Origin: Magnetococcales bacterium
Lineage (GTDB): Bacteria; Pseudomonadota; Magnetococcia; Magnetococcales; DC0425bin3
Assembly (NCBI GenBank): GCA_015228935.1
Contig: JADGCO010000019.1
Coordinates: forward strand, 1-52,052
Length of the DNA: 52,052 bases
Direction: 5' to 3'
The translations under genes and the position numbers were made by a program. Every line of letters starts with the position of its first letter. Within the stretch, counting starts at the first letter, position 1. Of this stretch, positions 1 to 52,052 are shown piece by piece. The notes under the pieces were generated by a model. The model was not told the origin of the DNA and did not search any database. It worked only from the letters and a program-made list of their open reading frames with translations.

Positions 1-6
1 GGGTTT

Positions 7-20
7 GGGGCTTAAGCCCC
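7..20. repeat. 14-bp perfect palindrome at the window edge
   Basis: GGGGCTTAAGCCCC is a perfect inverted repeat with no spacer. It lies downstream of the minus-strand HAD gene and could be a terminator stem or an operator. Neither side has a proper run of T directly after the stem, so its role is open. Confidence 0.4.
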
Positions 21-152
21 AATAAAATCTTTCTTTCCAATTTTTTTTATCCGAGGGTCAAAGGACAGCCTCTCAAGATGGTCCAAGGCACAGCAAATCG
101 TCGTAACCCAGGCATCCCCCCTGCCCGGTTGATCACCAGAAACCGGAAATCA

Positions 153-824
153 CTATCGCCAATGAACAATGGTCCATCCTTGTGCCAGGGCCATTTTCTG
201 CAAGGCAGGAGTAGGGTCCACGGCAACCGGATCCTTGGCCGCCATCAGAATACTCAGGTCCGCCTGATGGTCGGAGTACACGGCAGCCTGACAGGTGGCC
301 AGTTGTTTGCCGAGATGGTGTTCCAGGGCCACGAGCTTGTCGGGACCGTAACAATTGGGCGACGTCAACATACCCGTGAATATTTCCGGGGAATTCCAAT
401 CGGTGCGGGTGCAGACCACCTCCTGGATGCCCAGTTGTTCCGCCAGGGGGATGACGTACAGATCCAGGCTTGCCGTGGCCAGAATGAGGCGATGCGCGGC
501 GTTGCGATGCTGGGTCAGTTTTGCAACAGCCCCCGGCTTGAGCCAGACACGGATCAACTCCGCCACCGTGGCATCGATCCGGCGTTGCAACGTTGCACGG
601 GGCAGATGACCGGCTACATGCCGGAAAAACTGCCCCTTCAACCAGGAGTTGCTGCGCCACCCGGCCTTGTACATAAGCGTTGCCCAGAGCAACCAGGGCA
701 CCCGCCCCCAGCGACCCGGTCGCCGCAGCAAGACATGGCGTAAAAATATGCGGAAGGTGTCACAAGACGTGATGGTCTTGTCGAGATCGAAAACCGCCAG
801 GTGGTCCTGTTGATTCTCAAGCAT
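153..824 (-). CDS. HAD-IB family phosphatase
   Basis: A 223-residue haloacid-dehalogenase phosphohydrolase. The nucleophile motif DLDKT is at residues 13-17, an ATAS segment near 116 fits motif II, and YSDHQADL toward the C terminus fits the acidic metal-binding motif. The helical cap between motifs I and II is typical of the HAD-IB group (phosphoserine phosphatase-like and PgpC-like enzymes). The ATG lies 15 bases after the stop of the WecA-type transferase gene, so the two are probably one transcript and the substrate may be a lipid-linked or envelope phosphate ester. The substrate cannot be read from sequence; a PgpC-like lipid phosphatase is as plausible as a small-molecule phosphatase. 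Confidence 0.85.
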   Translation of the reverse strand: MLENQQDHLAVFDLDKTITSCDTFRIFLRHVLLRRPGRWGRVPWLLWATLMYKAGWRSNSWLKGQFFRHVAGHLPRATLQRRIDATVAELIRVWLKPGAVAKLTQHRNAAHRLILATASLDLYVIPLAEQLGIQEVVCTRTDWNSPEIFTGMLTSPNCYGPDKLVALEHHLGKQLATCQAAVYSDHQADLSILMAAKDPVAVDPTPALQKMALAQGWTIVHWR

Positions 825-839
825 GGGTCGGAGGCGTCC

Positions 840-1901
840 TCATGCACCTTTGGCAGATGTTTCCCACAGACGGGTGCTTTCCCGAAAATATCCCCAAAAA
901 ATGGCCAGGATGGCAACAAACATGACATATTCGGGAATTTTGAGCCGGTCCCCAAGGATGCCGAGCAGGCCAAAAACCAGGGACAATCCTGCCAGAAACA
1001 GCACGGTCCGGTTGACAGACCAGCCCAGATGCAGGAGCAGATGGTGAAAATGTTTGCGGTCGGGGGCGAAGGGATGACGTTTTTGGAGGATGCGACGCAG
1101 CATGACGCTGAACATGTCGATGAGGGGGACGGCGATCAACCAGACAGCGGTCACCGGGCGCAGACTGGGATGCGTTCCCTGGGTCAGGTAGACCATGAAC
1201 CAGGCCAGGGCGAACCCCAGGAAGGTGCTGCCGGCATTGCCCATGAACAGGGTGGCCGGTTGACCGCGCCAGCGCACATTGAAGGCGAGGAATGGCAGCA
1301 GGACGGAGATGAAGGCCATGGCCAGCAAGGTTGCCTCCTGATTGCCACTCAAGCCGGCAAGAGAGGCGATCAAGACAAAGGAGACCAGGCTCAGCATGCC
1401 GCCCAGGCCATCCAGACCATCGGCCATGTTCACGGCATTGATCACGCCCACCATGCAGATCACCGTAAACAAAACCGACCACCCCCCCAGATAGATGACA
1501 CCAAAAGCGAGCAGATTGCCCAGATAATTGATGTCCAGGCCACCCCACCAGGCCATGATCATGGCCACCGTGATATGCACGCCAAAGCGGAGCGCAACGC
1601 TCAAATCCAGGTAGTCGTCCACGACGCCCACCAGGACCAGAATGGCAATCGCCACAAACAGGTGGCGCATTTCCGGAAGGTTCAAATTGAGGAAAAAGAC
1701 TGCGGTCAACAGACCCAGAAACATGCCGGCCCCCCCGATCAGGGGCTTGTTGCCGACGTGAATCTTGCGGGCATCGGGATGATCGACGAGACCGATCCGA
1801 TGCGCCAGAGGCCGCCCCGCCCACAAGGCTGCATACGTGACCGTCATGCCCAGCAATAAACTGGTCAGGGAATCCGAACCCGTCAACCGCACCCAATCCA
1901 T
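840..1901 (-). CDS. wecA: undecaprenyl-phosphate sugar-1-phosphate transferase, WecA/MraY family
   Basis: A 353-residue polytopic membrane protein with about ten hydrophobic segments. It carries the family's cytoplasmic motifs: DDYLD at 95-99, NAVNMADGLDG at 155-165, GNAGSTFLG at 221-229 and a basic His motif (HFHH) at 284-287. These bind Mg2+, UDP-sugar and polyprenyl phosphate. WecA-type enzymes move GlcNAc-1-phosphate from UDP-GlcNAc to undecaprenyl phosphate, starting O-antigen, enterobacterial common antigen or capsule synthesis. The NAVNMADGLDG and HFHH forms are WecA-like rather than MraY-like, and no peptidoglycan genes are nearby. It is first in a two-gene minus-strand unit with the HAD phosphatase. 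The exact sugar is inferred. Confidence 0.88.
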   Translation of the reverse strand: MDWVRLTGSDSLTSLLLGMTVTYAALWAGRPLAHRIGLVDHPDARKIHVGNKPLIGGAGMFLGLLTAVFFLNLNLPEMRHLFVAIAILVLVGVVDDYLDLSVALRFGVHITVAMIMAWWGGLDINYLGNLLAFGVIYLGGWSVLFTVICMVGVINAVNMADGLDGLGGMLSLVSFVLIASLAGLSGNQEATLLAMAFISVLLPFLAFNVRWRGQPATLFMGNAGSTFLGFALAWFMVYLTQGTHPSLRPVTAVWLIAVPLIDMFSVMLRRILQKRHPFAPDRKHFHHLLLHLGWSVNRTVLFLAGLSLVFGLLGILGDRLKIPEYVMFVAILAIFWGYFRESTRLWETSAKGA

Positions 1902-2123
1902 GATCCACCGTAAGTTTATATTTTTGGTTCGGATTATGCCAAACCAAGCGATCCTTCCCTTGCTATCATAACCTGTTGCCTGAATGAAGCCAACCGATTT
2001 ACCCCGTTTCGCTTTCCATTTTCCTTGTCAAGCAATCGGGTTGGTATAAACTTGCGACGGTAGATGGATGCGTGATTGACATTTCGCAACTCTTTGGCCG
2101 AATTTTTTCAGGATTGCTCCAAC

Positions 2124-2633
2124 ATGGCTGATCGTGACTCCAGCAAACCGGGTTCCTCGAATACCGGATCCGGCCCTGCTCCCAGGGATGCGGCTGCCAA
2201 AACCGGGTCCAGCCCTGGCCCCAGGGATGCGGCTGCCAAAACCGGATCCGGCCCCGGCCCCAGAAATGCGGCTGCCGATAAGGGTGGAACAGCCAGCTCC
2301 CGTCGCCAGTGGGAAAGATCGGTCTTTACGATCAAGGCGACGCTGACCCTGAATAACCGGGAATTTCCTCCCCTGACTGGTGTCACCGAAGATGTCAGTC
2401 TCAATGGCGTCAAATTTCTTCCGGCCCGTGCCATTCCCCCCATTCCCATTGGTCTGGAGGGGTCCCTGGTCGTGGCCCTGGGAGACGGTCCCATGACCTT
2501 CCCCTGTCGGACAGTCCGGATTACCAATACCCATATTTTTCTCACCCTCCTGGGCAAGGAGGCCATCTTCGGTCAGGCCATCACGGTCGAAGCGTTCCGC
2601 AGCATCAAAAGACCTGGTTCCGACCATAAATAA
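2124..2633 (+). CDS. PilZ-domain protein with repetitive N terminus
   Basis: A 169-residue protein from the ATG at 2124; an in-frame TTG at 2076 would add 16 residues, but ATG is preferred. Residues 1-55 are a low-complexity Gly/Pro/Ala/Ser tail built from a tandem 13-residue unit (GPRDAAAKTG and variants). The rest is a PilZ domain with the cyclic-di-GMP contact motif RxxxR (R61 and R65) and D90-V-S-L-N-G95, matching [DN]xSxxG. PilZ proteins bind c-di-GMP and control motility or polysaccharide output; here the partner is unknown. A TauE/SafE gene follows after 30 bases on the same strand, probably co-transcribed. Confidence 0.85.
   Translation: MADRDSSKPGSSNTGSGPAPRDAAAKTGSSPGPRDAAAKTGSGPGPRNAAADKGGTASSRRQWERSVFTIKATLTLNNREFPPLTGVTEDVSLNGVKFLPARAIPPIPIGLEGSLVVALGDGPMTFPCRTVRITNTHIFLTLLGKEAIFGQAITVEAFRSIKRPGSDHK
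2163..2279 (+). repeat. three tandem 39-bp units inside the PilZ gene
   Basis: Three imperfect copies start at 2163, 2202 and 2241. Each is 39 bp, a multiple of three, so each adds 13 residues without changing frame. They encode the disordered N-terminal tail only and leave the PilZ fold untouched, consistent with slippage or unequal crossing-over. Confidence 0.9.
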
Positions 2634-2663
2634 ATAGATCCAGCCCTGGCGTCCACAACACCT

Positions 2664-3461
2664 ATGGCACACTTGCAGTTGTTCGCGATGTATGCACTCC
2701 TGGGAGCCGCATCCGGGGTATTGGCCGGTCTGCTGGGGGTGGGAGGCGGGATCATTCTGGTTCCGGTCCTGGTAATCTCTCTGGAATCCCAGGGAGTTGT
2801 GCCGGCCATTTCCATGCATGTGGCCCTGGGAACTTCCCTGGCCATCATCGTGCTGACAGCCATGGCCTCCATACGTGCCCATCATCGCCGGGGTGCCGTG
2901 GAGTGGTCCATCGTCTGGCGCATCACCCCGGGTATTCTCGTCGGCACCTTTCTGGGGTCCGGGGTGGCCGATCACCTCTCGGGCCCCACCCTGAAAAAAT
3001 TATTCGGCCTGTTTGCCCTTGGCCTGGCCTTCTATCTGGCTTTTGGTCGCCCCCCCAAAGCCAGTCGGACCCTGCCCAAAGTCACCGGCATGGCCCTGGT
3101 GGGCGGCATCATCGGCTGCATTTCGGCCTTGATGGGCATCGGCGGTGGCAGCCTGTCAGTGCCCTTCATGGTCTGGTGCAATGTCACCATGCGCCAGGCC
3201 GTGGCCACCTCGGCAGCCATCGGCTGGCCCATCGCCATGGCCGGAACCCTGGGGTACATCCTGACCGGATGGGGTGAGGTCCATCTTCCCCCCCTGAGTC
3301 TGGGATATGTGCATTTTCCGGCAGTCCTGGGCGTGGCCATCGCCAGCGTCTTCTGCGCCCCCCTGGGTGCCCGCTGGGCACACACCATCCAGCCCCTCCT
3401 GCTGCGCCGCCTCTTCGCCACCCTGCTCCTGGTTTTGGGCGGGCGCATGCTGCTGGCTTGA
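2664..3461 (+). CDS. TauE/SafE family membrane permease
   Basis: A 265-residue hydrophobic protein with about eight predicted membrane spans. It shows the internal two-fold repeat of the family: GVLAGLLGVGGGIILVPVL in the first half and GGIIGCISALMGIGGGSLSV in the second. TauE/SafE proteins move small organic or inorganic sulfur anions such as sulfite, sulfoacetate or thiosulfate across the inner membrane. No sulfur-metabolism gene lies beside it, so the substrate is unassigned. It probably shares a transcript with the PilZ gene upstream. Confidence 0.85.
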   Translation: MAHLQLFAMYALLGAASGVLAGLLGVGGGIILVPVLVISLESQGVVPAISMHVALGTSLAIIVLTAMASIRAHHRRGAVEWSIVWRITPGILVGTFLGSGVADHLSGPTLKKLFGLFALGLAFYLAFGRPPKASRTLPKVTGMALVGGIIGCISALMGIGGGSLSVPFMVWCNVTMRQAVATSAAIGWPIAMAGTLGYILTGWGEVHLPPLSLGYVHFPAVLGVAIASVFCAPLGARWAHTIQPLLLRRLFATLLLVLGGRMLLA

Positions 3462-3637
3462 ATTAATTTTATTGAGGACCCGTGCCAAAACGTACCCGTT
3501 TCAGATGTTGAATAGTGCCACGCTGCCGAATGGGAACTGAAGAGCAGCTTATTTCGGAAGATCAATTGTCGGATTTCTGCTGAACCAGTACACGATTGCC
3601 CTGATGTTTTTTTGATAGACCTGTCTTGCAAAAGTGA

Positions 3638-3889
3638 ATATCTTGGAACATCTCTCCGACTCCCCGCTTTGAAGAGTTGGTGAAAAGTAAGATCGAAAGT
3701 GGTTTTTACAATTCCGCCAGCGAGGTGATGCAGGATGCATTGCTGATTTTGGAAAAACGCGACCAATCGCGCAAATTGAAGCTTGAGAAGTTAAGGTTCG
3801 AGATTCAAAAAGGAATAGATAGCGGGGAAGCGACCCCCCTGGACGTGGAAAAAATCAAGAAACTGGGTCGGGAACGGCTTGTTTCCTGA
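3638..3889 (+). CDS. solitary ParD-type antitoxin with an ATA at the expected start
   Basis: The reading frame from 3638 translates as a full-length ParD/CopG antitoxin. It has the N-terminal ribbon (NISPTPRFEELVKSKI), the signature GFYNSASEVMQDALLILEKRD and a C-terminal arm ending IKKLGRERLVS. The codon where family members start with ATG is ATA, in the context GTG-ATA-TCT, and an in-frame TGA sits just before it. The first standard alternative start is TTG at 3677, which would remove the DNA-binding ribbon. No ParE toxin follows: the next gene is convergent and begins 3 bases after the stop. This is either a rare ATA start or an antitoxin crippled by one base change. Confidence 0.65.
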   Translation: MSWNISPTPRFEELVKSKIESGFYNSASEVMQDALLILEKRDQSRKLKLEKLRFEIQKGIDSGEATPLDVEKIKKLGRERLVS

Positions 3890-3891
3890 AG

Positions 3892-5106
3892 CTACTGATT
3901 CGCTTCGTTTTTCCTTATATTGCCAATCTTCCGGTAACTGCTGTCCTGACTGAAAAATGGAAAGCAGATTGCGACCAGCAGCATGATCAGATTGTTGATG
4001 ACAAAGCCGCTGATCATGTGGCGTTGTTGCAGGGGTGGCCAACCCATTTTGGGAGTTTCCCGGCGTTTTTGTTTCATGATGAAGGAGGTGACCAGAAACG
4101 CGACAAAGAGAAACCCCATGCCCAGGACGGCAATCTCCCGGCGGGCACCATCCCCCATGAACAGGGAGAGGGTACTCAGCAACCAGTAGGGAATGATCCA
4201 CGGGCAAACGAGCAGTTGCAATACCTTGGTGCCATAGATCACCTTCCACAAGGGCGGAAAACGCTGAAACCGATAGGAAAAACGCAACAATTCGACCAGG
4301 AAGGCATTCCCCTTGCGAAATTTATGAAAAATGTAGTCGCGGATGGTCCGTGGCGCACGGGTTTCCCAACCACCGAATGAGGCCAGAAATTCCACCCGGA
4401 CTCCCTGACTGTGGGCCGAGAAAGCCAGGTGAATGTCATCCGCCACGCAATCGTCCGGAAAGAGACCCAAAACACTCTTGCGAAACAGGTAGCAGGGAGC
4501 CACAACAATGGATGCGGAAAAAACCTGACTTTCCAAAACCCGCAAAATATTCTGGTCATGCCAGAATTCCGTTTCCAGGGCAATGGCATCCCGTGGAAAC
4601 ATATTGGCTCCGATCACCCCGACTTCCGGATCCGCCAGCAGGTTTTCGACCAGGTTGCGCACGGTTTCCGGATGGAGGATGGCATCGACATCGGTAAACA
4701 ACAGCAGGGCCTCATCCGGACATCCCGCCATGAAATGATTCAATTGATTGATTTTTCCCTTGCGGGGTGCCCGGACCAGAAACCACCCCTGCCGCTGGAC
4801 CAGGGCTTTTTGCAGGAGTTCCAGTGTGCCGTCACTGGAACCGCCATCCACAAAGGTGATGGTCAGTCGCTCTGCCGGATAAGCAATTTTTTCCAGATTG
4901 TCTATTTTTGCCTGGATGAGATCGCACTCATTGTAGCAGGGGACACAGATGCGGATGAGGGGCAGATCGGCTGCGGCTGTTTTTCTTGAGGATGAATTTT
5001 TCTCCAAAGTGAACATGGCCAGCAGAAACAACAGAATGATATAACCGCAGTAGGACCAGAAGAGGATGAGAACAATGAAAAAATAGCTGGAAATGATGAT
5101 GAACAT
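3892..5106 (-). CDS. membrane-anchored family-2 glycosyltransferase
   Basis: A 404-residue protein from the ATG at 5106, 5 bases after the stop of the radical-SAM gene upstream; a longer in-frame reading would overlap that gene and was not used. Layout: N-terminal membrane span(s) at about 4-32, a GT-A domain from about residue 50, and two or three membrane spans at the C terminus. Catalytic features are VPCYNE near 55-60, FVDGGSSDGT near 85-94, a DxD-like FTDVDA near 140 and CVADDIHL further on. Such processive-type GT2 enzymes add sugars from nucleotide donors to polysaccharide or lipid acceptors at the inner membrane. Coupling to the radical-SAM gene suggests tailoring of a lipid or envelope compound; the acceptor is unknown. 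Confidence 0.85.
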   Translation of the reverse strand: MFIIISSYFFIVLILFWSYCGYIILLFLLAMFTLEKNSSSRKTAAADLPLIRICVPCYNECDLIQAKIDNLEKIAYPAERLTITFVDGGSSDGTLELLQKALVQRQGWFLVRAPRKGKINQLNHFMAGCPDEALLLFTDVDAILHPETVRNLVENLLADPEVGVIGANMFPRDAIALETEFWHDQNILRVLESQVFSASIVVAPCYLFRKSVLGLFPDDCVADDIHLAFSAHSQGVRVEFLASFGGWETRAPRTIRDYIFHKFRKGNAFLVELLRFSYRFQRFPPLWKVIYGTKVLQLLVCPWIIPYWLLSTLSLFMGDGARREIAVLGMGFLFVAFLVTSFIMKQKRRETPKMGWPPLQQRHMISGFVINNLIMLLVAICFPFFSQDSSYRKIGNIRKNEANQ

Positions 5107-5111
5107 GGCCG

Positions 5112-6548
5112 TCAGCGCACCGTCCAGGATTTCCAGAATACGGCGGGCAATGCCGTCAGATATATTCTGGCTTTTTTGAAGCCCAATTCGTAAGGATGGC
5201 GCAACACTTCCAGAAAATAGGGCCAGGAAAGGTAAAATTCCCGGTAGGCTTTTTTGGCCCACTGTTCCATGGCGAGCCAATCGACTTCCGGATAATGGGG
5301 GGCACCATTCTTCAACCACCCCTTGGCGACCAGTTCATCATGGAACGGTGTCCCGGGGAAGGGAATCATCAATTGAAACTGGGCCGTATCGGGGCGGATT
5401 TCGCAGGCCCAGTTGATGGTTTCCCGAATGCTTGCCGGGGTTTCTCCGGGAAAACCGATGGCAAAATCGCCATGGATATGGATGCCTGCCGCCTTGGCAT
5501 CCCAGGCAAAGCGGGTCATGCGCTCCTTGAGAACGCCCTTGCGGATCGCCCTGAGAATTTCCGGATTGCCTGACTCGAAACCCACATGCAAATTCAGACA
5601 GCCGGAACGGTGCATCGTCACCAGGGTATCCCGATCCATATTGCCCCGGGCATAACAGGACCAGGGAAGATCCAGTCCGGCGGCAATCTTGGCCTCGGCA
5701 AACTCGCCGGCCCGACCCGCCGGCAGGGTGTCGTCCTGGATCATCAGGGACCGCACATGGGGCAGATGGCGTTGGATGAATTTGACTTCTTCAATAATAT
5801 TGGCCATCGAACGCACATTGTAGGTCTGCCCCTTGATGAAAGAGGAGACCCACAGGCAATAGGTGCATTTGCCCCAATAACACCCGCGACCAGTCATGAT
5901 GTCGATGAAGGGAAATTTTTCCGACGGGGTTCGGTACCAGGAGAGATTCAGGTGCCGATTGAAAAAGTCGCTGACAAAGGGAATGCCATCCAGTACCTCG
6001 CCAGAGAGATAGGTGCGGGTGGGATTGAGGTGAATCTCTGCCCCGTCACGATGGACAAAGTTGGGTATGGTGGTTGGATCGGCTCCTTCCAGAAAATCCA
6101 GGATCGGATATTCGAACTCGCTGACGACACCCCAGGCGACCTTTTTGGATTTGGCCAGGGTTTCCTGCGGCGAGATGGAAAAAAACGGACCGACAAAAAC
6201 GGCCTGACATTCATGCAGGGTCAGGAGATGATCGGCCAGGGCCGCATCATTGTCGGCGCTCAACTGGCCGGTATAGATCACCAGGAGATCCGGCTTGAAT
6301 TCCAGAAACAAGGTTTCGGTTGCGGCATGCGTCAACCCGGCGGCTGGGGCATCCACAAATTTGACTGGATATCCTTGTTTTTCCAAAAGTGCGCCACAAT
6401 ATCCCAACCAGACGGGATACCATTGGGTACCCGAGTTGGAGACAAAATCGCACCGGGCATTGCGCATGTAATCTTTGACAAACGGCGGGGAAAGCAACAT
6501 CACCCTGGATTTTTGCATCTCTCTTTCCATGTCCGGCAAATGGTGCAT
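5112..6548 (-). CDS. B12-binding-type radical SAM protein (first of two)
   Basis: A 478-residue protein with an N-terminal Rossmann-like region (about 15-150) as in cobalamin-dependent radical-SAM enzymes, followed by a radical-SAM TIM barrel. The cluster motif is RGCYWGKCTYC with Cys223, Cys228 and Cys231, a C-x4-C-x2-C spacing rather than C-x3-C-x2-C. FESGNPEILRAI and DFAIGFPGET are typical later barrel motifs. The N-terminal region lacks a clear DxHxxG cobalamin-tail motif. An alternative ATG at 6518 has a GGAAAG just upstream and may be the real start. The gene sits 5 bases before the glycosyltransferase and is divergent from a second radical-SAM gene. Such enzymes often methylate or rearrange lipids or natural products; the substrate is unknown. 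Confidence 0.85.
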   Translation of the reverse strand: MHHLPDMEREMQKSRVMLLSPPFVKDYMRNARCDFVSNSGTQWYPVWLGYCGALLEKQGYPVKFVDAPAAGLTHAATETLFLEFKPDLLVIYTGQLSADNDAALADHLLTLHECQAVFVGPFFSISPQETLAKSKKVAWGVVSEFEYPILDFLEGADPTTIPNFVHRDGAEIHLNPTRTYLSGEVLDGIPFVSDFFNRHLNLSWYRTPSEKFPFIDIMTGRGCYWGKCTYCLWVSSFIKGQTYNVRSMANIIEEVKFIQRHLPHVRSLMIQDDTLPAGRAGEFAEAKIAAGLDLPWSCYARGNMDRDTLVTMHRSGCLNLHVGFESGNPEILRAIRKGVLKERMTRFAWDAKAAGIHIHGDFAIGFPGETPASIRETINWACEIRPDTAQFQLMIPFPGTPFHDELVAKGWLKNGAPHYPEVDWLAMEQWAKKAYREFYLSWPYFLEVLRHPYELGFKKARIYLTALPAVFWKSWTVR

Positions 6549-6791
6549 TCATCTTGCAGAGATCATCCTGAAGATTGCCTGCACTCGTGTCTTGAATGGG
6601 GATTTTACATGTTGCTACAGGCCATCCAGACCTGAATGTCAGAAAAAGTTTCTACAGGAACCTGGATAATTTTCATAGGTTTTTTGGCTGCTGTAAGGAA
6701 AATCCCTGGAGCATTTATTGCGATTGCATTCAAATCAAGCTGGTTGCACACTGGCAGGCCTTGTTCGTTCCCTGGCAAAGGATCTGGAGAG

Positions 6792-8228
6792 ATGCTGCGT
6801 GTTGCCCTGATCAATCCCTTCACCCCGGACGGCAATTTTGTGCCGCCACTCGGTTTGTTGACCTTGGGGGCGATCCTCGAACAACGTGGCCACGATGTCG
6901 CCCTGTTTGACCAGAACCGGAACCCGGATATTGTCAACCATGTGGTCGATTATGCACCTCAGCTCATTGGTTTGACCGCTGTGACATCGGCGGTTTTGAG
7001 TGCCCGGCATCTGGCCCGTCGGCTTCGTGATCATTTGCCGGGGGTGCGGGTGGTGCTGGGCGGGCCGCATCCAACCGCCATGCCCGACGAAGTGATCCAT
7101 TGGCCGGAGGTGGATTTTGTGGTGGTCTCGGAAGGGGAAATTTCCCTGGGACTGCTGGCCGATTGGCTGGCGGCCCGGGGTACGCCGGCCCAACTGGAAA
7201 AAATTCCCGGCCTCTGGTTCAAGGATGCCGGGGGAGTTCGCGCCAATCCGGTCGGGGCATTCCTGACCAGCGATGATCTGGATCGTCTGCCGCGACCCGC
7301 CTACCATTTGCTGAATATCGAGCAGGTTGTCACCCGGATCCGCCACGGGGTGTTTCGGCAGGGACGGCGGGTATTGCCCTACATGGCTTCCCGGGGATGT
7401 CCCTATCTCTGCACCTATTGCAGCGCCATGATGGGACGACGCATGCGGCGGCGACGCCCGGATCTGGTTTTGGACGACTTTCAATTTCTTGTGGATCGGT
7501 ACGGCATTGACGAAATCTATCTCGAAGATGACAATTTCACCCTCTCCCGGGAGTATGCCGCAACCATTCTGGATGGCGTGGTGGCCCGCCGCCTGCCGCT
7601 CACCCTGAAATTTGCCAACGGTATCCGGGTGGACAATCTGCAACCGAGTCTCCTGGAAAAAATGGCGGCCACAGGCGTGCGCAGCCTGAGTTTCGGCCTG
7701 GAGAGCGGTTCACCCAAAGTCCTGAAACTCATGCAAAAAAGCTTGAATCTTGACCGGGTACGCGCCAAGACGGAGATGATCAAGCGGCATGGTTTCCTGG
7801 TCGGAGCCAGCATGATTATCGGCCATCCCGGTGAAACCGAGGCCGATATTCGGGAAAGTTACGCCTTTTTCAAAAGCCTGCGTCTGGACAGCATGGCCGT
7901 GGTCAACCTGATTCCCTTTCCGGGAACTGCCGTGCGGGAACTTTGTGTGGCCAACAACTGGTTGACTCCCCAGGCCCAGGATTGGGACAATTATTATTTC
8001 GATATTGCCCATCCCAAAATACTCATTGCCACGGACCTGTTGAGTCAGGAACAAATAACAAAGCTGTTGCAGGAGATATTTTTCAAATTTTACCTGGATC
8101 CCCGTCGGGTATTGACCTTGTTGCGCCATATGCAGGTGGAGGATATGCTGGAAGGAATCAAACTGGTCCTGCAAAAAATCAAAAACCGGACCCGATCACA
8201 GGATCATGACCCGATCACAGGATCATGA
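6792..8228 (+). CDS. B12-binding-type radical SAM protein (second of two)
   Basis: A 478-residue protein from the ATG at 6792, preceded by CTGGAGAG. Residues 1-140 form the B12-binding-like Rossmann domain (VALINPFTPDGNFVPPLGL, VVLGGPHPTAMPDE). The radical-SAM motif is RGCPYLCTYC with Cys203, Cys207 and Cys210, the standard spacing. SFGLESGSPKVLKLM and MIIGHPGET follow. The DxHxxG motif is not evident, so a cobalamin need not be bound in the classical base-off way. The C terminus runs into the 19-bp tandem repeat that spans the junction with the phosphoesterase gene; its last 11 or so residues are repeat-encoded. It is divergent from the first radical-SAM gene across a 243-base gap. Confidence 0.87.
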   Translation: MLRVALINPFTPDGNFVPPLGLLTLGAILEQRGHDVALFDQNRNPDIVNHVVDYAPQLIGLTAVTSAVLSARHLARRLRDHLPGVRVVLGGPHPTAMPDEVIHWPEVDFVVVSEGEISLGLLADWLAARGTPAQLEKIPGLWFKDAGGVRANPVGAFLTSDDLDRLPRPAYHLLNIEQVVTRIRHGVFRQGRRVLPYMASRGCPYLCTYCSAMMGRRMRRRRPDLVLDDFQFLVDRYGIDEIYLEDDNFTLSREYAATILDGVVARRLPLTLKFANGIRVDNLQPSLLEKMAATGVRSLSFGLESGSPKVLKLMQKSLNLDRVRAKTEMIKRHGFLVGASMIIGHPGETEADIRESYAFFKSLRLDSMAVVNLIPFPGTAVRELCVANNWLTPQAQDWDNYYFDIAHPKILIATDLLSQEQITKLLQEIFFKFYLDPRRVLTLLRHMQVEDMLEGIKLVLQKIKNRTRSQDHDPITGS

Positions 8229-8265
8229 CCCGATCATGGGATCATGACCCGATCACAGGATCATG
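8190..8265 (+). repeat. four tandem 19-bp units across a gene junction
   Basis: The unit ACCCGATCACAGGATCATG is repeated at 8190, 8209, 8228 (two changes) and 8247. Each unit carries two GATC sites and an ATG. As 19 is not a multiple of three, the units are read in different frames: the first two give the C-terminal residues and stop of the radical-SAM gene, and the last ones could supply an alternative start (8244) for the next gene. Confidence 0.95.
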
Positions 8266-8288
8266 GACTCTTTTTCAGGATCCCCTTC

Positions 8289-9293
8289 ATGTTCAACATA
8301 AAATTGCGTTCCAGGGAATTTTTCGCCGCCCTGGCTGAATCCCCGCCAGGGGTTGTGCGTTGTCGTCGCTCCTGGCGGCAGGAGCGGGAACGTCGTGAAA
8401 AAATCCTGGTTCACCATTTTGATCCATCCGGCTGGGACGACAACTGGTTCGGGAACAGTCTCAAAGGGTTGCAGGCCATTCTGAAAAAAAGTGCCCTGTA
8501 TGATCGCGGCATTCAGAATGCGTTGAATATTCAAGTGGTCAGCGAAGAGTTGTTCTTCCCGAATCTGCCCGAGGCGTTTGACGGATACACCATTCTGCAT
8601 TTGTCGGACCTTCATTTTGGCTCCCTGCCGCAGGTGGATGACATCATCATCCAGACCCTTGACAACCAGGAATGCGATTTGTGTGTCATTACCGGGGATT
8701 TTCGGGCCAGCATCCTGGACAGTCATGACCATCTCCTGACCCAGATGAAAAGAGTCGTTAACACAGTTGCCGCCCACGATGGTTTTCTGGCTGTGCTTGG
8801 CAATCATGACGCTGCGGACATGGCTGAGCCTCTGGATGAATTGGGTTGCCGGGTGCTGATCAATGCCCGGGTCATTCTGCGCCGTCAGGACGCCGCCATG
8901 CACATCCTGGGACTGGATGACACCCATTTTTTTCCTTCCCGCATGGCCATGGCGGCCCTTGCTGCTCCGCGCCAGGAAAATTTCAGTATTCTTCTGGTCC
9001 ACTCCCCGGATGTCGCCCAGGCCGCCGCCCGGAATGGCTTTGATCTTTATCTTTGCGGCCATACACATGGTGGCCAGATTTGCTGGCCGACGGGAACTCC
9101 CATCCTGACCGGTTTGCGGGATGGATTGTTTCACCACAGTCATGGCTTGTGGCGACAGGGCAGCATGCTGGGACGAACCTCCAATGGCCTGGGTGCTTCC
9201 CTGGTACCGGTCCGCTTTTTCAACCGCCCGGAAATTGTCCGGATTGTCTTGAGAAAAAGGTTGGATGCCGTTCCGCAAGATGTGGTATCGTGA
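8289..9293 (+). CDS. calcineurin-like metallophosphoesterase
   Basis: A 334-residue protein. The start at 8289 is chosen because AGGA lies 8 bases upstream; the longer start at 8244 falls inside the 19-bp repeats. The dimetal site is complete: SDLHFG at 106-111, GDF at 136-138, GNHD at 171-174, a later LVHSPD and the C-terminal GHTHGG. The N-terminal 90 residues are a helical extension without signal peptide or membrane span. YkuE/YaeI-like enzymes of this type hydrolyse phosphodiesters or lipid pyrophosphates such as UDP-diacylglucosamine or undecaprenyl compounds. Its place after a radical-SAM gene suggests envelope or lipid work; the substrate is unproven. Confidence 0.85.
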   Translation: MFNIKLRSREFFAALAESPPGVVRCRRSWRQERERREKILVHHFDPSGWDDNWFGNSLKGLQAILKKSALYDRGIQNALNIQVVSEELFFPNLPEAFDGYTILHLSDLHFGSLPQVDDIIIQTLDNQECDLCVITGDFRASILDSHDHLLTQMKRVVNTVAAHDGFLAVLGNHDAADMAEPLDELGCRVLINARVILRRQDAAMHILGLDDTHFFPSRMAMAALAAPRQENFSILLVHSPDVAQAAARNGFDLYLCGHTHGGQICWPTGTPILTGLRDGLFHHSHGLWRQGSMLGRTSNGLGASLVPVRFFNRPEIVRIVLRKRLDAVPQDVVS

Positions 9294-9345
9294 ACGCTGG
9301 ATTGGTAAACAGATCAATCAACAATCGGTCCTTGTGGGGCAAGCC

Positions 9346-9594
9346 ATGCTTGAAGCTGTCGAAGCTGTTTGCATCAACGGCATCATCAAACCTTTGGAAC
9401 CGATCATCTTTGAAGATGCGGAACATTTGGTGATATTGCGTTTTCCCAAAACGATATCACCTGCACAGCCAGCACACACGCCTCAGAATGTCACCGTAGA
9501 ATGGCAACAGTTGGTTGGAGTCTTGAAAAATTCTCCCAACTTTAAAGGCGATCCCGCAGCAATCCAGCGTGCCATGCGCCATGAGTGGGATTGA
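9346..9594 (+). CDS. AF2212/DUF104-like antitoxin
   Basis: An 82-residue protein from the ATG at 9346. Its N-terminal half (EAVEAVCINGIIKPLEPIIF) matches the short beta-rich AF2212/DUF104 antitoxin family, in which x-x-NGxxKPLEP is the hallmark. The C-terminal part is polar and probably wraps the toxin. Its last 14 bases overlap the start of the PIN-domain toxin gene, the usual arrangement for a type II toxin-antitoxin operon in which the antitoxin is made first. Confidence 0.8.
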   Translation: MLEAVEAVCINGIIKPLEPIIFEDAEHLVILRFPKTISPAQPAHTPQNVTVEWQQLVGVLKNSPNFKGDPAAIQRAMRHEWD

Positions 9595-9961
9595 TTGGTT
9601 ATTGGATACCAGCATGGTGATTGGTCTGCTCAAGGATTATCCTCATGCTGTAGCCTTGGCCGAAGAACAGGAATTGACATTGGACCGTACCGCAATCAGT
9701 CAGATCACGCGCATGGAATTGTTGGGATTTCCTGGCCTGACTGAAAACGAGGAAACCGCTATCCAATCGTTTCTAAACGCCGGTCATGTCATATTGCTGG
9801 ACGCCGCCATTGAGCAGCATGCGATCCGGTTACGTCGTGCCGGCTTGCTGAAATTGCCTGACGCCATTATCGCCGCTACTGCGATTGCCCGGCGGTTGCG
9901 CTTGCTTACTTTGGACCGAGACTTGTCCAAGGTAATGTCTGATTTATATTCTGGTTGGTGA
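9581..9961 (+). CDS. VapC-like PIN-domain toxin
   Basis: A 126-residue PIN-domain ribonuclease. The acidic active-site residues are visible: LLDTSMVIGLLK near the N terminus (Asp9), a central Glu in TRMELLGF, LPDAIIAATA and TLDRDL near the end. It starts inside the antitoxin gene (14-base overlap), supporting translational coupling. VapC toxins cleave tRNA or rRNA when the antitoxin is lost. It appears intact, unlike several other toxin loci in this window. Confidence 0.85.
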   Translation: MSGIDWLLDTSMVIGLLKDYPHAVALAEEQELTLDRTAISQITRMELLGFPGLTENEETAIQSFLNAGHVILLDAAIEQHAIRLRRAGLLKLPDAIIAATAIARRLRLLTLDRDLSKVMSDLYSGW

Positions 9962-10075
9962 TCCTGTAGCTTGTTTATCGTTCTTTACCTGTTGCCTGGA
10001 AAGTATCAATTGTTCTTCCCAATGACAAATTGGCGTGCTTTGGTCAGTCTTAACCGTTGACAATGGACGCATTTG

Positions 10076-11335
10076 TCAGTGCCCGCCACCCCCGGCCATA
10101 CGCCGGATATGGGGTACCAGGTCGGCCACGGCCTGAAAACTGTGGGCTGCCCCCCGCCGTGAGCCGGGAAGATTGATGATCAAAGTATTGCCGCGCATGG
10201 CAGCCACCCCCCGGGTCAGAACTGCCGAGCGCACCTGTGCCAAACCGGCCTGACGAATCAATTCCGGTATGCCGGGCATCTCCCGGTTACAGACATCTCG
10301 CGTGGCTTCGGGGGTGACATCCCGGGGGCCTGGTCCGGTACCTCCGGTGGTGAGAATGACATCCAGGGTGTGTTCATCGGCCCATTGTCGCAAAAGGTGA
10401 CTGATTTGTTCCCGGTCATCGGGCAGAAGCGTGCGGAGGATCATCTCGCCACCCGCAGCCCGAACCAGTCCTTCCAGGGCATCCCCGCTGCCATCGTTGC
10501 CCAGGTTCCGGCTGTCGGAGAGAGTCAGGATACCTACCCGCAAACCGGTCCAATCCTGTTGTCCGTGACTGTGACTGTGACTGTGACCGTGTCCATGCCC
10601 GTGTCCATGCCCGTGTCCATGCCCGTGTCCATGTCCATGCCGGTCGTGATCGTGCCCATGTCCACATCCATGTCCATGCCCATGCCCATGTCCATGCCCA
10701 TGCCGGTCGTCATGATCGTGCCCATGCCGGTCATGATCGTGTTGGTGTCGATCTTGCCGGCATCGGTGCGAGTCATGACCGGGGAGAGGGTGATCATGGG
10801 GGGCCTTGGTCGGGTGAGCGTGATGACCATGGCGATGCGAATCCTGGTCACCATGCTGGTGCCTATCCTGGTGATCCAGATCCTGATCCTGATCCGGCTG
10901 GATGTTGGCGGCCTCGCACCCCGGACAGGTATCAACCCACCGTTCCCCTTGCTCGGTAATCTCTTTTTTCCAGAATGTGGCCCGCACCTTCAAATGGTCG
11001 ATCAGGAAACGACAGGCATCGAAAGCCTCGGCACGATGGGCTGCGCTGGCAACAACAAGAACAATATTTTCGCCCAGAGCCAGACGACCGATACGATGCA
11101 CCACCGTCAGCCCCTCCACCTGAAAACGGGCCTGGGCGGCAACAATGATTTTTTCCAGTTCCCTTTCGGTCATGCCTGGATAATGCTCCAGTTCCAAGGC
11201 AATGACCCGGGCATCCGTCGCCAGGTCGCGCACGGTTCCGACCATGGCAACCACCGCCCCTATGCGGGAATTGTTGGCCGTCAGTGCCCGGATTTCCGCC
11301 TCGATGGAAAAATCTTCATGCTGAATACGGATCAT
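10076..11335 (-). CDS. MoaE-MogA/MoaB fusion with a long histidine-rich linker
   Basis: A 419-residue fusion of two molybdenum-cofactor enzymes. Residues 1-146 are MoaE, the large subunit of molybdopterin synthase, with the HRAEAFDACRFLIDHLK and RATFWKKE segments that contain its active-site lysines. Residues 265-419 are MogA/MoaB, which adenylates molybdopterin, with TTGGTGPGPRDVTPEAT. Between them, residues 150-258 form a tract with about 40 histidines, much of it alternating His-Gly and His-Asp, probably a disordered metal-binding segment. The gene follows moaD after 15 bases with GGAGG upstream, so MoaD and MoaE come from one message. MoaA, MoaC and MoeB are not in the window. Either catalytic half could work alone; the linker's role is inferred. 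Confidence 0.9.
   Translation of the reverse strand: MIRIQHEDFSIEAEIRALTANNSRIGAVVAMVGTVRDLATDARVIALELEHYPGMTERELEKIIVAAQARFQVEGLTVVHRIGRLALGENIVLVVASAAHRAEAFDACRFLIDHLKVRATFWKKEITEQGERWVDTCPGCEAANIQPDQDQDLDHQDRHQHGDQDSHRHGHHAHPTKAPHDHPLPGHDSHRCRQDRHQHDHDRHGHDHDDRHGHGHGHGHGHGCGHGHDHDRHGHGHGHGHGHGHGHGHGHSHSHSHGQQDWTGLRVGILTLSDSRNLGNDGSGDALEGLVRAAGGEMILRTLLPDDREQISHLLRQWADEHTLDVILTTGGTGPGPRDVTPEATRDVCNREMPGIPELIRQAGLAQVRSAVLTRGVAAMRGNTLIINLPGSRRGAAHSFQAVADLVPHIRRMAGGGGH
10565..10729 (-). repeat. hexamer-type repeat tract encoding His-Gly/His-Asp linker
   Basis: On the plus strand the tract is a run of CATGCC, CATGTC and CCGTGT-like hexamers. Read on the minus strand it gives repeated His-Gly and His-Asp pairs (residues about 203-257 of the fusion protein). 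The near-identical codons suggest expansion by slippage, and length variation between strains would stay in frame. Confidence 0.85.
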
Positions 11336-11350
11336 GATCAGGACGCCTCC

Positions 11351-11602
11351 TCACCCCCCACTGACAGGTGGAAAAACGGCCACTTCGTCGCTGTTTTTCA
11401 CCGGGTCATGGGGACGGGCATACACCTGGTTGACCGCCACTCGCAAATGCGCCCCTTCCAGGGCGGCGGCGAAATTTTCACCCTGCTGGCGCAAGAAAGC
11501 CAGCATCTCCGCAACGGTACACGTCTCTCCGGGCAGGTCAATGTCCATCCGGGTTTGACCGATTTTTTCGCGTACCCGGGCAAAAAACAAAAAACGGGCC
11601 AT
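11351..11602 (-). CDS. moaD: molybdopterin synthase sulfur-carrier subunit MoaD
   Basis: An 83-residue ubiquitin-fold protein beginning MARFLFFARVREKIG and ending in the required Gly-Gly (PPVSGG). MoaD carries sulfur as a C-terminal thiocarboxylate into the MoaE active site, where precursor Z is made into molybdopterin. The ATG at 11602 is chosen because AGGAG lies 7 bases upstream and it follows the mobA stop by 4 bases; longer readings run into mobA. MoaE is encoded immediately downstream as part of the fusion protein. Confidence 0.92.
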   Translation of the reverse strand: MARFLFFARVREKIGQTRMDIDLPGETCTVAEMLAFLRQQGENFAAALEGAHLRVAVNQVYARPHDPVKNSDEVAVFPPVSGG

Positions 11603-11606
11603 CGAC

Positions 11607-12230
11607 TCAACTCCTGGCAAGTCCACATTCCAGCCACTGGTGCGCCGCAGCCAGATCCATGGGGGTATTGATGTTGAAAAAGGGGTCCGGGGCATCTGCC
11701 CGCAGCGGGAATTCTACCACCCGATGCGGGTGACCGGCAAACCATTGACCCAATGCCAATTGGCCCGCATCGAGAGCCTCGGTAATTTTTGGCCGGATTT
11801 GACGGGGCCACAAGGCCACAGTCGGATGGAGGCGTTCCCCTGTGGCCACAGTGACCGGAATCACCGGATCCTGGGTTGCCTGACACAGGATCCAGACCAG
11901 GTTCTGGGGCAGGAAAGGAAGATCCGTCGGTACCGTGAGGACCCAGGGCATGGTCGCCATGGTCAAGGCCGTTTCGATGCCGGCCAGTGGACCTGGAAAA
12001 TCGGTGCGCAGGTCGGGAAAAACCGGCAGACCAAAGGATGCAAACCGGGATGCATCGCCATTGGCATTGATGGCCAGGGTTGCCACCTGTGGCGTCAGGG
12101 AGAAAACCATGCGCTCCAGAAGGGTTTTGCCGTTCAGGGCGAGACTTGCTTTTTCCTGGCCCGCCATACGGCGCGACAAGCCACCGGCCAGAATCACGCC
12201 CATGACATCCGCCGGGTCTGTTTTGTGCAT
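11607..12230 (-). CDS. mobA: molybdenum cofactor guanylyltransferase MobA
   Basis: A 207-residue nucleotidyltransferase with the signature ILAGGLSRRMAGQEK near residues 13-27 and a metal-binding TVPTDLPFLP in the middle. MobA attaches GMP to Mo-molybdopterin, giving the MGD form used by bacterial DMSO-reductase-family enzymes such as formate dehydrogenases and nitrate reductases. It is the first gene of the mobA-moaD-moaE/mogA unit. MoeA, which inserts molybdate, is coded separately at the far end of the window. Confidence 0.9.
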   Translation of the reverse strand: MHKTDPADVMGVILAGGLSRRMAGQEKASLALNGKTLLERMVFSLTPQVATLAINANGDASRFASFGLPVFPDLRTDFPGPLAGIETALTMATMPWVLTVPTDLPFLPQNLVWILCQATQDPVIPVTVATGERLHPTVALWPRQIRPKITEALDAGQLALGQWFAGHPHRVVEFPLRADAPDPFFNINTPMDLAAAHQWLECGLARS

Positions 12231-12507
12231 GTTGCCCTGTCCATTTCACCAAAGGTATACCGTACCGGTCACCCTGCCGGCTTTGCCAAAATAATTCTTG
12301 TATCTATTGAACCTTTCACAACCCATTCTGTCCAATCAGTTCAGAAGGTGAAATCATCAGATACCGTCGCATGAGACTCTTTTTCGAATGCGCGTTGAAA
12401 TTGTGGTTCAAGATACACTCACCCACAACCGATGAACAGGGGGCAGGGAGCGCCGAGAAAAAAACACATTCCCGGAAGCGGGTGGGTTGCATCAGGAGTA
12501 TCCAGAC

Positions 12508-13683
12508 ATGTTACAAAATCAAGACAAAAAACAAACGTCTCATCCAACCCCCGCCAAAGGTGTCCATCCGGAAAAATCGGTTCATTCCGAACCACACCCG
12601 CCAGGCAGGTCCCGAGCAGAGCTTCACCCAGCCAAGGGCCACGCACCCGAGACACATGGAAACGGTGGTCGTCGCCATGCCCCTGATGCCCATGCCCGGG
12701 ATGGACACGCCAACGACACCCATGACCGGGATGGACACGCTCACGACAGCCATGCCCGTGCCAATCATGCCAGGGAAGATACGGAACATGGGCATCATGC
12801 GCACAACAATCACGACCGGGATCAACAAACCCATCTCCACACCATCTCCCCCGCCGTCGTTCACCACCGGGGCCAGAGAGAAGAGGGACAGGAAGAGGAA
12901 GATATTCGCAAGGAATTGGCACTTTTGATCCAAAAAAATGCCGAGCGGAAAAAAAGACAGTTATTGTTCCTTGCCCTGTATGTCAGCCTTCTGTTGCCGT
13001 CCAGCTACTATGCTTTCGCCTATTTCAAGATGGACCCCTTGCCTCTGGGCGTGGCAACAATTGGACCAGAAGCACCTGCCACACAGAAGAAGCTGGATAT
13101 TATGCGCACTGTCATCCTGGACACAAAGAGTTCCCTGGTAGGCAATCTGGGTTATGATGACACGAATCACATGAGCGTGGTTGAGGAAACACGACAACCC
13201 CATGAGTCGGATGAATCCGGGTCTCCCAAAATACTCCGGGCGGAAAAAGGCCCCCTGTTGATCACGAATGTCCAGACAGGAAAAAATGCCCAGGGCAAAT
13301 ATCACCTGCGCGGCGAACTGTTCAATCGTGGTCAGCAGACCATCGACCGGGCTACCCTCCGGGTTCTGTTCCCGGACCAGGATGGCACACCCTTGATGGT
13401 CCAGCAGGTGGATCCCCTGGTCACCCAGAGTTGGGTCCTCGGAGTGGTGAGCGCACCCCTGGAGGGGGGAGCTTCGCGAACCTTCGATGCGGAAATCGTG
13501 AATGTCCCCGCAGAGTGGTCCGGAAACATCACAATGGAAATCACCCATTTTGAAGCCACCGAACCAAAACGTGAAGAAAAATCCGTGGACCGCAAACCAG
13601 CACACCAATCGGTCGGCGACAAAATTCAGGACTCGGTGAAAATTGCGCAAATGGAAGGAATACCTCGTCCATCGCGCCCATAA
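12508..13683 (+). CDS. His-rich single-pass membrane protein, C-terminal DUF3426-like region
   Basis: A 391-residue protein from the ATG at 12508, with GGAG 10 bases before it. Residues 10-120 are highly polar and rich in His, Asp, Ala and Arg, with duplicated 10-residue units of the GHANDTHDRD type; a charged helix follows to 150. One membrane span lies at about 151-172, then a soluble domain of about 210 residues. The latter has a beta-sandwich look (YHLRGELFNRGQQTIDRATL) like DUF3426/FxLyD domains. The positive-inside pattern puts the His-rich part in the cytoplasm. It is divergent from mobA and ends at a clear terminator. Metal sensing or storage is possible, but I do not recognise a defined family. 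Confidence 0.7.
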   Translation: MLQNQDKKQTSHPTPAKGVHPEKSVHSEPHPPGRSRAELHPAKGHAPETHGNGGRRHAPDAHARDGHANDTHDRDGHAHDSHARANHAREDTEHGHHAHNNHDRDQQTHLHTISPAVVHHRGQREEGQEEEDIRKELALLIQKNAERKKRQLLFLALYVSLLLPSSYYAFAYFKMDPLPLGVATIGPEAPATQKKLDIMRTVILDTKSSLVGNLGYDDTNHMSVVEETRQPHESDESGSPKILRAEKGPLLITNVQTGKNAQGKYHLRGELFNRGQQTIDRATLRVLFPDQDGTPLMVQQVDPLVTQSWVLGVVSAPLEGGASRTFDAEIVNVPAEWSGNITMEITHFEATEPKREEKSVDRKPAHQSVGDKIQDSVKIAQMEGIPRPSRP

Positions 13684-13728
13684 AACCCGACCTGCACGAT
13701 GATGCAACTGGAGATCTGGACCTGGAAG

Positions 13729-13775
13729 GCCGCAAGTGGATAATATACCGTCCACTTGCGGCTTCATTTTTTTTT
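13729..13775 (+). terminator. intrinsic terminator after the His-rich membrane protein
   Basis: GCCGCAAGTGGA at 13729-13740 pairs perfectly with TCCACTTGCGGC at 13751-13762 around a 10-base loop. A run of nine T follows at 13767-13775. This is a textbook rho-independent terminator and separates this gene from maf. Confidence 0.95.
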
Positions 13776-13806
13776 AACTCCAGAATAATTCGTCCAATGG
13801 GTTGGC

Positions 13807-14382
13807 ATGCATCTGGTGTTGGCTTCCACATCCTTGTTTCGGCGACAATTACTGGAACGACTGGGACTTCCCTTCGTCGTGAGTGGACCGGGCGTGGACG
13901 AAACACGTCTGCCAGATGAGTCACCGTCGGCACTGGTGCAACGTTTGGCCGAGGCCAAAGCCCGGGCTGTTGGCCCCGATCATCCCGACAGCCTGATCAT
14001 TGGTTCCGACCAGGTGGCGGAAATCGATGGGTATATTCTCGGCAAACCGGAAACTCATGCCCGGGCCGTGGCGCAGTTGCAACAGGCCTCCGGACGGCGC
14101 GTGGCCTTTGTAACCGGAATTTCCCTGTTGAATACGGCCACGGGACGCCTGCAAACGGACATGGTTCCTTTTCATGCCCACTTTCGCCCGCTCAGCCCGC
14201 CCCAGATCGAACGCTACCTGCTGCGGGAGCGTCCCTACGCTTGCGCCGGGAGCTTTAAAATGGAAGGATTGGGCATCGCCCTGTTCGAACGCCTGGAAGG
14301 CGATGACCCCACGGCGTTGATCGGCTTGCCTCTCATCCGTCTGGTGACCATGCTTGCGGAAGAAGGAGTGGATGTGATCTGA
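13807..14382 (+). CDS. maf: Maf-like nucleoside triphosphate pyrophosphatase
   Basis: A 191-residue Maf/YceF/YhdE protein. It opens with LVLASTSLFRRQLLERLG and carries the family's pocket residues in VVSGPGVDE, IIGSDQVAE and GKPETHARA. Maf proteins hydrolyse non-canonical or modified NTPs to NMP and pyrophosphate, cleaning the nucleotide pool. TSLFRRQLL and GSDQVAE are closer to the YceF (m7GTP) type than the YhdE (dTTP/UTP) type, a weak inference. Its stop overlaps the next start (TGATG), so the rhodanese gene is coupled to it. Confidence 0.9.
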   Translation: MHLVLASTSLFRRQLLERLGLPFVVSGPGVDETRLPDESPSALVQRLAEAKARAVGPDHPDSLIIGSDQVAEIDGYILGKPETHARAVAQLQQASGRRVAFVTGISLLNTATGRLQTDMVPFHAHFRPLSPPQIERYLLRERPYACAGSFKMEGLGIALFERLEGDDPTALIGLPLIRLVTMLAEEGVDVI

Positions 14383-15335
14383 TGTCTGGCAACCATGTAT
14401 CCATGCCCGGAAAGCTTTTTCGCGTCTGGTTGACGCGCTCCGTTTCTCTTTTGCTCATGGTGATATTCATGACGTTTTCCACTGCGGCAACTGCCGCCCC
14501 GGATGGCAATGGATTTCCGGGAAAATTTGTTGAAACCTCCTGGCTGGTGAACCACCTGAACGACCCGGATCTGCGGATTGTCCAGGTGGGAGGAGATAAT
14601 TTTTACGCCAATCTTCATATTCCGGGAGCGCTGCTCGTGCTATACCAGGAAATTGTCACCACGCGCGATGGTGTTCCCGCCATGCGGGCCGATGCGGCGG
14701 ATCTTGTGGCCCTGTTCGGTCGGCTTGGTATCGGCCCGACCACCCGGGTCCTGGCCTACGATGCTGCCGGCGGTCTGGATGCCGCCCGTTTCATCTGGAC
14801 CCTGGCTACGCTGGGTCACGAGCAGGGTGCCGTCCTGGATGGCGGCATGGTGGCCTGGTACCAGGAAAGCAAACCTGTCACACCGGTCGTTCCTTCCGTA
14901 CCATCTGTCGCGTTCAAACCCGCTCCCACGGAAACGTGGAGCAGCACATGGAACGAGGTACAGAAGATTTCCCAAAGCCAGGATCCGACGATTCTGCTGG
15001 ATACCCGCAGCGAAGGGGAGTACCTCGGACGCAACCTGAACGGCCCACGCGGGCATATTCCCCGGGCACGGCATCTGGATTGGACGGAAAGCCTGCGGGA
15101 TCGACAAATGCCGGTGTTGAAAGATCGGCAACTTCTGATGGATTTATTGGCGGCACGCGGGCTGCGTACCCCCGACCAGCCCGTCATCGTTTATTGTCAA
15201 ACCGCCCACCGGGCCTCTCAGACATGGCTATTGTTGCGCCATCTGGGATTTTCACAGGTGCGCCTCTACGATGGATCCATGGCCGAGTGGGGATTGCGCA
15301 ACCTGCCCCTGGTGGTCGGGGCCAACCCGCAATAG
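14382..15335 (+). CDS. exported tandem-rhodanese sulfurtransferase
   Basis: A 317-residue protein with an N-terminal signal peptide (hydrophobic core at 20-37, likely cleavage near AATAA-P), so it works in the periplasm. Two rhodanese domains follow at about 48-165 and 190-312. The active-site Cys is in the second (YCQTAH, Cys272); the first has Asp127 at that place and is structural. The family moves sulfane sulfur from thiosulfate or 3-mercaptopyruvate to thiol or cyanide acceptors. The loop CQTAHR differs from the usual CRKGVT and CGxGxT forms, so the donor is uncertain. Its ATG overlaps the maf stop, and ffh follows after 26 bases. Confidence 0.87.
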   Translation: MSGNHVSMPGKLFRVWLTRSVSLLLMVIFMTFSTAATAAPDGNGFPGKFVETSWLVNHLNDPDLRIVQVGGDNFYANLHIPGALLVLYQEIVTTRDGVPAMRADAADLVALFGRLGIGPTTRVLAYDAAGGLDAARFIWTLATLGHEQGAVLDGGMVAWYQESKPVTPVVPSVPSVAFKPAPTETWSSTWNEVQKISQSQDPTILLDTRSEGEYLGRNLNGPRGHIPRARHLDWTESLRDRQMPVLKDRQLLMDLLAARGLRTPDQPVIVYCQTAHRASQTWLLLRHLGFSQVRLYDGSMAEWGLRNLPLVVGANPQ

Positions 15336-15361
15336 AAGGCGACAGCAGGAGATGCCATACC

Positions 15362-16723
15362 ATGTTTGATGCCCTGACCAATCGACTGGATTCGGTTTTC
15401 AAGAAACTGCGGGGACGCGGCACCCTGACGGAAGCCAACATTGACGATGCCATGCGCGAAGTGCGTATGGCCCTGCTGGAGGCGGATGTCAACCTCAAGG
15501 TGGTCAAGGAGTTCATCGTCCGGGTCAAGGAAAAAGCCATTGGCATGGAGGTTCTGGCCGCGCTCTCTCCCGGACAACAGGTCATCAAGGTGGTCCATGA
15601 CGAACTGATCCACCTGATGGGCGATGCCAACACCACCTTGAACCTCGCCACGCAACCCCCCGCCGTGGTGATGATGGTGGGCTTGCAGGGGTCGGGAAAA
15701 ACCACCACCACCGGCAAGCTGGCCCGCTGGTTGACCGAGAAACAACGTAAACGGTGTCTGCTGGTTTCACTGGATATTTATCGCCCAGCCGCCATGGACC
15801 AGTTGGCCACGGTCGGCAAACAGGCCGGCGTGACCGTACTGCCCGGACGCCCGGAGGCCGATCCCCGCCAGATTGCCAGGGATGCCCTGCAAGAAGCCCG
15901 CAACGGTGGGTTCGATGTCCTGTTTCTGGATACCGCCGGACGCCTGCATATCGACGAGGAGCTGATGACCGAGCTGGCCGAAGTCAAGGCGCTGGTCAAC
16001 CCCATCGAAATGTTGCTGGTGGCCGATGCCATGACCGGTCAGGACGCCGTGACCGTGGCCGAACGTTTTCATCAACGCCTGGCCATCACCGGTGTGGTGT
16101 TGAGCAAAACCGATGGCGATGCCCGGGGCGGAGCGGCGCTCTCCATTCGCCAGGTTACCGGTACCCCGATCAAATTTTTGGGCACCAGTGAAAAACTGGA
16201 AGGTTTGGAACCCTTCCATCCCGACCGTCTTGCCTCCCGCATCCTGGGCATGGGCGATGTGATCACCCTGGTCGAAACCGCCATCGAAAAGATGGACATG
16301 ACCAAGGCCGCCCAGTTCCAGGAAAAAATTCTCACCACCCAATTCACCCTGGAAGATTTCCTGGAGCAGATCCAGCAAATGAAAAAAATGGGGTCCATGG
16401 GTGACCTGATCGGCATGCTGCCGGGCGTCAAACAGGCCCTCAAAGGCCAGGATCTCTCCGGGGCAGATGGTCAGCTCAAGCGGGTGGAAGCCATCATTCG
16501 CTCCATGACCCGGGAAGAACGCCACAAACACCAGGTGATCAACGCCTCACGCCGGCGACGGATCGCCACCGGCTCGGGAACCTCCGTCCAGGAAGTCAAC
16601 AAGGTTTTGAAACAGTTTGTCGAGATGCAGAAAATGATGAAAAAATTCGGGAAAATCGGCAAAAAAGGGTTCATGAGAGGCGGCTTCCCCGGTCTGCCCA
16701 AAATTCCCGGCCTGCCGTTTTGA
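15362..16723 (+). CDS. ffh: signal recognition particle GTPase Ffh
   Basis: A 453-residue SRP54-family protein. It begins MFDALTNRLDSVFKKLRGRG (N domain), has the GTPase motifs GLQGSGKTTT, DTAGRL and TKTDGDARGGA (G domain), and ends in a Met-rich M domain (MQKMMKKFG, MRGGFPG) that binds 4.5S RNA and signal peptides. Ffh delivers nascent membrane proteins to FtsY and SecYEG. The start at 15362 has AGGAG about ten bases upstream; a much longer in-frame reading overlaps the rhodanese gene and is rejected. It is convergent with rpmB. Confidence 0.97.
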   Translation: MFDALTNRLDSVFKKLRGRGTLTEANIDDAMREVRMALLEADVNLKVVKEFIVRVKEKAIGMEVLAALSPGQQVIKVVHDELIHLMGDANTTLNLATQPPAVVMMVGLQGSGKTTTTGKLARWLTEKQRKRCLLVSLDIYRPAAMDQLATVGKQAGVTVLPGRPEADPRQIARDALQEARNGGFDVLFLDTAGRLHIDEELMTELAEVKALVNPIEMLLVADAMTGQDAVTVAERFHQRLAITGVVLSKTDGDARGGAALSIRQVTGTPIKFLGTSEKLEGLEPFHPDRLASRILGMGDVITLVETAIEKMDMTKAAQFQEKILTTQFTLEDFLEQIQQMKKMGSMGDLIGMLPGVKQALKGQDLSGADGQLKRVEAIIRSMTREERHKHQVINASRRRRIATGSGTSVQEVNKVLKQFVEMQKMMKKFGKIGKKGFMRGGFPGLPKIPGLPF

Positions 16724-16765
16724 TGTCGTGGAAACCCGCTGTTGAACACTCAAGCCCCAACACAA

Positions 16766-16798
16766 CCGGGAATCCGCCAGACCAGATCAGATTCCCGG
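16766..16798. other. hairpin between convergent ffh and rpmB
   Basis: CCGGGAATC at 16766-16774 pairs with GATTCCCGG at 16790-16798 around a 15-base loop. It lies just past ffh in the gap facing rpmB. No T run follows on either strand, so it is at best a weak or rho-assisted terminator. Confidence 0.4.
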
Positions 16799-16813
16799 GA
16801 GTGCCTGAGCCAA

Positions 16814-16909
16814 TGCATGAACAAGTGTGTTGCTGCGGGTCAGGCGACCTTTCTGGTCACCTGCATGAACAAGTGTGTCGCTGCGGGTCAGGCGACCTTT
16901 CTGGCCACC
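16814..16909. repeat. 48-bp tandem duplication covering the 3' end of rpmB
   Basis: Two 48-bp copies, 16814-16861 and 16862-16909, differ at two positions. The inner copy contains the last codons and stop of rpmB (stop at 16888-16890 on the minus strand); the outer copy is a non-coding duplicate just downstream. Confidence 0.95.
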
Positions 16910-17199
16910 TGTTTGCGGATGACATCCTGGAGTCGCCGCATGGGCGCGGAGAGTTCCTCAGCCGCCGTTGTCAGAAGGAAATTGTCCAATCCGCCGGCCC
17001 GGTCAATGGTACGGATGATCCGAGTGGAAACCGTGGTGTTGATGAAACGCCCCAGTGCCACGCTGAACATGGACTTTTTTTGAACGTTCGACATCCATTT
17101 CCGTTTGGTCTTGCGGTTGGAATGGGATACCTTGTGTCCGGTAAGGGGTGGCTTGTCGCCTATCGTCAGTTTTCTGGCCACGAAAGTTCTCTTTGGCAT
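16888..17199 (-). CDS. rpmB: large-subunit ribosomal protein L28
   Basis: A 103-residue protein starting MPKRTFVARKLTIGDKPPLT and carrying the L28 core GHKVSHSNRKTKRKWMSNVQ. It is longer than the 78-residue E. coli protein, as in Alphaproteobacteria, with a C-terminal helix ending RRLQDVIRKQVARKVA. L28 sits near the 50S E site. The start at 17199 is set by homology to the family N terminus; longer readings have unrelated sequence ahead of it. Its 3' end has been tandemly duplicated. It is divergent from the DUF1858 gene. Confidence 0.95.
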   Translation of the reverse strand: MPKRTFVARKLTIGDKPPLTGHKVSHSNRKTKRKWMSNVQKKSMFSVALGRFINTTVSTRIIRTIDRAGGLDNFLLTTAAEELSAPMRRLQDVIRKQVARKVA

Positions 17200-17334
17200 G
17201 GAGAGGTTGGAACCTGAATCAAGTGTCTCATGAACCGGAAAATATAGCGAAAGATTGACCAGGCTGCAAGGGCAGGCAAAAAAATGTTGGCCGGGGAACA
17301 GAAAGAAGTGTAAAAAATCAGCGGAGTTTGCGGC

Positions 17335-17568
17335 ATGACGGATATCGATACAGCAAAGCCCATGGCAGATTTGATCCAGGAACATCCGGAAGTTGGGATC
17401 ATTTTGGCCGAGATGGGCATCGAGTGCGGCAATTGTCTGGCCTCCCAGGTTGATACCCTGGAAGACGTGGCCAGAATGTACAAGCTTGACATGGAACGAC
17501 TCTTGCTGAAAATGCGTGAATATGCAGCAAACGGAACCGGAGAAATCTCCGGAAACACGGCACCATGA
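17335..17568 (+). CDS. small DUF1858 protein
   Basis: A 77-residue protein matching DUF1858, the short disulfide domain often found with hybrid-cluster or redox proteins. The core runs MADLIQEHPEVGIILAEMG, then the conserved pair CGNC (about residues 31-34) and LEDVARMYKLD. The two cysteines may form a redox disulfide or bind metal. Function in the family is not established. It lies 88 bases ahead of the TPR lipoprotein gene and may share its promoter region opposite rpmB. Confidence 0.8.
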   Translation: MTDIDTAKPMADLIQEHPEVGIILAEMGIECGNCLASQVDTLEDVARMYKLDMERLLLKMREYAANGTGEISGNTAP

Positions 17569-17656
17569 TCGGGAACCAGAATCGGTTTTGACGGGAGTCT
17601 GCGGCTCTCCTCAAGTGGGCGAAATCGGTATCACATTGGCGATGGATTGACGGCAC

Positions 17657-19468
17657 ATGTTGCGGAAGTTCTGGAATATGTTGTTGCGCATGGATGGTTG
17701 GCGAATCGTATCGGTGGTGTGTTGGCTGGCCATATCCAGCCTGGCGACGGCGGTTTCCGGCTGCGCAGCACCCCCCACGTCCGAGGTCAGTTCCACACAA
17801 GAAACCAGTGCCATTACCAGCGGCGAAGATGCCGGCGACAAAGAGCGTGTTGTCAACCAACTGGAAAATTCTTCCCAGGACAAGGATGTGACGTTCCAGT
17901 ACCTTCTTGGTTTCATGCATCTGCGCGAACATCGCTATCCAGAGGCCGAAGAGGCTTTCACCCGGGTGGCCGAACTGGATCCCAAAACAGTTGATACTCG
18001 TGAAATCATTGCCCAATTGGCCACCCAGCGCGGTGACCTGGAAAAAGCGACTCTCTATGCCAGGGCGGCCATTCAACTGGATCCAAAACGGGAAGGAACC
18101 CGTCTGCTGCTCGCTTCCCTGTTGCGCACCCTGCAAAAATTGCCGGAAGCCGCCGAACACTACGAATATCTGATCCGGTCGGGAGACAACGCCGATCAGG
18201 TCCGCCTGCTGCTGGCACCCCTCTACGGCCTGATGAAGGATCCCCAACGGGCCTACCGGATTCTTGAACCTCTCTTCAACAAGCCCGGCTATGCCTGGCG
18301 TGCCCACCTGGCCATGGGTCGGGTCCACATCGATCAGGATGAGGATGCCAAGGCGCTGGTGTCATTCCAGGATGCCCGGCGCCTGGAGCCGGACCAGATC
18401 GAGCCGGTCCTGGCCATGGGCGGCCTGCTCCAGAAAATGGAGCGACAGGCCGATGCCGAAAAGGTCTACCGGGATTATCTTCAGGGCAATCCAGGCAGCC
18501 GGGTGATTCATACCCGCCTGGGACGCCTGATGTTGACCCAGGATAAACGCCAGGAAGCCCTGGAACAGTTCCAGGCTGTCACCCGCCTGGCACCCGAAAG
18601 CATCCAGGCCCGTTTGACAAGTGCCCTGATCCTGCTCAGTCAGGGAGCCTACCAGGAAGCCCTGAAAGAACTGCGCCTGGCCCAAGCCATCCAACCGGAC
18701 AACACCGGAATCCTGTTCTATCTCGGACAAGCCCTGGAGGCGATGCAACAACGTGACGAAGCCGCCAGAATTTTTGAAAAAATTCCCAAGGGTGAACCCT
18801 TCTACATGGAGGCACAGATTCGTCTGGCCTACCACGAGACAACCCATGGCAAAGGAACATCCGCCATGGAACGCATCCGGCGGCTGGTGAATGAATTCAG
18901 CGACAAGGGAGAGGTGTTTCTGGCGGCCAGCGTTCTGATGTTGCAAGAAAAAGATTATGCGGGTGTGGTGGAGATGGCCAACCGGGGCCTGGCCCTGGAT
19001 GCAAAACTGTCCCGCCTGATATTCAACCGGGCCATGGCCTACGACAAGTTGAAACGCTGGAATGAAGCCGAAAAGGATCTGGTGGCCTATCTGGCCGAGA
19101 ATCCTGACGACCCGCAGGCTCTCAACTATCTTGGCTACTCCTGGGCCGAGCGGAATGAAAAACTCGATAAATCCTACGAGTATCTGCAAAAAGCCGTCAA
19201 ACTTGCCCCCGGAGACGGATTCATCACCGACAGCCTCGGCTGGGTATTGTTCCGGCTCAACCGTTTGCAGGAAGCCTTGGCCACCATGCGCGAAGCCGTG
19301 CGCCTCGAACCCAAGGATCCAACCATCAACGAACATCTGGGTGATGTCTTGATGGCCGTCGGTCAGGTCCAGGAGGCCATCACGGTTTGGCAAAAAGCAT
19401 TGGAACTGGATGCGGACAACCATCTCCTGCGGGACAAGATTCAAAAACATGCCAATAAATCTCAATAA
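17657..19468 (+). CDS. TPR-repeat lipoprotein
   Basis: A 603-residue protein with an N-terminal lipoprotein signal (hydrophobic 16-34, lipobox VSGC with Cys36), followed by a low-complexity linker to about 70 and then about 14 tetratricopeptide repeats to the C terminus. Clear repeats include EAEEAFTRVAELDPK, KALVSFQDARRLEPD and EALATMREAVRLEPKDP. It should sit at the outer or inner membrane facing the periplasm as a protein-protein scaffold. The order TPR lipoprotein-lolB-ispE-prs is familiar from Proteobacteria and suggests a tie to envelope biogenesis. lolB starts 18 bases after its stop. Confidence 0.85.
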   Translation: MLRKFWNMLLRMDGWRIVSVVCWLAISSLATAVSGCAAPPTSEVSSTQETSAITSGEDAGDKERVVNQLENSSQDKDVTFQYLLGFMHLREHRYPEAEEAFTRVAELDPKTVDTREIIAQLATQRGDLEKATLYARAAIQLDPKREGTRLLLASLLRTLQKLPEAAEHYEYLIRSGDNADQVRLLLAPLYGLMKDPQRAYRILEPLFNKPGYAWRAHLAMGRVHIDQDEDAKALVSFQDARRLEPDQIEPVLAMGGLLQKMERQADAEKVYRDYLQGNPGSRVIHTRLGRLMLTQDKRQEALEQFQAVTRLAPESIQARLTSALILLSQGAYQEALKELRLAQAIQPDNTGILFYLGQALEAMQQRDEAARIFEKIPKGEPFYMEAQIRLAYHETTHGKGTSAMERIRRLVNEFSDKGEVFLAASVLMLQEKDYAGVVEMANRGLALDAKLSRLIFNRAMAYDKLKRWNEAEKDLVAYLAENPDDPQALNYLGYSWAERNEKLDKSYEYLQKAVKLAPGDGFITDSLGWVLFRLNRLQEALATMREAVRLEPKDPTINEHLGDVLMAVGQVQEAITVWQKALELDADNHLLRDKIQKHANKSQ

Positions 19469-19486
19469 GGCAAGGTCAGCGCCTGC

Positions 19487-20344
19487 ATGGTTTCCAGCAC
19501 GATTTTCCGTGGCAATGCCGCATGGCTGTCTCTTGTGACTGATTTTCGATGCCAATTGGCCTGGCCACGTTTTGGTGTTGCCTGCCGGATATTGTTGTTC
19601 GGTCTGTGCCTCCTCGAGGCGGGATGCGCCCAATTTCCTGGTGAGCGTTCGGAGGTGCCGACCGACCGGGAGGTTGTCGGTCGTTTTCAGGGTGACCAGG
19701 CCCGCCGCCGGGCAGGCTTTTTGGCCTCCGGCTGGCGCGTGGAAGGTGCGGTTGACATGGAAACGCCCAAGATCATGCGCCGCAATCGGATGACATTATG
19801 GGGCGTTGGCGTCAAGTGGGCACGGCTCGTGCTTTTTGGCCCTTTTCATGACGTGGGCGGAGAGCTGCACCTGAGCCGGGATTGGATTCGCTGGTCGGAT
19901 CCGGGCAAGCGGGAAATCATCGAGGTCCCGGCTACGGAATCCGGCATGCAACATTTGACCGGCCTTGGCCTGCAACCAGGCCAGTTGCTGGAGCTGTTGC
20001 AGGCCCGGACCGAAACCGATGTGACCCTCACGACCGATGCCGATGGTGTCGTGTGGGGAAAAACCCGCGCCGGTGAACATCTGCTTCTGGAGCCGGCTAC
20101 CGGGCACGTCCTGGAACGCCATGGCCGCACACCCGATGGGACCCCTTTCGCGGTCCACTATCTCTGGAACGATGCCACGAAGGAAGAAGTGGCGCTGCCC
20201 GGTAAGATTTCCATCCAGTTGGGCGATGATGCCAAATTTATCGTGCGGGTGCGAACCTGGTCGGCCAATCGTGACATGGTGAACAGCCCCACCGGTTCGG
20301 TGACCATCCCGGAGGGCTTTACCGTGCGGCGTCCCCTGGAGTGA
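19487..20344 (+). CDS. lolB: outer-membrane lipoprotein LolB-like
   Basis: A 285-residue protein with lipobox LEAGC (Cys47) after a hydrophobic stretch, and a body fitting the LolB fold (GWRVEGAVDMET, VLFGPFHDVGGELHLSRDWIRW, ATGHVLERHGRTPDG). LolB accepts lipoproteins from the periplasmic carrier LolA and inserts them in the outer membrane. Sequence similarity in this family is low, so the call leans on the lipobox, size and the position just before ispE. The N-region before the hydrophobic core is unusually long (about 30 residues), and the true start may be downstream of 19487. Confidence 0.8.
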   Translation: MVSSTIFRGNAAWLSLVTDFRCQLAWPRFGVACRILLFGLCLLEAGCAQFPGERSEVPTDREVVGRFQGDQARRRAGFLASGWRVEGAVDMETPKIMRRNRMTLWGVGVKWARLVLFGPFHDVGGELHLSRDWIRWSDPGKREIIEVPATESGMQHLTGLGLQPGQLLELLQARTETDVTLTTDADGVVWGKTRAGEHLLLEPATGHVLERHGRTPDGTPFAVHYLWNDATKEEVALPGKISIQLGDDAKFIVRVRTWSANRDMVNSPTGSVTIPEGFTVRRPLE

Positions 20345-20353
20345 CCGTTGCCC

Positions 20354-21253
20354 ATGACCACGCCCCCCGTTTTTTCCGCCCCGGCCAAAGTCAATCTCGC
20401 CTTGCGGGTGGTGGGACGGCGGGCGGATGGCTACCATCTGTTGCAAACGGTGATGACCTTCTTTCCCTGGCAAGATCGGCTGACCTTTCACCTGGAAGAA
20501 GAGACCATACGGTTGACATGTCGTCCGGCTGTCACCAAAATTCCCGAAGAAAATCTGGTCTTTCGGACCGCTGAACACCTGCGCCGGACCACTGGTTGCC
20601 GGCAGGGTGTCCACATCGTTCTGGAAAAACATGTCCCGGACGCCGCCGGTCTGGGCGGAGGCTCTTCGGATGCCGCCACCACCCTCCTGGCCTTGAATCG
20701 TCTCTGGAACCTGGCACTCTCCGCTGCGGATTTGCAACAGATTGGCTTGACATTGGGGGCCGATGTGCCCATCTTCCTGGGCGGTCAGGCAGCGCTGGCC
20801 GAAGGGGTGGGTGAACGCCTGACCCCGGTGCCACATCTGCCCGAAGTGCCCCTGGTCGTCGTTCACCCCGGGGTGGGCCTTGCCACGCGATGGGTGTTTG
20901 AACGGTTCGCCGGGCAATTGACAAACCATGCAACTCCGATTAACATCCCCGATGTTCGTCGTGGCGAGAAGATTTTTGGGTTGCTGGAGAATGATCTGGA
21001 AGCCGTGGCCATGAAGTTGGCCCCGGTCATTCAGCGGGTGGCCGATGCGTTGCGAATTGTGGGTGCCACCGCCACCTGCATGTCGGGGAGTGGTACCGCC
21101 GTGATGGGCGTGTTTCCTGCGTTGCCAGATGCCGTCACCGCTGCCGCACTTGTGGCACACCAACACCCGGAGTGGCGGGTGGCCAGCGGCACGACCATGA
21201 ACCGGCATCCATTCGACACCGAATGGCAACTCCAGAAAGGTTCTTGTCTGTAA
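20354..21253 (+). CDS. ispE: 4-diphosphocytidyl-2-C-methyl-D-erythritol kinase
   Basis: A 299-residue GHMP kinase starting MTTPPVFSAPAKVNLALRV with the ATP loop PDAAGLGGGSSDAA and a C-terminal MSGSGTAVMGVF. IspE phosphorylates CDP-methylerythritol in the non-mevalonate isoprenoid pathway, the source of undecaprenyl and ubiquinone side chains used by other genes here. An in-frame TTG at 20348 has GGAG at an ideal 6-base distance, whereas the ATG at 20354 is 12 away, so the protein may be two residues longer. It follows lolB almost without a gap and tRNA-Gln comes 17 bases after it. Confidence 0.96.
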   Translation: MTTPPVFSAPAKVNLALRVVGRRADGYHLLQTVMTFFPWQDRLTFHLEEETIRLTCRPAVTKIPEENLVFRTAEHLRRTTGCRQGVHIVLEKHVPDAAGLGGGSSDAATTLLALNRLWNLALSAADLQQIGLTLGADVPIFLGGQAALAEGVGERLTPVPHLPEVPLVVVHPGVGLATRWVFERFAGQLTNHATPINIPDVRRGEKIFGLLENDLEAVAMKLAPVIQRVADALRIVGATATCMSGSGTAVMGVFPALPDAVTAAALVAHQHPEWRVASGTTMNRHPFDTEWQLQKGSCL

Positions 21254-21270
21254 ATTCGTTGGAACTGTGT

Positions 21271-21345
21271 TGGGCCGTCGCCAAGCGGTAAGGCACCGGA
21301 TTTTGATTCCGGCATTCCCAGGTTCAAATCCTGGCGGCCCAGCCA
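21271..21345 (+). tRNA. tRNA-Gln (anticodon UUG)
   Basis: The 75-base gene has a perfect acceptor stem (TGGGCCG with CGGCCCA), a D arm, an anticodon stem CCGGA/TCCGG closing the loop TTTTGAT (anticodon TTG at 21303-21305), a T arm with GGTTCAAATCC and an encoded CCA at 21343-21345. A T-rich stretch follows. It lies between ispE and prs. Confidence 0.97.
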
Positions 21346-21448
21346 CTTTTTTTGCTGCATATGTCGGATTGCTGTTCCTGCGCTTGCCTGAAACCCGAAT
21401 CATTGCCGGGGTTCAGTACCCCATCAAACCTGAAGCGGTGGATTTGCC

Positions 21449-22393
21449 ATGTCCATTCAAAAGATGTGCCTCTTTTCCGGAACGGCCAATCCCGATCTGG
21501 CCGAGCTGATCGCCGGATACCTGATGGTTCAGGTGGGAAATGCCACGGTCAAACGGTTTTCCGACGGGGAAATCTTTGTCCAGATCAACGAAAATGTCCG
21601 AGGTCGGGATGTGTTCGTCATCCAGCCGGTGTCAGCCCCTGCCAATGATCACCTCATGGAGCTGCTCATCATGGTGGATGCCTTGCGGCGGGCCTCGGCG
21701 GGGCGCGTCACCACGGTCATCCCCTACTACGGCTATGCCCGCCAGGATCGCAAAGAGGCCGGTCGTACCCCCATTTCCGCCAAACTGGTGGCCGATCTTC
21801 TGAACGCCGCCGGGGTGCAACGGGTGTTGACCATGGATCTGCACTCCGGGCAGATCCAGGGCTTTTTCAACATGCCGGTAGACAATATTTTCGCCACCCC
21901 GGTCTTGCTGGGAGCCATCCGTGAACGGGGCGTCGAAAATGCCATCGTGGTCTCCCCGGATGTGGGTGGCGTGGTCCGTGCCCGCTCCTATGCCAAGCGC
22001 CTCAATCTGGAGCTGGCCATCATCGACAAACGCCGCCCGGCCCCCAATGTCGCTGAAATTCACCATATCATCGGTGACGTGTCGGGCAAGGAGTGCCTGA
22101 TCGTCGATGACATGGTGGATACCGCCGGCACCCTGACCAAGGCGGCCAATGCCCTGATCGAACACGGTGCCCGGTCGGTCGTGTCGGTCTGCACCCATGC
22201 CGTCCTCTCCGGGCCGGCTGTCGAGAGAATCGATGAGTCGCAACTGACCGGTCTCCTCGTCACCGACACGATCAAACTCTCGGCCCATGCAGCAGCATGC
22301 AAAAAAATCAAGGTGGTCACGGTCTCCAATCTGCTCGGGGAGGCCATTCGCCGCATTTCCGACGAAGAGTCGGTCAGTTCGCTGTTCGTCTGA
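21449..22393 (+). CDS. prs: ribose-phosphate pyrophosphokinase
   Basis: A 314-residue PRPP synthetase. Family motifs: [16 protein letters not shown] (ATP-binding flexible region), [21 protein letters not shown], and the PRPP-binding loop [14 protein letters not shown]. It makes PRPP from ribose-5-phosphate and ATP for purine, pyrimidine, His, Trp and NAD synthesis. The ispE/tRNA/prs/rplY/pth/ychF order is a widely conserved proteobacterial housekeeping string. Full length and intact. Confidence 0.97.
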
Positions 22394-22503
22394 TAAACCA
22401 GGATCGGTCGGAATCCAGTCGGCTCTCGGCACCCCTGGAGGCCGGTGACCGGCATATGGAATGTCTGTTCCGATCAGCATGACTTTCAAGAAAGGATGAT
22501 CAC

Positions 22504-23148
22504 ATGGCACAAATCAAAGCCTACGCACGCATCGGGACCGGCAAGGGGGTGGCTCGCAAGCTGCGTCGCGAAGGCAAGGTTCCGGCAGTCCTCTATGGAG
22601 CCGGTCAGGAAAATCTGAACCTTGCCCTGGAACGCAAAGAGTGGAACATGCTCATGGAGGCCGAGGGTCGGGCACTCCGGACTCATCCCCAGAATCTGGT
22701 CATGGAAGACGGCAAACGGATCGCCGTTCTGGTGCGCAGTTCCCAGCGCCACCCGGTCACCAGCCAGACCGAACATGTGGATTTTCTCCGGTTCGATCCA
22801 AACCGTCGCATCGACATCATGGTGCCGGTGGTGATCAAGGGAGATGCCGAATCCCCGGGTGTCAAGCGGGGTGGCATGGTGCAGGCCATCCGCCGCGAGC
22901 TGCATGTCCAATGTCGGGCCGACCATATTCCAGAGTGGATCGAAGTTTCGGTGGCCAACCTCGATATCGGCGAATCCATCCATATCAAGGATATCCATCT
23001 GCCCGATGGTGTCGAAGTCCACGCCGAGGATAATTTCACCGTGGCCGCCGTGGTGGGTGTCCAGGCTGAAGAGGTCGAAACCCCGGTCGCCGAGGCCGAA
23101 GCCGCCACCGCCACGACCACAACCGGTGCCGAAGGGGCCAAAGAGTAG
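22504..23148 (+). CDS. rplY: large-subunit ribosomal protein L25/general stress protein Ctc
   Basis: A 214-residue long-form L25 (Ctc/TL5 type). The N-terminal 5S-rRNA-binding part starts after MAQIKAYARIGTGKGVARKL with REGKVPAVLYG; the C-terminal beta domain includes WIEVSVANLDIGESIHI and ends in an Ala/Thr/Glu-rich tail. It binds 5S rRNA in the 50S central protuberance. AAAGGATGATCAC precedes the ATG. Its stop lies 4 bases before the pth start, so the two are coupled. Confidence 0.95.
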   Translation: MAQIKAYARIGTGKGVARKLRREGKVPAVLYGAGQENLNLALERKEWNMLMEAEGRALRTHPQNLVMEDGKRIAVLVRSSQRHPVTSQTEHVDFLRFDPNRRIDIMVPVVIKGDAESPGVKRGGMVQAIRRELHVQCRADHIPEWIEVSVANLDIGESIHIKDIHLPDGVEVHAEDNFTVAAVVGVQAEEVETPVAEAEAATATTTTGAEGAKE

Positions 23149-23152
23149 TCAG

Positions 23153-23803
23153 GTGCGTCTCCTGGTCGGTCTGGGCAATCCCGGTGACCGTTACCGGGCG
23201 ACCCGCCACAACCTGGGCTGGGATGCCGTCCTGCACTGTGTGCGCCATTTCGGCTGGAGTCAGGACGGCTCCCGGTTTCGGGGGCGTTGGGGTGGAGGGC
23301 AGGTGGATGCCGAACGGCTCTTCTGGCTCTTGCCCGAAACCTTCATGAACCTGTCGGGTGAATCGGTCGGTGAGGCGGTGCGCTTCTACAAGCTGCCGCC
23401 GGAAGTGGTGATCGTCTTCCACGATGACATGGATCTTCCCCTGGGCAAGGTACGCATGAAGGCCGGTGGCGGCAACGCCGGCCACAATGGCCTGAAATCC
23501 ATCCAACAACATCTGGGAACCCCTGCCTTTGTGCGGATTCGTCTCGGCGTGGGGCGGCCTGCCGCCGGCATGGATCCGGTCCGTTTTGTCCTGGAACCCT
23601 TTACCCAAAATGAACGTGACATGGTCGATGCGCTGCTGGCCACCCTGCCGACAGCCCTGCCCTTCATTTTGCAGGGAGACCTGCCCGGAGCCATGAATCG
23701 TCTGACCACTCTCCTGGCGAAATCTGGTGGTTCAACAGTAAAATCGGGCGGTTCAACGGCAAAACCTGACGATCCAACGGTAAAACCTGACAGTTCAACA
23801 TGA
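23153..23803 (+). CDS. pth: peptidyl-tRNA hydrolase with repeat-built C-terminal tail
   Basis: A 216-residue Pth1 enzyme that releases tRNA from stalled peptidyl-tRNA. The GTG start at 23153 gives the conserved opening [19 protein letters not shown] with catalytic His19. [21 protein letters not shown] and [13 protein letters not shown] follow. The normal protein would end near residue 188; the last 27 residues are a Lys/Ser/Gly/Thr/Pro tail encoded by 21-bp tandem repeats and are not part of the family fold. It sits between rplY and ychF, the usual place. Confidence 0.94.
23720..23800 (+). repeat. 21-bp tandem repeats forming the Pth tail
   Basis: Units start at 23720, 23741, 23762 and 23783 (the last is 18 bp, cut by the stop). 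Each gives a 7-residue motif of the K-S-G-G-S-T-V or K-P-D-D-P-T-V kind. Divergence between copies suggests an older expansion. Confidence 0.9.
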
Positions 23804-23810
23804 GGCATCC

Positions 23811-24920
23811 ATGGCCCTGAAATGCGGTATCGTCGGTCTGCCCAATGTGGGCAAGTCCACCATCTTCAATGCCTTGACCGCAGCCGGGGCGGCCATGGCC
23901 AACTATCCTTTTTGCACCATCGAACCCAATGTCGGCGTGGTGGCGGTCCCGGACCCCCGTTTGCAAGAATTGACCGACTTGATCAAACCCAAGGCCACCA
24001 TACCCACCACCATGGAGTTCGTGGACATTGCCGGACTCGTCAAGGGAGCGAGTCGTGGCGAGGGATTGGGCAATCAATTCCTCGGTCATATCCGCCAGGT
24101 GGATGCCGTGGCGCATGTGGTCCGCTGTTTCGAGGATCCCGACATTACGCATGTGCATGACCGGGTTGATCCAGCATCGGATATCCAGGTCATCGATACC
24201 GAACTGATGCTCGCCGACCTTGATGCCACCCGTCGCCGCCTGGACAGCACCGGCAAGAAAATCCGTTCCGGCGACAAGGATGCCCTCTTGCTGGCAGCCG
24301 TCTGTGAAAAAGTGGCCGCCGGTCTGGATGCCGGGGTTCCGGTACGACGACAGAATCTTTCCGCCGAAGAAAAACTGGCCGCACGCGAGTTGTTCCTGTT
24401 GACGGCCAAACCCGTTTTGTATGTCTGCAACGTGGCCGAAACCGAAGTGGCCGCCGCCCAGAAACCCGGCACCCATGCCCTGGTGGACGCCGTGCGGGCC
24501 ATTGCCGCCGAAGAAGGTGCCGTGGTGGCCGTTGTATGCGGGGCCATCGAGGCCGAAATCGCCGAATTGCAGGATCAGGAAAAACAAGCCTTCCTGGATG
24601 ATCTGGGCCTGGCCGAACCCGGCCTGAACCGCCTGATCGCCTCGGCCTACGACCTGCTGGGACTCATTACCTATTTTACTGCCGGACCCAAGGAAGTGCG
24701 GGCCTGGACCATCCATCGTCACGATACGGCCTTCGATGCCGCCGGTGTCATCCATACCGACTTTCAAAAAGGGTTTATTCGGGCAGAAGTCATTTCCTAT
24801 GCCGACATGATTGCCTGTGGTGGTGAACAGGGGGCACGCGAAAAAGGACGTCTGCGCCTGGAAGGTCGGGATTATTGTGTGGCCGATGGCGATCTCATGC
24901 ACTTTCGTTTCAATGTGTGA
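23811..24920 (+). CDS. ychF: redox-regulated ATPase YchF
   Basis: A 369-residue OBG-family P-loop protein. [15 protein letters not shown] is the Walker A motif and [20 protein letters not shown] the G3 region. The G4 motif is replaced by the N-x-x-E form (YVCNVAETE) that makes YchF prefer ATP over GTP, and the C terminus is a TGS domain ([22 protein letters not shown]). YchF/OLA1 interacts with the ribosome and dampens the oxidative stress response. Standard length; 7 bases after pth. Confidence 0.97.
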
Positions 24921-25047
24921 TGCCTCTGGATGCTGAAAAGGGTGGAATTTTTGATCGTCGAGTCGTATCGTCGTCCAGTCGGAGAAAAATGGACTGGAGA
25001 TGCGCTGGTCGTCATTTCCCCCAGGTTCATCCAGAAAGGTCATTCGC

Positions 25048-26184
25048 ATGTTGCATACATCCGCATTCGATGCCCAGGCTTTCGTAAAGCGCCTCAAATC
25101 GGCAGGCGTTTCCGAAGAACAGGCCGAGGTGCATGTCGATTTGATGATCGAGTTTCTGGAGGCTCGTCTGGCCACCAAAACCGACATGGCACAGGCGGAA
25201 GCGCGTATCCTGGAATTGAATCGTGATATCAAGGAACTGGACACCAAGAGTGCCATCAGGCTGAAAGAGATTGACATCCAGGGTGAGGCCAGGCTCAAGG
25301 AATTGGATGCCAAGATCGAAACTTCCAAGCTGGAGCTGATACACAGCATCGATGAACTTCACATCAAGGGCGAGGCCAGGCTCAAGGAATTGGATGGCAA
25401 GATCGAGGCATCCAGGCTGGAATTGAAGCGTGATATCAAGGAACTGGATACCAAAAACGAAACCAGGCTCAAGGAATTGGATGGCAAGATCGAGACATCC
25501 AAGCTGGAACTGAAGCGTGATATCAAGGAACTGGACACCAAAAACGAAACCAGGCTCAAGGAACTTGACATCCAAAACGAAATCAGGCTCAAGGAACTTG
25601 ACACCAAAAACGAAACCAGGCTCAAGGAATTGGATGGCAAGATCGAGGCATCCAAGCTGGAACTGAAGCGTGATATCAAGGAACTGGACACCAGAAACGA
25701 AACCAGGCTCAAGGAACTGGACACCAAAAACGAAACCAGGCTCAAGGAATTGGATGGCAAAATCGAGACATCCAAGTTGGAACTGAAGCGTGATATCAAG
25801 GAACTGGACACCAAAAACGAAACCAGGCTCAAGGAACTGGACGTCAAAAACGAAACCAGGCTCAAGGAACTGGACGTCAAAAACGAAACCAGGCTCAAGG
25901 AACTGGATGGCAGAATCGAGACAGCCAAGTTGGAATTGAAGCGTGATATCAAGGAACTTGATATAAAGAACGAAATCAGGCTCAAGGAACTCGACAACAA
26001 AAACGAGACCAGGCTCAAGGAACTCGACAACAAAACCAATGAGTTGGACATGAGCTTGCGGCGGGAAATTGCAGAAACCAAAAGTGACCTGATCAAATGG
26101 ATGGTGGGCGTGTCTCTGGCAACTTCCGGTGCGGTTGTGGGAATCCTGTTTGCCTTGTTGCGGATTGTCCCACACGCTCCCTGA
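25048..26184 (+). CDS. DUF1640-like coiled-coil membrane protein enlarged by tandem repeats
   Basis: A 378-residue protein. Residues 1-45 (SAFDAQAFVKRLKSAGVSEEQAEVHVD) and the C-terminal membrane span (about 350-372) match DUF1640/CCDC90-like proteins, which are usually about half this size. Between them, residues 60-335 are almost entirely repeats: an 11-residue unit RLKELDTKNET and a longer one adding GKIETSKLELKRDI. RLKELD or RLKEID occurs about fourteen times. An 11-residue period fits a hendecad coiled coil, so a rod roughly 40 nm long could project from the membrane (inferred from 0.15 nm per residue). The start at 25048 is the ATG opening the domain. The function of bacterial members is unknown. 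Confidence 0.8.
   Translation: MLHTSAFDAQAFVKRLKSAGVSEEQAEVHVDLMIEFLEARLATKTDMAQAEARILELNRDIKELDTKSAIRLKEIDIQGEARLKELDAKIETSKLELIHSIDELHIKGEARLKELDGKIEASRLELKRDIKELDTKNETRLKELDGKIETSKLELKRDIKELDTKNETRLKELDIQNEIRLKELDTKNETRLKELDGKIEASKLELKRDIKELDTRNETRLKELDTKNETRLKELDGKIETSKLELKRDIKELDTKNETRLKELDVKNETRLKELDVKNETRLKELDGRIETAKLELKRDIKELDIKNEIRLKELDNKNETRLKELDNKTNELDMSLRREIAETKSDLIKWMVGVSLATSGAVVGILFALLRIVPHAP
25225..26053 (+). repeat. 33-bp and composite tandem repeats in the coiled-coil gene
   Basis: About 830 bp of near-identical units. The basic unit is 33 bp (encoding KELDTKNETRL); a composite unit of 87 bp adds an 18-residue segment (GKIETSKLELKRDI...). Several neighbouring copies are identical in DNA sequence, pointing to recent expansion. 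Confidence 0.93.
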
Positions 26185-26434
26185 CCATCCCGGCATTCCG
26201 TCTTGCCATCAGACTCTTCTTTCCCCAACCAAAAATTTCCTTGATTTTTAATCTGTTTTTCTTAAAGCCAGCGTTTTCGGAATAGATGCCGATTCAATTG
26301 ATCTGGATCATTTAACTGGCGCAGGATAATTGCGAACATCGCCTCTGGAATAGCGCAATTTCCAGGACAAGTTGCCACGACTTTCGAAAAAAAAATTCCG
26401 GACAACGACCCTCTGACCATAAAAAAAATTATTC

Positions 26435-27427
26435 ATGCAAAAAAATTCTCTGGCAACCTTTGCTGACCTGTTTGGCCAATCACCTGCCCTGACGCAAGTG
26501 ATTCGGGCCGCCAAGGCCATCGCTTCCACCGACGTGACGGTGCTGTTGATGGGAGCATCCGGTACCGGCAAGGAACTCCTGGCCCAGGCCATGCACCAGG
26601 CCAGTCACCGTTGCCGGGGACCCTTCCATGCCATCAACTGCGCGGCCCTGCCCGAAACCCTGGCAGAGGCCGAACTTTTCGGCCATGCCAAGGGAGCCTT
26701 TACGGGAGCGGACACCTCCCGTCCGGGATGGATCCGCGCCTCGGATGGTGGAACCCTGCTCCTGGATGAAATTGGTGACATGCCCCTGCCCATGCAGGCC
26801 AAACTGCTCCGCTTCCTGGAAAGCGGTGAACTCCAAATCCTGGGCCAGCAATCCCTGTGTCGGGTCAATGTGCGTATCATGGCCGCCACCCATGTCAATC
26901 TGGCGGCCATGGTGCAGGAAAAAAAATTTCGCCAGGATCTTTTCTTCCGTCTGAACATTGTCCCCCTGGAACTGCCGACGCTCCATGACCGCTTGGGTGA
27001 CCTGGAATTATTGCTGGATCATTTGACCAACCAGCAGGCCACCAAACATCACCGGCCACCACCTCATTTTTCTCCGGCGGTTTTTGACTCTCTCCACCGC
27101 TACGCCTGGCCAGGCAATGTGCGTGAACTGAAAAATTTTTGTGAACGTATGGTTCTCCTGCATGGTGGAGAGACCATCCAGCCCGATCACCTTCCCCCGG
27201 AAATGCGCTCACTCCAGGCAGACAAAATTCCCTGGCCAATGCGTGACATGCGCCATCTGGAGCAGTTTGTCCTCCCCAACAACGGCCTCTCCCTGGTTGA
27301 CCTGGAACGACATCTCATCGAACAGGCCTTGCACAGAAGCCAGGGAAACCGCACCCATGCCGCCAGACTTCTCGGCCTCAGCCGGGATACACTGCTCTAT
27401 CGCTTGAAAAAATATTCGACCGCGTGA
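26435..27427 (+). CDS. sigma54-dependent transcriptional activator without sensory domain
   Basis: A 330-residue bacterial enhancer-binding protein reduced to its AAA+ domain and DNA-binding helix-turn-helix. Walker A GASGTGKE is at 40-47, the sigma54-contacting loop GAFTGA at 87-92, Walker B LLLDEIGD at 108-115, an arginine-finger region FRQDLFFRLN follows, and a Fis-type HTH (THAARLLGLSRDTLLYRLKKY) closes the protein. Only about 10 residues precede the AAA+ core, so there is no receiver, GAF or PAS domain; activity must be set by expression, a partner protein or constitutive action, as in PspF-like activators. It lies 325 bases ahead of the TonB-linked locus and may control it, but I find no convincing -24/-12 promoter there. 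Confidence 0.88.
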   Translation: MQKNSLATFADLFGQSPALTQVIRAAKAIASTDVTVLLMGASGTGKELLAQAMHQASHRCRGPFHAINCAALPETLAEAELFGHAKGAFTGADTSRPGWIRASDGGTLLLDEIGDMPLPMQAKLLRFLESGELQILGQQSLCRVNVRIMAATHVNLAAMVQEKKFRQDLFFRLNIVPLELPTLHDRLGDLELLLDHLTNQQATKHHRPPPHFSPAVFDSLHRYAWPGNVRELKNFCERMVLLHGGETIQPDHLPPEMRSLQADKIPWPMRDMRHLEQFVLPNNGLSLVDLERHLIEQALHRSQGNRTHAARLLGLSRDTLLYRLKKYSTA

Positions 27428-27457
27428 ATCGTCAGGAAATCCTTTTCGCGTGCATCA

Positions 27458-27537
27458 CCTGAAAATCATTTCCAACAACTTAAATCATCTTGAAATCATT
27501 TCCAACCTCTTGAATCGCCTGAAAATCATTCTCAGCC
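27458..27537 (+). repeat. 30-bp direct repeat, 2.7 copies
   Basis: Copies with the shared core GAAATCATT start near 27458, 27488 and 27518, each followed by TCCAAC- or CTCAGC-like sequence. They could be protein-binding sites or a slippage product. The plus-strand frame would give a 10-residue Leu/Ile repeat but has no good start or ribosome-binding site. Confidence 0.75.
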
Positions 27538-27551
27538 AAAAAATATTCGAC

Positions 27552-27585
27552 TGTGTGATTTCACACACCCGGCAGGTGATATCAC
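27552..27585. promoter_or_regulatory. pair of related palindromes, probable operator
   Basis: TGTGTGA-TT-TCACACA at 27552-27567 is a perfect 7+7 inverted repeat. GTGATATCAC at 27576-27585 is a second perfect palindrome. They share GTGATNTCACACAC and their centres are 21 bp apart, two DNA turns, as for two dimers on one helix face. They resemble CRP half-sites (TGTGA/TCACA) but the spacer is 2, not 6, so another regulator is more likely. They lie about 170-200 bases ahead of the DUF4198-like gene. Confidence 0.6.
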
Positions 27586-27752
27586 ACACTTTCCGGTTGG
27601 CAAACCGGGTATATTATATTTCAATAGATTGAAAACATTATATTTTTATAATTGGAACACATCCTGCTGAAGCTCCCGCATCGTGGGCCGGTTCGTTGAC
27701 TGGCCGGCAGACAGATTCAAGGCAAACTGGATACCCGGGAGCGTCGGAAATC

Positions 27753-28733
27753 ATGTTGTATTGCGCCGGAATGGATCGATGGCGACGTGGGCTTGCGCAT
27801 GCAGAACGACGCATGAGACCGACCCTGCATCCAGATGTGATGGCATTGTTGGTCCTGTTGACCATTTTTTTCCAGGATGGAACCCTTCAGGCCGCATGGG
27901 ACAAGGATCCCGCCCCGGCAGCGCGCTCTCCCGCCTCGGGTGCCTGGACCCCTTATCCCTTGTGGCGCAAGGTTCCTCAGGGTCGTACCCGCTTGCAACT
28001 GCATGTGGTGGGTATGCCGGGTTCCATCCTGGAAGTTTTTTCTCCCGCCCCGGGCCAGGATTCCCGGTTCACGCCTTTCACGGTTCCCCTGGACAATAAC
28101 GGGGCCATGGTGCAGCCCGGAAACCAGGTCGGCAACTACCACTGGCTTGCCGCCCATACCGAAACTCCGGCAGAGTCCACAACCCTGACGACGGTCCATC
28201 ATTTTGCCATTCCCGGTCCTTCACCAGCCCACCTGTTGCAGGCGCACAAGTCCACCCTGGAGGTGATCCCCGTGCCCCTGCCCAGGGAGTATGCCACCTA
28301 TCGGGCCGGGGAGCGTTGGTCCTTTCTGGTACGGTTTGCCCAACAACCCCTGGCCGCTCAAACAGTCACATTGTACACCCCCGGGCAGGAAAAAATTTCC
28401 TTCACAACCAACGCCGCCGGCGTGGCGCAGATCACTTTCCCCCCCTTTCGGGACATGCCCCGGACGGATTCAGACAAAAAACATGGCCAGCGTCGCCCGA
28501 GTGTTCCGTTTCAGGTGGTCACCACCCTGATGCAGGACAATCGCCGTTTCACGACCATCTTTCAACATGACTATGGCCCGGAACCTTTGGCCAACCGCAG
28601 TCAACTTCATGGCCTGATCTTTCTGTTGGTTGGCATGGGTGGGGGATTGACTCTCTGGCAACGCCACGCCCCCGGTGGTGGATTACCCTCCCGGCAACGT
28701 CAACCACACCGCCAACGAGACAAACAATCATGA
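27753..28733 (+). CDS. DUF4198/NikM-like exported protein, first gene of the TonB-linked locus
   Basis: A 326-residue protein from the ATG at 27753; 27771 and 27813 are possible starts. A hydrophobic signal segment (ALLVLLTIFF) is followed by a periplasmic beta-rich domain (LQLHVVGMPGSILEVFSP, TYRAGERWSFLVRFAQQPL, LYTPGQEKISFTTNAAGVAQITFPP) and a C-terminal membrane span (LIFLLVGMGGGL). DUF4198 proteins are linked to nickel/cobalt and other metal uptake. Its last bases overlap the polyferredoxin start (ATGA), making the two a translational unit. Metal binding is inferred from family and context; no strong metal-ligand motif is seen. Confidence 0.65.
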   Translation: MLYCAGMDRWRRGLAHAERRMRPTLHPDVMALLVLLTIFFQDGTLQAAWDKDPAPAARSPASGAWTPYPLWRKVPQGRTRLQLHVVGMPGSILEVFSPAPGQDSRFTPFTVPLDNNGAMVQPGNQVGNYHWLAAHTETPAESTTLTTVHHFAIPGPSPAHLLQAHKSTLEVIPVPLPREYATYRAGERWSFLVRFAQQPLAAQTVTLYTPGQEKISFTTNAAGVAQITFPPFRDMPRTDSDKKHGQRRPSVPFQVVTTLMQDNRRFTTIFQHDYGPEPLANRSQLHGLIFLLVGMGGGLTLWQRHAPGGGLPSRQRQPHRQRDKQS

Positions 28734-29863
28734 CCGATGCCGCTGTCCCGCTCCCTGCACCCCATCCCTGGTCATTGAGTCGCCTGCGCCTGGGGGTGCA
28801 GATCGTCCTGTTGGGCGTCACGGTTTACGGTGGTCTGGTGACCGGTCCCTACATGGCCGACAAACTGGCCAATGCCCTGCCAGCCCTTTCCTGCGCCTTT
28901 GATCAGCAGAATGGTGGCTATTGTGCCCTGATTCCCTTTCAGCATCAGTTTCACCACCAGTTGGGCGAAGGCCTGGCCCGCACCGGCAGCCTTGCCTGGG
29001 CGACCCTGTGGCCGGTTTTGGTTACCTTGATGATTTTTCTGGCGTTTTTCATTTTTTTGAACAAGGCGTTCTGCGGTTGGGTCTGCCCGCTGGGAACGGT
29101 CCAGGAACTCCTGGGCAAGGCTGGTCGGCGGCTGCATCTGCGATTGCGGTATCTGCCACCCGGCTGGGTCGGGAGGGTGCGTCTGGTCAAATGGTTGCTG
29201 TTGTTGTTTCTGGTGTTCGCTCTCCCCCTGGCCGCCGGTCTGGGTCTGGCTCCCCAGGCAGCGGGGGATGCCTGGTGCCGCATCTGCCCCTCACGCATCG
29301 TCACCACGCTCCTGACCGGCAATCCGGAACAGTTGGCCCTGGCCATCGGTTCGCCCCTGGAGGTGATCCTGGGCATTCTGGGCAACCTTCTGGCCGGCTT
29401 TGTCCTCATGGCAGCATTTGTCGTGCGCCAACCCTTCTGTCGCATCTGTCCCATGTTGGCGCTGCATGCCCTGTTTCGTCGTCTGCCCCCCCTGCGGCTG
29501 GCCAAACAACGCCATCCCCGCTGCGGACGTTGCCACTCCTGTCATGCAGCCTGTCCCATGGAAATCCGGGAAATTTCCACTGCCGACGGCCCTGCCGCCT
29601 TCCATGACGATTGTACCCTGTGCGGTCGCTGCATCGAATATTGCCCGGAAGAGAATGTCCTGAGTCTGCGCCTGGGTCCCTTGACGCTGTACCGATCCAG
29701 TCGTGCCCTGTTCCAGACACGGACCGGGTGTGAATCCCCTGCCGGTTTTCCCAAAAAACGGCCCATGCCAACAATATCTGCGACACCTGCAACACCCACA
29801 ATACCCACAACACCCATAATACCCACCCCCGGCACGGCAACGGAAAGAACCGGTCATGGATGA
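28730..29863 (+). CDS. NapH/CcoG-like membrane polyferredoxin
   Basis: A 377-residue integral membrane iron-sulfur protein. After a first span come three CxxCP-type motifs characteristic of NapH/NosR/CcoG proteins (CGWVCPLG, CRICPSR, CRICPML) between membrane spans, then a cytoplasmic ferredoxin domain with two 4Fe-4S motifs (CGRCHSCHAACPM, CTLCGRCIEYCPE). The tail after about 345 is a Thr/Pro/Ile repeat. Such proteins pass electrons from the cytoplasm or quinone pool across the membrane to periplasmic acceptors; CcoG reduces copper and FtrD acts in iron uptake. The gene overlaps both neighbours, so this is one coupled unit. Metal reduction for import is my inference. Confidence 0.85.
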   Translation: MTDAAVPLPAPHPWSLSRLRLGVQIVLLGVTVYGGLVTGPYMADKLANALPALSCAFDQQNGGYCALIPFQHQFHHQLGEGLARTGSLAWATLWPVLVTLMIFLAFFIFLNKAFCGWVCPLGTVQELLGKAGRRLHLRLRYLPPGWVGRVRLVKWLLLLFLVFALPLAAGLGLAPQAAGDAWCRICPSRIVTTLLTGNPEQLALAIGSPLEVILGILGNLLAGFVLMAAFVVRQPFCRICPMLALHALFRRLPPLRLAKQRHPRCGRCHSCHAACPMEIREISTADGPAAFHDDCTLCGRCIEYCPEENVLSLRLGPLTLYRSSRALFQTRTGCESPAGFPKKRPMPTISATPATPTIPTTPIIPTPGTATERTGHG

Positions 29864-30518
29864 CACGGTTGCCCAGGCCGCCACCTTTTCGGCCACCGCC
29901 CTGCTCGGCTTGACCATGGGATTGACCGCCTGCTCGGCCTTTTGTCTGCCCTATTTCGGAACCTGGATGATGGGGCGCGGCGTGACGACACAACCCTGGC
30001 AGGATGCTGGCAGCTTCCTTTTGGGTCGGCTCACCGCCTATACCCTGCTGGGAGGGATGGCGGCAGGCGTGGGCAACCTGGCATGGCTCGCCTGGCTCGA
30101 AAATACCGGTCGTCTGGCCCTGGCCGGCCTTGTGTTGTCCATCGGGGGATGGTTGCTGCTCTCTCCCGTCCCCAAACCCATCACCTCCTGCCGGAATTCA
30201 GCTCTGGATCGGACGCTGCCCCCCTTTGCCCTGGGTCTGACACTGAGTCTGGTCCCCTGTCTGCCCCTGCTGACCCTGCTGGCAAGCTGTGCCCTGGCCG
30301 GTGGTGTGATTCAAGGTCTGTTGCAGGGTGCCCTGTTCGGTTTGACCGCTTCCCTGGCCCCGATTTTTCTGGCCACGGTGGTGTTGGGTGGGATCGGTCG
30401 CGGGTTGATCCATCAGCAACCACGCTTTGCCCCCTGGTTGCGTCGCGGTGCCGGGTTGATTCTGGTGGCCATGGCCGTTTCGCCCCTTGCAACCCTGTTC
30501 GCATGGATCGGTGGATAA
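29856..30518 (+). CDS. DsbD/TauE-SafE-like membrane thiol or electron transporter
   Basis: A 220-residue protein with six hydrophobic segments arranged as two similar halves, each opening with a Cys/Pro motif: TACSAFCLPYFG near 25-35 and SLVPCLPLLTLLASCA near 132-147. This is the pattern of the CcdA/DsbD transmembrane domain, which carries reducing power from cytoplasmic thioredoxin to the periplasm; databases often label such proteins TauE/SafE. It overlaps the polyferredoxin gene by 8 bases, so both likely feed electrons to the same periplasmic step. No thioredoxin-like partner is encoded in this locus. Confidence 0.75.
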   Translation: MDDTVAQAATFSATALLGLTMGLTACSAFCLPYFGTWMMGRGVTTQPWQDAGSFLLGRLTAYTLLGGMAAGVGNLAWLAWLENTGRLALAGLVLSIGGWLLLSPVPKPITSCRNSALDRTLPPFALGLTLSLVPCLPLLTLLASCALAGGVIQGLLQGALFGLTASLAPIFLATVVLGGIGRGLIHQQPRFAPWLRRGAGLILVAMAVSPLATLFAWIGG

Positions 30519-30524
30519 ACAAGG

Positions 30525-31370
30525 ATGCAAGCGGCAAACAACATCTCCCCCCTGTGGGCAGTCACCATCTCCCTGCTTGCACACCTCCTGCTCATCGTCG
30601 GGTTGTTCAACTGGCCGAACACCCACCGACAACCGCCGCGCTCCCTGGCCACAGTCACCTTTGAAATGACCCCATGGTCTCCCCCCGCACCTGTGATCGC
30701 ATCCACCTCACCCCGGGAAACGGTCTTGCCACCCCCCCCTGCGGTCGAGGTTCCCCCTCCCCCTCCCTCTCCCTCCGAACCCATGCATCCCAAGCCGGAA
30801 CCCTCGCTTCCCGTAACCAGAAACCCGGCTCCGCCGCCTCCTCAACGCCAACCCAAACCCGTCAAGGCGAAAAAAACCGTTCCGCCTGCCAAACCTCAGA
30901 CCCGGTCGCCACAAGAAAATGTAAAACCTGCACCAACGGCGGACCCGTTACCTGCCACTTCACCTGCCACTTCAACAGACACCATCAATCCAAGGCAGGT
31001 GCCGGAGTCATGGCCTCCCGCAACCCGGGTATACCCTGCTGCCACAACAGAGTTGCCCAATAAACCGCTTCCGGAATCCCCTCCCGACCATACGGCAGCC
31101 TATCTGCACAATCCCCGACCTGCCTATCCCCCGTTTGCCCGGCGCATGGGACAGGAGGGGACGGTCGTACTGCGGGTGGATGTCTCTGCGACCGGTGGTG
31201 TTCTCAACGTCAGCGTGCAACACAGTTCCGGTTTTCCCTTGCTCGATCAGGCCGCTGTGGAAGCCGTGCAACACTATCGATTCGTCCCGGCACAACGCGA
31301 CGGTGGACCGGTATCGGAACGTGTGATGATTCCGCTGCGTTTTCGCCTGCAAGAGGCTGAAGCGCGATGA
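30525..31370 (+). CDS. tonB: TonB energy-transducing protein
   Basis: A 281-residue TonB. An N-terminal inner-membrane anchor (SPLWAVTISLLAHLLLIVGL) is followed by a long Pro-rich periplasmic spacer with Pro-Pro-Pro and Lys-Pro runs (about 60-195) and a C-terminal TonB domain (RPAYPPFARRMGQEGTVVLR, SSGFPLLDQAAVEAV, YRFVPAQRDG). TonB links the proton motive force harvested by ExbB/ExbD to outer-membrane receptors. It lies 6 bases after the DsbD-like gene and before the receptor, so it is probably dedicated to that receptor. Confidence 0.93.
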   Translation: MQAANNISPLWAVTISLLAHLLLIVGLFNWPNTHRQPPRSLATVTFEMTPWSPPAPVIASTSPRETVLPPPPAVEVPPPPPSPSEPMHPKPEPSLPVTRNPAPPPPQRQPKPVKAKKTVPPAKPQTRSPQENVKPAPTADPLPATSPATSTDTINPRQVPESWPPATRVYPAATTELPNKPLPESPPDHTAAYLHNPRPAYPPFARRMGQEGTVVLRVDVSATGGVLNVSVQHSSGFPLLDQAAVEAVQHYRFVPAQRDGGPVSERVMIPLRFRLQEAEAR

Positions 31371-31496
31371 ATTTTCGTTCCCCATCCCGGCAAATACTGC
31401 CCAACCCGGCTTCGCCATCGACCGGAAAAGGGCCGCATTCTCATGAACATCCGGCAACCAGTCAAAATTTTTTGAAATGAATCAAAGGAGTTTCAC

Positions 31497-33635
31497 ATGT
31501 CGTCCACCCCCCGGACCATTGCCACATCACTGTTGCTGATGCTCTCCGCCGGATCCCTGGCCCAGCAGGCCACCAGCGCCCATGCCGCTGAAAAGCAGGA
31601 TTCACCTGCCCTGGAAGAGATCACCGTCACGGCCACCCGTGAAGGGGAACTCAAAAGCGAAACGCCGGCCACGGTCAATATCATTCGGGAAGATGTCGTG
31701 CAAAAGGGGCGTCCCTCCCATCCCAAAGAGATCATGAATCAGGTCCCCGGGGTATGGGTCAGCAATCTGGCCGGCGAAGGCCATTCGACCGCCATCCGGC
31801 ATCCCCTGACGACCAATGCCGTCTATCTTTATCTGGAGGATGGCATTCCGACCCGTTCGACCGGTTTTTTCAACCACAATGCCCTGTATGAAATCAACCT
31901 GCCACAGGCCGGCGGGATTGAAATTTCCAAAGGCCCGGGCAGTGCCTTGTATGGCTCGGACGCCATTGGCGGCACAATCAACGTGATGTCGCGCACGCCC
32001 CCCAAAAAGGACGAATTGGAACTGACCGGTGAAGTCGGATCCTATGGCTGGGGACGCCTGTTGCTGAGTGGCGGCATGGCCCGGGAGAGCGACGCCTGGC
32101 GGGCCAACCTCAACCTGACCCGCACCGATGGTTGGCAGGAGGGTTCCAGTTATGATCGGGAGACCGGCTCCGTCCGCTGGGATCGCGCCCTGACCGGCAA
32201 CTCCCTCTTGAAGGTCCTGGTCAGTTTTGCCCAGATCGACCAGAACCACGTCGGCGATTTGAATCAAGCGGATTATGATGGCAATCCACGCAAAAACAAC
32301 ACCCCGTTTTCCTATCGCCAGGTCGAAGCCTTGCGGCTGTCGGCAGCCTATGAACAGGAGACCGCCCACTCCCTGCTGTCGTTCACGCCCTATTTCCGAC
32401 ATAACGTCATGGAGATCATCCCCAATTGGTCGTTGAGTTATGACCCCGCCAAATACACGGTCCGCAACGACTCCTTTGGCCTCCTGAGCAAATATCGCCA
32501 GGATTTTGCCCCGTTGCGTACCCGGCTGATCGGTGGCCTGGATGTGGATTACAGCCCCGGATCACACAGCGAGGATGCCATCCGGGTCACCCGGACCGGT
32601 ACGGTCTATTCCAGTTACGATTCGGCCACCCGGATATACGATTACGATGTCACCTACCGAGGGATATCTCCCTATATACAGGGAGAATTTTCTCCGTTAG
32701 CCCGGTTGCGGCTGACCACCGGCCTGCGCTACGACACCATGCACTATGAATATGACAATCTGCTGCCGGATACCGCCACTCTGGGACCGACCGGAGCCTT
32801 TCCAGCCGGGGGATGGTATGGACATGTGGCGGATGGCAGCGTCACCTATACCCATTTGAGTCCAAAACTGGGGGCAACCTTCGCTTTCACCCCGGATTTG
32901 AATGGCTTCATCAGCTACAGCAACTCCTTCCGTGCCCCTTCCGAGGGACAGGTATTTCGCGGTTCACGCGAAACCACGCCGGCCCGTGCCCAACTCGCCG
33001 CACAATCCCAACGCAATCTCAAACCGGTCACCGTGGACAATTATGAAACCGGTCTGCGCGGCCAACACGCCAAACTCACCTATGAAGTATCCCTCTTTCA
33101 CATGTACAAAAAGGATGATCTCATCAGTTATCAGGATCCGGTGACCACGCAGAGAACCGTCGTCAATGCAGGCGAAACCTCGCATCGCGGTGTCGAAGCG
33201 AGCATCGGTTTTCCCGTTGGCCAGGAGTTGCATCTGGACTCCAGCCTCTCCTACACCCAACACACCTATGACAAATGGAGCGTCTCCGGTACGGCGGATT
33301 ACTCCGGCAAGGAGATGGAGACCGCCCCAAGGATGATGGCCAATACCCGGTTGACCATTGCCCCGGAGTTCATGCAGGGCGGCACTGTGCAGGCAACCTG
33401 GACCAGACTGGGGAGTTACTGGCGTGATCCGGCCAATACCAGTCAATACGAAGGACATGATCTCATCCACATGCAGGCAAGTTATCCCCTCACCAAAAAA
33501 TTGGAAATCTACGGCAAGGTCAACAACCTGTTTGACAAAAAATACGCTGAAACCTCCGGTCTGTCGGCAGGGGCACCCACCTATACGGTCGGCCAACCCC
33601 GCGTGATGTTCATGGGGTTGCAGGCCACTTGGTAA
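31497..33635 (+). CDS. TonB-dependent outer-membrane receptor
   Basis: A 712-residue receptor with signal peptide (about 1-30), TonB box LEEITVTATR near 39-48, a plug domain (IMNQVPGVWVSNLAGEG, INLPQAGGIEISKGPGSALYGSDAIGGTINV) and a 22-strand barrel ending NNLFDKKYAETSG...QATW with the terminal aromatic needed for outer-membrane assembly. AAAGGAG precedes the ATG. Partners TonB, ExbB and ExbD flank it. The ligand cannot be named from sequence; the redox genes upstream favour a metal, metallophore or heme-like substrate. The wide gap after tonB (126 bases) may hold a separate promoter. Confidence 0.92.
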   Translation: MSSTPRTIATSLLLMLSAGSLAQQATSAHAAEKQDSPALEEITVTATREGELKSETPATVNIIREDVVQKGRPSHPKEIMNQVPGVWVSNLAGEGHSTAIRHPLTTNAVYLYLEDGIPTRSTGFFNHNALYEINLPQAGGIEISKGPGSALYGSDAIGGTINVMSRTPPKKDELELTGEVGSYGWGRLLLSGGMARESDAWRANLNLTRTDGWQEGSSYDRETGSVRWDRALTGNSLLKVLVSFAQIDQNHVGDLNQADYDGNPRKNNTPFSYRQVEALRLSAAYEQETAHSLLSFTPYFRHNVMEIIPNWSLSYDPAKYTVRNDSFGLLSKYRQDFAPLRTRLIGGLDVDYSPGSHSEDAIRVTRTGTVYSSYDSATRIYDYDVTYRGISPYIQGEFSPLARLRLTTGLRYDTMHYEYDNLLPDTATLGPTGAFPAGGWYGHVADGSVTYTHLSPKLGATFAFTPDLNGFISYSNSFRAPSEGQVFRGSRETTPARAQLAAQSQRNLKPVTVDNYETGLRGQHAKLTYEVSLFHMYKKDDLISYQDPVTTQRTVVNAGETSHRGVEASIGFPVGQELHLDSSLSYTQHTYDKWSVSGTADYSGKEMETAPRMMANTRLTIAPEFMQGGTVQATWTRLGSYWRDPANTSQYEGHDLIHMQASYPLTKKLEIYGKVNNLFDKKYAETSGLSAGAPTYTVGQPRVMFMGLQATW

Positions 33636-33684
33636 TTTCCCGCCAACCCAACAATCCGGACAAACTGACAAAACGGAGAAGCCC

Positions 33685-34404
33685 ATGCAAAATATGACAA
33701 CATGGTTGACCTGGTGGAACAATGGGGATTTCCTGGTCAGGGGGGTCTTTCTCCTGCTGCTGGCTTTTTCCCTGACCGGATGGGGCATCATCATCCATAA
33801 GCAGTTCAAATTCGATAGACTGCTGCGGAAAGAACGCCGTATACGTGTCGCCATGGAACAGGCCCTCCGGCAGGGAAATTCCCTGCCAGCCGAGGTTGGC
33901 ATTCTCGGGGAAATTGCCGCCCTGGTGACCCTGCGCAAAGTGTCCGCATCTCACCGGAATGCCACCTGGGAAGCCAACCTGGCTCATGCCCTGCGAGAAA
34001 AAAGGGTGGAGTTGGAAAGCGGTCTCACCCTGTTGGCTTCCATTGCCTCATCGTCGCCATTCATTGGCTTGTTCGGCACGGTTTGGGGAATCATGCATGC
34101 GCTGGAGGGGTTGGGCCACAAATCGCTCTTGACCATGGACGTGGTGGCCGGCCCCGTGGCCGAGGCCCTGGTGGCCACGGCCCTGGGTCTGCTGGTCGCC
34201 ATTCCTGCCGTGATTGGCTACAATCTGCTGGTTCGTCGTCTGCGACGTCTGCTGACCACCGCCGAAGGCAATCTGTTGCGTTCCATCCATCAGATCGAAC
34301 AAGAGAGCCACCCAACCCTCACCAATACGCCAGGAACGGTCATTCCTTTTCCCGATGCCCCATTCGACCACAGAGGAACGGACCATGGCTACCGGATTCC
34401 TTGA
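33685..34404 (+). CDS. exbB: ExbB proton-channel subunit (MotA/TolQ/ExbB family)
   Basis: A 239-residue protein with three membrane spans and the family signature in the last two (LLASIASSSPFIGLFGTVWGI and AEALVATALGLLVAIPAVIGYN). With ExbD it forms the proton-driven motor that energises TonB. GGAG precedes the ATG. The C-terminal 20 or so residues (after GTVIPFPDAP) come from the 80-bp tandem duplication described below and are not typical of ExbB; the stop codon itself lies in the duplicated exbD-start sequence. Confidence 0.92.
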   Translation: MQNMTTWLTWWNNGDFLVRGVFLLLLAFSLTGWGIIIHKQFKFDRLLRKERRIRVAMEQALRQGNSLPAEVGILGEIAALVTLRKVSASHRNATWEANLAHALREKRVELESGLTLLASIASSSPFIGLFGTVWGIMHALEGLGHKSLLTMDVVAGPVAEALVATALGLLVAIPAVIGYNLLVRRLRRLLTTAEGNLLRSIHQIEQESHPTLTNTPGTVIPFPDAPFDHRGTDHGYRIP

Positions 34405-34484
34405 CCTTGCCGGAAACGGTCATTCTTTTTCTGACTCCTTTTACGACCGCAGAGGAACGAACCATGGCTACCGGATTTCTTGAC
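34333..34484 (+). repeat. 80-bp tandem duplication spanning the exbB/exbD junction
   Basis: Two diverged copies with an 80-bp period begin at 34333 and 34413. Each has the sequence GAGGAAC(G)-x-ACCATGGCTACCGGATT, i.e. a ribosome-binding site, ATG and first codons of exbD. The first copy (ATG at 34384) lies inside the 3' end of exbB in another frame and opens a 32-codon dead-end frame; the second (ATG at 34464) is the true exbD start. Confidence 0.92.
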
Positions 34485-34877
34485 CATGATGGCGAAGACC
34501 GTCCCCTGGCCGAGATCAATGTCACCCCCCTTGTGGATGTCATGCTCGTTCTGCTCGTGATTTTCATCATTCTGGCCCCGGTGATGGCGCAGTCGTTGCG
34601 CATCGATCTGCCCAAAACCACGGCCAACGCTCCCCTGCTGCCTGACCCTCTCATCGTCACCCTGCATCAGGATGGCACAATGCAATTGGGCGACCTGACC
34701 CTGACACCGGAACACTTGGCCAATCGCTTGCAAACCGCCAGCGCCCAAACCCCTGACACGGTTTTGCGTATCGATGCCGACAAGAATGTCATCTATCAAA
34801 AACTGGCCGACCTGTTGGCCCTGGCCCAAAGCAACGGCATTCGCAAAATTTCCTTCACCACCTCTGCCGCGCCATGA
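34464..34877 (+). CDS. exbD: ExbD proton-channel subunit
   Basis: A 137-residue protein with a short cytoplasmic N terminus, one membrane span with the essential Asp (INVTPLVDVMLVLLVIFIIL) and a periplasmic C-terminal domain (RIDADKNVIYQKLADLLALAQ). The Asp in TPLVDVML carries protons in the ExbB5D2 motor. The start at 34464 matches the family; longer readings overlap exbB. It closes the TonB-linked locus and faces the convergent gene at 35567. Confidence 0.94.
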   Translation: MATGFLDHDGEDRPLAEINVTPLVDVMLVLLVIFIILAPVMAQSLRIDLPKTTANAPLLPDPLIVTLHQDGTMQLGDLTLTPEHLANRLQTASAQTPDTVLRIDADKNVIYQKLADLLALAQSNGIRKISFTTSAAP

Positions 34878-35000
34878 CCAGATCCGGTTCTCCGGCATGC
34901 AATGATTTAATAATAGTTATTTTCCCCTGCCTGCCAGATTTTTCCGGAGTTTTATTCATATCACCATTAAAGGGAGATTCACTGCCCGTAATCGGGACAA

Positions 35001-35567
35001 TCACTCTGCGACCGCACGCAGCATGCGCATGATCCTGGTGCCTTTGTGCCGGGATTTGTTTTCTTCCGCCACAGCCCGCCCCTCCACAAGCACGCATCCC
35101 AGCCAGCCACGAAACGCCTTGTTTCCAGAAACATCCGCAGGATAATCCGTCAACCCGGTCATATGCATGACCAGTTTATGTTGTCCTGTTGTACCGGCAG
35201 GAACCACGACACGAAATATTCCTGTTTCATCTTTTGTTGATAACCATGTGGTTCCCTTGTCGGGTTTGCTTGCCATCACGCACACCGACTTGCCCTGGTC
35301 ATTGATCAATCCGGGAATCAGGGACAGGGAAAGAGAGATGTCCACGGTTTCGGGATTCCGGATGTCCAGGCAGAAGGGGTAATCTCCACTTGTCTGTTTT
35401 TCCAGAGGTACATGAATACGACCCGCAGTCGTTTCGGCACAAAATTCAACATGCAATTCAAGCCGGCTGCCGGGACCATGGGCCAACAGGTCACCAACCC
35501 CCAACAAGATTGTCAGGCATCCTGACAAGCACCCAAACAATAGTGTAGATTGCAACAACGCCGGCAT
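35001..35567 (-). CDS. exported hypothetical protein
   Basis: A 188-residue protein I do not recognise. Residues 4-28 form a signal peptide or a lipoprotein-like signal (LLFGCLSGCLTILLGVGD), with a possible cleavage near LLAHG. The mature part looks like a beta sandwich (LELHVEFCAETTAGRIHVPL, FRVVVPAGTTGQHKLVMHMTG) and has four further cysteines that could form disulfides. The C terminus is basic. It is convergent with exbD. The periplasmic location is inferred; no function is proposed. Confidence 0.6.
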   Translation of the reverse strand: MPALLQSTLLFGCLSGCLTILLGVGDLLAHGPGSRLELHVEFCAETTAGRIHVPLEKQTSGDYPFCLDIRNPETVDISLSLSLIPGLINDQGKSVCVMASKPDKGTTWLSTKDETGIFRVVVPAGTTGQHKLVMHMTGLTDYPADVSGNKAFRGWLGCVLVEGRAVAEENKSRHKGTRIMRMLRAVAE

Positions 35568-35776
35568 CCTTGAAACATCTTGTGCATTTCAGGGTACCAA
35601 AGACAAGACCAGTCATGGTACATATCCTGGAGGGAAGGAAATCGTCATGATACGCTCTGATATATTATCCGATCATGGCCGGGAATGTCCAATGGATTCC
35701 TTTCCTTGACTCCCACGCCCGGAATTTCCCATAGACATCCCAAGGATCTTCCGATCAGGTTTGATAAGAGACTCCC

Positions 35777-36450
35777 ATGTCAGAAAATCATGAAAAACCC
35801 CAAAAAGATTCCTTCGACACTCCCTGGAAAGACATACTGGAGGCCTACTTCAAGGATTTCCTGGCCTTTTTTTTGCCGATTGCGCATGACAATATTGATT
35901 GGGAGCGTGGCTACGAATTTCTGGATACCGAGTTGGCCAGCATTACCCGCGAGGCAGAAATCGGCGACCGGCGCATGGACAAGCTGGTCAAGGTGTGGCA
36001 ACGCTGGCCCACCTGCAAGCCAAAAAGACCAGGAATCGACCAGAAAAACGTTATCAGATGAAATTGTCCCTGGTCCGAAGCTTGTACAAACGGGGATTCG
36101 GTCGCCAACAAGTGATTGATATTTTTCGCTTTATCGATTGGGTACTCCGTCTGCCGGAAGAGATCGACAAGCGGTTTCGGCATGAGATGCTCAACTTTGA
36201 GGAGAACCAGAAAATGCCCTACATTTCAAGCGTGGAACGAATTGGCATGGAAATAGGCCGTCAAGATGGCCTCAAAGAAGGCCTCAAAGAAGGGGCGGCT
36301 GTCGTTTTCCTGCGTCTTCTGCAACGACGTTTTGGTCCATTATCTGTGAGCATCCATGACACCGTGAAAAGCGCAGATATTGCATCCCTGGAACTATGGA
36401 GTGACAAAATCTTTGATGCCAAGTCGATTGAGGAAATTTTTGCCAATTGA
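35777..36450 (+). pseudogene. Rpn/PD-(D/E)XK nuclease-transposase family gene, broken by internal deletion and frameshift
   Basis: The N-terminal part (DTPWKDILEAYFKDFLAFF, HDNIDWERGYEFLDTEL, RRMDKLVKV) and the C-terminal part (AHLQAKKTRN, KLSLVRSLYKRGF, DIFRFIDWVLRLPEE, MPYISSVERIGMEIGRQDG) belong to one well-known family but lie in different frames. The switch is at about 35990-35997, just after LVKV. The middle, holding most of the nuclease core (roughly 100 residues in intact members), is missing. The first frame ends with a foreign 20-codon tail at 36061. Full-length members promote RecA-independent recombination; this copy should be inactive. Confidence 0.85.
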
Positions 36451-36621
36451 TTGTCGCTGGCTGGGGGTTGGCTTTCGCAGCCTCTTCCCCGGTGTCTGCC
36501 TCGCCAGGACTCTTTGACCTCAATATCTTTCAGGTTTCCTGGTTTTGGCGGTGCGCAGGACACTGTCGTCGTTGCCGTTTCCATTGTCCTGGTTGGGATT
36601 ATGCGGGTGGATAACGTCGTT

Positions 36622-37071
36622 TTACTGTTTTTTCAGCCGTTCATTGACCTCCCGGGTGGCCCGCAACATCTCTTCCTGCACGGCAGGCATGATCTCCGCC
36701 ATGTAAACCCCGAACTTCTTCATGGCATTGGAACCGTGTTGGGATCCATAAAAATCAGCCAGGGCATTGAGTTCATCCGCAGTAAATATTTTGACCATGG
36801 CTGCACGGGTGAACTTTTCGACATTGTTCAATCTGGTTACTTCTTTCATCAGGGTGGTAAATTCGGCACGCCTTTCCGGGGGAAGGTTTTTTGCCATTTC
36901 ATTATATGAATCATCAAACAGCTTGGAGAGGGGCACGACCTTGAGATACCTGTCGCAGGCCGCTTCCCGATTCGCCACGCTGTCCTGACTGTCCTGCGCC
37001 TGGAGCGGCAGAACAATGGCGCTTGCCACAACAAAAATCACGGCACAGCAGGACATTTTCAAAGAGTTCAT
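36622..37071 (-). CDS. DUF2059-like periplasmic protein
   Basis: A 149-residue protein with a signal peptide (CCAVIFVVASAIVLPLQAQ, cleavage near AQA-Q or LQA-Q). It has an all-helical body matching DUF2059 (MAKNLPPERRAEFTTLM, AAMVKIFTADELNALADFYG, GVYMAEIMPAVQEEM). The function of the domain is not known. It is divergent from ubiU across a 313-base gap containing 17-bp repeats. Confidence 0.8.
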   Translation of the reverse strand: MNSLKMSCCAVIFVVASAIVLPLQAQDSQDSVANREAACDRYLKVVPLSKLFDDSYNEMAKNLPPERRAEFTTLMKEVTRLNNVEKFTRAAMVKIFTADELNALADFYGSQHGSNAMKKFGVYMAEIMPAVQEEMLRATREVNERLKKQ

Positions 37072-37384
37072 CGTGACGCCTCCGTTTCAAACACATGGAA
37101 ATTTCAGTCGGTTGTTCATGCGGCCAACAGGCATGATCAGCCAACAGGTGCGATCAGCCAACAGGCGCAATCAAGAAGATTGGAAGGATGGCATCCTCCC
37201 AGGCTCTTAGTTTAGACACAATCAAGATACATGAACAATAAAAAAACAGATACGGTAGCGGTTTGGTTTTGCCTGCACAGGCCGGATTGGATAAACTGGC
37301 AATTATGGAAAAAAACATCGAAGATGGACGGTTGGAGAAAATTGGACCCGGGCGATGCAGCAACGCAGTCAGGCGGAAACGACC
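37072..37384. other. 313-base gap between DUF2059 and ubiU genes
   Basis: Divergent upstream region that should hold promoters for both neighbours. The only clear structure is three 17-bp tandem repeats at 37124-37174, close to the DUF2059 start. I see no reliable -10/-35 pair or FNR box. Confidence 0.6.
37124..37174. repeat. three tandem 17-bp repeats
   Basis: CCAACAGGCATGATCAG and two variants start at 37124, 37141 and 37158. They lie about 55-100 bases upstream of the DUF2059 start and may be binding sites or slippage products. Confidence 0.9.
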
Positions 37385-38389
37385 ATGAAGAAAGTGGAAA
37401 TATTGGCCCCGGCCGGCAACCTGCCCTCGCTGAAAGCGGCGGTGGACAATGGGGCCGATGCGGTTTATTTCGGCTTTGGCAATGCCACCAATGCCCGCAA
37501 CTTCGAAGGATTGAATTTTACCGAAAAAGAGGCGGCATCCGGCATCGCCTACGCCCATGCCCGAGGGGTCAAGGTCAATGTCGTCCTGAATACCTTCCCC
37601 CAGATCAACGATCCCGACATCTGGTATCGCACCGTGGATCTGGCAGCCAGGATTGGTGCCGATGCCATCATTCTGGCCAACCTGGCCCTCCTGAAATATT
37701 GCCGGGACAAGTATCCAGATCTTCCCATCCATCTGTCGGTGCAGGCCTCGGCCAGCAATCAGGCCGCCATCAATTTTTATCAACGCCATTTTGCCATCCA
37801 ACGGGTCATTCTCCCCCGGGTCTTGACAGTGGCCGAAATCCGCGATCTGCGCCAACAGGTCCAGGTTGAACTGGAAGTGTTTGCTTTTGGCGGACTGTGC
37901 GTCATGGCCGAGGGACGCTGTTATCTCTCCTCCTATGTGACCGGCGTCTCACCCAACATTGAAGGGGTTTGTTCCCCGGCCCGCGCCGTCCGTTTTGACA
38001 ACAGCCAGGATAAACTCCAAACCCGCCTCAACGGCATCCTCATCGCCCAGTATGCCCCCGATGAAGAGGCGGCCTATCCCACTGTCTGCAAAGGGCGCTT
38101 TGCAGCCAATGATCAGATTTATCACGTCATGGAAGAACCCGGCTCCCTCAATATTCTGGCCATGCTGCCGGAGGTGATCGCCTCCGGCGTGGCGAGTCTC
38201 AAAATAGAAGGACGCCAACGCACCAAATCCTACGTGGCAACCGTGACCCGCATCATGCGTCAGGCCGTGGATGCCTACTATGCCGATCCGGATCGTTTCC
38301 AGGCCAAGGGAAGCTGGCTCAAAACCTTGAACGCCACCTCCGAAGGAACCACCTATACCCTGGGAACCTATCAGGAAAATTGGCAATGA
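37385..38389 (+). CDS. ubiU: O2-independent ubiquinone hydroxylase subunit UbiU
   Basis: A 334-residue peptidase-U32-family protein. With UbiV it hydroxylates ubiquinone precursors without oxygen, using prephenate as donor (established for E. coli UbiU/V). The 4Fe-4S ligands are all present: Cys172, Cys179, Cys196 and Cys235, offset by three from the E. coli positions. The start at 37385 gives the family N terminus MKKVEILAPAGNLPSLKAAV. The protein ends TYQENWQ; its stop overlaps the ATG of a 40-codon ORF that leads into ubiV. Confidence 0.94.
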   Translation: MKKVEILAPAGNLPSLKAAVDNGADAVYFGFGNATNARNFEGLNFTEKEAASGIAYAHARGVKVNVVLNTFPQINDPDIWYRTVDLAARIGADAIILANLALLKYCRDKYPDLPIHLSVQASASNQAAINFYQRHFAIQRVILPRVLTVAEIRDLRQQVQVELEVFAFGGLCVMAEGRCYLSSYVTGVSPNIEGVCSPARAVRFDNSQDKLQTRLNGILIAQYAPDEEAAYPTVCKGRFAANDQIYHVMEEPGSLNILAMLPEVIASGVASLKIEGRQRTKSYVATVTRIMRQAVDAYYADPDRFQAKGSWLKTLNATSEGTTYTLGTYQENWQ

Positions 38390-38508
38390 ATGGATCCATT
38401 TCCGGAAACCTGTCAGGAGAATCGGCCATGACGGACCTTGTTCAGGAGAACGGCTGGTCAGGAGAATCAGCCATGACGGCCCTTGTTCAGGAGAACGGCT
38501 GGTCATGA
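38386..38508 (+). CDS. possible 40-residue repeat microprotein bridging ubiU and ubiV
   Basis: An ORF of 40 codons fills the whole ubiU-ubiV gap. Its ATG overlaps the ubiU stop (ATGA at 38386-38389) and its stop overlaps the ubiV start (ATGA at 38505-38508). The peptide is MNGSISGNLS followed by two 15-residue repeats (GESAMTDLVQENGWS and GESAMTALVQENGWS). AGGA lies 9 bases before its ATG, and each internal ATG (38428, 38473) has AGGAG about 8 bases upstream. I recognise no family. It may be a translated coupling peptide that keeps ribosomes flowing to ubiV, or just a duplicated spacer in frame by chance. Confidence 0.45.
   Translation: MNGSISGNLSGESAMTDLVQENGWSGESAMTALVQENGWS
38413..38502 (+). 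repeat. 45-bp tandem duplication between ubiU and ubiV
   Basis: Two 45-bp copies, 38413-38457 and 38458-38502, differ at two positions. Each contains two AGGAG ribosome-binding-site-like motifs and one ATG. The segment CAGGAGAACGGCTGGTCA resembles the 3' end of ubiU (CAGGAAAATTGGCAATGA), suggesting that the unit arose from it. Confidence 0.93.
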
Positions 38509-39455
38509 AAATTGCCATCGGTCCTGTTCTTTACGAGTGGGGAAAAAAAGGGATACGGGATTTTTACCGGCGCATGGCTGATGAGACAGCGGCGGATGTT
38601 CTCTACATCGGCGAAGTCATCTGTTCCAAACGCAACCACCTGACCCCGGACGAAATGGCTCTTCTGGCCGAAGAACTCCGTCCCTCAGGCAAGGAGATTG
38701 TCTTTTCGACCCTGGGCCTGGTCATGAGCGGGGAAGAACAGGAGTACATTCAACAGGTGGTGCAACAGGCCACCCGCCTGGGCATCCTGTTCGAGGCCAA
38801 TGACATGGCCGGAATTGCCATGGGCGAAGGACACCCCATGGTGGCCGGACCCCACATCACCACCTACAACCCGGAAACCCTCGATTTTCTTGCAGAAGTC
38901 GGTGTGCGCCGCGTCGTGATTCCGGTAGAACTCTCCCAGGCCATGATCGCCGGTCTCATCCGGCAAAACCGCGCCCGGGTACAGGTGGAAGTGTTCGCCT
39001 ACGGTCGGCTCCCCCTGACGTTTTCGGCCCGTTGTTACACGGCCCGGGCCTTCCATCTGCCCAAAACCAACTGCCAGTACAAATGCGGCGATTTCCCCGA
39101 TGGGATGGTCATGAAAACCCAGGATGGCGTACCCTTCCTGAACATCAACGGCATCCAAACCCTGTCGGAACGACTCTGCAATCTCGTCACCGAAGTGGAA
39201 CAATTGGCCACCATGGGTGTGGACATGATCCGTCTTTCGCCGCAAAGTCGTGACATGACAGCCATCGTGCAGGTCTGGCAGGAGCGTCTGGCAGGCCGGA
39301 TGGACGCCGCCGAGGCCCTGGCACGCCTGAATGAAATCAATCACCAGGAACCTTTCTGCAACGGATATTTTCATGGCCGGGCCGGCCTGGAGTTTGTGGC
39401 CCCCCGCCCGGTCAAACCGCACCTGACGAATGAAGCCCCGACTTCCGGAGAGTGA
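38505..39455 (+). CDS. ubiV: O2-independent ubiquinone hydroxylase subunit UbiV
   Basis: A 316-residue U32-family partner of UbiU. The cluster ligands Cys40, Cys177, Cys190 and Cys194 match the E. coli UbiV set (39, 180, 193, 197) with shifted numbering. It opens MKIAIGPVLYEWGKKGIRDFY and has SARCYTARAFHLPKTNCQYKC around the later ligands. UbiU-UbiV is a heterodimer, which explains tight coupling through the bridging ORF. UbiT, the third member of the anaerobic pathway, is not in this window; a UbiK-like protein follows after 3 bases. Confidence 0.94.
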   Translation: MKIAIGPVLYEWGKKGIRDFYRRMADETAADVLYIGEVICSKRNHLTPDEMALLAEELRPSGKEIVFSTLGLVMSGEEQEYIQQVVQQATRLGILFEANDMAGIAMGEGHPMVAGPHITTYNPETLDFLAEVGVRRVVIPVELSQAMIAGLIRQNRARVQVEVFAYGRLPLTFSARCYTARAFHLPKTNCQYKCGDFPDGMVMKTQDGVPFLNINGIQTLSERLCNLVTEVEQLATMGVDMIRLSPQSRDMTAIVQVWQERLAGRMDAAEALARLNEINHQEPFCNGYFHGRAGLEFVAPRPVKPHLTNEAPTSGE

Positions 39456-39458
39456 ATC

Positions 39459-39770
39459 ATGCAACTTGACAACAATCTGATCGATCAAATCACACAAAAT
39501 GTCCTGGGAATATTTGAAAAAGTCGGAGCAACCCGCGATGAACTCCATCGCCGGATCCACGACGCCGTCAAGGAGGCCATCGTCCATTTTGATATCGTGA
39601 CCCGGGATGAGTTTGATGTCACCGCCGAACTCCTCAGCAAAACCCGCATCAAAGTGGAAGAGATGGAAAAGAAAATTGCCGATCTGGAAAAGCTTCTGGC
39701 CGTCAAGGGAGATGACGAACCCCAGACGGAAGCCAAATCCAAACCGGACAAGGTTGCCAAAAAATCGTAG
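39459..39770 (+). CDS. ubiK: UbiK/YqiC-like accessory factor
   Basis: A 103-residue helical protein with an N-terminal amphipathic helix (LIDQITQNVLGIFEKVG) and a C-terminal coiled coil (VEEMEKKIADLEKLLAV), the layout of UbiK/BMFP proteins. A Lys-rich tail follows. UbiK is an accessory factor that helps assemble the ubiquinone complex on lipid in aerobic E. coli. Its position directly after ubiUV supports a role in ubiquinone synthesis here, but the family is short and low in identity. Confidence 0.8.
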   Translation: MQLDNNLIDQITQNVLGIFEKVGATRDELHRRIHDAVKEAIVHFDIVTRDEFDVTAELLSKTRIKVEEMEKKIADLEKLLAVKGDDEPQTEAKSKPDKVAKKS

Positions 39771-39814
39771 ATCAGGCAGCGAATCAGTCACGCATCGAGC
39801 AGGGAGAAAGAGTC

Positions 39815-41242
39815 ATGCGCAAGGCCTATCTGGCGGGAACCTGGGTGGAGAGCGGCAAGAGCCAGGATGTCATCAATCCCTACAATGGTACCGTCGTGGA
39901 CCAGGTGGTCCAATGCACCCCGACCGAGATTGACCGTGCCCTGGATGCCGCCGTCGCCTCCCTGGAAGAGACCCGGAATCTGGAACCCTACCAGCGGGCC
40001 GATGCCCTGTGGTTTGTCGTCAACCAGCTCCAGGAGCGTCAGGAGGAGTTTGCCCGTCTCCTGTCACAGGAAAATGGCAAAACCCTGGCTGAATCGCGTC
40101 TGGAAATGGCCCGGGTTATCGCAACATTCGAAATTGCCGCCGGAGAAGCCACCCGGGTTTATGGAGAGGCGTTCGATCTGGGCATCAACCCGATGGGTGC
40201 CAAACGCCGTGCCCTGGTCCGCCACTATCCGGTGGGGGTGGTTTCAGCCATCGCCCCCTTCAATTTTCCCCTCAATCTGGCCGTACACAAAATTGCCCCG
40301 GCCATGGCCGTCGGCTGCCCGGTGGTCCTGAAACCCGCCTCCAAAACCCCGCTGACCTCCCTGCTGCTCGCCGAAATCATCCAAAAGTCCGGCTGGCCTC
40401 TGGGGGCATTTTCGGTCCTGCCCTGCGACCGGGCCGCCGGGCAAATGCTCGTCGAGGACGAACGCATCAAATTGCTCTCCTTTACAGGCTCACCGGAAGT
40501 GGGCTGGAAAATGAAACGCGACGCCGGCAAAAAAAAGGTGGTCCTGGAGCTGGGCGGCAATGCCGGTCTCATCGTGGATCGGGATGTCCGGGATTGGGAT
40601 TGGCTGATCGCCCGGGCCATCACCGGAGCGTTTTATCAATGCGGGCAGGTGTGCATTTCAGTGCAGCGCATCTTTTTGCACCAGGAGATCATGGGCGAAT
40701 TTCGCGCCCGCTTCAAGGCCGCTGCCGAAGCCCTGAAAATCGGCGATCCCCTGGATGAATCCACCACCCTGGGACCGATCATCGACCAGGCCAACCGGGA
40801 ACGCATCGTGGCCTGGATCCATGAAGCCCTCGATCTGGGAGCCAAACTGGTCACCGGCAACACCATTGCCCCGGTCGGCGTCGGCAACAGCCTGAGCGCC
40901 ACCATCCTGGAAGAAGTCGATCCCCATTCCCGCATCGCCGCCGATGAAGCCTTCGGCCCGGTCGTCACCCTGACCCCGGTCAGTTCCATGAACGAAGCCT
41001 TTGCCCTGGTCAACAACTCCCGCTTTGGCCTGCAATGCGGCATCTTTACGAATGATTTCAACACCGTCATCCAGGCCCTGGACACCCTGGAAGTGGGCGG
41101 CGTCATCCACAACGATGTCCCCTCCTTCCGCGTGGACAGCATGCCCTACGGTGGCCTCAAGGACTCCGGCCTCGGTCGAGAAGGGATCCGCTACGCCATG
41201 CGCGACATGCTCGAAGAACGGGTCCTGGTCTATAAACGTTGA
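39815..41242 (+). CDS. NAD(P)-dependent aldehyde dehydrogenase
   Basis: A 475-residue ALDH-superfamily enzyme oxidising an aldehyde to the acid. The oxyanion residue Asn150 is in PFNFP, the general base Glu245 in LELGGN and the nucleophile Cys280 in QCGQVC. FGPVVTLTPV and GLKDSGLGREG are normal C-terminal motifs. Length is usual for the family. The substrate cannot be read; relatives act on lactaldehyde, succinate semialdehyde or phosphonate/sulfonate aldehydes. It follows the ubi cluster by 44 bases, though a functional link is not obvious. Confidence 0.9.
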   Translation: MRKAYLAGTWVESGKSQDVINPYNGTVVDQVVQCTPTEIDRALDAAVASLEETRNLEPYQRADALWFVVNQLQERQEEFARLLSQENGKTLAESRLEMARVIATFEIAAGEATRVYGEAFDLGINPMGAKRRALVRHYPVGVVSAIAPFNFPLNLAVHKIAPAMAVGCPVVLKPASKTPLTSLLLAEIIQKSGWPLGAFSVLPCDRAAGQMLVEDERIKLLSFTGSPEVGWKMKRDAGKKKVVLELGGNAGLIVDRDVRDWDWLIARAITGAFYQCGQVCISVQRIFLHQEIMGEFRARFKAAAEALKIGDPLDESTTLGPIIDQANRERIVAWIHEALDLGAKLVTGNTIAPVGVGNSLSATILEEVDPHSRIAADEAFGPVVTLTPVSSMNEAFALVNNSRFGLQCGIFTNDFNTVIQALDTLEVGGVIHNDVPSFRVDSMPYGGLKDSGLGREGIRYAMRDMLEERVLVYKR

Positions 41243-41279
41243 ACTCGATCCGGAATCCAGGTACATGACAGGAGCTTCC

Positions 41280-41573
41280 ATGACCATAGCCGAAGAAATC
41301 TACGAACGTGCGCTGCAACTGCCAGAAAATAAAGCAGAGGTGGTACTGAATTTTATTGGTTACCTGGAAATGGCGGCGATGGAAAGAAAGAGCAATCATA
41401 TTCAAGAAAGCCTTGCCATGACAGACAAGTTGAAAACCTATTCCACAGTAACCATCCCAGTCATCGTGGACGAAGCACCACCTGATGATTGGCCTGAACC
41501 TATTCATGTCGATTCATGGGACGACAATATCGACCTGAGCCGGAATGCCTTGTATGGCGATGATGGACGATAA
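41280..41573 (+). CDS. putative antitoxin of a PIN-domain pair (DUF2281-like N terminus)
   Basis: A 97-residue protein from the ATG at 41280 with CAGGAG seven bases upstream. The N-terminal helix pair (TIAEEIYERALQLPENKAEVVLNFIGYLE) resembles short DUF2281-type antitoxins; the C-terminal half is acidic and flexible, suitable for wrapping a toxin. Its end overlaps the start of a PIN-domain gene by about 14 bases, typical of VapBC-like operons. The antitoxin call is mostly from context. Confidence 0.7.
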   Translation: MTIAEEIYERALQLPENKAEVVLNFIGYLEMAAMERKSNHIQESLAMTDKLKTYSTVTIPVIVDEAPPDDWPEPIHVDSWDDNIDLSRNALYGDDGR

Positions 41574-42018
41574 CGCCCTGTTTTTGGATACCAATATCCT
41601 CGTTTATGCCGCCGTGGGAAAATCTTTGCATCACAAAACATGTGTCAAATATCTGGTCAATAAGCGTCGATCCAACACGAAACTTGTTATCAGTCGTCAA
41701 ATCCTGCGAGAGTTCATGGCGGCACTCTCCCGCCCACAAAAGGCCTTTTCTCCCATTCGAAGAGACAGGATCGTGCGTATGGCGCTTGCATTTCAGCGCC
41801 GCATGGCTGTTTGCGATGATCATGCTTTGGTCAGTACTCATCTGGTACAAATTTTCGAAGAATTTCCGGTAGGTGGCAAGCAGGTCCACGATGCCAACAT
41901 TGTCGCCACCATGTTGACCTACGGTATGTCAACCCTGGTCACCTATAACGTGACCGACTTTCGCCGTTTTGATGGACTTATTCGTTTGGTCACACCAGGG
42001 GATGTTGCAGAAGAATAA
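41560..42018 (+). CDS. PIN-domain toxin
   Basis: About 152 residues. Several in-frame ATG codons (41545, 41554, 41560, 41563) make the exact start uncertain; the protein core begins at FLDTNILVYAAVG with the first active-site Asp. A Glu (LREFMAAL), an Asp in VHDANIVATM and another in VTDFRRF complete the acidic PIN site. It is an RNA-cleaving toxin, apparently intact, coupled to the antitoxin gene before it. Confidence 0.83.
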   Translation: MMDDNALFLDTNILVYAAVGKSLHHKTCVKYLVNKRRSNTKLVISRQILREFMAALSRPQKAFSPIRRDRIVRMALAFQRRMAVCDDHALVSTHLVQIFEEFPVGGKQVHDANIVATMLTYGMSTLVTYNVTDFRRFDGLIRLVTPGDVAEE

Positions 42019-42174
42019 CGCATGACCCACCCCCGGAATCCGCTGGTCCTGCTCCTGAGATGCGCAGGAAAGTGAGCCATTGTGATTTTCATGTCCGTGG
42101 CACATAATCGCGAACTGCCGAGAGTCGGTTGCCTGTCATCTGAACTGCCACCAAGTTGCATTGGGAGGTTCGTC

Positions 42175-42765
42175 GTGAGCAATAAGTCATTGGAAGCCAC
42201 TGTGGATCCTGAGCTGGTGCGAAAGTGGATCAGCGATATCGGGTCGGATTCCACGGCGGCCGTGCCGCTGCTGCAAGCCATTCAGACGGAGTATCGCTAT
42301 CTGCCCCGCACAGCCATGGATCTCGTGGTGGGGAATACGAGCATTACCGCCAGCCAACTGTATGGTGTCGCCACTTTCTATGCCCAGTTTCGTTTGCGCC
42401 CGGTTGGTCGGCACATGATCAAGGTATGCCACGGAACGGCCTGCCATGTCAGTGGTGCAGACCGGGTGGATACCGCCATTCGCCAAATCCTCGATCTGCG
42501 GGAACCGGATGCGGATACGGCTGCCAACGGCAGCTATACCATGGAAAAGGTGGCCTGCATCGGCTGTTGCAGTCTGGCCCCCGTCATGTTGATCGGCGAA
42601 GAGGCCTTCCCCCACCTGAAAGGGGCCGATGCCCAACGCTTCATCCAGAAACATGCCAAGGGTGTCGGAGAAGCACTGCCGGGAGACGCCGGAAAAAATG
42701 ATGCCGGCGACGCGGCCCACGACAAACCAGGCAAGACGAAAAAAACCATGGAGGCGCGGCCATGA
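42175..42765 (+). CDS. NuoE-like 2Fe-2S subunit of an NAD(P)H oxidoreductase
   Basis: A 196-residue thioredoxin-fold 2Fe-2S protein. The GTG at 42175 is chosen because GGGAGG lies 5 bases upstream; the longer ATG reading at 42082 lacks this. Cluster ligands are in CHGTAC and CIGCC, the NuoE/HndA pattern. The C-terminal 35 residues are a polar Ala/Asp/Lys tail. It overlaps the NuoF-like gene (ATGA), so the subunits are made together. No membrane Nuo subunits are nearby, pointing to a soluble complex. Confidence 0.9.
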   Translation: MSNKSLEATVDPELVRKWISDIGSDSTAAVPLLQAIQTEYRYLPRTAMDLVVGNTSITASQLYGVATFYAQFRLRPVGRHMIKVCHGTACHVSGADRVDTAIRQILDLREPDADTAANGSYTMEKVACIGCCSLAPVMLIGEEAFPHLKGADAQRFIQKHAKGVGEALPGDAGKNDAGDAAHDKPGKTKKTMEARP

Positions 42766-44594
42766 CGACCGGTAAAGGGATGACCATCACCATCGGTGAG
42801 GGAACTTGCGGTATCGCCGCCGGTGCCCGCGATGTGGCCAACATGTTGGGACAACGATTCCCGGATGCCCACATGCGCAGCGTCAGTTGCATGGGCATGT
42901 GCCACCAGGAACCCCTGATCGAAATCACCAATCCAGACGGCAAATCCTTCCTGTATGGCAAGGTCAACAAAAAAAATCTCCCCAAGATTGTCCATTTTCA
43001 TCGGGGAGAAGGAGAGTTGCCCGTCGGCAACTTCATCCGCTCCACGGATCAGCCGGAAACGGAAAAATGGTCCTACATGGGCAACCAGACCCGTATTGCC
43101 CTGCGCAACGTGGGTCACCTGAATCCCACATCCATCAGCGAAGCCCGGGCCAGAGGCAGCTATCAGGCCATCGAAAACATCCTCCAGGGTGGCATCTGCC
43201 CGGAAGCGGTTCTCGAAGAGGTGAAAATTTCCAAGCTGCGCGGACGGGGTGGTGCCGGCTTCCTGACCGCCACCAAATGGGGCTTTGCCCGCAGCGCCCC
43301 CGGTTATCCCAAATATCTGGTCTGCAACGGCGACGAAGGTGACCCCGGTGCCTTCATGGATCGCTCCCTGCTGGAAGGAGACCCCCACTCCGTCCTGGAA
43401 GGAATGCTGATCGCCGCCTACGCTATCGGTGCCAGCAAAGGGTACGCCTACATCCGGGCAGAATATCCCCTGGCCGTGCGCTATTTCGGCAAGGCCATCG
43501 AAGATGCCCGGGCCGCCGGTTACCTGGGCGAATTCATCATGGGAACCGACTTTTCCTTCGATATCAAAATCAAGGAAGGAGCAGGAGCCTTTGTCTGCGG
43601 TGAAGAGACCGCCTTGCTGGCCTCCATCGAAGGCCAGCGCGGCATGCCCCGCATCCGGCCACCCTTCCCGGCCATCCAGGGCCTGTTCGGCAAACCCACC
43701 ATCATCAACAACGTTGAAACCCTCGCCAACCTCCCCTGGATCCTCAAAAACGGCGGCAAGGTCTATGCAGCCATCGGCACGGAAAAAAGCAAGGGAACCA
43801 AGGTGTTTGCCCTGGCCGGTGCCGTCATGCACGGCGGACTCGTCGAAGTACCGATGGGCATGACCATCGAACGGGTCATCAACGAAATCGGTGGCGGCTC
43901 CGCCTCCAGTCGGCCCATCAAGGCAGTCCAGCTCGGCGGCCCCAGCGGCGGATGCATCCCGTCCTCCCTGTTCAACACCATCATCGACTATGAAGCCATC
44001 AACGCCACCGGTGCCATCATGGGTTCAGGCGGCATGGTGGTCATGGATTCCCAATCCTGCATGGTGGATATCGCCCGCTACTTCCTCGACTTTACCCAGG
44101 TCGAATCCTGCGGCAAATGCACATTCTGCCGCATCGGTACCCTGCGCATGAAGGAGATTCTCTCCAAAATATGCGGCGGTCGCGGTACCATGGAAGACCT
44201 CGAAATTCTCGAAGACCTGGCACCCCAGATCAAGGACGCCAGCCTCTGCGGCCTGGGTCAGACCGCACCCAACCCGGTCCTGACCACCCTCAAATATTTC
44301 CGGGAAGAGTACCTGGCCCATGTGCTGGACCATCGGTGCCCGGGCGGAGTCTGCAAAGCCCTGATCACCCATACCATCAACCAGAAAGAGTGTACCGGAT
44401 GCACCATCTGCAAACGGTACTGCCCAGCCGAATGCATCACCGGCGAGTTGAAAAAACCCGAAACGTGGTTCATCAACCAGGAGTTGTGCATCAACTGCGG
44501 CATGTGCAAGGAGGTCTGTAATCCCGAGGCCGTCATGGTGGAGTCGCTCGGCTTGAAAGCGGCCCACTCCCAGCCAGCGAGGGCGTCCGCATGA
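42762..44594 (+). CDS. NuoF/HndC/HydB-like flavoprotein subunit with extra ferredoxin domains
   Basis: A 610-residue NADH-binding subunit. An N-terminal thioredoxin-like ferredoxin domain (about 8-75, with GTCGIAAGA and SCMGMCHQEP) precedes the NuoF core: NADH/FMN sites GRGGAGFLTATKW and CNGDEGDPGAF, and the 4Fe-4S motif ESCGKCTFCRIGT. The C terminus adds two 4Fe-4S ferredoxin motifs (CTGCTICKRYCP, CINCGMCKEVCNP). This is the layout of FMN subunits in electron-bifurcating hydrogenases and formate dehydrogenases, not of respiratory complex I. It overlaps the next gene by ATGA. Confidence 0.92.
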   Translation: MTTGKGMTITIGEGTCGIAAGARDVANMLGQRFPDAHMRSVSCMGMCHQEPLIEITNPDGKSFLYGKVNKKNLPKIVHFHRGEGELPVGNFIRSTDQPETEKWSYMGNQTRIALRNVGHLNPTSISEARARGSYQAIENILQGGICPEAVLEEVKISKLRGRGGAGFLTATKWGFARSAPGYPKYLVCNGDEGDPGAFMDRSLLEGDPHSVLEGMLIAAYAIGASKGYAYIRAEYPLAVRYFGKAIEDARAAGYLGEFIMGTDFSFDIKIKEGAGAFVCGEETALLASIEGQRGMPRIRPPFPAIQGLFGKPTIINNVETLANLPWILKNGGKVYAAIGTEKSKGTKVFALAGAVMHGGLVEVPMGMTIERVINEIGGGSASSRPIKAVQLGGPSGGCIPSSLFNTIIDYEAINATGAIMGSGGMVVMDSQSCMVDIARYFLDFTQVESCGKCTFCRIGTLRMKEILSKICGGRGTMEDLEILEDLAPQIKDASLCGLGQTAPNPVLTTLKYFREEYLAHVLDHRCPGGVCKALITHTINQKECTGCTICKRYCPAECITGELKKPETWFINQELCINCGMCKEVCNPEAVMVESLGLKAAHSQPARASA

Positions 44595-47566
44595 GCAACA
44601 AAATCACCATTACGTTGAACGGTCGCTCCACCGAAGCGGCCCCTGGTGCCACCATCCGTGACGTGGCAGAAGCCCATGGCATCCACATTCCCACTTTCTG
44701 CCATGATGACCGGCTGAAACCTTTTGCCTCCTGCTTTTTGTGTGTGGTGGAAGTGGCCAATGCCCGGACACTTCTCCCTGCCTGTTCGACCAAAGTGACC
44801 CCCGGCATGGTCATCGACACCGACAGCGCCAAAGTGACCGCCAGCCGCAAAACCGCCCTGGATCTGCTGCTCTCCGATCACGTCGGCGATTGCGTCGCCC
44901 CCTGCGAAGCGACCTGCCCGGCCAATATCGACATCCAGGGATATGTCGCCCATATCGCCAATGGCGACTTTGCCTCCGCAGTCCGGTTGATCAAGGAACG
45001 CAATCCTCTGCCGGTGGTGTGCGGTCGCATCTGTCCACACCCCTGCGAATCCCAGTGCCGGCGGGGTCTGGTCGATGAACCCGTGGCCATCAACCCCCTG
45101 AAACGGTTTTCCGCCGAATATGAACTGATCAACGGACCTTTCGTCCCCAAACCAGGTCCTGATACCGGATACAAGGTGGCCATCGTCGGCGGCGGACCCG
45201 CCGGACTTTCCGCCGCCTTCTATCTGCGCAAAATGGGCCATGGCGTCCACATTTTCGAAGCCCTGCCCGCCCTGGGCGGCATGGCCCGCTACGGCATTCC
45301 CCGTTTCCGGTTGCCGTGGGATTTGATGGACAAGGAGATCCAGGCCATCCTGGACATGGGCGTGTCGGTTTTCCATAACCAGCGCCTGGGACAGGATTTT
45401 ACCATCAGCGACCTCCGGGCACGCGGTTACGGGGCTGTCTTGCTGGCCATCGGTGCCCACAAGGCCAAACCCATGCGGGTCCCCAATGAAAATGTCCCCG
45501 GCGTCATCGGCGGGGTGGATTTTCTGCGCAAGGCCGTCCTGAACGAACCCCTGCACATTGGCGCAGGAAGCCGGGTTGCCGTCATCGGTGGCGGTGATAC
45601 CGCCATGGACTGCGCCCGCGTGGCCCGCCGGTTGGGGGCCGAAGTGGCCCTGCTCTATCGGCGCACCAAAACCGAAATGCCCGCTCTCCCCATGGAACAG
45701 GAGGAAACCCATGAGGAAGGCGTCGATATTCAATATCTGGTGGCTCCGGTCGAAGTTCTCCTGAACGAAAACGGCACAGCGCGTGCCCTGCGCGTCATCA
45801 CCATGCAACTCGGTGAACCCGACGACTCGGGACGCCGCAGTCCGGTGCCGGTTCCCGGCAGTGAAAAGGATCTTCCCTTCGATCTGATCATCGCCGCCAT
45901 CGGCCAGGATCCCGATCTCTCCTGCATCAGCAAAGAGACGGACAAGCTCAAGACCACCCGTTGGAATACCATCATCTATGATGAAAAAACCAATGTGACG
46001 AGTGTTCCCGGTGTCTTTGCCGCCGGGGACTGCTCTTTCGGACCCGATATTCTCATTCGGGCCATTGGCGAAGGTCGCCGGGCCGCCATGGCCATCGACC
46101 TGCACCTGAACGGGGCCGAGGTCCGTCTGACCAGCCAGTACACCATGTCCAAGGGACGCCTGGCCGATCTCGATGCCGCCGATTATCAACCCAGATTTGT
46201 CCACAAAAAGCGCGCCAGAGAAAGCACCCATCCCCCGGAAAAAAGATTGACCAATCAGGGTGGTTGGGCATCCATCAACGAGGGTTTGACCCGGGAAGAG
46301 GCCATGGCCGAAGCTTCCCGCTGCATCCTTTGTGGTTGCGCAGCCCGTTTTGATTGCGACCTGCGTCACTACTCGACGACCTACGGAGCCACCGAACACC
46401 GCCTCTCCGGCGAAAGACGCTCCTATACGGTCGATCAGCGTCACCCCCTGATCACCATCGAACCGGACAAATGTATCACCTGCGCCAGTTGCGTTCGGAT
46501 GTGTTCAGAGGTGCGGAACATTCATGCCCTCAGCTTCATCAACCGGGGTTTTGCCACCCGGATCGGTCCTACTTTCGACGATCCGCTGCCGCAGACCGGC
46601 TGCGATGCCTGCGGCATGTGCGTGGATCTGTGTCCCACGGGTACGTTGACCGTCAACTTCACCCAAAGTACCGGTCCCTGGGTCAGCATGGCCCGGCAGA
46701 CCACCTGCACGGCCTGTAGTCGCGGCTGTGGTCTGGAAGTGCATACCGCCGATGGCCGGGTGGTCAAGGTGCGTGCCATTGATGGCGATCCGGTCAATGG
46801 TGCCAACATTTGCGCCGAGGGACGCTTCAGCTATCGTCTCATTGGCGAAGAGCCTGTCGCCGATCCGGAAACCGCCATGGGCCGGATCGAAGATATTCTC
46901 AATCATGCCGATCATCCGGCAATCGTCCTTTCGCCCTTCATGACCGTCGAGCAGACGTATCTTGCATCCATGCTCGCCCGGGCCAAAAAAGGCAACCTCT
47001 ACTACCAGACTGGAACAGAGATTGCCGGTCCCGTCAAACCCTTCGGAAAATTCCGGGGCGAGGCCAACGTGTCTCTGCTCAAGAGGCTGGGTGCCGTTCC
47101 CTGGAATCCGGATCTTCGCCCCGATGTCCTGATCATGGTGGGAACCACGGTGGAATCACCTCATGTGGATGTGACACGCCGCATCCTCATCGGGCCTTTC
47201 CGGGGCAATGCGGTTGTCGCCATCTATCTCCAAACCGCCGATCCTCTGGAAAACTTCGGCTCGTATCTGAATCGGGACGGTCAAATGGGCCGGATACGCC
47301 CGGTCCTGGGCATTACGGGTCCCAATCGCAGTATCGTCAAGTTCATGGCCCGTATGCTCAATGATCCGGATGCCAGCAAGATGGAAGTCCTTCAGCATCG
47401 GCTGATCCGGGATGTCCCCGAGCTGGCTCCCATGCTGGTCCTGAATGGCGACCATGTGCGCGTGGTCCAAACCACCCTTCCCCCGGTTCTGGAGCCGGCC
47501 ATGCCCTCTCTGCGGCAAATCCGGTTCAAGGAACATATGCAAAAACTGAATCTTGCCTGGCCGTGA
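44591..47566 (+). CDS. NuoG-like subunit fused to a GltD-like FAD/NADPH module
   Basis: A 991-residue multidomain iron-sulfur flavoprotein. A 2Fe-2S domain (Cys37, 48, 51, 64) is followed by the GltD N-terminal cluster region (Cys101, 105, 109, 144, 148, 152, 156) and a GltD fold with FAD loop GGGPAG at 201-206 and NAD(P)H loop GGGDTAMD at 333-340. A Cys-rich stretch near 578-589 comes next, then two 4Fe-4S motifs (Cys628/631/634/638 and 671/674/677/681). The start of a molybdopterin-oxidoreductase domain (Cys706/709/713/741) leads into about 230 residues too short for a full Mo domain. It probably passes electrons between NADPH, NADH and ferredoxin or another carrier. Catalytic direction is unknown. 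Confidence 0.88.
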   Translation: MSNKITITLNGRSTEAAPGATIRDVAEAHGIHIPTFCHDDRLKPFASCFLCVVEVANARTLLPACSTKVTPGMVIDTDSAKVTASRKTALDLLLSDHVGDCVAPCEATCPANIDIQGYVAHIANGDFASAVRLIKERNPLPVVCGRICPHPCESQCRRGLVDEPVAINPLKRFSAEYELINGPFVPKPGPDTGYKVAIVGGGPAGLSAAFYLRKMGHGVHIFEALPALGGMARYGIPRFRLPWDLMDKEIQAILDMGVSVFHNQRLGQDFTISDLRARGYGAVLLAIGAHKAKPMRVPNENVPGVIGGVDFLRKAVLNEPLHIGAGSRVAVIGGGDTAMDCARVARRLGAEVALLYRRTKTEMPALPMEQEETHEEGVDIQYLVAPVEVLLNENGTARALRVITMQLGEPDDSGRRSPVPVPGSEKDLPFDLIIAAIGQDPDLSCISKETDKLKTTRWNTIIYDEKTNVTSVPGVFAAGDCSFGPDILIRAIGEGRRAAMAIDLHLNGAEVRLTSQYTMSKGRLADLDAADYQPRFVHKKRARESTHPPEKRLTNQGGWASINEGLTREEAMAEASRCILCGCAARFDCDLRHYSTTYGATEHRLSGERRSYTVDQRHPLITIEPDKCITCASCVRMCSEVRNIHALSFINRGFATRIGPTFDDPLPQTGCDACGMCVDLCPTGTLTVNFTQSTGPWVSMARQTTCTACSRGCGLEVHTADGRVVKVRAIDGDPVNGANICAEGRFSYRLIGEEPVADPETAMGRIEDILNHADHPAIVLSPFMTVEQTYLASMLARAKKGNLYYQTGTEIAGPVKPFGKFRGEANVSLLKRLGAVPWNPDLRPDVLIMVGTTVESPHVDVTRRILIGPFRGNAVVAIYLQTADPLENFGSYLNRDGQMGRIRPVLGITGPNRSIVKFMARMLNDPDASKMEVLQHRLIRDVPELAPMLVLNGDHVRVVQTTLPPVLEPAMPSLRQIRFKEHMQKLNLAWP

Positions 47567-47613
47567 TGCAGTCGCTCAAATTGTAGTCTGTCGCTGTTTC
47601 TCGCCTTGCCCGC

Positions 47614-47647
47614 AAGCACCCCGTGTAATGAATTATGCGGGGTGCTT
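47614..47647 (+). terminator. probable terminator after the NuoEFG-like operon
   Basis: AAGCACCCCG at 47614-47623 pairs perfectly with CGGGGTGCTT at 47638-47647 across a 14-base loop. A TCTTGTTTGTT stretch follows about 14 bases later. The stem is strong but the T run is neither adjacent nor pure. Confidence 0.65.
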
Positions 47648-47729
47648 CGGGTGAGGAGCCTCTTGTTTGTTCATGTGGGTAATCAGGACCTGATTTTCTT
47701 GTTTTGGTCTGGTATTCAAGTGTACAATC

Positions 47730-48056
47730 ATGATCGATTTTGAGCGTACAATTGGGTTTGACTGGGATTCAGGTAACAAGCGGAAGAGTGTTGATAAGCA
47801 CGGAGTCAATCAGGAGGAAGCTGAGCAGGTCTTTTTCAACCTCCCGCTTCTGTTGGTGGAAGATATCCAGCACAGTCAGGCAGAGCAGCGTATCCACGCC
47901 CTGGGAAAAACGAAGTCTGGACGCTTGCTGCATGTAACGTTCACACTGCGTCATCATTCGACGAGAATCCGGGTGATCTCTGCACGCGACATGAATCGAA
48001 AGGAGCGTCATGTTTATGGCCAAAAAACTCAGGCCAATCCCCGCCTTTCAGAATGA
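47730..48056 (+). CDS. brnT: BrnT-like toxin
   Basis: A 108-residue RelE-fold ribonuclease toxin of the BrnT family. Recognisable parts are FDWDSGNKRKSVDKHGV near the N terminus, EEAEQVFFNLPLLLVEDIQH and RVISARDMNRKERHVY at the end (the conserved I-S-A-R and R-x-R-Y positions). The first residues before FDWD are longer than usual, and a promoter-like TACAAT sits right against the ATG, so the true start could be further in. Its 3' end overlaps brnA, the normal toxin-first order of this family. Confidence 0.87.
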   Translation: MIDFERTIGFDWDSGNKRKSVDKHGVNQEEAEQVFFNLPLLLVEDIQHSQAEQRIHALGKTKSGRLLHVTFTLRHHSTRIRVISARDMNRKERHVYGQKTQANPRLSE

Positions 48057-48279
48057 AGCCGAAGAACGACTGTTCTGGGAAGCCAATGACTCCACGGCCT
48101 ATGTCGATTGGGAAAAAGCCAAACAGGTACGTTTTCCCAATCTCAGGCCGTCCACCCAATCCATTTCCTTGCGACTGCCCGTGGATCTTCTCGAACAAAT
48201 CAAGGTCGCCGCCAACAGGCAGGATGTGCCTTATCACGCCTTGATCAAAATGTGGCTGGCCGAAAAGGTCAATGCATGA
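48010..48279 (+). CDS. brnA: BrnA-like antitoxin
   Basis: An 89-residue antitoxin; ATG codons at 48010 and 48016 are both possible. The N-terminal toxin-binding part (FQNEAEERLFWEANDSTAYVDWEKA) is followed by a ribbon-helix-helix DNA-binding domain (SISLRLPVDLLEQIKVAANRQDVPYHALIKMWL). BrnA neutralises BrnT and represses the operon. Its last codons are part of a degenerate 49-bp duplication that continues downstream. Confidence 0.87.
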   Translation: MFMAKKLRPIPAFQNEAEERLFWEANDSTAYVDWEKAKQVRFPNLRPSTQSISLRLPVDLLEQIKVAANRQDVPYHALIKMWLAEKVNA

Positions 48280-48346
48280 CCTAGCGTTGCTTGTCCGCCG
48301 GTGGCTGGCTGAAAAGATCGTTACGTGACTTTGCGTCGCTCGTCCA
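48252..48346 (+). repeat. degenerate 49-bp duplication of the brnA 3' end
   Basis: The segment starting GTGGCTGGC at 48252 (last codons and stop of brnA) recurs at 48301 with about a quarter of positions changed. The second copy lies between the brnA and moeA stops and encodes nothing complete. Confidence 0.8.
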
Positions 48347-49552
48347 TCAATTGTAATCGATCAGCCAGACATCAACGAGATCACCGGTATGCATCTCTGT
48401 CGGTGGTGGCGGCAGGACGATGAAGGCGTTGGCCCGGCTCATGCTGGTCAGAATGCCTGATCCCTGGGCACCAGTGCTTTCCACCCAGGGGCCATCGGCA
48501 TCAAAGTGAACCACGCCGCGCTGAAAATCCATGCGGCCATGTTTTTTGACCAGACGACCGCGCAGGGGCAGGCGCAAGCGCCGATCTGGTTCCGGCGTGG
48601 CACCCATCATGTGCAGCAGGGCCGGTCGGACCATGAGCAAAAATACCGCCAGACAAGAGACCGGATTGCCCGGCAACCCAAAAAATGCGGCCTCTCCCAG
48701 ACGACCATAAGCCTGGGGTTTGCCGGGTTTCATGGCGACCTTCCAAAAGTCAATATGGCCTTCTCTGGCCAGTATTTCCTTGATCAAGTCGTAGTCTCCA
48801 ACGGAGACACCTCCGGTGGTGATCACCGCATCGGCACTGGCGACCCCTCTGGCCATGGCGGCCTGAATCTCTTCCCGGTCATCACGGGCCAGTCCCAGAT
48901 CGACGATGGTGACTCCCAAAGCTTCCAGGGCGGTTTTCAGGGTGGTGCGGTTGCTGTCATAGAGATGCCCGGGCAACAAGGGGGTCCCGACAGGTTGAAT
49001 TTCGTTGCCGGTGGACAATACGGCCACCCGGAGTTTTTCGGTAACCGTGATGCTCGTGCAACCCAGGGAGGTCAGCAGGCCAAGGTCGGCGGGTGTCAAG
49101 CGACGCCCCTGTTCCAGGACCAGGGTACCGGTGCGAATATCCTCGCCGGCCCGGCGAATGTTTTGTCCGCTGCGTTGGTCGGGGGGAATGGTGACCTGGT
49201 TGGCTTGGCGTTGGACATGTTCCTGCATGACGACACAATCGCAGCCGGCGGGAATCGGGGCACCGGTCATGATGCGCACGGCTTCACCAGCAGCGAGGGG
49301 TTGGGTCAGACGGTCACCGGCAGGCAGGTCAGCCACCACGGTCAGGATTGTCTCCCGGGTCGGGGATAAATCGGCCAGGCGCACGCCGTATCCGTCCATG
49401 GCGCTGTTGTCGTGATTGGGCACATCCAGGGGCGCGGTGATGGGCATGGCCAGCACCCGGCCCAGACCGGCAATCACATCAATCTGTTCGGTCCGACCAG
49501 TGGGATTGACTCCGGCCAGGACCCGCTCCCGGGCTTCTGCGAATGAGATCAT
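48347..49552 (-). CDS. moeA: molybdopterin molybdenumtransferase MoeA
   Basis: A 401-residue MoeA/gephyrin-E protein that inserts molybdate into adenylated molybdopterin, the step after MogA. Motifs: DVPNHDNSAMDGYGVR, IMTGAPIPAGCDCVV, VAVLSTGNEI, ITTGGVSVGDYD and FFGLPGNPVSCLAVF. The start at 49552 gives the standard N terminus (MISFAEARERVLAG); longer readings run into the divergent toxin fragment. It works with the moa/mob genes at the other side of the window but is not in the same operon. Confidence 0.95.
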   Translation of the reverse strand: MISFAEARERVLAGVNPTGRTEQIDVIAGLGRVLAMPITAPLDVPNHDNSAMDGYGVRLADLSPTRETILTVVADLPAGDRLTQPLAAGEAVRIMTGAPIPAGCDCVVMQEHVQRQANQVTIPPDQRSGQNIRRAGEDIRTGTLVLEQGRRLTPADLGLLTSLGCTSITVTEKLRVAVLSTGNEIQPVGTPLLPGHLYDSNRTTLKTALEALGVTIVDLGLARDDREEIQAAMARGVASADAVITTGGVSVGDYDLIKEILAREGHIDFWKVAMKPGKPQAYGRLGEAAFFGLPGNPVSCLAVFLLMVRPALLHMMGATPEPDRRLRLPLRGRLVKKHGRMDFQRGVVHFDADGPWVESTGAQGSGILTSMSRANAFIVLPPPPTEMHTGDLVDVWLIDYN

Positions 49553-49638
49553 GCCATACCTCCCCTTGAAGTACATAAAGTGGTGAGAATACCATATCCT
49601 TGTTCGATTTTGGATCAAAATCCCAAAAAAATAAAAAC

Positions 49639-49740
49639 ATGAAAGTGAAAATTTGGCTGTTGACTCTCTACGCCAAAAACGAAGCGGAAGAGATTCCCTC
49701 AAATGTCCTGGCAGAATTGCGGAAGGAATTGGAGAAATGA
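49639..49740 (+). pseudogene. truncated HigB/RelE-type toxin (C-terminal 33 codons)
   Basis: The frame from the ATG at 49639 reads IWLLTLYAKNEAEEIPSNVLAELRKELEK, the C-terminal strand and helix of HigB-like RelE toxins (usual length about 110 residues). The first two thirds, with most catalytic residues, are absent and no matching sequence lies upstream. Its stop overlaps the antitoxin ATG (ATGA). It may still be translated as a short peptide that couples the antitoxin. Confidence 0.8.
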
Positions 49741-50006
49741 AAAAAAGAGACATTGGGCAAGAGTTGCTGGAAGGAGTCCGGGCCATCAAGGCAGGAAAAG
49801 GCAAATCAACTCAAATAGCCATACCCGACCCCCGCGTGGTGCGGGAAAAGGTTATGTTGTCCCAGTCAGCGTTTGCAGGATTGCTGGGAGTGAGTGTGCG
49901 TACTGTTCAAGATTGGGAACAGGGTCGGCGTATTCCTTCTGGTCCTGCTGTCTCTCTTCTGCGGATTGCCAACCACAATCCAGAAGCATTGAAATGGTTT
50001 ACCTGA
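49737..50006 (+). CDS. higA: HigA-type XRE antitoxin, intact
   Basis: An 89-residue protein starting MKKRDIGQELLEGVRAIKAG with a helix-turn-helix domain (LSQSAFAGLLGVSVRTVQDWEQGRRIPSGPA). HigA antitoxins bind their toxin and repress their own operon. This copy looks complete, but the toxin gene in front of it is reduced to its last 33 codons. It may persist as a regulator or as an anti-toxin against related toxins elsewhere. Confidence 0.87.
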   Translation: MKKRDIGQELLEGVRAIKAGKGKSTQIAIPDPRVVREKVMLSQSAFAGLLGVSVRTVQDWEQGRRIPSGPAVSLLRIANHNPEALKWFT

Positions 50007-50034
50007 TACCGAATGGCTGGTGCCTGATTGCATG

Positions 50035-50295
50035 TCAAATTATGGCCTCAAGCCCTTTGCGCTCCACGATGGAGAGGAGTTTCAGGCAGGTACCTGTCGG
50101 CTTTTTCTCCCCGCGCTCCCACTTGCTGACATAATCCTTGGTCACGTTCAAATAGTGGGCAAAAACAGCTTGGCTGACCCCCTCACGCAAACGCAAGGCA
50201 CGCACATCATCGCCAGTAAAATCATGAATTGGCGTCAGGCAGGAAAGATCGAAACTGCGCATCGTTTGCTTGTCAATAACCCCGGCATCGTACAT
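50035..50295 (-). CDS. XRE-type antitoxin of a decayed toxin-antitoxin locus
   Basis: An 86-residue reading from the ATG at 50295 with a helix-turn-helix (VSQAVFAHYLNVTKDYVSKWERGEKKPTG) and the family tail LKLLSIVERKGLEAII. The frame stays open upstream and reads AFAAIHETAAG, which is the true N-terminal helix in relatives, but the usual start codon is gone. Further up it joins in frame the last residues of a RelE-type toxin. It is convergent with the HigA gene, 28 bases apart. Confidence 0.8.
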   Translation of the reverse strand: MYDAGVIDKQTMRSFDLSCLTPIHDFTGDDVRALRLREGVSQAVFAHYLNVTKDYVSKWERGEKKPTGTCLKLLSIVERKGLEAII

Positions 50296-50423
50296 CCCGG
50301 CTGCCGTTTCATGGATCGCCGCGAAGGCATCACTGTCGATATCATCCCGATCTTTTTTTGAAAAACCATAGACAAAGAAAGGCAGGCAAATTTAGCAAAC
50401 AACTTGTTTTTGAAAATACGCAT
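50296..50423 (-). pseudogene. gutted RelE-family toxin fused toward the antitoxin
   Basis: The ATG at 50423, with AGGTGA upstream, opens MRIFKNKLFAKFA, the N terminus of a common RelE-type toxin. At 50385 the sequence jumps to another frame that reads FFVYGFSKKDRDDI, the toxin's C-terminal strand. Roughly 60-70 residues of the middle are gone. The C-terminal piece then runs without a stop into the antitoxin's N-terminal helix. Two deletions are needed to explain it. Confidence 0.75.
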
Positions 50424-50534
50424 ACCGGTTCACCTAGACCACATCACCCCCCGTCCTCAACGTATAGTTCTCAGAGCTACATTTCAAGCTCAATTTTCTG
50501 CTTGGCACTCCAGCATTGAAAAAAACGATCCACT

Positions 50535-52052
50535 CTACTGAAAATCCATCTGGTAATAGATGATATCATCCTCGATCCGGCTGGTGACTTTCAGGCCGCT
50601 TTTTTCAAACACGGCCCGCATGAGCCGGTTTGACACGAGGGTTTCGGCGGTAAAGCCCCGGATGCCGTTACGTTTGGCAAGGGTGACGAGATATTGCATC
50701 AAAAATTTCCCGATCCGGCGACCCTGCCAGGCATCGCGAACCACAAAAGCCACTTCGGCGCGATTGGTGATCGGGTCGAGATAGTATCCGCCCACGGAAA
50801 CAATCTGTTCGCCATAGCTTTCCGGAATGACGCCGACCAGGACCACATCCTTGCGGTGATCAATATAGACGAATTGTTTCAGTTGCTGGAATGAAAACCG
50901 TTTCAGATTGCTCATGAAGCGTCGATACACCGAAACCTGGGAGAGGGAGTAGAGCATTTCCCGAATGGAGGGTTGATCGGTGGGAAGGGAGGGACGCAGG
51001 AGAATCTGGGTTCCATCGTCCAAAAGCAGGGTGGTTTTCAAGTCGCGGGGCGTGATGAGGGTTTTGCCATCCACTTCGGCCAGCTCCGGATGGACATAGT
51101 AGCGGCGAATCGCTTCCTGGAGCAGGGTGGCCCGAAAGTTGGGATGGGCAATGCTGATCATGGCCATGGCCCGTTCCTGGATGCTTTTGCCATGCAGGTA
51201 GGCCACCCCATGTTCGGTCACGACATAATGAACATTACCCCGCCCGAGAGAGATGCCCGCCCCTTCCCGAAAACGCACCACTATCCGGGAAACATTGCCG
51301 CCATCCGCCGTGGCCGACAACACCACGATGGATTTGCCACCCGGGGCATGGGTTGCTCCATGACTGAAATCCACCAATCCCCCAATCCCCGCATGAAACC
51401 GGGCACTGATGGCATCGGAACTCACCTGCCCGGTCAAATCCACCTCGATGGCCGTATTGATGGCCACGAGGTGACGCTGGCGGGCAATGATGAAAAAATC
51501 ATTGACATACTCCGTGGGATGAAACGCAAACAGGGGATTGTTGTGGAGCAAGTCGAACAATTTTTTGCTGCCCAGGGCAAAACTGGTCACGATGCGCCCC
51601 GGATCCAGGGTTTTGCGGGTCCCGGTAATACACCCTTTGGTCACCAGATCGACAATGGTATCACTGATCATTTCGGAATGGATGCCCAGATCGCGTTTGT
51701 CGTCCAGAAAAGGGAGGATCATCTGGGGCAACTGACCCAAACCCACCTCAAGGGTGGAGCCATCTTCCACCAGGGCCGCCACATGCCGGGCAATATCCCG
51801 GGTGATCGTGTCGGGTGGCGGCAACACATACTCGCGCAAAGGTTCTTCAAACGGGACCAGCCAATCCAGATCCTGCACATGCAGGAAACCATCACCCAGG
51901 GTGCGGGGCAGGTGCGGATTGACCTGGGCGATGACCAGGGCGGCATTGTGGGCAGCACTCTTCACCACATCCACAGCCACACCCAGACTGACCATCCCCC
52001 GGTCGTCGGGAGGGGTCACCTGGATCAGGGCAACATCCAAAGGCATCTGGCG
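50535..52052 (-). CDS. acyl-CoA hydrolase/transferase fused to a GNAT domain (5' end outside window)
   Basis: At least 505 residues; the frame is open to the window edge and the N terminus is missing. The first part is an acetyl-CoA hydrolase/CoA-transferase domain (EVDLTGQVSSD with the catalytic-type Glu, GGLVDFSHGATHAPGG, GRGNVHYVVTEHGVAYLHGKS). From about residue 365 of the visible part comes a GNAT acyltransferase domain with the acetyl-CoA loop WQGRRIGKFLM. This two-domain architecture is known in Proteobacteria and may link CoA-ester levels to protein or small-molecule acetylation. The ATG at 52046 is probably internal. Confidence 0.88.
   Translation of the reverse strand, partial: RQMPLDVALIQVTPPDDRGMVSLGVAVDVVKSAAHNAALVIAQVNPHLPRTLGDGFLHVQDLDWLVPFEEPLREYVLPPPDTITRDIARHVAALVEDGSTLEVGLGQLPQMILPFLDDKRDLGIHSEMISDTIVDLVTKGCITGTRKTLDPGRIVTSFALGSKKLFDLLHNNPLFAFHPTEYVNDFFIIARQRHLVAINTAIEVDLTGQVSSDAISARFHAGIGGLVDFSHGATHAPGGKSIVVLSATADGGNVSRIVVRFREGAGISLGRGNVHYVVTEHGVAYLHGKSIQERAMAMISIAHPNFRATLLQEAIRRYYVHPELAEVDGKTLITPRDLKTTLLLDDGTQILLRPSLPTDQPSIREMLYSLSQVSVYRRFMSNLKRFSFQQLKQFVYIDHRKDVVLVGVIPESYGEQIVSVGGYYLDPITNRAEVAFVVRDAWQGRRIGKFLMQYLVTLAKRNGIRGFTAETLVSNRLMRAVFEKSGLKVTSRIEDDIIYYQMDFQ

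Follow-up and report, generated by a model that had tools for sequence, protein, structure and literature searches.

Translation of one gene can be passed on to the next by termination and reinitiation where the two genes meet in an ATGA or TGATG overlap (PMC6728339, PMC10666635). Gaps of about 20-38 nt leave almost no reinitiation, the final 15 nt of the upstream gene are sufficient for it, and gene overlaps are enriched in heteromeric complexes (PMC10666635). Mycobacterial interspersed repetitive units (MIRUs) are described as repeats at the start of genes that hold an internal short ORF coupled at -4 spacing, and this coupling is thought to limit the damage done by insertion (PMC12548453, citing Supply et al. 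1997). In another arrangement, translation of the minigene mg2 in the axe-txe leader raises translation of the second cistron in cis (PMC8708949).

The junction between ubiU and ubiV described here has features in common with each of these systems. Both ends of its bridging ORF are canonical -4 junctions of the termination-reinitiation type, but in this genome two of them follow one another, and the gap is spanned by an ORF of only 40 codons. As with MIRUs, the short ORF meets the downstream gene at -4; however, MIRUs are a mobile, dispersed family, whereas the 45-bp unit found here is confined to a single locus, is derived from the local junction, and cannot be counted as a member of that family. 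By analogy, the working principle would be the same as that of MIRUs. The mg2 minigene likewise places a tiny ORF shortly ahead of a second cistron, although it has two codons, lies 15 nt before the start, overlaps neither gene, and was not built by junction duplication (PMC8708949). Bicistronic designs also use a short ORF that delivers ribosomes to the next start, but there the ORF sits in a 5' leader and not between two structural genes. The same is true of tap-repA of plasmid R1, in which a coupled leader ORF delivers ribosomes to the next start.

UbiU forms a heterodimer with UbiV (PMC6747719). Magnetococcia have been reported to make ubiquinone solely via an O2-independent route that uses UbiUV (PMC11707229), and expression of the ubiUV pair should therefore matter to these bacteria.

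Structure of the ubiU-ubiV locus

The window, a stretch of 52,052 nt, is contig C19 of a 4.7-Mb Magnetococcales genome (labeled G000). Two adjacent genes in it exceed the curated NCBIfam cut-offs for UbiU and UbiV, which identifies the anaerobic ubiquinone hydroxylase pair named in the initial annotation (Table 1). The start of ubiU is probably 37385, just ahead of the point where the family-model match begins, with 37355 as an alternative. As that annotation had also stated, the 115-nt gap between the genes is bridged by a 40-codon ORF joined to both of them by ATGA overlaps, one of which combines the ubiU stop with the ORF start (38386-38389), and the other the ORF stop with the ubiV start (38505-38508). 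Each junction has a -4 overlap of the kind seen in termination-reinitiation pairs, whose stop and start overlap (-4 or -1) or are at most a few nt apart. The translation of the ORF is MNGSISGNLSGESAMTDLVQENGWSGESAMTALVQENGWS.

The two 45-bp repeats reported within the ORF are likewise present, each with AGGAG 8 nt ahead of an in-frame ATG. Three Shine-Dalgarno-ATG entries lie in a single frame that ends at ubiV (-4.3, -8.1, and -8.1 kcal/mol), where these and all other Shine-Dalgarno energies were computed with an assumed usual CCUCC and not with the genome's own 16S sequence; no 16S was found in the assembly from which an anti-Shine-Dalgarno could be derived. The motif TCAGGAGAA occurs four times in the spacer (38413, 38442, 38458, and 38487). 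A pattern search of the genome revealed no further copy of the 45-bp unit outside this locus, and the 101-nt array has no second copy in the genome (next-best match 88% over 24 nt, E 0.12). An Rfam element in the spacer was rejected because no match came near threshold, and no unusual RNA structure is predicted at the ubiV start (fold z = -0.45).

Immediately 3' of ubiV, at 39459-39770, the window holds a BMFP/UbiK-like gene with a Pfam BMFP score of 69.6 bits and just 47 of 100 bits for the UbiK equivalog model. UbiK is a factor of the aerobic complex, unlike the anaerobic UbiU and UbiV encoded beside this gene.

Table 1. Features of the ubiU-ubiV locus and selected duplicated junctions elsewhere in the genome
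Feature	Position	Strand	Evidence or property
ubiU	37385..38389	+	NF047963, 498 bits (cut-off 440)
Bridging (candidate relay) ORF, 40 codons	38386..38508	+	-4 overlap with each neighbor
Degenerate copy of ubiU 3' end (38345-38389), including its ATGA	38392..38431	+	Smith-Waterman
45-bp repeat copy 1 (AGGAG-N8-ATGA)	38412..38456	+	Repeat comparison
Internal in-frame ATG	38428..38430	+	Shine-Dalgarno energy about -8.1 kcal/mol
45-bp repeat copy 2	38457..38501	+	96% identical to copy 1, spacing 45
Internal in-frame ATG	38473..38475	+	Shine-Dalgarno energy about -8.1 kcal/mol
TTCAGGAGAACGGCTGGTC, copy now supplying the ubiV Shine-Dalgarno	38486..38504	+	Shine-Dalgarno -7.4 vs -4.3 kcal/mol in ubiU tail
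ubiV	38505..39455	+	NF047965, 346 bits (cut-off 275)
Duplicated ATGA junction, DUF362-like pair	G000:C9:35539-35595		L = 53
Duplicated ATGA junctions: queE-thiE; ABC half-transporter pair; split phage terminase	C27, C22, C23		L = 26; L = 62, weak; L = 29

Spacer origin and conservation

The repeat region had been said to resemble the ubiU 3' end, and the comparison bears this out, with a Smith-Waterman score of 38 that none of 1000 dinucleotide shuffles reached. The total displacement at the locus is 119 nt (42 + 45 + 32), which is 2 mod 3. The spacer very probably arose by local duplication of the ubiU-ubiV junction. A match between the spacer and the 5' end of ubiV (p = 0.004) hints at a duplication that spanned the junction, but this alignment is gappy and is not relied on.

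In most relatives, the site in the ubiU tail that was copied also bears the Shine-Dalgarno of ubiV. A typical overlapping junction reads TAT CAG GAG AAT TGG CAG TAA TG, which is both the ubiU tail and the ubiV Shine-Dalgarno; the f13 genomes are an exception among overlapping junctions and are without a clear GGAG. The last ubiU codons in G000 are TAT CAG GAA AAT TGG CAA TGA, and the tail, now CAGGAA, pairs with the anti-Shine-Dalgarno at -4.3 kcal/mol. The same value is found in the congener G002 and in all but one of the five gapped g17 genomes, the exception being at -1.5, compared to -6.5 to -14.4 kcal/mol in the overlapping relatives. The recently gapped G011, with a 390-nt gap, has kept a strong tail Shine-Dalgarno (-12.3). 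In G000 it is the copy TTCAGGAGAACGGCTGGTC, within the sole stretch that can be aligned with G002, that now serves ubiV. The local-copy origin and the shift of the Shine-Dalgarno can be seen directly in these comparisons, just as the double overlap can at the junctions, and by the computed energies the two roles of one sequence, UbiU tail and ubiV Shine-Dalgarno, are split between copies.

Among 32 distinct Magnetococcales ubiU-ubiV junctions, 19 overlap (-1), five are at +2, one is at +14, and seven have gaps of 78-390 nt. One other congener among the genus genomes examined, G002, has the ubiU-ubiV locus; G001 (76% complete) and G003 yielded no ubiV match. The initial annotation had proposed conservation of the frame in close relatives as a check on its reading. 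The G002 spacer, of 205 nt, has the same phase as that of G000, and the frame that begins at its ubiU-stop ATG runs for 70 codons without interruption before ending in the ubiV ATGA, with four and one stops in the remaining two forward frames. Its interior, however, is unrelated, and the repeat copy number differs. When the phase is given, 25% of shuffled G002 spacers stay open, and the joint probability of this phase and an open frame is about 1/3 x 0.25 = 0.08.

The G000 and G002 spacers can be aligned over 27-30 nt beside ubiV only (ATGACnnACC[TTG]TTCAGGAGRACGGC). A G002 peptide, MKALVRASP, considered as an in-frame match to the 45-bp unit, was rejected because it lies inside a dispersed palindromic element of the G002 spacer, and only the 27-30 nt at ubiV therefore count as homologous. 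This element is about 120 nt long, has the core AGGGCTTCGCCCCGAACCCCACC...CCTCCATCC, and is present in dozens of copies in both G000 and G002; G001 has a different variant. The coupling frame may be conserved between G000 and G002. Judged by its sequence, the peptide is not conserved: about 10 C-terminal residues are common to one congener only, the bridging ORF is absent at the 24 overlapping or +2 junctions, and the peptide has no family match.

In the g17 gaps, ubiU ends with TAA or TAG and no frame spans the distance to ubiV; the gapped relatives of family f9 are likewise without such a frame, so coupling would be dispensable in both groups. By inspection, the g17 gaps (G036, G044, and G040) have in common a promoter-like TTGCGT-N17/18-TARACT, and ubiV seems to have been made independent of ubiU in this group. 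The idea that the g1 and g17 spacers descend from one ancestral spacer was rejected, given that the UbiU tree, whose deep branches are weakly supported, does not group them, and that the similarity between the spacers is not significant. Gaps between ubiU and ubiV probably arose more than once. In G044, ubiV is separated from ubiU and is preceded by the end of a RelE/ParE toxin-like gene and then by a stray ubiU-tail copy (GGCACCGATCAGGAAGAGTGGCAGTAG).

Interpretations of the bridging ORF

We consider it fairly probable that the bridging ORF is a product of junction duplication by which ribosomes leaving ubiU are handed on to ubiV. The ancestral genes would have overlapped by a few nucleotides, with the ubiU tail codons (YQENWQ, CAGGAG) doubling as the Shine-Dalgarno of ubiV. 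Short local duplications of the junction in the G000 lineage would then have parted the coding and Shine-Dalgarno roles, such that UbiU coding stayed with the first copy, whose strong Shine-Dalgarno disappeared, while the later copy beside ubiV retained that signal. With 115 nt between the genes, ubiV would be expected to lose its coupling, and a short ORF that meets each neighbor in a -4 overlap would reopen a path. Ribosomes that end ubiU, or that enter at either internal ATG, would translate the frame and reach the ubiV start, and coupling would persist across a gap that otherwise abolishes it. The peptide itself would have no function. From the sequence we infer translation of the frame, coupling of the two genes by it, and its maintenance by selection. 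Translational coupling, as suggested in the initial annotation, remains the most sensible function for the ORF, and the frame check in G002 did not refute it. Several considerations weigh against the relay: a Shine-Dalgarno of its own may allow ubiV to be initiated de novo, gapped relatives in g17 and f9 do without such a frame, the ubiV start is not masked by unusual RNA structure, and the open frame of G002 could be due to chance, at about the frequency given above.

The arrangement could also be a neutral relic: tandem slippage would have inserted the spacer and produced both the double ATGA and the open frame as side effects, with ubiV translated from its own Shine-Dalgarno. Exact duplication of an ATGA junction yields a bridging ORF of this kind if, and only if, its length (L) is 2 mod 3. 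Such an ORF cannot contain a stop, since both halves keep a native frame, the first that of the downstream head and the second that of the upstream tail. At ubiU-ubiV the copied segment brought its ATGA along and the displacement amounts to 2 mod 3, which leaves a single uninterrupted frame from the ubiU stop to the ubiV start. The earlier argument that a double ATGA is improbable for an unconstrained spacer is therefore wrong as stated. With the phase given, 35% of dinucleotide-shuffled G000 spacers stay open (54% with the repeat collapsed). Among 113 same-strand gaps of 50-300 nt in 452 kb, strict double-ATGA filler ORFs number 4 against 2.6 expected and loose ones 10 against 10.2, and a wider scan of 1.24 Mb with a lower length limit gave 13 against 8.4 and 43 against 34.1, respectively; these counts are approximate, the genes having been called by a simple hexamer and Shine-Dalgarno caller. 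Filler ORFs of the double-ATGA sort are about as common as chance predicts, and tandem repeats are common as well, occurring in 39 of 418 gene gaps of G000. This neutral origin must be taken as a real but lesser possibility, given that the G002 frame is open despite a new interior and a dispersed element, and that duplicated ATGA junctions lean toward the phase a relay needs.

The remaining explanations assign the spacer other tasks. It might set the UbiU:UbiV ratio by offering ribosomes additional entry sites or by repeated reinitiation, and the three entries in one frame would suit this. Such a function is unlikely: there is no evidence that the heterodimer (PMC6747719) needs an unequal ratio, and copy number differs between the two congeners. 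A functional microprotein acting on UbiUV, the second proposal of the initial annotation, is not supported and is very improbable. The ORF does have good start sites, and its C-terminal MTxL-QE-G is found in the same frame in G002, but that stretch coincides with the ubiV Shine-Dalgarno, the first ubiU-tail copy is read outside its native frame, and the points made above on conservation count against it as well. It is similarly hard to credit that the spacer carries a ubiV promoter, as those of g17 seem to, because nothing promoter-like was found within 37150-38600 and the g17 and g1 spacers are not recognizably homologous.

The locus illustrates how a protein tail doubling as a ribosome-binding site can be split into two specialized copies, and why a bridging ORF is the automatic outcome when an ATGA junction is duplicated by the right length. 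Should the relay work, ORFs of this type, which go unannotated in many genomes, are functional spacers and not missed proteins, and counts of duplicated junctions per length phase would directly test selection on the coupling of complex subunits.

Duplicated junctions elsewhere in the genome

A scan for duplicated junctions covered 1.98 Mb of G000 (42%). At all NTGA junctions, eight duplications scored at least 13, compared to 0.06 expected from permutations. The 221 ATGA junctions gave eight matches with scores of at least 10; ubiUV is not one of them, as in that register its copies have drifted too far apart. Six of these matches (five strong, one weak) have lengths of 53, 68, 122, 29, 26, and 62, all of them 2 mod 3 and all open. 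The other two are 1 mod 3, with L = 19 in a 19-nt repeat array and L = 307 with a broken frame, the latter probably a chance match. By hand calculation, this phase bias (6/8) has p of about 0.02 against an expectation of 1/3 and about 0.14 against 1/2, where phases 1 and 2 only are considered.

The junction of an amgK-like and a murU-like gene (G000:C1:79230-79300) contains an exact 68-nt duplication and with it a second double-ATGA ORF, MKAIHSTTLPRIQAPGTDQETQA, made of the murU head and the amgK tail. Both congeners and many other relatives have a plain -4 overlap there, and the duplication is found in G000 alone. Between cobJ-like and cbiG-like genes on the minus strand (G000:C1:256430-256620), a further double-ATGA ORF, MNKPALVAIGRRRDGDHEFPAMNKPVLVAITRRDVERDALP, includes two diverged copies of the cbiG head. 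The 43 ATGA junctions searched in G002 and a further 79 in loci from other species yielded no such duplication, and it is possible that the duplication rate is particular to the G000 genome.

We offer only tentatively the broader proposal that tandem duplication of junctions recurrently separates coupled genes in this lineage, and that selection keeps the lengths of 2 mod 3, which leave a relay ORF composed of the head of the downstream gene and the tail of the upstream one, so that coupling survives. If this is true, ubiU-ubiV, amgK-murU, cobJ-cbiG, queE-thiE, and others would belong together as relay ORFs that the lineage generated itself, comparable to MIRUs but with no mobile element involved.

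A 19-nt array lies in the window at 8191-8264, where four copies (GACCCGATCACAGGATCAT, one of them diverged) extend from the end of a gene into the beginning of the following one, with an ATGA in every frame.
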